Source: an uncultured cyanobacterium
GTDB lineage: Bacteria; Cyanobacteriota; Cyanobacteriia; CAKZMO01
NCBI GenBank assembly: GCA_937128595.1
Contig: CAKZMO010000656.1
Location: 1 to 44,490, forward strand
DNA: 44,490 nucleotides
Direction: 5' to 3'
How positions within the stretch are numbered: the first letter of the stretch is position 1; each line of letters begins with the position of its first letter. Under the pieces are notes generated by a model. It saw nothing but the letters and a program-made list of their open reading frames with translations. It did not search any database and was not told where the DNA came from. A program made the position numbers and the translations under genes. Below are positions 1-44,490 of the stretch, piece by piece.

Positions 1-1
1 C

Positions 2-829
2 ATGTTGCGCGATCGCTTTGGCGACAGCATTGATATTCACGTCGGCGGCGGCGATTTGGTTTTTCCTCACCATGAGAATGAAATTGCCCAGTCTGAGGCC
101 GCGACCGGAAAGTCCCTGGCTCGGTACTGGATGCACAACGGCATGGTGAACGTGGGCGGCGTCAAGATGTCAAAGTCGCTGGGCAACTTCACCACCATTC
201 GCCAACTGCTTGATGAGGGTGGTGTTGACCCGATGGTGCTGAGGCTGTTCATTCTCCAGGCACAGTATCGCAAGCCGATGGACTTCACCAACGAGGCGAT
301 CGCCTCTGCCACAAACGGCTGGGATACCCTCAAGGAAGGACTGCTATTCGGGTACAAGCACGGTAAGGCACTAGGTTGGACTGATACCGAAGACGAATCC
401 TTTGGCGATCCCGCAGCTATGCGAATTACTGATGATAGTGACGCGGTGAAGGGATTCCAAACGTCGATGGATGATGACTTTAATACGCCAGGGGCGATCG
501 CCATTCTCTTCGACTTGGCGAAAGAGCTGCGTCGGGCAGGCAACCTCATCGTCCATGAGGGCAGTGCCGATCGAGAGAGTGACGCGCTCCGCCAAGATTG
601 GCAAACCTTAGTCGTCTTAGCCGAAGTGCTGGGTCTCCAGACAAGTTCTGAAGCTACCACTGAGACTCAAAATCTGGACGATACCACCATCGAAAACCTG
701 ATTCAACAACGCATTGAAGCCCGCAAAGCCAAAAACTATGCCGAGGGCGATCGCATTCGTGATGAGCTGAAGGCTCAAGGCATTGTCCTCATCGACAAAC
801 CGGGCGGCACCGATTGGCACCGCGAATAA
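2..829 (+). CDS. cysS: Cysteinyl-tRNA synthetase, C-terminal part (5' truncated by window edge)
   Basis: GGGDLVFPHHENEIAQSEAATGK and KMSKSLGNF motifs typical of class I CysRS; the Met at base 2 is internal to the real protein. Confidence 0.95.
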   Translation: MLRDRFGDSIDIHVGGGDLVFPHHENEIAQSEAATGKSLARYWMHNGMVNVGGVKMSKSLGNFTTIRQLLDEGGVDPMVLRLFILQAQYRKPMDFTNEAIASATNGWDTLKEGLLFGYKHGKALGWTDTEDESFGDPAAMRITDDSDAVKGFQTSMDDDFNTPGAIAILFDLAKELRRAGNLIVHEGSADRESDALRQDWQTLVVLAEVLGLQTSSEATTETQNLDDTTIENLIQQRIEARKAKNYAEGDRIRDELKAQGIVLIDKPGGTDWHRE

Positions 830-833
830 TTGT

Positions 834-863
834 TGTAGGGGCATGACATGTCATGCCCCTACA
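834..863. repeat. Perfect palindrome GTAGGGGCATGACA/TGTCATGCCCCTAC between convergent cysS and radical SAM genes; possible bidirectional terminator
   Basis: 14-bp arms 835-848 and 849-862, extended by one T/A pair. Confidence 0.85.
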
Positions 864-896
864 TTTGGCATCTGGCAAATGAGGCATGGATGATGG

Positions 897-2477
897 TTAG
901 GCGGCAACCGTTTGCTGGGTCTCACCTTCCTGGGCTTCTTTCAGGGTGAGATAATCCTGTAATTGAGATTCGATCTGGCTGCGAACCATTTGGCGATAGT
1001 CCAAAAAGTGCTCGCCCAGAGCGCAAATCGAGAGATAGTGCTGCCAGTTATTCGGCTTGGCTCGCATAATGTGGAACAGATAGGGCCAAAACTTCCAGCG
1101 GGTTTTCCGTACAATGCCTTGTCTCCACGCGATTGTCAGCAACGCCCGAATTGCGGCTGGAGTGGGCGCACGCAGCTTCGTTTTGTTGCGGGGTTCACCC
1201 ATAAGCAGAAACTGACGGTAGGTACGCTCCAGATATCGCAGCGGATCGTAGAGATCCCAGAAGGTGCGGATATATTCTTGGGCGATCGCATCAATCGGGC
1301 GAGTCGGCACAAAGTTCATCAGCGTCGTCTGATTGATGTTGCCCCCTTCGGTCAGCAATCGACCTTCCTTCTCTAGTCGCTCCCACAACGCTGTGCCGGG
1401 TAGGGCTTGCAGCATACTAAACATCGCTAGGGAAATTGACGTGTCTTCCACAAACTGAACGACGCGATCGCCCGCCTGAGGCTGTTCTCCATCAAATCCA
1501 ACAATGAAGCCTGCCGTCACCCGCAATCCCTGACGCATGATGGATTTCACTGACTCGTTGAGAGAATTGCGCGTGTTTTGGAACTTTTTCGTGAGCGCCA
1601 AGCTCTCGGTATCTGGCGTTTCGATGCCCAGGAATACGGCATTAAAGTTGCATTCGACCATCAGCTCCATCAGCTCAGGATCTTGTGCCAGGTCAACTGA
1701 AGCCTCGGTGTTCAGGAAGAAGGGATACTCGTGATCAGCCATCCACTCCTTCAGTTCATTCAGCATCAGCTTGACGTTGCGCTTGTTGCCGATGAAGTTG
1801 TCATCTACCAGAAAAATACTCCGTCGCCAACCCAAGTCATATAGCCGCTCAAGTTCACCAATCAACTGCTGAGGCGTCTTAGTACGAGGCTTGCGTCCGT
1901 AGAGAACAATGATGTCGCAAAATTCGCACTGAAACGGACAGCCTCGCGAAAACTGCACCGACATATTGTCGTAGGCGTCCATTTCTAGCAAGTCATAGCG
2001 AGGAATAGGGGTTTGCGTCACATCTGGCTTCACTTCAGATCGAAACGTGCCGCTGGTTTCGCCGCGTTCTAGCGCCTCAACAAACATCGGCAGTGTCATT
2101 TCGCCTTCGTCGAGCACCAAAAAATCAGCTCCAGAGGCTTCTGCTTCGTGGGGCAAGGCCGTCGCGTAGGGGCCACCGACCGCAACCGGAATGCCGCGTT
2201 GCTTCGCTGCTTGAATCTGCTGCCCAAAATCTTCTTTTTGAACAATCATGGCCGACACAATCACCAAATCGGCCCATGCCCACTCAGAGTCTTGAACCTC
2301 TCTCACATTGCGATCGACCAGTTTGAAGTCCCACTCTTGGGGCAAAATTGCTGCGACGGTCACCAATCCCAAAGGTGGCAAGAGCGCTTTCCGATCGACT
2401 AGATGAAGTGCACGCTCAAAAGACCAGAAGCTAGGAGGGAACTGAGGATAAATCAGAAGAACGTGCATACGCCACAC
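897..2477 (-). CDS. B12-binding domain radical SAM protein
   Basis: CPFQCEFC (CxxxCxxC) radical SAM motif, N-terminal cobalamin-binding-like region, C-terminal DUF4070-like region. Confidence 0.9.
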   Translation of the reverse strand: MWRMHVLLIYPQFPPSFWSFERALHLVDRKALLPPLGLVTVAAILPQEWDFKLVDRNVREVQDSEWAWADLVIVSAMIVQKEDFGQQIQAAKQRGIPVAVGGPYATALPHEAEASGADFLVLDEGEMTLPMFVEALERGETSGTFRSEVKPDVTQTPIPRYDLLEMDAYDNMSVQFSRGCPFQCEFCDIIVLYGRKPRTKTPQQLIGELERLYDLGWRRSIFLVDDNFIGNKRNVKLMLNELKEWMADHEYPFFLNTEASVDLAQDPELMELMVECNFNAVFLGIETPDTESLALTKKFQNTRNSLNESVKSIMRQGLRVTAGFIVGFDGEQPQAGDRVVQFVEDTSISLAMFSMLQALPGTALWERLEKEGRLLTEGGNINQTTLMNFVPTRPIDAIAQEYIRTFWDLYDPLRYLERTYRQFLLMGEPRNKTKLRAPTPAAIRALLTIAWRQGIVRKTRWKFWPYLFHIMRAKPNNWQHYLSICALGEHFLDYRQMVRSQIESQLQDYLTLKEAQEGETQQTVAA

Positions 2478-2575
2478 ACCTCGATAGAACTTGCCCTCAC
2501 TTTATCCTGTTGTTGTCTCGCTTCATAGGTGTTGCTTTGACAAGCGGTCACAAGTTTTGAATCGAGGATCGATTA

Positions 2576-2824
2576 TCACGCTCGAAATGGATTTCGTATC
2601 ACCAGCAAGATGAGAGCCGCACCGACAACACCCAATCCAAAGGCGATCGCCAACACCACACCGAACGGCATCGCAACCGACTCCAGTGTCAAAAATTTCA
2701 GCGTCACCAGTTGGGATTGACCATCTTCTCCAGGCACAAACGCGTTCTGTACAGAGATGATGGCGATCGCCACACTCCAAAAGGCAACAATTAGGGCAAT
2801 CAAAACATTTGCGAAAGATTTCAT
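2576..2824 (-). CDS. LapA/DUF1049-like small membrane protein
   Basis: 82 aa with two hydrophobic helices, ISVQNAF and PFGVVLAIAFGLGVVGAAL pattern. Confidence 0.65.
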   Translation of the reverse strand: MKSFANVLIALIVAFWSVAIAIISVQNAFVPGEDGQSQLVTLKFLTLESVAMPFGVVLAIAFGLGVVGAALILLVIRNPFRA

Positions 2825-3030
2825 AGAGGTTCGTCCAAACAGACCGCATCAAATTTCCCCGCCTGCTTTGATCCTATCTTGCTTCAGAAATAGTCTCCGA
2901 CGAACAGAGCTAAGACAAAGAGCGATAACCATCTGGGCAAGAGGAGCAACATGCCGCTATGCTTTGAATCAGGCTCGGAATACCTCTGAGAGGGCGGTTG
3001 AAACGTGTGAGATGTGACGCGAGAACTTTT

Positions 3031-3075
3031 CGATCCCCCTTAAATCCCTTTTAGAAAGGGAATTTTAAAGGCGAT
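3031..3075. repeat. Degenerate cyanobacterial GATCCCCCTTAAATCCC...AGAAAGGGA inverted repeat
   Basis: cgatcccccttaaatcccttttagaaagggaattttaaagg. Confidence 0.5.
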
Positions 3076-3208
3076 TGCCCCTCTCTCAAGAGAGACGAGG
3101 AAGGCTCTGAAGTGGCATTAGCAACCTTTCAAATCTCCTCTGAAGCAGGTTTGAGCCTATAAGTTCGAGTTAATTTAGCTAGACGACTGGTTTGTTGAGG
3201 ATGGTGTT

Positions 3209-4099
3209 GTGAATTTTCAGTCTGTGATTGAAACACTGAACAAATTTTGGAGCGATCGCGGCTGTTTGATTGTTCAGCCCTACGACACGGAAAAAGGCGC
3301 GGGAACAAAGAGTCCCCATACGTTTTTGCGGGCGATCGGGCCAGAACCTTGGTCGGTAGCCTATGCAGAACCCTGCCGCCGTCCGTCAGATGGGCGCTAT
3401 GGCGAAAACCCCAACCGGGTGCAACACTACTATCAGTACCAGGTGCTGATCAAGCCCTCTCCCGACGATATTCAGGACGTTTATCTTGATTCTCTCAAGG
3501 CATTGGGGATCAAACCCGAAGACCACGACATTCGCTTTGTGGAAGACAACTGGGAAGACGCCGCAGTGGGCGCATGGGGAGTTGGCTGGGAAGTTTGGCT
3601 GGATGGCATGGAAGTCACGCAGTTCACCTACTTTCAGCAATGCGGCGGGATTGACTGTCGCCCAGTATCCATCGAAATTACCTACGGTCTAGAGCGGCTC
3701 ACCATGTATCTGCAAAACGTGGATGCCATTTTTGACATCAAATGGAATGACACGCTGACCTACGGGGACGTCTTTTTGCAGAGCGAAATTGAGAACTCGA
3801 CCTACAACTTTGAAGCGTCTGATCCCGACAAGCTATTCACCTTATTTGACTTGTTTGAGCAAGAAGCCTCGCGCTTGATGGAATTGGGACTCGTGATCCC
3901 CAGCTATGAGCATGTGCTGAAATGCTCCCACACGTTTAATTTGCTCGATGCCCGTGGTGTCATTTCCGTGACGGAACGAACCCGCTACATCACTCGCGTT
4001 CGCAATCTGGCGCGAAAAGTCGCACAGCTTTATCTCGAACAACGAGAAGCTTTGGGATTTCCGCTGCTTAAGGCATCGGAGGCTTCGAAAGCCGCTTAA
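3209..4099 (+). CDS. glyQ: Glycyl-tRNA synthetase alpha subunit
   Basis: [32 protein letters not shown], characteristic GlyQ N-terminus and length. Confidence 0.97.
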
Positions 4100-4120
4100 T
4101 TCGAGATTCGAGATGTAGCC

Positions 4121-4145
4121 AGTAGGTGAGCAATGCCCACCTACT
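4121..4145. terminator. Stem-loop AGTAGGTG/CACCTACT between convergent glyQ and ferritin-like gene
   Basis: 8-bp perfect inverted repeat with 9-nt loop; no strong T-run. Confidence 0.4.
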
Positions 4146-4179
4146 AGCCCACCTACCATACGGCCTGTCCCCCTGTCGG

Positions 4180-5001
4180 CTAGGCGGCGATCGCCTCCGT
4201 CTCAGATGTAGCCTCTTCGAAGCCCAAAGCGGAGCTTGCTTCGCTCTCTGCTTCCCCGTCAGGAACACCGTCCTGTACCAGCGACTGGCTATTTCCCCTG
4301 CCCTGAGCAAAATTGCCCACCATTGCCAACAGCGCATCGACTTTGCGCTGACGCCATTCATCAACCATCTCTGTGACCTGCGCGTAGGAATAGCGACGGG
4401 TCATGGCCTCAAACAGATAGGCCGCATGACGTTCCTCATCACGAGCCACACTGAAAATTCCTTGACGGAGCTTCTCGCTTTGGGGATCATCGGGGAGCGA
4501 TCGCGCCATTCGCTCGAAATCTTTACAAGCATCCAGCTCCAGGGTGTAGGTACTGGGAAAGAAGACCCGCCATTCAAAGTTCTCGGCCTTCAGATCTTCT
4601 GCCGTGTAGCCTCGAAAATAAGCATCGAAGAAAGGACTGCGGTTTTTCTTCTGAGATTGAGACGGGTTGGCTTCAGCCGCTTTGGCCTCCGCTTCTCGAC
4701 GCTGGCGTAAGGTCTCAGGATCAATGACTTGTTTGTTGAGGTTCCGTAGGCCATTAGCAAAGATATGACCGTGACGACGCTCGTCATTGGCATGACGCTG
4801 GAGCCGCTCCGCTAACCATTCATCACCTTCTGCCGCCGCCCGTTCACCCAACGCTTCGAGCAGGGGAACAGAACCCGATTCGGCAAGCTGTAGACCTGCC
4901 AGCATGTTGGGACGAGTTTTGATATCTCGCATGTTGCGAGCCATGATGTAGGCTGAAGCACTAGAGCCGACCAACGAAAGCACGGATGTGAAGAGATTCA
5001 T
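4180..5001 (-). CDS. Ferritin-like (diiron) domain protein
   Basis: ANDERRHGH and ARDEERHAAYLFEAM: paired ExxRH motifs in helical protein. Confidence 0.7.
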   Translation of the reverse strand: MNLFTSVLSLVGSSASAYIMARNMRDIKTRPNMLAGLQLAESGSVPLLEALGERAAAEGDEWLAERLQRHANDERRHGHIFANGLRNLNKQVIDPETLRQRREAEAKAAEANPSQSQKKNRSPFFDAYFRGYTAEDLKAENFEWRVFFPSTYTLELDACKDFERMARSLPDDPQSEKLRQGIFSVARDEERHAAYLFEAMTRRYSYAQVTEMVDEWRQRKVDALLAMVGNFAQGRGNSQSLVQDGVPDGEAESEASSALGFEEATSETEAIAA

Positions 5002-5218
5002 AGGTCAAAGAAATAGTTGGATCAGGGTTGAAATAGCGTCTGATTGCAGCAGCAGTCGAAACAATGCAGAGAATGAATACCAAAGCAATCTACTCGTTAT
5101 GCTACTGCGACTTTAGAGTTTAAGCAGAGAAAATTGATGTTGCCGAAGCGTCCCTAGATAAGCGATAGAATCAGCCTGAAATTCTCTGCGAACCCATTCA
5201 CCTCAAATATCTCAACCT

Positions 5219-5800
5219 ATGGCTGACAAGCGATCGCCCAACTCTTCTCGCCGTTCTGAAGCCTCTTCACGAAACTCTCGTTCATCACCCGGTTCTCCTA
5301 ACCCAAACTTACCTCCGGACTCAGACGATTTAGAGGCGTTGAGCCGCACATCAGGACTCAGCCGCATTCGTGGTCTCAGCCATCTCCTCGACAATGCCAT
5401 CCCCGTTCCTGGAACCGATTATTCCTTTGGCCTCGATCCAATTTTGGGTCTCTTGCCAGCAGGAGGCGATGTCATGGGCACGGTATTGTCGGCTTACATC
5501 GTGTTGGAAGCAGCACGGTTTCGTCTTCCTGGTGCGACCCTGACGCGAATGGTCTTCAACATCGCCTTGGATATGATCGTGGGAACCGTTCCCTTAATTG
5601 GCGATGCATTTGATGTCGGATGGAAGGCCAATGCCAAGAATCTGAAGCTGCTAGAGTCCCATCTAGAAGCACCCACGCCCAATCGAACAGCCGACCGAAA
5701 ATTCTTCATTCTTCTAGCCTTGGCATTGCTTGCGCTAATTGTGCTGCAAGTTTTCTGGTATGTGACGATCTTCCGGTGGATCGTCGAGTGGCTAAACTAA
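5219..5800 (+). CDS. DUF4112 domain membrane protein
   Basis: LLDNAIPVPGTDYSFGLDPILGLLPAGGDVMGTVLSAYIVLEAARF and VPLIGDAFDVGWKANAKN motifs. Confidence 0.85.
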   Translation: MADKRSPNSSRRSEASSRNSRSSPGSPNPNLPPDSDDLEALSRTSGLSRIRGLSHLLDNAIPVPGTDYSFGLDPILGLLPAGGDVMGTVLSAYIVLEAARFRLPGATLTRMVFNIALDMIVGTVPLIGDAFDVGWKANAKNLKLLESHLEAPTPNRTADRKFFILLALALLALIVLQVFWYVTIFRWIVEWLN

Positions 5801-5829
5801 CGGTCTGCTTTTTTCGAAGCTCTAAACGT

Positions 5830-8800
5830 TTAAGCTTCTCGAATCAGATTGAGCAAGTCATCCGTGGATAGCTTACCGCTGATATCCGCTCCCTCTAGCA
5901 GCTGATCTGCCAAATCTCGCTTTTTATGATGGAGGGCCACGATCTTGTCTTCAATCGTGTGTTCCGCCACGAGTCGATAGATGGTGACTGGGCGCTGCTG
6001 ACCAATGCGATGGGCGCGATCGGAGGCTTGGTCTTCCACCGCCGGATTCCACCAGGGATCCATGTGAATCACGTAGTCAGCGGCGGTGAGGTTAAGGCCT
6101 GTGCCGCCTGCTTTGAGACTGATCAGAAAAACATCGCCCTCTCCAGCCTGAAATGCATTGACGCGCTTTTTTCGTTCCTTAGCGGGCGTACTGCCATCGA
6201 GATATTGATAGGAAATTTTCTTCTGGTCGAGAAACTGCCGCAAGATCGTTAGATGATCAACAAACTGGCTGAAGACTAGAGCCTTGTGATTGTTGTTCAG
6301 CAGATCTTCCAGAACATCACGAAAAACTTCCAGCTTAGCGCTATCGAGATCAGCATCGGGCATGACCAAGCGGGGATTGCAGCAGGCGCGACGGAGCCGC
6401 ATGATTTCGGCCAGTACCTGCAAATGTTTTTGTCCCGCAGCGGCATCACTGTCAGTGAGTTTGGCGATCGCCTCCCGTCGTAGGGCTTCGTAAAACGCTT
6501 TTTCGTCCTGGCTTAGCTCTACGTGTAGCGTCACCTCAGTCCGCGAAGGCAGCTCGTCCAACACCTGACTCTTGGTGCGGCGGAGGATGAAAGGCTGAAT
6601 TAGCTTGCGAAGCTGGTTACGGGCTTGCTTGTCTTGGTTGCGCTCAATGGGATTGGCAAAGGTCTGGTTAAATCGCTCCAGAGAGCCTAGTAATCCTGGA
6701 TTGATGAAACGAAACAGATTCCACAACTCGCCCAGATTGTTTTCAATGGGAGTTCCCGTGGTCAACAGCTTAAAGCCGCTTTGGAGTGACATAGCCGCCT
6801 TCGATCGCTTCGTGGCCATATTTTTGATGGCCTGAGCCTCATCTAGCACAACCGTTTGCCACTCGACTTGAGCCAGAAGCTGAGCAACATCTTCCTGTTG
6901 CAGCAGACCGTAGCTGCATACCAGCATGTCAAACGGTTGCAACTTATCCAGCGTTTTTTGGCGATCGCCCTTATCAAACTGCACAGGACGCAGGGTTGGA
7001 GCAAATTTCTCTGCTTCGCTCATCCAGTTCATGCACACCGAAGTTGGAGCCACAATCAGCGTTGGGCCTTGGGGAGCACGAGTGAGAATGACGGCGATCG
7101 CCTGGAGAGTTTTGCCCAGTCCCATATCATCCGCAAGACAGCCGCCCACGCCCCAGTGAGCCAGCCGTGCTAGCCACTGAAAGCCGTCCATCTGGTAGTC
7201 GCGCAGTTCAGCTTGGAGCGTCGAAGGCAGATTGGGATTAAGTGTTTTGACTTCTTGTAGGCGCTTGACATGCTCTTTCCAGTGGCGATCGGTTTTGAGT
7301 TTGCCAACCTCTTCTGTCCAGTCTTCTAGAGCCAGAGCAGCCAAGGGATGAAACTTGAGACCATTTTTGCTGTTTTCGGAAAAAGCACGCATGTCATCCA
7401 GTCGCTTCCGAAACTCTTGAGTCAAGGCTACAAACTGCCCGTCTCCCAAAGGAATAAAGCGGCCTGGAGATCTCTCCAGCAGTTCCATCAGGTGCTTCAT
7501 ATCGAGCACCTGATCGTCATCGATGCGGAGTTCGCCACTAGCCGCAAACCAGTCTTGCTGTTGCCGAATATTCATGCTGAACTGGCTCGTTCCAGCCGGA
7601 GATGACACTCGGAAGCGCTCGCCCTCCGGCCACTCGACAATCAGGCGATCCGCCCCCTCTTGCAGTTCGAGCAGCAGTTCCAAGCAGTCTTCCGGCTCGT
7701 CAATAATCCACTCTCCATCTTGGTCTGGCAAGCGAGCTAAGGTCGAGCAATTTGCCATGACTTCAGCCGCGAGAGCTTTTTCCTCGTCCAAATCGCGGGT
7801 CGTTTGCAAGCGCTTTCCATCAATCTCGGCTACCACCATCCCTCCCCCAACTCCGGGGCGATAGTAGGCTCCCCCCGTTGCAAAAGGCCGCACCAAGAGA
7901 GCTACCTTCAACCCTTCTCCGGCAGGCAATAGATGAACATGGGGAGTCGAATTGGCTGCGACTTCCTCGGCGCTCTGCACCGTGCCGCCAATGTCGGAAT
8001 GGACGGTCACAAGACCTGACACCGCATTGATGGCTGCAAGCACCCGTTCTTGCGCACTAGCAGGCACCTCTAGATGATTTTTGAAGCCGATGATACGAGC
8101 AATGTTGAGATGTTCCTCTTTCACCTCTACGACTTTCATGCGGGTCGGTGTTTCTTTTACAAACAAGATGGAGGAATCGTTGTCTTGAATCGAAGGCGAG
8201 AATGACAAAACGAGGCGATCGCCTTTGCCTTGGCTCACCCGCAGTTCTGGCTCCCCTTTGACAATTTCAACGCGAGTCGTGGGCGCGTCTTCCCAAAAAA
8301 CGAAGGGATGCCCTACCAAAAAAAGAAGGGCGCGATCGTTAAAGGTGAGCTGAGGCGAACCGTAGGAATAGCTATTGTCGGACTCAATGCAGGCACAGAT
8401 CTGCGTATCTTGGGGAGTCAGATAGTCAAAGCTATGCAGTTCTTGAGCGAGCCGCTTGAGTGCAATCGGACGACCTTTACTCCAGTTGCCCTGAGCGTTA
8501 ATCTTCTGTTCCCGAGGCTGCAACATCCACCCCGCACTGGGGTAAAACGTGAGAAACCAAGCTAATCGACGGGGAGATGTATTCGCTGGAGTCTGGGTCT
8601 GAGTCGTGGGTTGAAGATTGACCAGGGCATTGAGACACAGTTCCCATGTATCTTTCGGCTCAACAACATCGACAACAAAAGCTCCAGGCTCGTCTGGTGA
8701 CCGTGCTTCTAGATCCTTCGCGGCTTGACTGCGGGGACTCAGGCGTGCTAGCAGGGTTCCGGCCTCCAAGGCTAGCCAATCAAATCCAACCTCTTTTGCT

Positions 8801-10029
8801 TGGGTATAGAGCGGTTTCAACACTCTAGGCAGACGCTTTTTGGCCGTCTCAGGATCAACCCAATACAAACAGAGCGAGCAAAAGAGGGCTTCGATGGCGT
8901 GGCTCTTTTCCACCGTAGAAATCGACGCCTCAATGATCTCTTGTCGATAGGCCAGATTTCCTTGGAGAAGCTGCATCACAGCATACAGTCGCTCATACAC
9001 CGTGCCCAACCAATGATTGGTCTGCTTCATGATGATGGAAGCATATCGTTCAGCCTGCTGAAGGCGATCGCGCCCCCCAGCCTTCATCAAAGTCAGAACG
9101 AAGAAGAGTCCTGCCAGGGTTACAAAGTAAGCATGCCTAACCTTCGTTTCCTTTTTCAGAGCCTTGACTGCCGTTTGTCCGTATTGCTCAGCGGTCTCTA
9201 AGTCCCCTTGAGCAAAACCCACCCAGCTTAGATTGATCAGCCATTCCGACAGATTGCCTTCAGACAGATTTAGCCCCTGCTCTAAAAATGACTGAGCTGT
9301 AGAGGCTTGATGCCTCAATAAAAGTTGCTCTGCAAGGAGAGCGTCTGCCTCGGTCATGCCGTCATGACGTGGAGTTCCGGCAGATACATAGTGCGATCGC
9401 AACAGCTCAAATGCGTCGTCAGACGGCAGTAAGTTGAGCATGGAGTGATTGAGCACACTACTCAACACCAGTTCCTTAAGATTCTCAGGTAATGTGTCGG
9501 CCCATTTAGCATCAAAAGGATTGTTGGCAATTTTGAATAGCAGCTCGTCTAATGTGACACTCTCCCGGTGATAGACATACCAGGAGAAAGATTGATACGC
9601 CTGAACAAGTCCATCAAGGTCATGACGATAAAGAGCGATTCGGAACTGGCGATAAAATTGCTCTCGATTGTTGAAATAGATCGGCCCCCCTTGCCAGCGA
9701 CCCCGAACGGGGAAAACCTCTTCAACCGCCTTGGCATATTTCTCAAAATGTCCCTGAGCGACAGCATGACGAGTGACGACCTCCACAATTAGCTCGGTGC
9801 ACTGAAACATTTTGTTTTGAGGTTTAAGGACCAGATTTAGCTCCATCAATTTCTTGATGGCCGCTTCGCCCGATCGAATTCCCGCACGTTTGAGGCACCC
9901 GAGCAGAGGCGAAATCTTTACTGAGCTATAGCAAACTGACAGTACCTGAACCACCTGCTGCTCTGTAGGTGAGAGTCGATAATATGACTCTGATAAGTCG
10001 GCACGAAGAGTGTCTGTTTGAGTTTCCAT
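5830..10029 (-). CDS. SNF2-family DEAD/DEAH-box helicase with long N-terminal helical (winged-helix/TPR-like) extension
   Basis: GGCLADDMGLGKTLQAIA (Walker A), DEAQAIKN (motif II), LTTGTPIENNLGELWNLFRFINPG, ASDRAHRIGQQRPVTIYRL. Confidence 0.95.
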   Translation of the reverse strand: METQTDTLRADLSESYYRLSPTEQQVVQVLSVCYSSVKISPLLGCLKRAGIRSGEAAIKKLMELNLVLKPQNKMFQCTELIVEVVTRHAVAQGHFEKYAKAVEEVFPVRGRWQGGPIYFNNREQFYRQFRIALYRHDLDGLVQAYQSFSWYVYHRESVTLDELLFKIANNPFDAKWADTLPENLKELVLSSVLNHSMLNLLPSDDAFELLRSHYVSAGTPRHDGMTEADALLAEQLLLRHQASTAQSFLEQGLNLSEGNLSEWLINLSWVGFAQGDLETAEQYGQTAVKALKKETKVRHAYFVTLAGLFFVLTLMKAGGRDRLQQAERYASIIMKQTNHWLGTVYERLYAVMQLLQGNLAYRQEIIEASISTVEKSHAIEALFCSLCLYWVDPETAKKRLPRVLKPLYTQAKEVGFDWLALEAGTLLARLSPRSQAAKDLEARSPDEPGAFVVDVVEPKDTWELCLNALVNLQPTTQTQTPANTSPRRLAWFLTFYPSAGWMLQPREQKINAQGNWSKGRPIALKRLAQELHSFDYLTPQDTQICACIESDNSYSYGSPQLTFNDRALLFLVGHPFVFWEDAPTTRVEIVKGEPELRVSQGKGDRLVLSFSPSIQDNDSSILFVKETPTRMKVVEVKEEHLNIARIIGFKNHLEVPASAQERVLAAINAVSGLVTVHSDIGGTVQSAEEVAANSTPHVHLLPAGEGLKVALLVRPFATGGAYYRPGVGGGMVVAEIDGKRLQTTRDLDEEKALAAEVMANCSTLARLPDQDGEWIIDEPEDCLELLLELQEGADRLIVEWPEGERFRVSSPAGTSQFSMNIRQQQDWFAASGELRIDDDQVLDMKHLMELLERSPGRFIPLGDGQFVALTQEFRKRLDDMRAFSENSKNGLKFHPLAALALEDWTEEVGKLKTDRHWKEHVKRLQEVKTLNPNLPSTLQAELRDYQMDGFQWLARLAHWGVGGCLADDMGLGKTLQAIAVILTRAPQGPTLIVAPTSVCMNWMSEAEKFAPTLRPVQFDKGDRQKTLDKLQPFDMLVCSYGLLQQEDVAQLLAQVEWQTVVLDEAQAIKNMATKRSKAAMSLQSGFKLLTTGTPIENNLGELWNLFRFINPGLLGSLERFNQTFANPIERNQDKQARNQLRKLIQPFILRRTKSQVLDELPSRTEVTLHVELSQDEKAFYEALRREAIAKLTDSDAAAGQKHLQVLAEIMRLRRACCNPRLVMPDADLDSAKLEVFRDVLEDLLNNNHKALVFSQFVDHLTILRQFLDQKKISYQYLDGSTPAKERKKRVNAFQAGEGDVFLISLKAGGTGLNLTAADYVIHMDPWWNPAVEDQASDRAHRIGQQRPVTIYRLVAEHTIEDKIVALHHKKRDLADQLLEGADISGKLSTDDLLNLIREA

Positions 10030-10332
10030 TACCTGTTTCCTACAGCGTCTGGCATAACAGTATCTGGCATCGCCAGAAAAGCTTGGAGGTTCTGAAATGG
10101 CGATGCGTGAATGTCTTGTCCCTGAATCATTAACTCTTAGCGTTCAATCGCTCCCACGTAGCTAGCCTTAACGATGTGAGTCGCTGAGCAAACTTACTAG
10201 GATTGAACGACAGAATCGAGGAAATGGCAATATCGATTCAAACACTGCACAGACAGAGACTTAGAATGATGAGAAAGTAAACATTAAGCCCTTGCAACCA
10301 TTGATTGCAGCGATAGCCAGGTATTTGACGTT

Positions 10333-11922
10333 ATGACCACCCACGATTCTCAACTTTCAACCTTTGCCATTACAACGCCGCTGTATTACGTCAACGATGT
10401 CCCCCACATGGGAAGCGCATACACGACGATTGCAGCCGATGTCATGGCTCGCTTTTATCGGTTGCAAGGGATGCCTGTCTTGTCGATCACAGGCACCGAT
10501 GAGCATGGGCAAAAAATTCAGCGCACGGCTGAGAAAGCTGAGCGATCGCCCCAAGAACACTGCGATCTAATCGTCAAAAGCTTCGAATCTCTCTGGCAGA
10601 AACTTAACATTCGCTACGACCGATTTAGTCGCACGACCGCCACAAAGCATGAGGCGATCGTCACCGAATTCTTCCAAAGAGTTTGGGATCGTGGCGATAT
10701 CTATTCGGGGCACCAACAAGGCTACTACTGCGTTGCTTGCGAAGAATTCAAAGAAAAACGCGACCTGCTCGAAAATCAGCATTGTCCGCTTCATCCCAAC
10801 CTCGAAGCCGAATGGCGCGACGAGCAAAACTACTTCTTTCGGCTGTCGGCCTATCAATCTCGTCTCGAAGAACTCTACGCTCAAAATCCTAACTTTATCC
10901 AACCTGATATTCGCCGCAACGAAGTGTTGAGTTTTGTCGAACGCGGACTGCAAGATTTCTCGATTTCGCGGGTCAATCTTGATTGGGGATTTCCTGTTCC
11001 AGCCGATCCTGACCATACTCTCTACGTTTGGTTTGATGCTCTGCTGGGCTATGTCACAGCTCTTCTCGATGCTGACGATGAACCTACTTTAGACAACGCT
11101 CTGAAACGCTGGTGGCCGATCAATATTCATCTCATTGGCAAAGATATTCTCCGATTTCATGCGGTTTATTGGCCTGCCATGCTAATGTCGTCGGGGTTGC
11201 CCTTACCCGGTCGTGTCTTTGGTCACGGATTTCTAACCAAGGACGGCCAAAAAATGGGAAAAAGCTTAGGCAACATCATCGATCCGGTCGCCCTGACCGA
11301 TACCTACGGGTCAGATGCCGTACGCTATTACTTCACCAAAGAAATCGAATTTGGTCGCGATGGAGACTTTAGCGAATCTCGCTTTGTCAATATTCTCAAC
11401 GCTGACTTGGCGAATGATTTAGGCAATTTACTCAATCGCACACTGAGAATGGCGCATAAGTATTGCGGCGGGATGGTTCCTGCTGTTCCAGCTCATTCAT
11501 TGAACGAAACAGTACTGAAGTCTAAAGGGGAAAACCTGGGGCAGCATGTTGCTAATAGTTATGAGCAGTTAGCCTTCAGCCAAGGATGCGGAGCCGTGCT
11601 TTCTCTCGTGCAAGCCAGCAACAAGTTTATCGATGACCAAGCTCCGTGGTCGCTGTACAAACAGGGAGAACAAGAACAGGTAGAGTGCGTTCTCTATGCC
11701 GTTTTAGAATCGGTACGGCTGTCAGCCTATCTCTTGTCGCCCATTATTCCTGGGTTGAGTACGGCAATTTATCGTCAACTCGGGTACAGTATCGACTTTG
11801 ATCAGTTTGAGACGTTGTCTGACCTAAGTTACAGCCACCATATGTCATGGGGATTGCTGCCTTCAGGCCAGTCTCTACATGAGCCCAAACCAATTTTCCA
11901 GAAACTAGAACTCCCTGAATAG
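10333..11922 (+). CDS. metG: Methionyl-tRNA synthetase
   Basis: TTPLYYVNDVPHMGSAYTTIAADVMARF, CVACE zinc-type motif, KMGKSLGNIIDP (KMSKS variant). Confidence 0.97.
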   Translation: MTTHDSQLSTFAITTPLYYVNDVPHMGSAYTTIAADVMARFYRLQGMPVLSITGTDEHGQKIQRTAEKAERSPQEHCDLIVKSFESLWQKLNIRYDRFSRTTATKHEAIVTEFFQRVWDRGDIYSGHQQGYYCVACEEFKEKRDLLENQHCPLHPNLEAEWRDEQNYFFRLSAYQSRLEELYAQNPNFIQPDIRRNEVLSFVERGLQDFSISRVNLDWGFPVPADPDHTLYVWFDALLGYVTALLDADDEPTLDNALKRWWPINIHLIGKDILRFHAVYWPAMLMSSGLPLPGRVFGHGFLTKDGQKMGKSLGNIIDPVALTDTYGSDAVRYYFTKEIEFGRDGDFSESRFVNILNADLANDLGNLLNRTLRMAHKYCGGMVPAVPAHSLNETVLKSKGENLGQHVANSYEQLAFSQGCGAVLSLVQASNKFIDDQAPWSLYKQGEQEQVECVLYAVLESVRLSAYLLSPIIPGLSTAIYRQLGYSIDFDQFETLSDLSYSHHMSWGLLPSGQSLHEPKPIFQKLELPE

Positions 11923-11991
11923 AGACATTATTGTCTTCTCTCAACGCCGGGTAGATCATTCGATTTGTGTGAGCCATTAAATTGACGACGT

Positions 11992-12041
11992 AGGCGATCG
12001 CACTAAGACTCAATCTCAGTGCGATCGCCTCACTTGTGTTT
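11992..12041 (+). terminator. Probable metG intrinsic terminator built from HIP1-containing arms
   Basis: AGGCGATCGCACT (11992-12004) / AGTGCGATCGCCT (12018-12030) followed shortly by TTTTTT. Confidence 0.6.
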
Positions 12042-12598
12042 TTTACCTCCGCTCGAAGTTGTCCACAAAACAAGAACAAAAGCTCTACGAACAACAATTA
12101 CTGACCAAACGGCTTCTGGGAAATTACAGAAAAATCAAATACTTTTTCCCTGAAACAAGCTTTAGTATGGACACATAACCAGAATCAAACGTTTCAATCG
12201 TTGTTTGGTAGCCACTTTCATAAGTTCATCGAATATCAGTCATAAGATCAGCAGATTAAAAAATAGATTCCGACTTTTTTAGCGGTGGCAAAAATGTTTT
12301 GGCTCATTCCATAAGAGGAAAAAGGTCAAGTTTTAAGCTGCGAAAAGAGTAGCGCCAACTCACAAAAATGTGAATCAAATATCAAAACAATCAAAGATGA
12401 GGCCGTTCTCGGACGAATTCCTGCCCTAGCAGTTAGAATTTGAAAAACGATGATCAAAGCTCAGTAGCTTAACCAGCAGAAGATCAAGTTTTTCGACGAG
12501 CCTCCGCACATTTAAGCCGCACCTAAACCATTAAATCCTGGCTTTTATTCAACTTAAACTCAAAACAACTTTTAACATACGCGGGGTTCACGTTCCAT

Positions 12599-13213
12599 AT
12601 GATGAATGAACAATTTGAAACTAGTAATTTATTTACTCCTGAGCAAGTTTTAGAAAATAGAGGAAGAGTTGCGATTTTCATTGATGGCTCTAACTTGTTT
12701 TACGCAGCTCTTCAACTCGGTATTGAAATCGACTACTCAAAGCTGTTGTGTCGCTTGACCAGTGGCTCTCGTCTGCTGCGATCTTTTTTCTACACAGGAG
12801 TTGATCGAACCAACGAAAAACAGCAAGGATTCTTGCTGTGGATGCGCCGAAATGGTTATCGTGTCATTTCAAAAGATTTGGTTCAGCTTCCAGATGGATC
12901 CAAAAAAGCGAATCTTGATGTTGAAATCGCTGTAGACATGATGGCGCTCGTCGGTTCCTATGACACAGCTGTACTCGTCAGTGGCGATGGAGATCTCGCA
13001 TATGCAGTGGATGCAGTCAGCTATCGGGGCGTGCGCGTCGAGGTCGTGAGCCTACGCTCGATGACGAGTGATAGTTTGATCAACGTGGCCGACCGCTATA
13101 TTGACTTAGATTCTGTCAAAGAAGATGTTCAAAAATCCCCTCGTCAACAGAGCTATACCTATCGGCCTCTTTCGGGATTGGGAATTGTGGATAACTCCGA
13201 CAGCCTAGACTAG
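12599..13213 (+). CDS. labA: NYN (PIN-like) domain protein, LabA/DUF88 family
   Basis: VAIFIDGSNLFYAALQ, LDVEIAVDMMALVGSYDTAVLVSGDGDLAYAVDAV. Confidence 0.85.
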   Translation: MMNEQFETSNLFTPEQVLENRGRVAIFIDGSNLFYAALQLGIEIDYSKLLCRLTSGSRLLRSFFYTGVDRTNEKQQGFLLWMRRNGYRVISKDLVQLPDGSKKANLDVEIAVDMMALVGSYDTAVLVSGDGDLAYAVDAVSYRGVRVEVVSLRSMTSDSLINVADRYIDLDSVKEDVQKSPRQQSYTYRPLSGLGIVDNSDSLD

Positions 13214-13308
13214 AAAAGCTGCACATTCAGGAACTGAATTGCAATCCATTTCGTCACATCTCATTCTGAGCTGTTTGCTCTCATCCTTATTTCCTAAAGC
13301 GGTTTTTT

Positions 13309-14496
13309 ATGAATATGCAGCCCTGGTTTGCCATGTTCGGCCATGCTCTGCTTATGCCTTCCAAGCGGATGCTGAGACTGCTGCTGATTGGAGTGGCGAT
13401 CGCAGGTTTGGGCACAGGCACGGCGGCTTGTCGCGATCGCACCACTCCTGAAGTCGAGTCCGATGAAGACGTCAGCGAGCCTGAGCGTAACCTCACCTTC
13501 GACAACATCACCCTCGAACAATCAGGAGAAGACGGTGATGTCGTTTGGCGAATGACAGCGGATCGCGCAATTTACAGTCAAGATCGACAATCTGCAGACA
13601 TTGAAAAGCCATCGGGAGACTTTCTTCGAGATGGAAAACCTACTCTCAAAGTCCAAGCTGAATCGGGCAAAGTTCTAAACGACGGCGAGCGCATCATCCT
13701 CAAAGGAGAGGTCATCGCCACTGATGTGGAGTCGGGAGCTGTGCTGCGCGGAGATGAGATGGAGTGGAGCACCGGAGAAGACCTTGTCGTCGTACGCAAC
13801 AATGTCATCGGAACGCACCCTGATTTTTCGATCGCAGCGGATGAAGCTGAAATCTCTCTCGATGAACAGCGGATTGAAGTTTCAGGTGATGTGGTCGCCG
13901 TGTCAGAAGAAGACAACATGCAGCTTGCCGCAGAAAACCTTGTTTGGTTTTTAGACGAAGAGCGGTTAGTCAGCGATCGCCCCATTCAAATTCAGCAAAC
14001 AGAAGGAAGGCGAGTGACTGGAAGGGCTTCGGGCGATCGCGCAGAATTCGACATGGCATCGCAGGTCGCACGCCTAGAGGAAAACGCTGTCATCATCGCT
14101 CAAGATCCGCCCATTCGCGTTGAAGGCGACTTCCTACAGTGGAATATGGAAAACAACAGTGTCCGAGCCAACCAGCGATTTACGGTTGTCCATCGGCAAG
14201 AACGGATCACCATGACCGCTGACCAAGGCCAAGGAAATCTTGAGACCCAGGTTTTTCGGATGAACGGCAACGTCATTGTCGATGCCCAGCAAAACCAAGG
14301 TCGACTGACCTCGAACCAGCTTACTTGGACGATTCCAACCCAAGAAATTTTGGCAGAGGGAGATGTCGTCTATCGTCAGGCCAATCCTACATTCAACCTA
14401 CGAGGCGAAGTCGCTGAGGGTAAGCTAGAAAATCAGGTCATCGTGGTAAGCGGCGGTCGAGTTGTGACGGAATTTGTCCCGGAAACAGCAAACTAA
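13309..14496 (+). CDS. lptC: LPS export ABC transporter periplasmic protein LptC
   Basis: N-terminal lipoprotein-like signal with Cys, LTFDNITLEQSGEDGDVVWRMTADRAIYSQDRQSADIEKPSGDF; OstA/LptC-like beta repeats; long form. Confidence 0.85.
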   Translation: MNMQPWFAMFGHALLMPSKRMLRLLLIGVAIAGLGTGTAACRDRTTPEVESDEDVSEPERNLTFDNITLEQSGEDGDVVWRMTADRAIYSQDRQSADIEKPSGDFLRDGKPTLKVQAESGKVLNDGERIILKGEVIATDVESGAVLRGDEMEWSTGEDLVVVRNNVIGTHPDFSIAADEAEISLDEQRIEVSGDVVAVSEEDNMQLAAENLVWFLDEERLVSDRPIQIQQTEGRRVTGRASGDRAEFDMASQVARLEENAVIIAQDPPIRVEGDFLQWNMENNSVRANQRFTVVHRQERITMTADQGQGNLETQVFRMNGNVIVDAQQNQGRLTSNQLTWTIPTQEILAEGDVVYRQANPTFNLRGEVAEGKLENQVIVVSGGRVVTEFVPETAN

Positions 14497-14645
14497 CCCT
14501 AGTATCACCAACTAAGCGAAACCTACTGACCTCTCTGCAAGTCAGAAGCATTGCATGTTCATCCATTTTCTGACTGAAAAAATGAGTTGAATTTGAAAAT
14601 TGCTGTGGCGATCGCTCACAAGGCATTGTGCTTTGTATCCTTAGG

Positions 14646-14748
14646 TATAGTGCTACGCGCTGATATAAAACCAATAGTTGATGGAGAAGCCGCGCGTGTG
14701 CGGCTTCTCCATCAATATCTGTCCTAACCTATCTGCGCATTGCTATAG
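14646..14748. repeat. Small TATAG...CTATA repeat element with central 16-bp perfect hairpin (copy 1)
   Basis: TTGATGGAGAAGCCGC (14678-14693) / GCGGCTTCTCCATCAA (14700-14715); 49 bp shared with 41279-41327. Confidence 0.65.
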
Positions 14749-14882
14749 CGCAGCAATCAAACCAGCACGGAGAAAGATTTGATACACTGCAGTCTGCGGC
14801 ACTACTGACTTATCAGCAACGCCGTAGATTAATTAAATGTCAGAGACCTAAAAATTCAGAGACCTAAAGAGGAGGAAAGACG

Positions 14883-15440
14883 ATGACCAATCACCAACGC
14901 GGAGTCACACTTTGGTTCACTGGACTGAGTGGAGCCGGAAAAACCACCATTCGGATGGCGCTAGAGCAAAAACTACGCAACCGAGGATTGAAACTTGAGG
15001 TACTAGACGGCGATATCGTGCGTCAAAATTTAACCAAGGGACTTGGCTTTTCCAAAGAAGATCGAGACGAAAACATCCGTCGGATTGGCTTCGTCTCTAA
15101 TCTGCTGACCCGCAATGGTGTAATGGTTATGGTGTCAGCCATTTCTCCCTATCGCGACATTCGAGACGAAGTTCGGAATCGCATTGGCGATTTTGTCGAA
15201 ATCTATGTCAATGCGCCATTGGAGATCTGTGAAAAGCGCGATGTTAAAGGGCTGTACAAACGCGCCCGAGCCGGTGAGATCAAACAGTTCACCGGCATCG
15301 ATGATCCCTATGAGCATCCTCTCAATCCTGACATCGAGTGTCGCACTGACCTAGAATCTCTAGATGAAAGCGCTGAAAAAGTGTTGAAATATCTAGAAGA
15401 AAAGGGTTACGTTCCGGCTCCAGCTAACGCTAGCGCCTAA
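14883..15440 (+). CDS. cysC: Adenylylsulfate kinase
   Basis: TLWFTGLSGAGKTT P-loop, VLDGDIVRQNLTKGLGFSKEDRDENIRRIGFV. Confidence 0.93.
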   Translation: MTNHQRGVTLWFTGLSGAGKTTIRMALEQKLRNRGLKLEVLDGDIVRQNLTKGLGFSKEDRDENIRRIGFVSNLLTRNGVMVMVSAISPYRDIRDEVRNRIGDFVEIYVNAPLEICEKRDVKGLYKRARAGEIKQFTGIDDPYEHPLNPDIECRTDLESLDESAEKVLKYLEEKGYVPAPANASA

Positions 15441-15490
15441 GCTCTGAAGCATATTTTAGCCAAAATTTTTCGAATAATCGGTTTGATTAG

Positions 15491-15520
15491 GTAGGGGCGC
15501 AAATTTCTGTACCCCTACCC
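15491..15520. repeat. GGTAGGGG...CCCCTACC stem-loop downstream of cysC
   Basis: 8-bp perfect arms, 14-nt loop; same outer arm as the palindrome at 834-863. Confidence 0.6.
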
Positions 15521-15594
15521 GCAATTGAGCTAGTCAGCGATCAAAACAATCCAGTTAATCATCCTACTGAGCTAGGATGATGAGCCGACCGGAT

Positions 15595-16791
15595 TCAATC
15601 TGCTGTCGCTAAAAGGCTGTCGTAGAAGGACAAGCATTTCTTTGCTAGGGCGCGATTGGTATAGTCGTCCATCGCTCGTTTATATCCACGGGAAGCTAGC
15701 TCTTGTGCATAGGTCGGCTGATTCATCAAGAGCATCAGGCGATCGCCCAGAGTAGCTGCATCTCCTTCTGGAAAAATCAATCCCGCTTCTTGAATCACGT
15801 GGGGAATCTCGCCAGAATCAGACCCAACGACAGGGACACGACAGGCCATCGCCTCAATCAATACATGACCAAATTGTTCCTTCCATCCAACCGAAGTGAG
15901 GGTTTTGAAGCGGTCAGATGTTTCTGACGGTAACACCAAAACACTCATTAGATTGATGTAGCGAGGCACATCGTCATGGGGCACGCTTTCGACCCAAATG
16001 AGGCGATCGCCAATGCCCATTTTTTGTGCTTCGTCCATTAACTGCTGTTTGAGAGAGCCTCGCCCTAACAACAAGCATTTCCAGGGGCGATCGCCCAGTT
16101 CTCTTAATGCACTCCACAGGGTCAACAATCCCTTCTCTTCAACAAAACGTCCTACAAATCCGATCACAAACTCATCGGGTTGAATACCCAACTTCTTTGC
16201 CAAATCAGGCTGCGATTCAGGCTGCGATTCAGGCCGAAACAACGTTTCATCTACTCCAAGCTGGGGCATCACGATCGCATCACTCATGTAGCCCCGCTCG
16301 CGCAAAATATCAGCACCATCCTGATTGCCCGCAATGAGTCCGTGAGTATGGCTGAGGTTGTATGATTCCAGCCATGAGACAGGTGGTTTCAGTCGATAGG
16401 GCAAGTTCCACCAGGTAAAAAAAACATTTTTCGCGTTCAGCCCCAGCATTTGATTCAAAGTAATCGTCTGCGCATAAGCCAAAGACTTGGCTCCCTGCTC
16501 TACTTGAAGAATGTGAGGACGAAACTCCCGCAGCAGATGGAGCAAATCGACTCCAAACGTCAGCATTCCTTGATTGTTTTGACTGAAGTTCCTCACAGGC
16601 ACCACCCGAAAACTGCCGTCTTGCCAGGGCTGCGACTCAATTGTTTTATTTTGGACGCCTCCCGGTCGCCATCGCTGAGGAACCACGACCGTTACCTCTA
16701 TTCCAGGCTGTAGCGAAGCGAGGGTACGCAGTTTTTCACAGTTCAGCTTGACAATGTAGGTGTGACTAACAACGAGAATTCTCATAGTCAT
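15595..16791 (-). CDS. Glycosyltransferase family 4
   Basis: Rossmann N-terminus, IGFVGRFVEEKGLLTLWSAL, C-terminal EQFGHVLIEAMACRVPVVGSDSGEIPHVI. Confidence 0.9.
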   Translation of the reverse strand: MTMRILVVSHTYIVKLNCEKLRTLASLQPGIEVTVVVPQRWRPGGVQNKTIESQPWQDGSFRVVPVRNFSQNNQGMLTFGVDLLHLLREFRPHILQVEQGAKSLAYAQTITLNQMLGLNAKNVFFTWWNLPYRLKPPVSWLESYNLSHTHGLIAGNQDGADILRERGYMSDAIVMPQLGVDETLFRPESQPESQPDLAKKLGIQPDEFVIGFVGRFVEEKGLLTLWSALRELGDRPWKCLLLGRGSLKQQLMDEAQKMGIGDRLIWVESVPHDDVPRYINLMSVLVLPSETSDRFKTLTSVGWKEQFGHVLIEAMACRVPVVGSDSGEIPHVIQEAGLIFPEGDAATLGDRLMLLMNQPTYAQELASRGYKRAMDDYTNRALAKKCLSFYDSLLATAD

Positions 16792-16842
16792 AGCACGCAG
16801 GTCTGACTCCTTTCACCAAGCCCTGACACCAAGCTCTGAAGT

Positions 16843-16876
16843 GGGGCGATCGCACAGTCTCGTTGGCGATCGCCCC
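16843..16876. repeat. HIP1-armed hairpin GGGGCGATCGC/GCGATCGCCCC between hisC and GT4
   Basis: 11-bp perfect inverted repeat, 12-nt loop. Confidence 0.7.
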
Positions 16877-16908
16877 AAAATTATTCCCTTCACTGAGAAA
16901 TATAAACT

Positions 16909-17964
16909 CTACAGCATCGGAATCAGCGCATTCAGCAGCATTTGATTTTGCTCTTCAGTTCCAACTGTAATTCGCAGCTTGTTTTCCATGCCCGAATGGT
17001 TGAAATAGCGAACCAAAATGTCCTGCTCTTTCAGCCCTTGATACAACGCAGCAGCATTGGCATTAGGCGGAACGACAAACAAAAAGTTGGTCTGGGAGTC
17101 AGTGACCTGAAACCCTAAACGACGTAACTTTGAAGCCAGGGTCGCGCGCGATACCTTGACCTTTTCAGCACATTCATTCTTATAATTTTGGTCCCGAATG
17201 GCGGCAGCACCGACCAGACAGGCGATCGCATCAATGTTGTAGCTGTCTTTGACCTTGAAAAATCCGCTCAGTAGCTGAGGCTGGGCGATCGCAAACCCCA
17301 ATCGCAGTCCCGCCAGGGAATATCCTTTCGATAAGGTGCGGCTGATGATAACGTTCTCAAATTCGTGCACTAGCTCTAAAGCAGTGCTATCGGCAAAATC
17401 AACATAGGCCTCGTCAATCAGCAACACTCCCGTGAGACGTGACGCCAACTGCCGCAAATCCTCATTCGAGACGACATGACCAGAAGGACTGTTGGGAGAG
17501 GCGATAAACGTTACAGCTCCATCTGCCTCTACCAGAGCATCGATCGGCAGTCGATTCTCTTCAAGATACGGAACCTCAAATACAGTAGCAGGCTGAATCT
17601 CTGCCAGCGTTTTGTAGAGCACATAAGTTGGAGTTGGATAAACAACACCTCTCCGATCCCCTTCCGCACAAGAGCGGACGGCGAGGTTGAGAATTTCATC
17701 GCTGCCGTTCCCTGCCATAATCCAATCGAGGGGAACGGCAAACACATCGCTAATCGCCTGACGAAAGTCATCTGCATAGGGTGTCGGATAGCGACGGAGC
17801 CATTCTGCATCAAGGTTGCGCAACGTCTCCATCGCTCTCGGAGAAGGAGGGTAGGGGTTTTCGTTGGTATTTAGCTTGATGACTGGAGTTCCAGGACGCG
17901 GTTGCTCGCCCGGAATGTAGCCAGTCATCTCATCAACATTTGCTCGAAAATATGAGGTCTTCAT
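16909..17964 (-). CDS. hisC: Histidinol-phosphate aminotransferase
   Basis: KLNTNENPYPPSPRAMETL, GNGSDEILNLAVR, SRTLSKGYSLAGLRLGFAIAQPQL. Confidence 0.94.
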   Translation of the reverse strand: MKTSYFRANVDEMTGYIPGEQPRPGTPVIKLNTNENPYPPSPRAMETLRNLDAEWLRRYPTPYADDFRQAISDVFAVPLDWIMAGNGSDEILNLAVRSCAEGDRRGVVYPTPTYVLYKTLAEIQPATVFEVPYLEENRLPIDALVEADGAVTFIASPNSPSGHVVSNEDLRQLASRLTGVLLIDEAYVDFADSTALELVHEFENVIISRTLSKGYSLAGLRLGFAIAQPQLLSGFFKVKDSYNIDAIACLVGAAAIRDQNYKNECAEKVKVSRATLASKLRRLGFQVTDSQTNFLFVVPPNANAAALYQGLKEQDILVRYFNHSGMENKLRITVGTEEQNQMLLNALIPML

Positions 17965-18125
17965 TATTGACGACTACGATTAGCAGCGCTGGTAAACAGA
18001 GGGAGAGAGAAAACGCCTTCTCAGCAATATGGCGCAGAGAGCTTACTTGAATTGGCGGATCTCTGAGGATTGTGACATGGATAATAATTGTAACAAGGCA
18101 AAGTTCAGAACTTAAGTGAGCACAG

Positions 18126-18155
18126 CGACCTGCAAATTTTGCGGGTCGTTTTTTT
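18126..18155 (+). terminator. Intrinsic terminator on + strand, orphan relative to annotated genes
   Basis: CGACCTGCA / TGCGGGTCG stem (one G-U) followed by T7 (18149-18155). Confidence 0.75.
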
Positions 18156-18255
18156 GCTTTTTAGAAATTTAATAATAAGGCTTGCTACTTGAAAGCTGCC
18201 CCAATCTTTCATCGAGACAGCTTCTGTAGGTCTTTTGGTTTTGATATGAGGTCAA

Positions 18256-18337
18256 TGCGGATGGCGAGACTCGAACTCGCAAGGCCGAAGCCACACGCCC
18301 CTCAAGCGTGCGCGTATACCAATTCCGCCACATCCGC
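18256..18337 (-). tRNA. trnL: tRNA-Leu (anticodon GAG)
   Basis: Reverse complement GCGGATGTGGCGGAATTGGTATACGCGCACGCTTGAGGGGCGTGTGGCTTCGGCCTTGCGAGTTCGAGTCTCGCCATCCGCA: acceptor GCGGATG/CATCCGC, long variable arm, GTTCGAGTC T-loop, CCA not encoded. Confidence 0.95.
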
Positions 18338-18777
18338 GCATAAATGCTGAGTAACGACAACAGCGCACTTCAGCAATCCCAGTTAATAAGAATAACCCAT
18401 AATTGAGTTCTTGAGTCATCCTGCCACAAAATACAGCCATTCTCAATTTGGCGACTTGGCTATCTGGCTACGCTTCCGAGCTGCCCGCGAAAAAATGCGG
18501 ACTAATTAATGCAAGCCAGTTGGGGCTAGATCCGTCGGCTATCAGTCCTGAAAAGACTTGATCGTCTGTAGCCGACAATTGATTTGTGGTGTTGCGGTTA
18601 CGTTCCAAGGTCTATGAACAGGTTGGGGATCACAGCAAATCAAGTTTCGAAGAGACTGGCATCAGGGACTGAAATCCAACTGTTTTAGCCCTGACGGAGC
18701 TTTCACTGATCGGCCCAAAATTCATTTGCGGGCAGGAACAAACGGGTCTCCGAATTCTAGCCTGTCCCTCGGAGTTG

Positions 18778-21450
18778 TTATGCTAGCTGATCAAGGAAGT
18801 AATGTACATCCAGCGCCAGCTTTTGCCCCACAAGGAGGAGCTTTTGCACTTGTATCAAAGGCAGACACTGAGTAGGGTCGCTCATCTGAGACGCCTCTAA
18901 CTTGCAGGCCAGCAGGTCGGGCAAAACGGTTATATGAATGTAGTCCCAGTATAGTTCTTGAGCACGGTCGAGAGTCACTCCAATTTGCAGGCGATCGCCC
19001 AAATCAATCAGCTGATACACACAATCAATCCAGGCATCCAAAAGATCAGCATCATGGCTTGCTGCTTCATCGTGAATTACATGCCAGAGCGATTGTAAAA
19101 TCAGCGTTTCAATCAGCTGACGAGCCTGGGGCAGATTGAGATTGCAGTTGAGGTAACGCGCTTCGTTGGCGATCGCCCCTAGCTCTGTCAAATATTTCAA
19201 GCCTTGCTGATGGGGCATTTCAGAGTCTACTAAGTCTCGCTCTAGCATCCGCAGAGCATTCGTGACTTTTTGCCCAATTGCAATTTCAGCCGCGACCTGA
19301 AGCTCCTTAGGAGTATCGAGATGATCGCGGTGGAACGCCATCAGCATACTGTAGTTGTCGTGATAAACCTGGGTATACAGCTGATCAAGATGCACCAGCG
19401 TATTTTGGCTGAGCAATGCCATGAGTCGATGGCGCTCTTCGGCAAACAAATTCTGAAGGTTATAGGAGCGATTGCCCAGAACCTGATTCATACACAAGAT
19501 CATCTGTGCAATGTTGCCCTGAGCCAGCATCTCAAAAAGGCGATCGCGAGCCTGGGTATAGGCTAGCCGTCCGGAGAAGGGCTTGATGCAGCAGTGGAAG
19601 TCCCAGCCGCCCAGATGAAAAACCCCGAACACCAAGTTAGCGCTTTCTTGAGTGATGTCAGACGTCAGCTGAAGCTGACCAACAGCAAGGGTCAGAGGGC
19701 CAATACGTTGGAGCTGATAATCCAATTGATGCGCCCAGTAGCAATAGACTCGCTGCTCTACTGCATAGGTTTCGAACAGTGAACTGATGGCATAGTGAGC
19801 CACGATTTGCTCCAGATCCAAACGAGAGGGCAGCACCAACTGCTCGTAAATATCAGCTCCATTCGCGAACTGTTCAACATTACTCGGAGCTGCTGCAAGC
19901 CACTGCACAAACTCAGGCTCCAGTTGCTGTCCTGAAACTTCTTCGGCCAGCTCAATCGCCCGAGAAGCATAGCGGAGAATTTGCACCCCTTCTGGACGAG
20001 AAATTTCGTCAAAAAACCAGCCACAACTGGTATACATCAACAACGTCTGACGCTGCATTTCCAGCAAACGTAGCGCGTCCGTGCGTTCGTTTTGGCTCAG
20101 CGGATACGATTGATGTCGCTCTAGAAACTGCTGTATCTGATCGGGATGGCGATCGCGAATTACGTCAACATACTCATCTCTCGCCGCCCACGGATCACGA
20201 AGCAGCAAACCTCCTGCCGATTCGAAAAGCAAGGATAGGCGATCGCGCAGCTGATCTAGAGCATTTCGCAGAGGTCGCCGCCACTGCTGGTTCCACAGTC
20301 CGCCGCCGCCGCAACCACAATCGTCTTGCCAGCGATCGACCCCATGTGAGCAGCTCCAAGCCGTGACAGGCTTCAGCTCTACTTCCCAGGTCGGGGACGA
20401 CAAACTCAGATAATGGGCATAGTTTGTGACAATCCAACCCCGCTGAGGGAATTCCTCTAGCAGGGAATAGGCCAATGCCTTCTCAGCGCCCTTTTTGTGG
20501 TGCCCAAAAGTTTCGCCATCCGTCGCCACCGAAATCAACTGGGCACTCCGATGGTTTCCGCGCACAGCCTGACTGATACGCCCTGCGAAATGATTGGCAC
20601 TATCAAGAACATCGTTGAAGCCCATATCGCGAGAAATGGGGCCGTCGTAGAAAAAGATATCGATGAAGTCACGATGGCGATCGCCACCCGGCAAAAAGCA
20701 TCGATAAGGACGAATCGGGTCTATCTGTCCGCCCCCAACTTCTATCCAAGATGACAGGTCTTCCTCGGGTGAAGCGATTTCGAGCTGTCCGTCAGACGGC
20801 AACGGACGACAGCGTTGTGCCTGAGAAGGAGCCAAAATGATGAATCGGATCCCCTCTTCGACCAAAATACGCAGAGTCGCGTAGTCTACAGCGGTTTCTG
20901 CGAGCCACATGCCCTCAGGCATTCGCCCAAATCTCTGGCGAAAATCTTCCTTGCCCCAACGAATTTGAGTGCGTTTATCTTTCTCATTCGCCAAAGGCAA
21001 GATGATGTGGTTGTAAACCTGAGCGATCGCATTTCCATGCCCATTGAGGCGATCGCAGCTGAGCCGATCCGCGTCCAAAATTCGCTGATAGACCTCGAAA
21101 TCATGCCGCTCTAGCCAACTCATCAGAGTCGGCCCCATGTTGAAGCTCAGATACTCAAAGTTATTGACAATTCCGATCAGCTCACCTTGATCGTTGAGGA
21201 TGCGGGCAAAAGCATTCGGACGATAGCACTCGTGGTGAATCCGCTCGTTCCAATCATGAAACGGAGAAGCGCTCGGCTGGCGCTCAATCGCGTCAAGATA
21301 GGGATTCTCGCGAGGAGGCTGATAAAAATGACCGTGAACCGTGACGTAAATACCTGTGGCGATCGCTCCTGATACGGCGGTCTGAGCGTCAGACTCAGAG
21401 ATCATCCCTGAAGGATTCACATCTACAGGCCGTGAAGATTGAATTTGCAT
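18778..21450 (-). CDS. Glycoside hydrolase family 57 / DUF3536 protein
   Basis: YVTVHGHFYQPPRENPYLDAIERQPSASPFHDWNERIHHECYRPN and GMWLAETAVDYATLRILVEEGI. Confidence 0.88.
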   Translation of the reverse strand: MQIQSSRPVDVNPSGMISESDAQTAVSGAIATGIYVTVHGHFYQPPRENPYLDAIERQPSASPFHDWNERIHHECYRPNAFARILNDQGELIGIVNNFEYLSFNMGPTLMSWLERHDFEVYQRILDADRLSCDRLNGHGNAIAQVYNHIILPLANEKDKRTQIRWGKEDFRQRFGRMPEGMWLAETAVDYATLRILVEEGIRFIILAPSQAQRCRPLPSDGQLEIASPEEDLSSWIEVGGGQIDPIRPYRCFLPGGDRHRDFIDIFFYDGPISRDMGFNDVLDSANHFAGRISQAVRGNHRSAQLISVATDGETFGHHKKGAEKALAYSLLEEFPQRGWIVTNYAHYLSLSSPTWEVELKPVTAWSCSHGVDRWQDDCGCGGGGLWNQQWRRPLRNALDQLRDRLSLLFESAGGLLLRDPWAARDEYVDVIRDRHPDQIQQFLERHQSYPLSQNERTDALRLLEMQRQTLLMYTSCGWFFDEISRPEGVQILRYASRAIELAEEVSGQQLEPEFVQWLAAAPSNVEQFANGADIYEQLVLPSRLDLEQIVAHYAISSLFETYAVEQRVYCYWAHQLDYQLQRIGPLTLAVGQLQLTSDITQESANLVFGVFHLGGWDFHCCIKPFSGRLAYTQARDRLFEMLAQGNIAQMILCMNQVLGNRSYNLQNLFAEERHRLMALLSQNTLVHLDQLYTQVYHDNYSMLMAFHRDHLDTPKELQVAAEIAIGQKVTNALRMLERDLVDSEMPHQQGLKYLTELGAIANEARYLNCNLNLPQARQLIETLILQSLWHVIHDEAASHDADLLDAWIDCVYQLIDLGDRLQIGVTLDRAQELYWDYIHITVLPDLLACKLEASQMSDPTQCLPLIQVQKLLLVGQKLALDVHYFLDQLA

Positions 21451-21604
21451 AATTTAGCAGCGAAGAAATAGCAGCGAAAAAAATGGGTTAAACGACACAG
21501 CATCACTACTGATTCAATAACAAGAGCAGAGCACAGGGAATCGCTTCATACTGCCGAAAGTTGCTCAACACTCAATTTCTCAAGCTCAATACTTAAATAC
21601 TACG

Positions 21605-21661
21605 GGGATCACTCATTGCGTTGGGGATCACTAAATCTTATTGGGATCACTGCATTTCAGG
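21605..21661. repeat. Three direct GGGATCACT repeats with exact 19-bp period upstream of GH57/DUF3536 gene
   Basis: GGGATCACT starts at 21605, 21624, 21643. Confidence 0.8.
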
Positions 21662-21793
21662 TTGGAGAATTCGAGTTCTGACGTGTAAAGTTCAGCTCTT
21701 CGAACGACATAATAAAGCTCACACAACGAAGCTCATACAGTAGAGACCAAATCTAACTCTGGGACATCGCCGCTGTAATCCTTGGTGCGATGA

Positions 21794-22540
21794 TTACTGC
21801 AGTAATCGAAATGAATCAAAGTACGGTGCGACCCAGTCAGGTGCAATGATGTCAGGAGGCTCTAGCGAGAGTGTGCTGAATAGCGCGAATGGACTCAAGA
21901 ACACGCCCAAAAAATAGAATTGTTCGTCCACAACATAGGCTCGCATAATATTGAGTGAGGCGCGATCGCGGCCTTCAACTTCCAAGCCTCGATATCCGTC
22001 AAGTTCGAGGGCTCGCGGCGATGTCACGTCATTCCCACTAGCAAAACTCAACAAAAATCCATTCAGCGCTCGATCAACAGCACCAGGAGTCGTGAGTTCT
22101 CCAGCAAACTCTGCATAACCCACGACAAGAATCGCTAGTTGATTGTCTTCTTCGACCCGGATCTGCACATACATTGCTCCATCGTTCAAGAATTCATCTT
22201 GAGGGAGTGGCTGAGCCACAGGAGGACTCGGCATCTGCACCGCAAATCCGTCTAACTCCGCAATGAACTCGTAAGACAGCACATCAGCAACATCAGGCAA
22301 GCTTTGGGCAAAGCTTGTAGGCGTAGACTGTTGGGCGATCGCCATCCCATCCCTCAAAACGATCTGCTCAACAAAACCTAAATCCTCGCTGTACAAGCTG
22401 TCTTGAAAAATGGTTCGATTTAGAGCTAAGCCTCCATCGTTCTGCAGTCCCGCATGAGCATCACACGGCTCAGAAAAAGAGAAGCCCAACACAACACCAA
22501 CCCAACATGTCAACTGACCCAATTGAGCTTGCATAAGCAT
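21794..22540 (-). CDS. Hypothetical exported protein
   Basis: 248 aa, hydrophobic N-terminal segment; no recognised domain. Confidence 0.6.
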   Translation of the reverse strand: MLMQAQLGQLTCWVGVVLGFSFSEPCDAHAGLQNDGGLALNRTIFQDSLYSEDLGFVEQIVLRDGMAIAQQSTPTSFAQSLPDVADVLSYEFIAELDGFAVQMPSPPVAQPLPQDEFLNDGAMYVQIRVEEDNQLAILVVGYAEFAGELTTPGAVDRALNGFLLSFASGNDVTSPRALELDGYRGLEVEGRDRASLNIMRAYVVDEQFYFLGVFLSPFALFSTLSLEPPDIIAPDWVAPYFDSFRLLQ

Positions 22541-22721
22541 TTCCCCGTTATTAGAACATCAACCCCGTTCACGCCACGATAAGAACCCTCTATCGTCTCC
22601 TCAGCTCCTGTGAAATGGAGCCATACTCAATAGACTCACACCTCTATCCTGCATCACCTGAAAGGAACCCTGATAGGGTAAATGCTAAGGATTTGCCCAT
22701 ACCTATTTTGGCTATAGACTC

Positions 22722-22946
22722 ATGACCATTTCCAAAACCGAAGCAAAACAACTCCTCGAACGCCTAGTCTTCGACTACGAACGCCCTCAAGACTGGGTTC
22801 AGGACATCTGGGGCCTAAGTCCAACCCTGGGTGAAAATGCTGCCAAAATGCTCGAAGTTTTTGATGCACTCATAGAATGCTGCCCCGAAGAAAAATTGGA
22901 AAACTTGCTACAGATGTTTTATCGAGAGCAGGCTGAAAATAACTAA
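22722..22946 (+). CDS. Small conserved-type hypothetical protein (74 aa)
   Basis: Compact acidic ORF with clean ATG; preceded and followed by non-coding sequence. Confidence 0.6.
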   Translation: MTISKTEAKQLLERLVFDYERPQDWVQDIWGLSPTLGENAAKMLEVFDALIECCPEEKLENLLQMFYREQAENN

Positions 22947-23201
22947 ACCCTGAGTACTTGTACTCAACATTTGTGCGCAACGCTAGATAACAGAATATTG
23001 CAGAAGCACCGCAAAAACACGGTGAAAAGTGGGCACATAGTGCGTGTGGGCACCCAAATCGCAGCTCTTGCACTGAAGCCCCCCGTAATATCACTGAAAC
23101 CCTTACTTCACAGGACTTTGAGGCAAAATCTTTATGGTAAATTCACAATAAGCCAAAATCGACGAAAATTGTATCTTTTATCACCAAGAGATAGCCGTAT
23201 T

Positions 23202-23675
23202 TCACGCAAGGTCTGGTGGAGGGGAAATTGGCCTCTGTCCCTTTTGGTAAGTCTGTTTGAGCAGTTCTTGGAGATTAGCCCGCGTCACCTCTGTTCCGTC
23301 TTTGAGGTTGTCGGGTGTCTCAAAAAAGACTGTTCCATCGACTGTCTTCATCGCTAGCATTTGGAATAGGATATGTATAACAGGGATGGGTAGGGCTACG
23401 ATCTGAGGATTATTCGGATTTTGAGTGCCTGCCTTTGCGTCCGCCAATGTGGGATACGCATAAACAACACTTTTTGCCATGGATGGCTGCGTCCGGTTGG
23501 TTAATGATGTAATCACCCAACCGCGATCGAGAGTCTGCAGCACGTAGTACTGAGAATGCCGGAGTCGCTCGGCAATTTGCTTCAATGCAGGGGCGATCGC
23601 CCGGATAAGGTTGGCCGTCGTGCCATCCTGGGGTGCATTATCGACGAGTTCTTGTATCTGTTTGTCTAGTTCCAT
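23202..23675 (-). CDS. Hypothetical protein (start likely MELDKQIQEL...)
   Basis: 158-161 aa ORF with soluble composition, divergent from hetZ. Confidence 0.65.
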   Translation of the reverse strand: MELDKQIQELVDNAPQDGTTANLIRAIAPALKQIAERLRHSQYYVLQTLDRGWVITSLTNRTQPSMAKSVVYAYPTLADAKAGTQNPNNPQIVALPIPVIHILFQMLAMKTVDGTVFFETPDNLKDGTEVTRANLQELLKQTYQKGQRPISPPPDLA

Positions 23676-23852
23676 ACCTAATCTCAAATCTCATTAGAGT
23701 CGTTTAGTTGTTTCTCTCAACAAGCCGAAGGCTCAAGATGCGGGAAGGGTAGATGCGCTGAGGTAGGGGTCATGCGTCATGCCAGCCTGCGTGTTAACTC
23801 AGTCTAGACCGTCATCAATCTATTGCAGTCAAACGTAAGGTGGTAAGACACT

Positions 23853-25034
23853 GTGATCACAGCCAAACGTCAGGAAGAAAATATCGATAGCGCCGAGACC
23901 TTGTCAGAGTTGCTCTGTGGCGAGCTTCAGCACTCCACTCGTGCATCCTACAAGCACTGTCGGGAAGTTGCTGCTCGCTTGGCCAAAGAAGTCGCTCGGA
24001 TTTGCAGAGAAAGTCAGCGCATCCAAGATTCTGGAGAAGTAGAAACTTGGATGGTCGATTTAGCTCGACTGCGACTGAAACAGTGCCTCAAGTATTACAA
24101 CCTTGGTTCACGCCAGGGTCGGATTGATCTACACAGCACTCTGAGTGCCGTCGTTTATCGGTATATTACTCCGCCCCAGGTGCAGTCCAGCTACCAAGCT
24201 CGTCTTAACTTGATTGAGGATTTTCTGCAAAATTTCTACGTGGAATCCTTGAACGCATTTCGTCGAGAAAACGTACTCGATGGAAGCTACTGTCCGCGAT
24301 CGCTGCTTGAGCTTGCAGAATATATGGCGTTTACAGAACGCTATGGCAAACGCCGCATTCCCTTACCTCGCCGCCGCAGTCAGCAGCTCATCATTCTAAG
24401 AGCACAAACGTTTTCACGACAGCAGCCGCCGGAAACCATGGTGGACATCGAGCAAGCTGCCGAAGGATCTTCTCCTGACTCCGACCAAAGCTGGAGCACT
24501 GCCCCCATCCAACAAGTGCGAGATCAAATGGTCGCACTCGATGTAGAACCTGCTGAAAACTCGCTTCGCGATGTCGTTGTTGAAAAATTGTTAGCTTACT
24601 TAGAAGACAAACAGCAAGAAGACTGTGCCGATTACTTTGTTTTGCGCTTGCAAGATTTACCCGCTAACGAAATCGAAGCTATTTTGGAGCTCACTCCACG
24701 GGAGCGTGACTATCTCCAGCAACGATTCAAATATCACCTGATTCGATTTGCTTTATCTCATCAGTGGGAATTGGTGCATCAATGGCTGGAAGCCGATTTA
24801 GAGCATAATTTTGGGCTCACTCCGCTCCAATGGGAGTACTTCCTAGCAAAGATTACAGACGAGCAACGCTTGCTGCTAGAACTGAAACAGAAAAACGAAA
24901 GCGACCGGGCGATCGCACAGCAACTGGGATGTACAACCACCCAAGCCCATAAAAAGTGGTCAAAGCTACTGGAAAAAGCTTGGGAGATCCGCAACAATTT
25001 ACTATCCGGAGCGGAGACTTTACCCCATGAATAG
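23853..25034 (+). CDS. hetZ: HetZ-family heterocyst/cell-differentiation regulator
   Basis: Recognised HetZ-type sequence: LYKHCREVAARLAKEVARICRESQRIQDSGEVETW-like N-terminus, LLELAEYMAFTERYGKRRIPLP, SRQQPPETMVDIEQAAEGS, C-terminal HTH-like segment. Confidence 0.85.
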   Translation: MITAKRQEENIDSAETLSELLCGELQHSTRASYKHCREVAARLAKEVARICRESQRIQDSGEVETWMVDLARLRLKQCLKYYNLGSRQGRIDLHSTLSAVVYRYITPPQVQSSYQARLNLIEDFLQNFYVESLNAFRRENVLDGSYCPRSLLELAEYMAFTERYGKRRIPLPRRRSQQLIILRAQTFSRQQPPETMVDIEQAAEGSSPDSDQSWSTAPIQQVRDQMVALDVEPAENSLRDVVVEKLLAYLEDKQQEDCADYFVLRLQDLPANEIEAILELTPRERDYLQQRFKYHLIRFALSHQWELVHQWLEADLEHNFGLTPLQWEYFLAKITDEQRLLLELKQKNESDRAIAQQLGCTTTQAHKKWSKLLEKAWEIRNNLLSGAETLPHE

Positions 25035-26091
25035 AGATGCAGAAGCCATAAATGATTTATTGGCTTGGCTGTTTCAAGATCCTGACCAGGCTGATGGCAC
25101 GCCATCAGGGGATAATTGCAGCGATTCTGCTGAACATCAGTCGTCAGACTCTCAGGGCTTGAAACTTGATAACCTGAACCGTTCTGTTGCTGAGGAGCAA
25201 CCCACCATGCAGCACAACCTCAGCCCTAATGACTCAGAACGCTCAGATGATCGATCACCTGAGCAGTCGTCACTATTCAATGTTGGAGAAATACCCGCTG
25301 TGCAAGATCGTTTTCATGCTCTGTTAAAGCGTCGGCTACGCAATGAAATCGCCCGCAAGCCTCCCATTTTTCCGTGGGAAAGTGAAGCGTGCAACTATGA
25401 CTCTGAACTCCAGGATCTAGCTGCGGCTAACTCTGCTCAAAATAGGGCTTGGGCAGAACATATTCAAAACCGCATTCCGGTTCCTATGTCAGAAACGCTT
25501 CTGACTGAACTCATGCAGCGATGTCAAACGCTAGCTCAATCTTCCCTCCAGCGAGGGGTTCAGATTGTTCAAGCGGTAGAGAGCCTATTCCCCGGCGAAG
25601 GACAAACCCTCAATCATCTTGCAGGTCTGGTTCTAACCTCTCCCGCAAGATCTGCAACCTTGACATCACCCACTGCAGCTCAATCTCTGCCGGGATTTCC
25701 AGCCCACTACAATGCTGCAACACCCGTGCAGAAAATGGCGCTGTCACTCTTGGCTGCTCAAGAAATTATTGAGTCGCTAACTCTGAAGCTCTCAAACGAG
25801 AGTCCCAGTAAATCCTGTCAGTGGAAAACTGCATTGGGTCATCTATCAATCCAAGCGGGATTTGATGCTCGCCTACAGCGCCTGAACATCGAAGCTCATT
25901 TGCCTTGTGCCGGAAAACTCCAGCTTCAGGGAAGTGGGATCGAGACCATGGCTCAACGCACCAGCCCCGGCATTTTGAATGTGGAGCTTTTTGAGGCCGA
26001 GGTCGATTCTATCTATAGCCTTGATATCGAACTAGAACAAGGCGATCGCTCCTCGCTGACGTTTGCCATTCATGTTGCTGGCAACGGCTAA
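25027..26091 (+). CDS. patU: PatU-like protein (single-ORF form), overlapping hetZ by 8 bp
   Basis: Position immediately after hetZ with ATGAATAG overlap; divergent middle, conserved-looking C-terminus. Confidence 0.65.
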   Translation: MNRDAEAINDLLAWLFQDPDQADGTPSGDNCSDSAEHQSSDSQGLKLDNLNRSVAEEQPTMQHNLSPNDSERSDDRSPEQSSLFNVGEIPAVQDRFHALLKRRLRNEIARKPPIFPWESEACNYDSELQDLAAANSAQNRAWAEHIQNRIPVPMSETLLTELMQRCQTLAQSSLQRGVQIVQAVESLFPGEGQTLNHLAGLVLTSPARSATLTSPTAAQSLPGFPAHYNAATPVQKMALSLLAAQEIIESLTLKLSNESPSKSCQWKTALGHLSIQAGFDARLQRLNIEAHLPCAGKLQLQGSGIETMAQRTSPGILNVELFEAEVDSIYSLDIELEQGDRSSLTFAIHVAGNG

Positions 26092-26287
26092 ACACGCTAA
26101 ACAGGCTAAATACGTCATCAGCATGATTGATTTTCTGAGTCGTGGGTTGTGTTGTAGCTACGACTCATACTGAACTCCCAGTCAGTGCTTAGCTACCACT
26201 CCAGAAAAACGCGAGCAGAAATTTCAATCTCATCAAGGCACGTTTCTTTTCTTAGAAAAGCGTGTCATGCCTCTTTGATGAATGATG

Positions 26288-26324
26288 GTGAGTGGCAGAA
26301 TGCCTGCTACTCACTGTTTTTTTT
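26288..26324 (+). terminator. Intrinsic terminator downstream of patU
   Basis: GTGAGTGGCAG / CTGCTACTCAC stem followed by TG then T8. Confidence 0.8.
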
Positions 26325-26840
26325 GGCGATATCTTTATCGGTTGGCCTTGTTCACGAGCCATTGACGGCTTTAGCGGGCGATCGCACTCTTATTCATAAA
26401 AAAATATCGTTTCTTGAATCAGTGCAAAGATCCAACACGATTTAGTCAAACCAAGTCCCAAATTAGTCAATTCCGGGGAAAATAAGAAAAATATCGTCAC
26501 CCGGAAATCATCCGCTGACTGAACCATTGTCCAATTAACAACATAACGCTCGATACCTTCAGACGACGTTTTCACACGTAGCCATAAAAAATTCGTCCCG
26601 TCTAAGCTAAGTTTCTCCAAGCTCCAGCGCAGAGGAGATATCTCAGTCATCATCGACTCTGTTACCAAAGACGATTCTGGCTGTCGTTCCACAAAGCACT
26701 GGAAAAGGAAAAGCACTGGAAAAGGGACTATATCCAGCTCACAACAGATTACAAATGGATGAAACGTCTTGAGTTGCGGCTGTCCACGGACAACACGGTT
26801 CACTTTGTCTCAGTTATTGACCATAAGGAGACCTATTACC

Positions 26841-27065
26841 ATGCCAAATTCTATCGATTCTGTCTCTCCCCAGACCGCTTATCAGCACCTCCAAGAGCTT
26901 GAGTCAGCGGATACAGCCACCTGTGCAGAATATCGACAAGATGCCTTAGAAGTCTTAGCAGATCCAGACGTTGCACTGAAAGAAAGACAGGCGATCGCCG
27001 ATCGTCTTAACCAAGCAAACCATCGCCTCGAATTGCGTACCGTAGTTACAGATGAAAGCTACTAG
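26841..27065 (+). CDS. Small hypothetical protein (74 aa)
   Basis: AAGGAG upstream of ATG at 26841; MPNSIDSVSPQTAYQHLQELESADTATCAEYRQDALEVLADP. Confidence 0.6.
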   Translation: MPNSIDSVSPQTAYQHLQELESADTATCAEYRQDALEVLADPDVALKERQAIADRLNQANHRLELRTVVTDESY

Positions 27066-27335
27066 GGGACTTTCGTTCGCTTGATCAACATTGACTCAGT
27101 CGCTAGAGCAATCAAAGCAATGTCTTGACCGTCGCATTCCAAGCGCAGCAGAACTCCGTCGCTCGTTAAGAATCTGCGGGGTACCTAGAAAATAGCTCTG
27201 TTCCCCACTCCGCTTCGGGCTTATCATAAGAGGCTCGGAAACAGCTATGATTTCGGAATTAGGCTGAGCAACGAACGACAAGCAATAGCCATGAGTTCCG
27301 AGTCGGCTGGAATTTGACTGGAAGGAAGAGTCTAA

Positions 27336-27926
27336 ATGTCTCAAGTAATCTCAATTTCGGGTCGCGGCATCCCCCTCAAGGGAGACGATATTGATACCGA
27401 TCGCATCATTCCGGCGCGATTTCTCAAATGCGTCACCTTCGATGGCCTAGGCGAACACACCTTTGAAGACGATCGCACCGCTCTCAAGGGAAGTCATGCC
27501 TTCGATCAACCCCAGTATGAAGATGCAGAAGTGTTAGTCGTCAACCGCAACTTTGGCTGCGGTTCGAGCCGCGAACATGCACCTCAGGCGATCGCCCGTT
27601 GGGGTATCAAAGTATTGGTCGGAGAAAGTTTTGCCGAAATTTTCTTTGGCAATTGCGTTGCAATGGGCATTCCCTGCGTCACGGCTGCGGCTGACAATGT
27701 GAAAGCGTTGCAAGAGGCGATCGCCAACCATCCTCAAGCGACCATCGAGGTCAATATAGACACCATGCAAGCGTCTTGTGGCGATTTAACGTTCCCTGTA
27801 GAGATAGGAGACGGGCCTCGGCAAATGTTTATATCAGGCACTTGGGACGCCTGTGGTCAGTTGGTGGCGCAAGCTTCAGCTATTCAGCAAACGGCTGGAA
27901 AACTGCCTTATGTCGCGTGGAGTTAG
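27336..27926 (+). CDS. leuD: 3-isopropylmalate dehydratase small subunit
   Basis: [31 protein letters not shown]. Confidence 0.95.
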
Positions 27927-27966
27927 CAAAGCGGTTTATTTCTGCGCCTCCCACTACATCGAGACA

Positions 27967-28512
27967 TCACATCAAGTCAGACATCGAAACCGTGGTTGGT
28001 GGAATTTCCTGGTTATATTCGGTCACAATATCCCACTGGGTTTGAGCATCGTAGAAAACCGTGACTTGAGTTTCGAGAGTATAAAAGTCTCCACCCCGAG
28101 GCCGACCCCGAAAGGTAAAGGTAACACTACCGTCGGAGTTGATGACGTGGGGCGACTCCGCAGCAGGGCCATGCATGGATGGCTCTGTTTCATAAACGCT
28201 AACTCCACCGTTCTCGGCTTCACCTCGCTGACGCGCTAAGTTTTTGGCTCGGTTGAGATCATAGTCAAAAGCCATCAGCAACACGCCTCTAGACTGACTG
28301 ATATCAGTTAGATGGATGTCAGTTGGCGAGATGGTTGCGGAGTTCTTTGTAGAAAATTCGGCAGCAACACGATCTGAACCAAGAGTAAGCAGAGTAAGGG
28401 TAGCGATCGCCACATGCAGCACCCTATTTCGCTCTAAAAAACAGGCTTGTAATAACTTTGCAGACGGCATCAGAACTTCTTTTGACGTGCGGTTGAGAGT
28501 ACTCACCATCAT
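27967..28512 (-). CDS. Hypothetical exported protein
   Basis: 181 aa, signal-peptide-like LHVAIATLTLLTLGSDRVAAEF. Confidence 0.6.
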   Translation of the reverse strand: MMVSTLNRTSKEVLMPSAKLLQACFLERNRVLHVAIATLTLLTLGSDRVAAEFSTKNSATISPTDIHLTDISQSRGVLLMAFDYDLNRAKNLARQRGEAENGGVSVYETEPSMHGPAAESPHVINSDGSVTFTFRGRPRGGDFYTLETQVTVFYDAQTQWDIVTEYNQEIPPTTVSMSDLM

Positions 28513-28571
28513 TTCCTCAAGTCATCAATCCAGAACTAAGGTTAGACCACAATCCAGTTATCTCAACAGCG

Positions 28572-28682
28572 GGCGTTGCACAGCATAGAATGATGCGGAA
28601 AGATTCAACTCATGGATGACCTGCTGTAGGGGCATCGCAATGCGATGCCCTGACCAAAATCATTCTTCGAATGTGCAACGCC
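28572..28682. mobile_element. 111-bp MITE-like element, copy A, with 8-bp direct repeats CAACAGCG on both sides
   Basis: TIR GGCGTTGCACA (28572-28582) / TGTGCAACGCC (28672-28682); CAACAGCG at 28564-28571 and 28683-28690; 107/111 identical to reverse complement of 41335-41445. Confidence 0.88.
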
Positions 28683-28920
28683 CAACAGCGCAAGGGGTTG
28701 CGAAAGCACTGGATTAGCAATCTCTATTCTAAAAAACCTTCGTCAGCTTTTTCCTTTATCATTTCAGAAAACCGTGAATTCTTAATCGGATAGCCATGAC
28801 ACCCAAAGAGTCCGCCGAGATACGTTGAACCTGTTCTTCTGAACAAACATGAGCAGAATCCGAAGATTCAGTTCATGTTTATCGCTGAATTCAGTCCCGC
28901 TAGAAACTGCTTTGTTACCT

Positions 28921-29190
28921 ATGAGCTTCCAGCTAACCTGTCCCAACTGCGGCAAACGCTCTGTCAATGAATTTGTTTGCAAAGGTGAACAGCGCGATCG
29001 CCCGACCCCAACGGCAAACTTTGAAACTTGGTCAGATTACGTATATCTCAAAGACAATTTCAAAGGCACCCAGCGCGAATGGTGGTATCACCGCTCCGGT
29101 TGTCAGACCTGGTTTATCGTCGAACGAGATACCACGGACAACAAGGCTCACACTGCTGTTTACCCGTCCCTTCAGTCGTCGAACCCATAG
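28921..29190 (+). CDS. soxD: Sarcosine oxidase delta subunit (SoxD)-like protein
   Basis: LTCPNCGKRSVNEFVCKGE...NFKGTQREWWYHRSGCQTWFIVERDTTDN: CxxC plus HxxxC zinc ligands of SoxD; ORF-track start at 28849 is probably upstream of the real ATG. Confidence 0.8.
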   Translation: MSFQLTCPNCGKRSVNEFVCKGEQRDRPTPTANFETWSDYVYLKDNFKGTQREWWYHRSGCQTWFIVERDTTDNKAHTAVYPSLQSSNP

Positions 29191-29233
29191 TTTTGGGAAG
29201 CCGATTTCTTTCACTCGTTCTGAGGCGGATAGA

Positions 29234-30133
29234 CTACGCCAATTCTTTCCGCATGTTCATGCGGTAGGGTAAGTCCACGGTTCGACTATTCCAAAGCTTG
29301 TAGGCCAACCAGGCCAGCAACGGCAAAGACAAGCAGAGGCAGAAAAGCCCCGCATAGAGATGACTAAACGAGGCATCAGGTGGCTCTGTTTGAGGCAGCC
29401 ACAACGCCAAAGCAACAAATCCGTTGTTGATAGCATGAGCCAAGATCGGCACAACAAGCTTGCAAGTCTTGAGATAAAGCAACACCATCATGACTCCAAA
29501 GACGGTCAGGCCAATTGGGTTGATGTGCAAGATTCCAAACAAAATTGAGCCAACGACTATTGCCCTGATCAAATTCCACTTGAGCGCCCAGCGATGTAGC
29601 AAAAGCCCCCGAAACAGAAGTTCTTCAAGAGTCGGAGCGACAACGACTAGCAAACCTGTTGTCAGTAATTTTTGAAGAAACGGAAATGACGAAGGTTGCG
29701 CCAGAGACGAACTTTCCAAGAGCTGATCTGCAAACTCTGGCAGCAGAACAGCCAAAAGACCGAACATCAGCAGCCCAGCTCCGGTAGAAAAAACAAGGCA
29801 GGCGATCGCCACCAACACAGCATCTCGAATGTCACGGCCTGAAAGTCGGGTCGAACCGATGACTTGGGAGACAGGCAAGTTGCATTTTCTCAGATACGAC
29901 AACACCCACCCCAGGAAAACCGCCCAACCAACATAGAGCCCCATCAAAAGCCATATCGGGTCTTCGGCGCTGACTCCTGAAGACGACTGGACGATAGCCG
30001 CCAAGATGACAAGGATCAGTCCTCCCACAAACTGAAACAGCAAGAAGCGCCCAAAGAAAAGGCGAGCTTTGACCCTCTCAAATGGTTGGGAAGAGTCAGT
30101 GGATTCGAGCGAGATAGCCGAACGGATGCTCAT
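29234..30133 (-). CDS. CPBP family intramembrane glutamic endopeptidase
   Basis: APTLEELLFRGLLLHRW and FGILHINPIGLTVFGVMMVLLYL, multiple TM segments. Confidence 0.88.
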   Translation of the reverse strand: MSIRSAISLESTDSSQPFERVKARLFFGRFLLFQFVGGLILVILAAIVQSSSGVSAEDPIWLLMGLYVGWAVFLGWVLSYLRKCNLPVSQVIGSTRLSGRDIRDAVLVAIACLVFSTGAGLLMFGLLAVLLPEFADQLLESSSLAQPSSFPFLQKLLTTGLLVVVAPTLEELLFRGLLLHRWALKWNLIRAIVVGSILFGILHINPIGLTVFGVMMVLLYLKTCKLVVPILAHAINNGFVALALWLPQTEPPDASFSHLYAGLFCLCLSLPLLAWLAYKLWNSRTVDLPYRMNMRKELA

Positions 30134-30383
30134 AAAAACACAGAGAGGTAAATTGAGCAGACCAGCACCAGACGATGCTTATTCATCATTACAACCTGTC
30201 ATCCTGCTTTTTCTGATAAAACTCAAAGAAAGCAAGAAATTTCACAAGAACGATTGGCGATCGCCCATTTCATCCCGAAGAGATTCTAGGCTCTCACTGC
30301 GAATCGCTTCATGAAACTCTTGTCCCAACGCGAAGCAAACTTCAGAGGTTTTTGTACTCCAGATATCGAAATAGAGCATGAAA

Positions 30384-30399
30384 ACTTGTTATAACAAGT
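30384..30399. promoter_or_regulatory. Perfect 16-bp palindrome ACTTGTTATAACAAGT just upstream of the likely SoxA-like start codon
   Basis: ACTTGTTA/TAACAAGT; likely ATG at 30402. Confidence 0.5.
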
Positions 30400-30401
30400 G
30401 G

Positions 30402-33284
30402 ATGGCAAATCGAATTTCACATCATCCCTACTGTTCCCTACCCGATCGCGGTAAGCCCGTCACCTTTTTTCTCAACGGTCAACCGATTGAGGGCTACAAT
30501 ACCGACACTGTCACCTCGGCGTTGATGGCAGCTGGGGTGTCGGTGATGTCTCGCAGCTTCAAATTTCACCGTCCTCGTAGTGTATACGACGGTCACGGAC
30601 AAGGGCCAGAAACGCTGCTAACCATCGACCATGTGCCGAATGTGTTGGGCGATCGCACGCTGATTCGCAGAGGAATGCAGGTCGAAACCCAAAATGCTTT
30701 TCCCTCGGTCGAGTTCGACCTGATGGCGGTGAACGATGCCGTGATCCCGCTGCTGCCCAACATCTTCTACTACAAGATGTTTCACAAACCAAAGGGACTC
30801 TGGAGATGGGTTGAGCCGTGGATTCGTAGAGCCGCAGGACTCGGGAAAGTTGACCTTGACGGGCAGGAGCTCGACCGCCGCTATGAGAAGCGATATCGAT
30901 TTCCGGATGTGTGCGTGGTGGGTGGAGGTGTGGCAGGATTGGCTGCTGCCAAAGCGGCATTGGAACTAGGAAAACAGGTATTGCTGATTGATGATCACCC
31001 AAGGTTGGGCGGCAAGTCGCTGCACTCTATTGCCCCAGTCGAGAACTGTCGAGAGAAATCCCTCAACGGACAAACAGAACAGAGGGCGATCGCCCATCTC
31101 ATCGAGTCCTTACAATCTGAGCCAAACCTAGAAATTCTCACTCAAACCAGCGTCTTTGGGGTGTACGAAGATCTCTACATCGCTGCCCAAACTGATACAG
31201 AACTGTTCAAAATCCGCGCGAATTCTGTTGTGTTAGCACCGGGAGCGAGCGATCGCCATCTCGTTTTTGAGAACAATGACAAGCCGGGGATCATGACAGC
31301 ACGAGGGGTTGAGCGTCTGATTGCCTGTCACGGGATCGTACCGGGTGAGAATGCAGTCGTCGTCACCTGCCATGACGGAGGCTACCATACGGCTCTCCTG
31401 ATGCATGGTGCTGGAATTTATGTTCAAGCGATCGTCGATGCCCGATCCCTTAGCGAACCTGGATATTTTGAGGCTAAGGTTCGAGCGCTAGGCATTCCGA
31501 TTTACAACCGTCAAACCATTCACGCTGCCCACGGCTTCAAAACCGTCGATCGCATCGACATTGGCGATTTGCAGGGCGACCGAGTGCTCCGCAGCTTCAG
31601 TTGTGATTTGGTGGTCATGGCTGTCGGCTACAAGCCCCAACTTAATCTTCTCTCTGCTGGGCGACAACGTCCCGTGTGGGATCGGAAGCGGCAGGTGCTT
31701 CGCATCACCGATTTGCCAGAAGGAATCTATGCTGCTGGAGAGGTGAATGGGACGGCGAGTTTCGCACATCTCTATGACGAAGGATGGCAGACAGGTCTGT
31801 CCGCTGCTGCTGGAAAAGTTCAACCGGAATCAGTGCGGGACTACGATGATCATATTCCGGCACTGCCTGCGGATATTGAGGCTGGCGGAACCCGTCACTT
31901 CATTTGCAAATGCATGGATGTGACGCGAGCAGAGGTTCAGTGCTCTGTTGCCGAAGGATTTGATGCAGTCGAAACGCTGAAACGCTACACCAGTATGGGC
32001 ATGGGGCCATGTCAGGGAAAACTTTGCTACGAAGCAGTGGCGCGACTGGCAGCACAAGATACGGGACTCCCTGAAGCCGAAGCTGTGCCTACTACCATGC
32101 GACCTCCCTTCTCACCCGTGTCGTTTGGCGTGTTAGCAGGGCGATCGCCCCACCTTCAGCCCATTCAGCGCACCCCCATGCATTCCTCCCACCTCAATGC
32201 AAGTGCCACCTTCCTCAATGCTGGACGCTGGAAACGCCCCCATTCATATCGCGATCCCCAGCAGGAAGCTCAGCATGTTCGCACTGCGCTTGGCATCATT
32301 GACATCAGTACCCTTGGCAAGATTGAGATTTCTGGAACAGATGCCCTGAATTTTCTCCACTTCCTGCTGCCTGGAAAGTACGCCAAGCTGGCTGTAGGAC
32401 GCACGCGCTATTCAGTCATAGTAGGAGAAGACGGTATTTTGTTCGAGGACGGAACTCTGTCTCAGATTGAGCCGGGAGTCTACTATCTTTCGACGACGAC
32501 TAGCAATCAAGATGCCATCAACGCCATGTTTCAGTGGTGGCTGACCGTGGAGAATTTTGATGTGGAGGTGAAAAATCTGACCGCCGTATACGCAGCAGTC
32601 AACGTCACTGGAGCCACCTCTCGAAAATTCCTTCAGCCTCTGGTAGACATTGACTTATCCAATGAAGTGTTTCCCTACATGGCTTGTCGCAAAGCCCACA
32701 TATCAGGCATTCCCGTTCTCATGTTTAGAGTTGGATTCACCGGAGAGCTAGGCTACGAACTCCACTTTCCCTCAGAGTACGGAGAATCATTGTGGGATTA
32801 TTTGCTGGAGCAAGGTGAGTCCTACCAGCTAAAGCCCTTTGGAGTAGAGACTCAGCGAATTTTGCGGTTGGAAAAGGGGCACTTGATCCCCGGTATCGAT
32901 ACCGATGCCCTGACCAATCCCTACGAAGCGGGAGTTGGATTTGCAATCAAGGAAGATAAAACTGATTTCGTCGGAAAAGCATTTCTTCAAAACTTTAGCG
33001 AACGGGAGACAGAGCAGTTCCTAGTTCCCTATGAGCTACATCCTGGTTCCCCCATTCCAGAAGATGGTGTGGCTACGTTTTATCAAGGAAAGCTAATCGG
33101 TCGAGTCACGAGTTCTCGCCTCAGTCCCACCCTAAACCGGGGGATCGGCCTCGCCTGGGTAAAATCTGAGCAATCTAAGCCTGGAACCCAGTTCACCATT
33201 CGCTGTTCCAACGGTCAGGAGGTTGTTGCAACGGTGCTTGACCATGCAGCCTATGATCCCCAAGGCACCAGACTAAAAGCTTAG
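30402..33284 (+). CDS. soxA: SoxA-like FAD-dependent oxidoreductase/aminomethyltransferase fusion (start at 30378 also possible)
   Basis: Fer2_4-like N-terminus SRSFKFHRPRSVYDG, VCVVGGGVAGLAAAKAALELGKQVLLIDD FAD motif, BFD-like cysteine cluster, C-terminal GCV_T-type LGYELHFPSEYGESLWDYL. Confidence 0.85.
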   Translation: MANRISHHPYCSLPDRGKPVTFFLNGQPIEGYNTDTVTSALMAAGVSVMSRSFKFHRPRSVYDGHGQGPETLLTIDHVPNVLGDRTLIRRGMQVETQNAFPSVEFDLMAVNDAVIPLLPNIFYYKMFHKPKGLWRWVEPWIRRAAGLGKVDLDGQELDRRYEKRYRFPDVCVVGGGVAGLAAAKAALELGKQVLLIDDHPRLGGKSLHSIAPVENCREKSLNGQTEQRAIAHLIESLQSEPNLEILTQTSVFGVYEDLYIAAQTDTELFKIRANSVVLAPGASDRHLVFENNDKPGIMTARGVERLIACHGIVPGENAVVVTCHDGGYHTALLMHGAGIYVQAIVDARSLSEPGYFEAKVRALGIPIYNRQTIHAAHGFKTVDRIDIGDLQGDRVLRSFSCDLVVMAVGYKPQLNLLSAGRQRPVWDRKRQVLRITDLPEGIYAAGEVNGTASFAHLYDEGWQTGLSAAAGKVQPESVRDYDDHIPALPADIEAGGTRHFICKCMDVTRAEVQCSVAEGFDAVETLKRYTSMGMGPCQGKLCYEAVARLAAQDTGLPEAEAVPTTMRPPFSPVSFGVLAGRSPHLQPIQRTPMHSSHLNASATFLNAGRWKRPHSYRDPQQEAQHVRTALGIIDISTLGKIEISGTDALNFLHFLLPGKYAKLAVGRTRYSVIVGEDGILFEDGTLSQIEPGVYYLSTTTSNQDAINAMFQWWLTVENFDVEVKNLTAVYAAVNVTGATSRKFLQPLVDIDLSNEVFPYMACRKAHISGIPVLMFRVGFTGELGYELHFPSEYGESLWDYLLEQGESYQLKPFGVETQRILRLEKGHLIPGIDTDALTNPYEAGVGFAIKEDKTDFVGKAFLQNFSERETEQFLVPYELHPGSPIPEDGVATFYQGKLIGRVTSSRLSPTLNRGIGLAWVKSEQSKPGTQFTIRCSNGQEVVATVLDHAAYDPQGTRLKA

Positions 33285-33428
33285 GCTTCATCGGATTCGA
33301 TCCCAAAGTCAATTCATCCTAAAAGGCAAGCACTTCGACGCAGGCGTTAAGATAGAACACTGAGTCAATTTGGCCTCAAGAGCAGCGATCGCTCTGACTC
33401 CTTTTTCTAAGAACATTTGCGCACCATC

Positions 33429-34505
33429 ATGGTCACCTCAACCGACACCCCTTCCGCTCAGTCTCCTACAGAACAGCCGCCATTGTTGGGTGCATCCCTC
33501 GACGAACTCACCACTTGGGTGCAGCAACAGGGGCAGCCCGCCTATCGCGGCAAACAGATTTATCAGTGGATCTATCAGCAGGGTGCGCGATCGCTCACCG
33601 ATATTACCGTTTTGCCAAAAGCGTGGCGATCGGAACTCGGTTCTGTGCAAGTGGGGCGATCATCCATCCATCACCAAGTCGAAGCCCCAGACGGCACCGT
33701 TAAGTGTTTGCTGAGACTGAGCGATGGGCAGGTGGTTGAGACCGTTGGCATCCCCTCAGGCAAACGTCTCACCGTCTGCGTTTCTTCTCAAGTCGGCTGC
33801 CCGATGGCTTGCGATTTCTGCGCGACAGGCAAAGGCGGGTTTCTGAGAAATTTGGAACGTCACGAAATTGTCGATCAAGTGCTGACCATACAAGAGGTGA
33901 TGCAGCGTCGGGTCAGCAATGTGGTCTTTATGGGGATGGGTGAACCGTTACTCAACACAGATGCGGTACTTGCGTCCGTCCGCTCAATCCACGACGACAT
34001 TGGCATCGGCCAGCGCAACATCACCATTTCGACTGTGGGAATCCCTGGTCACATTCGTCGCTTAGCCGAGCACCGCCTCCAAGCCACTCTAGCCGTCAGT
34101 CTTCATGCCTCCAACCAAGTCACCCGCGAGAGTTTGATTCCGAGTGCTCGCTCCTATCCGCTGTCTGAGTTGCTGGATGAATGTCGCGACTATGTTCACA
34201 AAACCGGGCGACGAGTGACTTTTGAATACATTTTGCTTGCAGAAGTGAACGATTGTGCCCATCACGCCGATGAGTTAGCCAACCATTTGCGCGGATTTCA
34301 GAGCCACGTCAATTTAATTCCCTACAATCCTATCCAGGAAGTTGACTACGGACGGCCTGATCATCGCAGAATCCAAACCTTTGTTGATCGGCTCAAACAG
34401 CGACATATTGCTGTTAGTGTAAGGCGATCGCGCGGGCTTGAAAAAGATGCTGCTTGCGGTCAGTTGCGTGCTTCTCAAGACCTAGCGATGACTGGACAAA
34501 GATAA
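33429..34505 (+). CDS. rlmN: 23S rRNA (adenine(2503)-C2)-methyltransferase
   Basis: [21 protein letters not shown] radical SAM motif, [31 protein letters not shown]. Confidence 0.95.
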
Positions 34506-35108
34506 TAAGAGGCGATCGCGCGAAATCACATTTGTATCTGGGAAGATTTATAACAAAGCAAAATCATAATTTTGCATGTAAATAAGTCTCTTCTCGATAA
34601 AAAACAGAGCTAACTTCAGATAACTTGTTTATCACCATCTGATAACGCTACACGCTAGTGTAAGAGCCAAAGATTTTGTAGGAGTCGTGCGTATGCACCC
34701 CCCACAAGACCTTGGTTTCAGTCTATCTGCATTTTGCTATGAGTCCTATGGATGATAGGCAAACTGTGATAAACGAACCTATGGGTAGACCGAAAATCTA
34801 TGCACTTCACAATAGTCTAATTGTGTAAAGAGCTAACCAGGAGAGTAACAGTCACTCGCTGCTAAATAGCAATGCAAGTTGCTACTAAGATTTCGTCCTT
34901 TTCAGGTGGTGATTGTTAGCACTATTTGTTTGCCTAACCAGCGATTTAAACCACATTAAGTGAAGCCATCGCTGTTAATGGGCGCAATGATGATTGCTCT
35001 AAGTAGACTTGCACTCCTAGTGAAGTCCAACACTAAGTCTATTCTTGGCTTTTATGCTGAGATGTCAATTTGAGTCATTTGAAATGAACTTTGAAGGAGC
35101 TAAGACAC

Positions 35109-35288
35109 TTGATTTCATCAGAAGAATCTAAGGGAAACATGCTAAAGTACCGTACAACAATTGGATGGTCGCTGATCACTTCAGGACTCATAACGTTTTT
35201 GTTGACAATATTGCCGGGTGCCTCAGTTATGTGGGGAATCTTGCTTTTAATTGTTGGCACTGTCGTCTTAGTAGTGCGTAAAACGTAA
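35109..35288 (+). CDS. Small two-helix membrane protein (~59 aa), probable TTG start
   Basis: GAAGGAG (35093-35099) 9 nt before in-frame TTG at 35109; TTIGWSLITSGLITFLLTILPGASVMWGILLLIVGTVVLVV. Confidence 0.5.
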   Translation: MISSEESKGNMLKYRTTIGWSLITSGLITFLLTILPGASVMWGILLLIVGTVVLVVRKT

Positions 35289-35300
35289 TAAGTAACTAGT

Positions 35301-35375
35301 CATAAGTAAACGATGCGGACTGGGGGTGTGCTCCTACGGTGGTACACCCCCAGTCCTTTGAACTTTGACCACACA
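35301..35375 (+). repeat. Inverted-pair repeat, left copy, with internal 13-bp perfect stem
   Basis: CATAAGTAAACGATGC ... TTTGACCACACA; stem GGACTGGGGGTGT (35317-35329) / ACACCCCCAGTCC (35344-35356). Confidence 0.75.
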
Positions 35376-35510
35376 ATTACAGATTGAGATGTACGGAGAT
35401 GGTGAGAATCTTAAGCAAGAGTTTCGCCTCTCCGAGTTGTTTTGTTTCAGGCCGAGCGAAGGCTTTGCAAATGAGCTAGATCCACTCAAACCACGGGAAG
35501 CACACCTTGC

Positions 35511-35548
35511 GTTGAACATTTCCGCATCCTTCCATGTTGGGCAACGCC
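35511..35548 (-). mobile_element. Divergent fragment of the 111-bp MITE family (one TIR end)
   Basis: gttgaacatttccgcatccttccatgttgggcaacgcc vs gttgaatctttccgcatcattccatgctgtgcaacgcc (41408-41445): about 33/38 identical. Confidence 0.6.
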
Positions 35549-35683
35549 AAAAATTGAGCTGTGATTTGGCACTAGCTGTTTAATTCCTAAAAAAAGAAGG
35601 AGAGACAGTGCTGCTGTACCTCCCTCATTCATACATCAATCAATTGTGCCGCCGAGTTTCCTTGCGTCAACCACAATTTACAG

Positions 35684-35887
35684 CTACGAATCGCTGAACG
35701 AACACATTGAAATGCCGGGTGCATACGCCTCAATAACCCGTCCGCTCTCACTGCAAGTCACCATCAGATAATCGCACGATGGACATTGAGTTCGTATGAT
35801 CTTGCTTTCAAGAAGATGGTGCCGTTCTCCAAAGCAGCCGCAATTTGGACAGCGTACACTCTGAACGGTGGCAGATAAAACTTGCAT
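35684..35887 (-). CDS. Small zinc-ribbon protein (67 aa)
   Basis: VRCPNCGCFGERH...IRTQCPSCDYLMVTC: two CPxC knuckles; related small cyanobacterial proteins are often annotated PriA-like. Confidence 0.7.
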   Translation of the reverse strand: MQVLSATVQSVRCPNCGCFGERHHLLESKIIRTQCPSCDYLMVTCSESGRVIEAYAPGISMCSFSDS

Positions 35888-36480
35888 CTTAAATCTCCAC
35901 TAATTTTCAAAAAAATGACTTCATAAAAGGGGCAGGAATATTCACATTGCCAACAAAACTGTTTAAGTCAAGACTAAAAACGCTGGAAGGTTTTGACATT
36001 TCTAACGTGTATTCACTCGGCTAGCTCGATTTAAGAAACCGCAAGAATCCAGATTAAGTTGAACATTCAAGCGCGAAGTCTCCGTGAGTTTCTACACTAG
36101 AGAATCTAAACAAATCAATACCGATGTGAACTACCCCTTCAATTATTATGGCAGCGATTTGGGAGCGTGGCAACGATATTAGATAAATCTTAAGGCGGGG
36201 ATCGCTCTCCTGGTAGGCGATCCCCGTCATGACCATTGAAGTGCGGCATGACTTCGACAAGTGATATGCATTGACTTCAAAGCTTATAGTAGAGAAGACA
36301 TGTAGCGATTTGGATCGCTTTCTGTCCATAAATGACAATTTGCTTCAAACGAACAATTTGTCACTTTAGAGAGCATCAAGTATCGCCAAAAGATCTGTCA
36401 AAAGAAACACTTAGCTTTCATTTCTTGAAGGCAACTCTAATAGTTTTCTGAGGCTACTGTGTAGAAATAACTATATTGAG

Positions 36481-36558
36481 TGTGTGGTCAAAACTAAAAT
36501 GAACCGAGGTGTGTCTCCCGCTGGGAGGCATACCTCCAGATAGCATCGTTTACTTATG
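36481..36558 (-). repeat. Inverted-pair repeat, right copy, with internal 14-bp stem (2 G-U)
   Basis: Reverse complement CATAAGTAAACGATGC ... TTTTGACCACACA; stem 36506-36519/36523-36536. Confidence 0.75.
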
Positions 36559-36712
36559 GCTACCTATATGTGTGTGTTGCATCGCGACAAAAAACGTGTC
36601 TAGTTTTAGACTTGCAGCAAATACGTGGTTCACAGACTGCGGGGCGAACCACGAGAAACGACGATTGCCATGAGTCTGAGATGAGCGCGCCACATCGAAT
36701 AAGCTTCTTACG

Positions 36713-38011
36713 CTACAGAACCAGTCCTGCTAGTAGACCGATGAGACCACCTGCGGGCACCAAAATCCAAGTGGGTGTCTTAAAGCGAATTAGGGCGACT
36801 AGAGCAGCAATACTAATCGCGATCGCCAACATAGACTGAGCTACTGTTTCCTGTCCAAAGGCCGATTCGCCTAAGGGCACAACCGCTGCGGCGATCGCCC
36901 CTAACACGGCAGGCATCACACCTTTGAGAAACGCCTTAATCCAAAGGTTTTGTCGCAGCCTCAGCAGTAGCGGAGAAGCTAGCATGATGAATGCAAACGA
37001 GGGCAAAAATATGGCGATCGCCGACACCAGTGCGCCCAATACGCCCGCTACCTTGTATCCAACAAATGCGGCTGTTAAAACCACGGGGCCAGGACTCAGT
37101 TGCCCAATTGCAACACCATTGATAAATTCCTCGCGGGTTAACCAACCGAGCTGATCGACCACGTCAAATTCCAGCAGGGGAATGATGACCAAGCCGCCGC
37201 CAAAAATAAATGCTCCCGTCCTCAGAAAAAACGTGCTGAGTGGTAGAAAATATTCTGCTATTCGCTCCGTTCCCCAAAAGCTCGATAGCGTCAGGACTTC
37301 GGTTGGAACAGCTCCCAGTACAGCGATCCCCGGAGCAAACCACGGCGCTGCCGGAATCAGAGGCAACATCCAGCTCCCCCTATTTGACAACCCTGAATTA
37401 TCAGAAGCTTGAGGGCGATAGAGCCACAGCCCCAGCAGTCCTGAAACGATAAACTGCAACAACACGCTCAAAGGCGAAATGATCGTGATGATAAAGACGG
37501 CGATCGCCACCAGTACCGCAGGCAAAGAACGAATCGTGCGCTTTCCCAACTTCCAGCAGAAGCCGAGCACAATCGCAATCACCACAGGTGAGATCCCCAA
37601 AAATAAGTCGTCTATTTGGGGGACATTCTGAAATCGAAAGTAGACCCAAGCTAACGCTACAACGATGACAAACGCAGGAAAAATAAAGCACAAACCTGCA
37701 ACGAGCGCTCCTATCTGCCCTGCCCGCACATAGCCCACATAAATTCCCATCTGTGTAGAAGCTGGCCCAGGTAGCATTTCGCAGATAGCCAAGCCGTCCG
37801 AAAACTCCTCTGGCGTCATCCATTGCCGTCGCACCACCGCCTCATCATTTTGCATCGCAATGTGAGCCTGAGGGCCGCCGAAGCCAGTTGTTCCCAGTTT
37901 TAGAAACAGCCGCGCTAACTCTTGTAAGCGGACTGACAGACGGGGTTTCAACAGACGATTTGATGAACTGAGATTGTCGCTCTGTGAATCGCTGGACGAA
38001 TGATGACTCAT
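36713..38011 (-). CDS. chrA: ChrA-type chromate transporter (two-domain); start at 38011 preferred over the ORF-track 38158
   Basis: FLKLGTTGFGGPQAHIAMQ, EMLPGPASTQMGIYVGY, second half VAIGQLSPGPVVLTAAFVGYKVAG. Confidence 0.9.
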   Translation of the reverse strand: MSHHSSSDSQSDNLSSSNRLLKPRLSVRLQELARLFLKLGTTGFGGPQAHIAMQNDEAVVRRQWMTPEEFSDGLAICEMLPGPASTQMGIYVGYVRAGQIGALVAGLCFIFPAFVIVVALAWVYFRFQNVPQIDDLFLGISPVVIAIVLGFCWKLGKRTIRSLPAVLVAIAVFIITIISPLSVLLQFIVSGLLGLWLYRPQASDNSGLSNRGSWMLPLIPAAPWFAPGIAVLGAVPTEVLTLSSFWGTERIAEYFLPLSTFFLRTGAFIFGGGLVIIPLLEFDVVDQLGWLTREEFINGVAIGQLSPGPVVLTAAFVGYKVAGVLGALVSAIAIFLPSFAFIMLASPLLLRLRQNLWIKAFLKGVMPAVLGAIAAAVVPLGESAFGQETVAQSMLAIAISIAALVALIRFKTPTWILVPAGGLIGLLAGLVL

Positions 38012-38261
38012 AAAACTCCGGGGAAATCCGTGAACAAAACACGCTAATAGCAGTTGGGCTAAGCTTGTGCTCGTCCAAAGACTCCTCAAGAGTTCATCCC
38101 GTGTAGAATCCCGAAGCTGAAACCAAGCATAAAGACAGTGCGATCGCCCACAGCCCAAGGCTTCAGAGTACTATGCGAAGTTTAAGGCTTTCTTAATATT
38201 CAGGTTCAAAAGTCTCTCAACCGGCTTCAGCTCAGCAGATCGAATCAAAATCTAATTCACA

Positions 38262-39917
38262 TTATCGGAGTTTCCCAGAACGCAAAATTGACACGATTAA
38301 CCAGAGGCCAATGACACTGGCCGCCAGAAACAAGCCAATGCTGACCCAATAAAACTGAGCCGCTTGCTCCTTCGACGCTATAATCGCTGCTCCCATAATG
38401 AGCGATCCGAGTACCAGACTGAAAGAGAGTCGATTGGCAGAATCGTCAATGGTTAACCGCAATCCATCAATTTCTCGGACACTAAGATTCCACTTCAGCG
38501 TTTCTGACGACAGACGATCCAGCAGAAACTCGATCCGCCGAGGAGATTGAAGGCCGAGGTTTTTCAGCTCAAGACTAGTGCGCAGCAGCGTTTGCAGTGG
38601 GTCTTCACCCACGAGTTGCTGTCGAAACATATCGGTAACCAACGGTCGAACCTCGTCGAGCAAGTTGACCTCTGGATTAAATTTCCGACCCAGCCCCTCC
38701 AGGTTGGCAAGAGCCTTGGCATACAGTCCTAGGTTGCTCGGCCAGCGCAAATAGTTCTTTCGTGCTGCTTGTAGTACTTCATAAAACGCTTGGCTAAAGT
38801 TCAGTTCAGAAAGACTGAGGCTATAGTACTTTCGCAACAGATAGTCATAGTCGCTTTCTAGGCGAACGAGGTTTACTGGCTGCACTGGAGTCGCCAATTT
38901 GATTGTAAGTTGACTACACCGCTGAGCATCTGTGCTGACGATCGCCAAAATCATCTCAGTCAGCAAGTCCTGAGTCCTGGGATCAAGCCGTCCCACCATG
39001 CCACAGTCTAATAGTGCAATGCGCCCATCACTCAGGTAAAACACATTACCCGGATGGGGATCGGCATGGAAAAAGCCGTCAATATAGAGTTGCTGGAAAA
39101 ATACGCGAAAGAGCTGTCGAGTAATGGCTTGACGCTCAGCTTCTACATCACCGTCGTGACCGATTCCCTTCAGCTCAGCCGTCAAAATCGGAACGCCCTC
39201 TAGCCATTCCATGACCAACATTCTTTCAGAAGTGAGCTCCCAAAAAATCTCCGGAACAACAACCTGTTCGGGATCAAACCAGCGGCTGGAGGAAAGATTT
39301 TTGCGCAGTCGATCTGTGTAACCAGCTTCTTTCGTAAAGTTAAGTTCGTCATTCAGCGCACTGGCAAACTCGTCGGCTAAAGATACGACATCGTAGTACT
39401 TGCCGAAGTTAGTGCGTGACACCAAGTCAGCAATGCCTTTCACAATCGAAATGTCTTGATCAACCGTGCGTTCGATGCCTGGACGCTGCACTTTGATGGC
39501 GACTTCTTGTCCTGTCGAGAGAGTCGCCCGGTGAACCTGCGCAATGGAACCTGCGGCGATCGCTTCAGGGTTAATCTTCTCAAACACCTCATGCATCGGC
39601 CTGTTCAACTGCTTGCGAATCACCGATTCGACCTCAGACCACGCCACTGGAGGCACTTTGGCCTGCAGTTCTGAGAGCGCATCAATATAGTCTGGTGACA
39701 ACAAGTCAGGACGAGTACTAAGAAGCTGACCCAACTTGACGTATATCGGCCCCAAATCTGTCAGGATGTTCCGCAAAACAGCTGGAGTAGGAAGCTCAGG
39801 TTCATCGGCTTTGCTACTACCCAGCAGCAGCTGCCGCATATAGTCCCAGCCATTGCGAAAAACCACTTCGACAATTTCGCGCTGACGGGCGCTCGTCTGA
39901 GTAATGCCTGATAACAC
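38262..39917 (-). CDS. AarF/ABC1/UbiB kinase family protein
   Basis: LGPIYVKLGQLLSTRPDLL, AAGSIAQVHRATLSTGQEVAIKVQRPG, FHADPHPGNVFYLSDGRIALLDCGMVG. Confidence 0.93.
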   Translation of the reverse strand: MLSGITQTSARQREIVEVVFRNGWDYMRQLLLGSSKADEPELPTPAVLRNILTDLGPIYVKLGQLLSTRPDLLSPDYIDALSELQAKVPPVAWSEVESVIRKQLNRPMHEVFEKINPEAIAAGSIAQVHRATLSTGQEVAIKVQRPGIERTVDQDISIVKGIADLVSRTNFGKYYDVVSLADEFASALNDELNFTKEAGYTDRLRKNLSSSRWFDPEQVVVPEIFWELTSERMLVMEWLEGVPILTAELKGIGHDGDVEAERQAITRQLFRVFFQQLYIDGFFHADPHPGNVFYLSDGRIALLDCGMVGRLDPRTQDLLTEMILAIVSTDAQRCSQLTIKLATPVQPVNLVRLESDYDYLLRKYYSLSLSELNFSQAFYEVLQAARKNYLRWPSNLGLYAKALANLEGLGRKFNPEVNLLDEVRPLVTDMFRQQLVGEDPLQTLLRTSLELKNLGLQSPRRIEFLLDRLSSETLKWNLSVREIDGLRLTIDDSANRLSFSLVLGSLIMGAAIIASKEQAAQFYWVSIGLFLAASVIGLWLIVSILRSGKLR

Positions 39918-40296
39918 AGAGCCTCCTAGCTTAAAGTTGAATGGGAAAAAGGCTGCAAGAAATCGCTCAACTGATCTACGATTTTTGCCTATGCCCTATG
40001 TAATGCTGAACTACAACAGCATGTGTATGTTTCCATTATGTCTTTTTAGGTGGACAAGTCTGTGGCAAACAAAACGCCAGAGATAGATTTATTGAGGCTT
40101 ATCCCCTGATTGGAGGGAGAAGAGTTGGCGTAAATCGTGTTAAGAGAAACTTATGAGGATCAAGACTTTGTAATGCGATCGCCCCGACTTGTAGACATCG
40201 TGTAGAAATTGATGAGTACCACTCTATCCAAAAACGCTCATACGCCTTGATATCATTGGTTTCTAACTGAGGGCGAACCTCTAGAGGGATTCATCT

Positions 40297-41229
40297 ATGA
40301 AGGGACAAAACTTGGAAGCAGTGAAGCTTTCTCAACTCAGAACGTTGGCCGCTGTTGCAGAATGCGAAAATTTCAGTGAAGCGGCGTTGAAGCTTCAGGT
40401 ATCTCAATCTGCGGTAAGCCATGCGATCGCCACTCTGGAAGAGGAACTGGGCGTGGTGCTGGTCTCACGAGGACGCCACGGTGCCCATCTAACGCCTGTG
40501 GGAGAAAGAGTGCTATGCCATGTCCAGCAAATGTTGCAGTCTCTTGAGGCCATTGGCAAAGAGGCTCAGCTCTCGCGGGGGCTTCAGGGTGGAGTTGTTC
40601 GCATCGCATCATTTCGGAGCGTTGCAACCCACGTTTTGCCACAGGCGATCGCCCACTTTCGCAAAAAATTTCCCGCGATCACCGCAACGATTACCGAACA
40701 CGCCGACTACATTTCCATTGAACAATCCCTTCGAGAAGGGCGCGCAGATGTCGGTATTACCTACCTACCCACATCTGCCGAGTTTGAAACCTGGAAGCTC
40801 TTCAGCGACGAATATTTGGTGTTGATGCCTCCTGATGCCAATGTGTCTGAAGCACTCACCTGGAACCTATTAAGCCAATATCCGCTCATTTTGGGGCCAG
40901 ATAGCGACGCCTGTAGCATTCTGGTTCAGAAGCATTTTGTGCAACAGAGACAGGAGTTGCGTGCCGATTACCATCTTGCCGAAGACTCAACCATGATCAG
41001 CATGGTCGCTCAAGGCTTGGGAGCCGCAATCCTGCCAAGACTTGCCGCAGAACCCCTTCCTCCCAACGTCAAGGCATTCAGCTTGCCTGTTCCTCTAGAG
41101 CGGGTCATCGGGGTTGGAATCTTGGCCGAAGCTCTACATCCTCCAGCAGTATATGCCTTCCTAGATACCTTGAGAGAGGTGAGCGATCGCATCCATCGAG
41201 TCGAGTCAACAGTTCCAGTCCCTTCATGA
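40297..41229 (+). CDS. LysR family transcriptional regulator
   Basis: LSQLRTLAAVAECENFSEAALKLQVSQSAVSHAIATLEEELGVVLVSR HTH; substrate-binding domain. Confidence 0.92.
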   Translation: MKGQNLEAVKLSQLRTLAAVAECENFSEAALKLQVSQSAVSHAIATLEEELGVVLVSRGRHGAHLTPVGERVLCHVQQMLQSLEAIGKEAQLSRGLQGGVVRIASFRSVATHVLPQAIAHFRKKFPAITATITEHADYISIEQSLREGRADVGITYLPTSAEFETWKLFSDEYLVLMPPDANVSEALTWNLLSQYPLILGPDSDACSILVQKHFVQQRQELRADYHLAEDSTMISMVAQGLGAAILPRLAAEPLPPNVKAFSLPVPLERVIGVGILAEALHPPAVYAFLDTLREVSDRIHRVESTVPVPS

Positions 41230-41278
41230 TGTTGGCTACAGCCAGTAGCCTTAGGAGGTTTTTGTGGCCGCGCGGTGC

Positions 41279-41327
41279 GCGGCTTCTCCATCAATATCTG
41301 TCCTAACCTATCTACGCATTGCTATAG
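41279..41327. repeat. Right half of the TATAG...CTATA repeat element (copy 2), abutting MITE copy B
   Basis: GCGGCTTCTCCATCAATATCTGTCCTAACCTATCTaCGCATTGCTATAG, 48/49 identical to 14700-14748. Confidence 0.8.
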
Positions 41328-41334
41328 ATAATCT

Positions 41335-41445
41335 GGCGTTGCACATTCGAAGAATGATTTTGGTAGGGGCATCGCAATGCGATGCCCCTACAGCAGGTCA
41401 TCCATGAGTTGAATCTTTCCGCATCATTCCATGCTGTGCAACGCC
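41335..41445. mobile_element. 111-bp MITE-like element, copy B (inverted relative to copy A)
   Basis: TIR GGCGTTGCACA (41335-41345) / TGTGCAACGCC (41435-41445); flanks GATAATCT (41327-41334) and AATAATCT (41446-41453); internal palindrome 41363-41391. Confidence 0.9.
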
Positions 41446-41464
41446 AATAATCTAAATAAATTGT

Positions 41465-41506
41465 GCAAAAAATTGGCAGACCGTGAACAACTTCACAATC
41501 TGCCAA
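41465..41506 (-). terminator. Intrinsic terminator of chlP
   Basis: Minus strand TTGGCAGATTGTGAAGTTGTTCACGGTCTGCCAA followed by TTTTTT. Confidence 0.8.
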
Positions 41507-41562
41507 CGCACTCCTAAGCAAGCCTGCTAATCTACACCCAACGTCCAAGTCGACAATTCGAA

Positions 41563-42843
41563 CTAGGGAGCTAGAGCACTACCGCGCAAAAGGCTTCCTA
41601 GAGTTTTTGCCGTAATCTTGAGCTGCGTTAGAGGATTAGCAGGAACAACCGTTTTGTAGAGGTAGCTGTCAAACGTGAGCTTTTGCACGTCCAAGTCGCT
41701 ACACATTTCCACAAAGGCTTCACGAGTCGCATCGGAACGGTAGAACACCCGCTGGAGCAGATCCAAGACGAGATAGGTCATGCCATACTGCTTATCCCAT
41801 CGCTTCAGGTACATCTTCAGATCCGCCTCGGTTGGGATGCGCTGTCCTTGTTCCGACATTTCCACGATCGTCTCAGCACACATGCGAGCAGACTTAGCGG
41901 CAAAGTAGATGCCTTCACCCGACGATTTTGTTACGGTTCCTGCAGCGTCGCCAACAAGAGCAACACGACCTACAACCCGACGAGGACGGGGATGCTCAGG
42001 AATGGGGTGAGCTTCAATCTTGATAATCTGACCGCCTTCGATCTTGTCGGCGACTCGGGCACGAAGACCTGCTTGCAGCTTCTTGATATCAGCCTGATTG
42101 ACCTTCATCGTCCCGGTGCCCACAGCAACGTGGTCATATTTGGGGAACACCCAACCGTAGAAGTCGGTGGAGACATCATCGCCAACATACATCTCGGCCA
42201 TGTTTTCATAACGAGCCATTTTGTCTTCGGGAAGACGAATCCGCTCTTGGAAGGCGATCGCATAATTGTAGTCGCCTGCATCAATGGCACGAGCAATACG
42301 GGAGTTGGCTCCATCTGCGCCGATTACCACATCCACATCGAGTGACTTAAAGTTTCCAGGCGTATTGCCTTCAGCATGCTCTGTGTAGTGAAGCGTGTAA
42401 GGTGCTTTGTCGCTCGTAGGAATATCGAGCTTGTGAACGGTGCCGTTGATCAGCTTGGCTCCCAACCGAGCTGCGCGATCGCGCATGAACCCGTCAAGGA
42501 CTTCACGACGACACATGCCGATATATTCGCCATCATTGCGAATCTTAATTTCAACCGCCCGATTTGACGGAGAAATCATTTCCATCTGAGTCACCTTGCG
42601 GTCAATAATCTCGGGGGGTAAGTCAAATTCGCTCACCATACAGAGTGGAATTGCCCCACCACAAGGCTTAGCGTTGTCGAGCTTACGCTCAAACAGATAG
42701 GTTTCAATTCCAGCTTTTGCAAGTGTCTCAGCGGCGGATGAACCTGCTGGACCCGATCCGACAACAGCAACCCGTAGTGTCAAGGGTCTATCTCCCAACG
42801 TCCTCAAGTACGGGATGAATCGTATCACGGAGTTTTCGTCCAT
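41563..42843 (-). CDS. chlP: Geranylgeranyl reductase (chlorophyll biosynthesis)
   Basis: LRVAVVGSGPAGSSAAETLAKAGIETYLFERKLDNAKPCGGAIPLCMVSEFDLP; VALVGDAAGTVTKSSGEGIYFAAKSARMCAE. Confidence 0.96.
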   Translation of the reverse strand: MDENSVIRFIPYLRTLGDRPLTLRVAVVGSGPAGSSAAETLAKAGIETYLFERKLDNAKPCGGAIPLCMVSEFDLPPEIIDRKVTQMEMISPSNRAVEIKIRNDGEYIGMCRREVLDGFMRDRAARLGAKLINGTVHKLDIPTSDKAPYTLHYTEHAEGNTPGNFKSLDVDVVIGADGANSRIARAIDAGDYNYAIAFQERIRLPEDKMARYENMAEMYVGDDVSTDFYGWVFPKYDHVAVGTGTMKVNQADIKKLQAGLRARVADKIEGGQIIKIEAHPIPEHPRPRRVVGRVALVGDAAGTVTKSSGEGIYFAAKSARMCAETIVEMSEQGQRIPTEADLKMYLKRWDKQYGMTYLVLDLLQRVFYRSDATREAFVEMCSDLDVQKLTFDSYLYKTVVPANPLTQLKITAKTLGSLLRGSALAP

Positions 42844-43008
42844 TTGGGCTTCAGTCTCAGAATATGAATAGACTGAAACAGACCTTAATAAACAGACAAA
42901 TTCAAAGGGTCGATTTCAATGCAATACATTGAGACATTGCATAAAGAGAGATGCAACATTTTGCCCTCTACTTTGCGCAATCCACATAATTTTACGTGGT
43001 TCGCACGT

Positions 43009-44136
43009 TCAAGATGAGCATTCGCCGTTCGGCAAAATGGTTTCGTGCAGAATCGTATCTGGGGCGATCGCCTCATCTAGCGTGGCTCCATGCAGACTGG
43101 CTTGGGTGAGATTAGCGCGTTGCAGATTGCTATTACAGAAAACGGCACGCCACAAACAAGCCTGTTGAAGACAAGCCTCCGAAAGGTCAGCTTCCGTCAA
43201 ATTCACTCGATTCATCGTTGCACCCGTCAAGTTAGCGCCCGCCAAAGAAGCCTGGGTCAGATCGGAGAGCGTCAAATTAGCCCCGTGCAAATTAGCTCGT
43301 TCAAGATTCGCCGAGGTCAAGTTAGCCGACTGAAGTTTGGCGATCGCCAAGTTCGTAATTCTCATCACAGCCTGACTCAGATTCGCGCCTGCGAGGTTTG
43401 CCCCTTTTAAGTTTCCACCGCTCAACCGTGCCCGATGAAAATTAACCCCACTCAAGTCGTGACCACTCAAGTCAACGCCATTTAGCCAAGCATTGCTAAA
43501 GCATGTGCCGTTGAGTGCAGCTTGGTTCAAGCAAGCTCCACTGAGGCGAGCCCCGTCCAAATTGGCCCAGTTGAGGTTGGCACTGCTGAGATTACAGGAG
43601 CGCAAATTAATTTCCCTCAAGTTCGCACCACAGAGATTCACTCCTGCAAGATTTGCCCCTCGCAAATTCGCGCCCTGCATCATCGCTCCACTGAGGCGGG
43701 CTCGCTGCAACTGGGCATGAACTAAAACGGCTCCTCGAAGATTGACTTTCGTCAAATCTGCGTCAGTCAAATCACTCTGGTGCAACTTGGCATAGCTTAA
43801 GTCTGTGCCGCAAAGAAATGCTTGCTTGAGAGTCGTGTTCTGAAGAAAAGCTCGACTGAGATTAGCAAACCCCAAAAGGGCTTCGGACAAATCAGCTCCT
43901 GCCAGATTGACTCCCTCAAGGTTGGCTCCTGTGAGATTTATTTTCCGAAAGTCGCGATCGCCCTCTTGATATCGCCAAACAATGGTCTCTGCGTTCGTAG
44001 CAGCAATCTTAGAACAGGCCGCTTGTGGAACGGAGGCATGACGCAATGGCAATCGAGAAGCTTCTCGACTCTGAGAGATGGCATGAGATTCAATAATCAT
44101 GAACAAAACCTGAGAAATTTGCCTAGACAGTTCCAA
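43009..44136 (-). CDS. Pentapeptide-repeat protein
   Basis: Long run of A(N/D)LxxA repeats: LTGANLEGVNLAGADLSEALLGFANLSRAFLQNTTL... Confidence 0.95.
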   Translation of the reverse strand: MELSRQISQVLFMIIESHAISQSREASRLPLRHASVPQAACSKIAATNAETIVWRYQEGDRDFRKINLTGANLEGVNLAGADLSEALLGFANLSRAFLQNTTLKQAFLCGTDLSYAKLHQSDLTDADLTKVNLRGAVLVHAQLQRARLSGAMMQGANLRGANLAGVNLCGANLREINLRSCNLSSANLNWANLDGARLSGACLNQAALNGTCFSNAWLNGVDLSGHDLSGVNFHRARLSGGNLKGANLAGANLSQAVMRITNLAIAKLQSANLTSANLERANLHGANLTLSDLTQASLAGANLTGATMNRVNLTEADLSEACLQQACLWRAVFCNSNLQRANLTQASLHGATLDEAIAPDTILHETILPNGECSS

Positions 44137-44322
44137 GCAGGCTCAGGTCTAAATATTCCCAGTTCGGCAGCACGCAGAACGGCGATCGCCCATTTCGACA
44201 TAAAGCGTGAAACACAACGATGAATTGTTGTGGCGGGTTCCATGCTGTGAACTGGTTTAGATTTCGGGCTTGGATTTCAGGATTGAGGCTGCCCTTACTT
44301 GCCCAGTTCATTCAGAAAGACT

Positions 44323-44490
44323 TCAATCATCAATACGACAACGTCCCGATGGCTCGCATTCTTCCGAAGCTTGTGGCGATCGCCCCTGCTGACGCTGGCT
44401 CAAAATTGTGTCGAGGCTGGGTCGTCTCGTCAGAGCAAGACGCTGATCTGCCCAAAGTTCATACACCCAATTGGCGATCGTTCCGACAAT
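44323..44490 (-). CDS. C-terminal 55 codons of an unidentified CDS running off the window edge
   Basis: Open minus-strand frame IVGTIANWVYELWADQRLALTRRPSLDTILSQRQQGRSPQASEECEPSGRCRIDD* to the last base; not in supplied ORF track because no start is inside. Confidence 0.4.
   Translation of the reverse strand: MVGTIANWVYELWADQRLALTRRPSLDTILSQRQQGRSPQASEECEPSGRCRIDD

Follow-up and report, generated by a model that had tools for sequence, protein, structure and literature searches.

A 111-bp MITE Family With IS1-Type Ends in an Uncultured Cyanobacterium

Introduction

A 111-bp non-coding stretch, bounded by inverted repeats and direct duplications and present twice on one contig of an uncultured cyanobacterium, raises the questions of whether it is a mobile element and, if so, which transposase moved it. 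The window analyzed here is the whole of that contig (CAKZMO010000656.1; 44,490 nucleotides), one of the 801 contigs in the 6.4-Mb draft assembly of the host (GCA_937128595.1). An initial annotation, made from the letters alone, had described the two copies (A and B) as a recently active MITE of unknown parentage. We find that the copies belong to a genuine MITE family with an interior that is specific to this genome as far as searched, and that there is a high probability that the family is driven by IS1-family transposition.

Results

Structure of Copies A and B

Copy A is exactly 111 bp, running from GGCGTTGCACA to TGTGCAACGCC (Table 1). Its 11-bp inverted ends are perfect, with GGCGTTGCACA mirrored by its exact reverse complement, and the 8-bp target duplication CAACAGCG is exact on both sides. 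The reverse complement of copy B is likewise 111 bp and differs from copy A at exactly four positions (16, 69, 80, and 81), where about four had been claimed; every number in the initial annotation proved correct, and its observation was right in every testable detail. The flanks of copy B (GATAATCT and AATAATCT) agree at seven of eight positions. Within the window, the only four exact matches to GGCGTTGCACA are the ends of these two copies. Relative to the family consensus, copy A carries three differences (positions 16, 80, and 81) and copy B one. Six-frame translation of copy A reveals stops in most frames and no run above ~37 codons, in agreement with the claim that it lacks coding capacity. 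The element is therefore short (<600 bp) and non-coding, and it combines inverted repeats (11 bp) with a target duplication of fixed length (8 bp), as is characteristic of MITEs.

Table 1. Coordinates of the two MITE copies, their parts, and the adjoining genes in the window.
Feature	Position	Strand	Basis or remark
MITE copy A, 111 bp	28572..28682	+	Sequence, genome copies, alignment
Left 11-bp terminal inverted repeat GGCGTTGCACA, copy A	28572..28582	+	
Inner box AATGAT, left end of copy A	28589-28594		With GGCGTTGCACA, forms an IS1-type bipartite end
Right 11-bp terminal inverted repeat, copy A	28672..28682	-	
Inner box AATGAT, right end of copy A	28659-28664	-	
Left target-site duplication CAACAGCG, copy A	28564..28571		
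Right target-site duplication CAACAGCG, copy A	28683..28690		
Internal palindrome (GTAGGGGCATCGC...), copy A	28626..28654		Fold and alignment
MITE copy B, 111 bp	41335..41445	-	
Left target-site duplication GATAATCT, copy B	41327..41334		7/8 match
Right target-site duplication AATAATCT, copy B	41446..41453		
181-aa ORF, predicted exported from its N-terminus, no Pfam family	27967..28512	-	59 bp between start codon and copy A
Sarcosine oxidase delta subunit family (SoxD, PF04267), beside copy A	28849..29190	+	
LysR-family regulator	40297..41229	+	3' end towards copy B
Geranylgeranyl reductase ChlP	41563..42843	-	3' end towards copy B

Both copies fold strongly as single strands (copy A, -52.9 kcal/mol, z -6.0; copy B, -59.4 kcal/mol, z -8.8), which is to be expected since a palindromic MITE must fold in this way. 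The palindrome of copy A has a 10-bp stem plus two outer pairs, compared to a 13-bp stem in the consensus; part of this hairpin was lost through positions 80-81, and it is weaker than that of the consensus. At element position 69 (window position 28640), which lies at the center of the internal palindrome, 11 of 30 copies differ (AAT or ATT loop), compared to three differing copies at most at any other position. The change at position 69 amounts to a flip of the hairpin loop, suggesting that recurrent hairpin inversion is possible.

The 181-aa ORF and the SoxD-family gene that border copy A are divergent, as had been described, and the two genes beside copy B, which encode the LysR-family regulator and ChlP, are convergent, with their 3' ends facing it.

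Copies in the Host Genome

The initial annotation would have been called into question had the element proved confined to the window, and it is instead found at ~60 sites in the host genome; it is both multicopy and dispersed, as MITEs are. About 40 of these sites hold near-full copies (94-100% identical among the best 40 candidates scored), and at least 20 further contigs carry half a copy at an edge, having their first or last base 29-98 bases into the element. Because contigs begin and end within it, the assembly evidently breaks on the element. The 6.4-Mb genome contains 114 instances of the end GGCGTTGCACA, compared to one of a reversed control pattern.

Exact 8-bp duplications flank 23 of the 30 best copies, whereas exact 7-bp and 9-bp flank matches each occur once in this set, and mispaired flanks, used as a control, agree in only 1 of 870 cases. 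The flanks differ at every copy, and most copies have a target duplication of their own. Mean pairwise difference among the same 30 copies is 3.2%, and four of them equal the consensus. The proposal that the element moved recently is supported. Derivatives have also retained their duplications, including one of 39 bp (L202; AGAAAAAC) and one of 128 bp with an internal duplication (L201; AAGTTTCA). An older layer comprises about ten copies that are 80-87% identical to a query from C199. The element has been mobile in more than one wave. Searches of genomes and plasmids identified no 111-bp interior outside the genome of the window; the plasmid search with the 111 bp returned no match.

Two further observations concern the surroundings of these copies. 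The end of G000:C284 (L213) and the start of G000:C483 (L288) are MITE halves that adjoin the same 8-mer, GATTATTT. A single site was probably split between them, and target duplications could accordingly be used to join assembly contigs. In addition, copy B directly adjoins a second hairpin repeat, TGTGGCCGCGCGGTGCGCGGCTTCTCCATCAATATCTGTCCTAACCTATCT...GCTATAG (window positions about 41255-41325). A fuller copy is nested in an older MITE copy (L203; G000:C596), where it is flanked by repeated ATTGCACTGCG, and the repeat also occurs at L210 (G000:C552). This looks like another mobile repeat family.

The Same Ends in Other Cyanobacteria

An exact scan of 84,980 genomes for two GGCGTTGCACA ends spaced 74-104 bases apart identified at least 95 stretches with paired ends and, among the matches listed, all titles were cyanobacterial. 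The interiors of these stretches are unrelated to that of copy A and form several mutually unrelated groups. The 11 bp are common to all; in most, an ATGAT-like box follows after another 6-7 bases, and most are flanked by exact 8-bp duplications. Hormoscilla, Oscillatoria, and Trichodesmium have MITEs of 97-126 bp that share the 11-bp ends and are mostly flanked by exact 8-bp duplications; paired ends lacking a clear duplication were also identified in Moorena, Coleofasciculus, Aphanocapsa, Cyanaurora, and Gloeobacterales. Within the class, the exact bipartite end was detected in 23 of 390 genomes and 12 of 160 genera (none for a control pattern), and IS1-type transposases were detected in 259 of the 390 genomes.

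The Oscillatoria MITEs (L094, L122, L152, and others) share an interior palindrome, CTCCCCCTCCCCGC...GCGGGGAGGGGG, that is unrelated to the 111-bp interior; the same ends captured different hairpins. In Hormoscilla GM7CHS1pb, two tandem 113-bp MITEs are separated by 8 bp (L139, positions 3749-3983), as if one had inserted at the edge of the other. Viral carriage was also considered and rejected: the end pattern was present in 17 IMG/VR contigs, none of which had a short element with duplications or a nearby IS1 gene, and these matches are probably due to chance.

IS1 Elements With the Same Ends

The initial annotation, to which the parent was unknown, had proposed a search for a full IS with the same ends, and such elements exist in other cyanobacteria as members of the IS1 family. 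In Hormoscilla, GGCGTTGCACA ends are paired exactly 872 bp apart at many places. The 872-bp element encodes a 229-aa protein that matches PF03400 (DDE_Tnp_IS1; 84.6 bits, cut-off 24.1) and the NCBIfam IS1 family transposase model NF033558 (241.7 bits, cut-off 100). The same ends border IS1 transposase genes at L272 (764 bp, duplication 8/8), L269 (809 bp), L183 (873 bp), L259, and L260. A wider group of cyanobacterial IS1 elements of about 750-800 bp has ends of the form GGCGTTGC(A/T)... and exact 8-bp duplications (L219, L220, L222, L230, and L234). The ends of the MITE, at ~23-24 bp, have the IS1 layout and the 8-bp duplications of that family; an IS1 DDE transposase lies between such ends in the Hormoscilla parent, while the MITE itself encodes none. 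Beyond its outer ~24 bp, the MITE matched none of the IS1 elements found, so that any descent by simple internal deletion is hypothetical.

In many cyanobacterial IS1 transposases, the coding sequence is divided between two frames near residue 109 (L183, L259, L269, and others), which suggests a programmed frameshift of the kind that IS1 of E. coli uses; the Hormoscilla transposase is a single ORF.

Empty sites were sought with a script that joined the flanks of MITE-bearing loci and compared them with all loci in hand. In Hormoscilla GM7CHS1pb, a 113-bp MITE lies between two copies of AAATCTAT (L113), and the corresponding site in Hormoscilla GUM202 is empty, with a single AAATCTAT and 99.7% identity over 392 bp (L133). 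Another MITE interrupts one copy of the 872-bp IS (L079), of which other copies are uninterrupted, and this IS also has an empty site of its own (L099 versus L127). The Hormoscilla sites concern same-ended relatives rather than the 111-bp family; the only genome from the same family is about 70% identical and has no usable synteny at copies A and B.

Absence of a Partner in the Host Assembly

An autonomous partner with the same ends was identified in other cyanobacteria but not in the host assembly, where no intact IS1 transposase (no PF03400 domain) was found. The only trace of IS1 there is a 72-codon relic (G000:C13:8923-9135) whose NF033558 score of 49 bits falls short of the cut-off of 100 and which is preceded by an end, GGCTTTGCATAATGGG..., unlike that of the MITE. 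IS1-like ends of the RATGAA type were not found in this genome beyond one chance-like match. We also considered whether contig edges might carry the end of an IS1 element, and this was rejected: every edge read with an exact end proved to be half a MITE or an older variant of one, with about 14 of the 114 exact ends falling outside this set and not all being read. Since the smallest contig seen is 3,159 bp, a collapsed IS of ~800 bp could be absent from the assembly. However, the ends of such an IS would then be expected at the edges of the adjoining contigs, and the edges read show nothing but MITE sequence or older variants; we therefore think, without being sure, that the partner was lost or has decayed. 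The 111-bp family thus looks orphaned, or its partner unassembled.

Discussion

Based on the shared ends, we infer that an IS1 transposase moved the 111-bp family, and it is very probable that the MITE was moved through its two IS1-type ends by a transposase supplied in trans. The initial annotation had foreseen the need for such a supply, and this is borne out by an element that encodes no transposase. Each end consists of the 11-bp GGCGTTGCACA followed, after 6 or 7 bases, by a RATGAT box, and two such ends enclose the interior of the MITE, which is short, non-coding, and self-complementary. In the proposed mechanism, an IS1-family transposase, putatively from an element now lost, decayed, or unassembled, would bind both ends and copy or excise the element. 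Insertion at staggered cuts 8 bp apart, followed by repair, would generate the 8-bp duplications.

The ends themselves leave some room for a different transposase. Duplications of 8 bp are not unique to IS1, and the ends of the IS6 family also start with GGC and include GTTGCA, a resemblance that suggested an IS6/IS26 parent. A MITE of Microcystis linked to ISL3 likewise has 8-nt repeats (PMC11448079). However, the exact ends surround IS1 transposase genes in several genera, the IS6 domain PF13610 (IS240-type DDE) is absent from the host genome, and the Microcystis ISL3 ends begin GGCTCTTCG, such that mobilization by another family with 8-bp duplications (IS6/IS26, IS1595, ISL3, or IS66) is very unlikely. 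It is more improbable still that the copies are a dispersed structured RNA or a regulatory palindrome (REP/BIME-like) spread by recombination rather than by transposition. The folding energies of copies A and B reveal the strong self-complementarity that such a repeat would have, but the boundaries are sharp, 23 of 30 copies have private exact duplications, same-ended elements have empty sites, and the ends remain constant from genus to genus as the interiors change freely. Differing flanks and the lack of a match in an Rfam search likewise favor the MITE over a conserved RNA at syntenic positions, the alternative that the initial annotation had raised.

A MITE may also have become a cis-regulator after insertion, with copy A acting as a promoter, terminator, or mRNA hairpin for the exported-protein gene or soxD. 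Copy A does lie in a divergent intergenic region close to one start codon, and a pair of promoter-like boxes (TCAACA-17-TAGAAT) straddles the junction on its left. However, the promoter scan at copy A returned this one promoter-like match where 0.7 were expected by chance, no terminator-like site was found in the scan, and the hairpin is weaker than the consensus. The suggestion that the hairpin affects expression is thus unsupported, and we regard such a role as unlikely.

If IS1-type mobilization in trans is accepted, the burst to ~60 copies could reflect a transient IS1 transposase that was acquired and then lost, with unrelated interiors becoming enclosed by GGCGTTGCACA ends on independent occasions in many lineages of cyanobacteria. 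We offer this combined scenario tentatively, as conceivable but rather less than probable; if true, GGCGTTGCACA ends would serve non-autonomous elements throughout the phylum as a reusable platform. The sharing of ends among independent MITEs across the phylum is the most interesting part of these findings, in that one set of IS1 ends is common to independent MITE families from Gloeobacterales to Trichodesmium. The findings give a cyanobacterial MITE a named parent family and allow mobilization in trans to be tested directly. Contig breaks inside the hairpin also explain some of the fragmentation of the draft genome, and MITE insertions can serve as markers for strain comparison.

This kind of MITE is already known, while the 111-bp family itself is new. 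Our literature search, which was incomplete and is thus weak evidence of novelty, found no paper on GGCGTTGC ends with such an IS and no IS1-derived cyanobacterial MITE. Cyanobacterial members of the IS1 family resemble the 111-bp element in their outer ends (GGCGTTGCACA...RATGAT) and 8-bp target duplications and, in Hormoscilla, MITEs with the same ends occur next to the full element; the 111-bp element differs in having no transposase and an interior that is not recognizably IS1. The MITEs of Hormoscilla (113 bp and 106 bp), Oscillatoria (123-126 bp), and Trichodesmium (121 bp) are close to the 111-bp element in length and have identical 11-bp ends, the inner ATGAT box, and 8-bp duplications, but unrelated interiors. 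The 187-bp MITE of Microcystis aeruginosa PCC 7806, which forms a stem-loop, is present in about 30 copies, and interrupts genes, is similarly non-coding and cyanobacterial with 8-nt direct repeats, but its ends are GGCTCTTCG and it is linked to ISL3-family transposases rather than IS1 (PMC11448079). The Nezha MITE of Anabaena/Nostoc, for which mobilization by ISNpu3-like elements has been proposed (cited in PMC3049150), is comparable by description only, as a MITE of cyanobacteria suggested to depend on an IS resident in its host.
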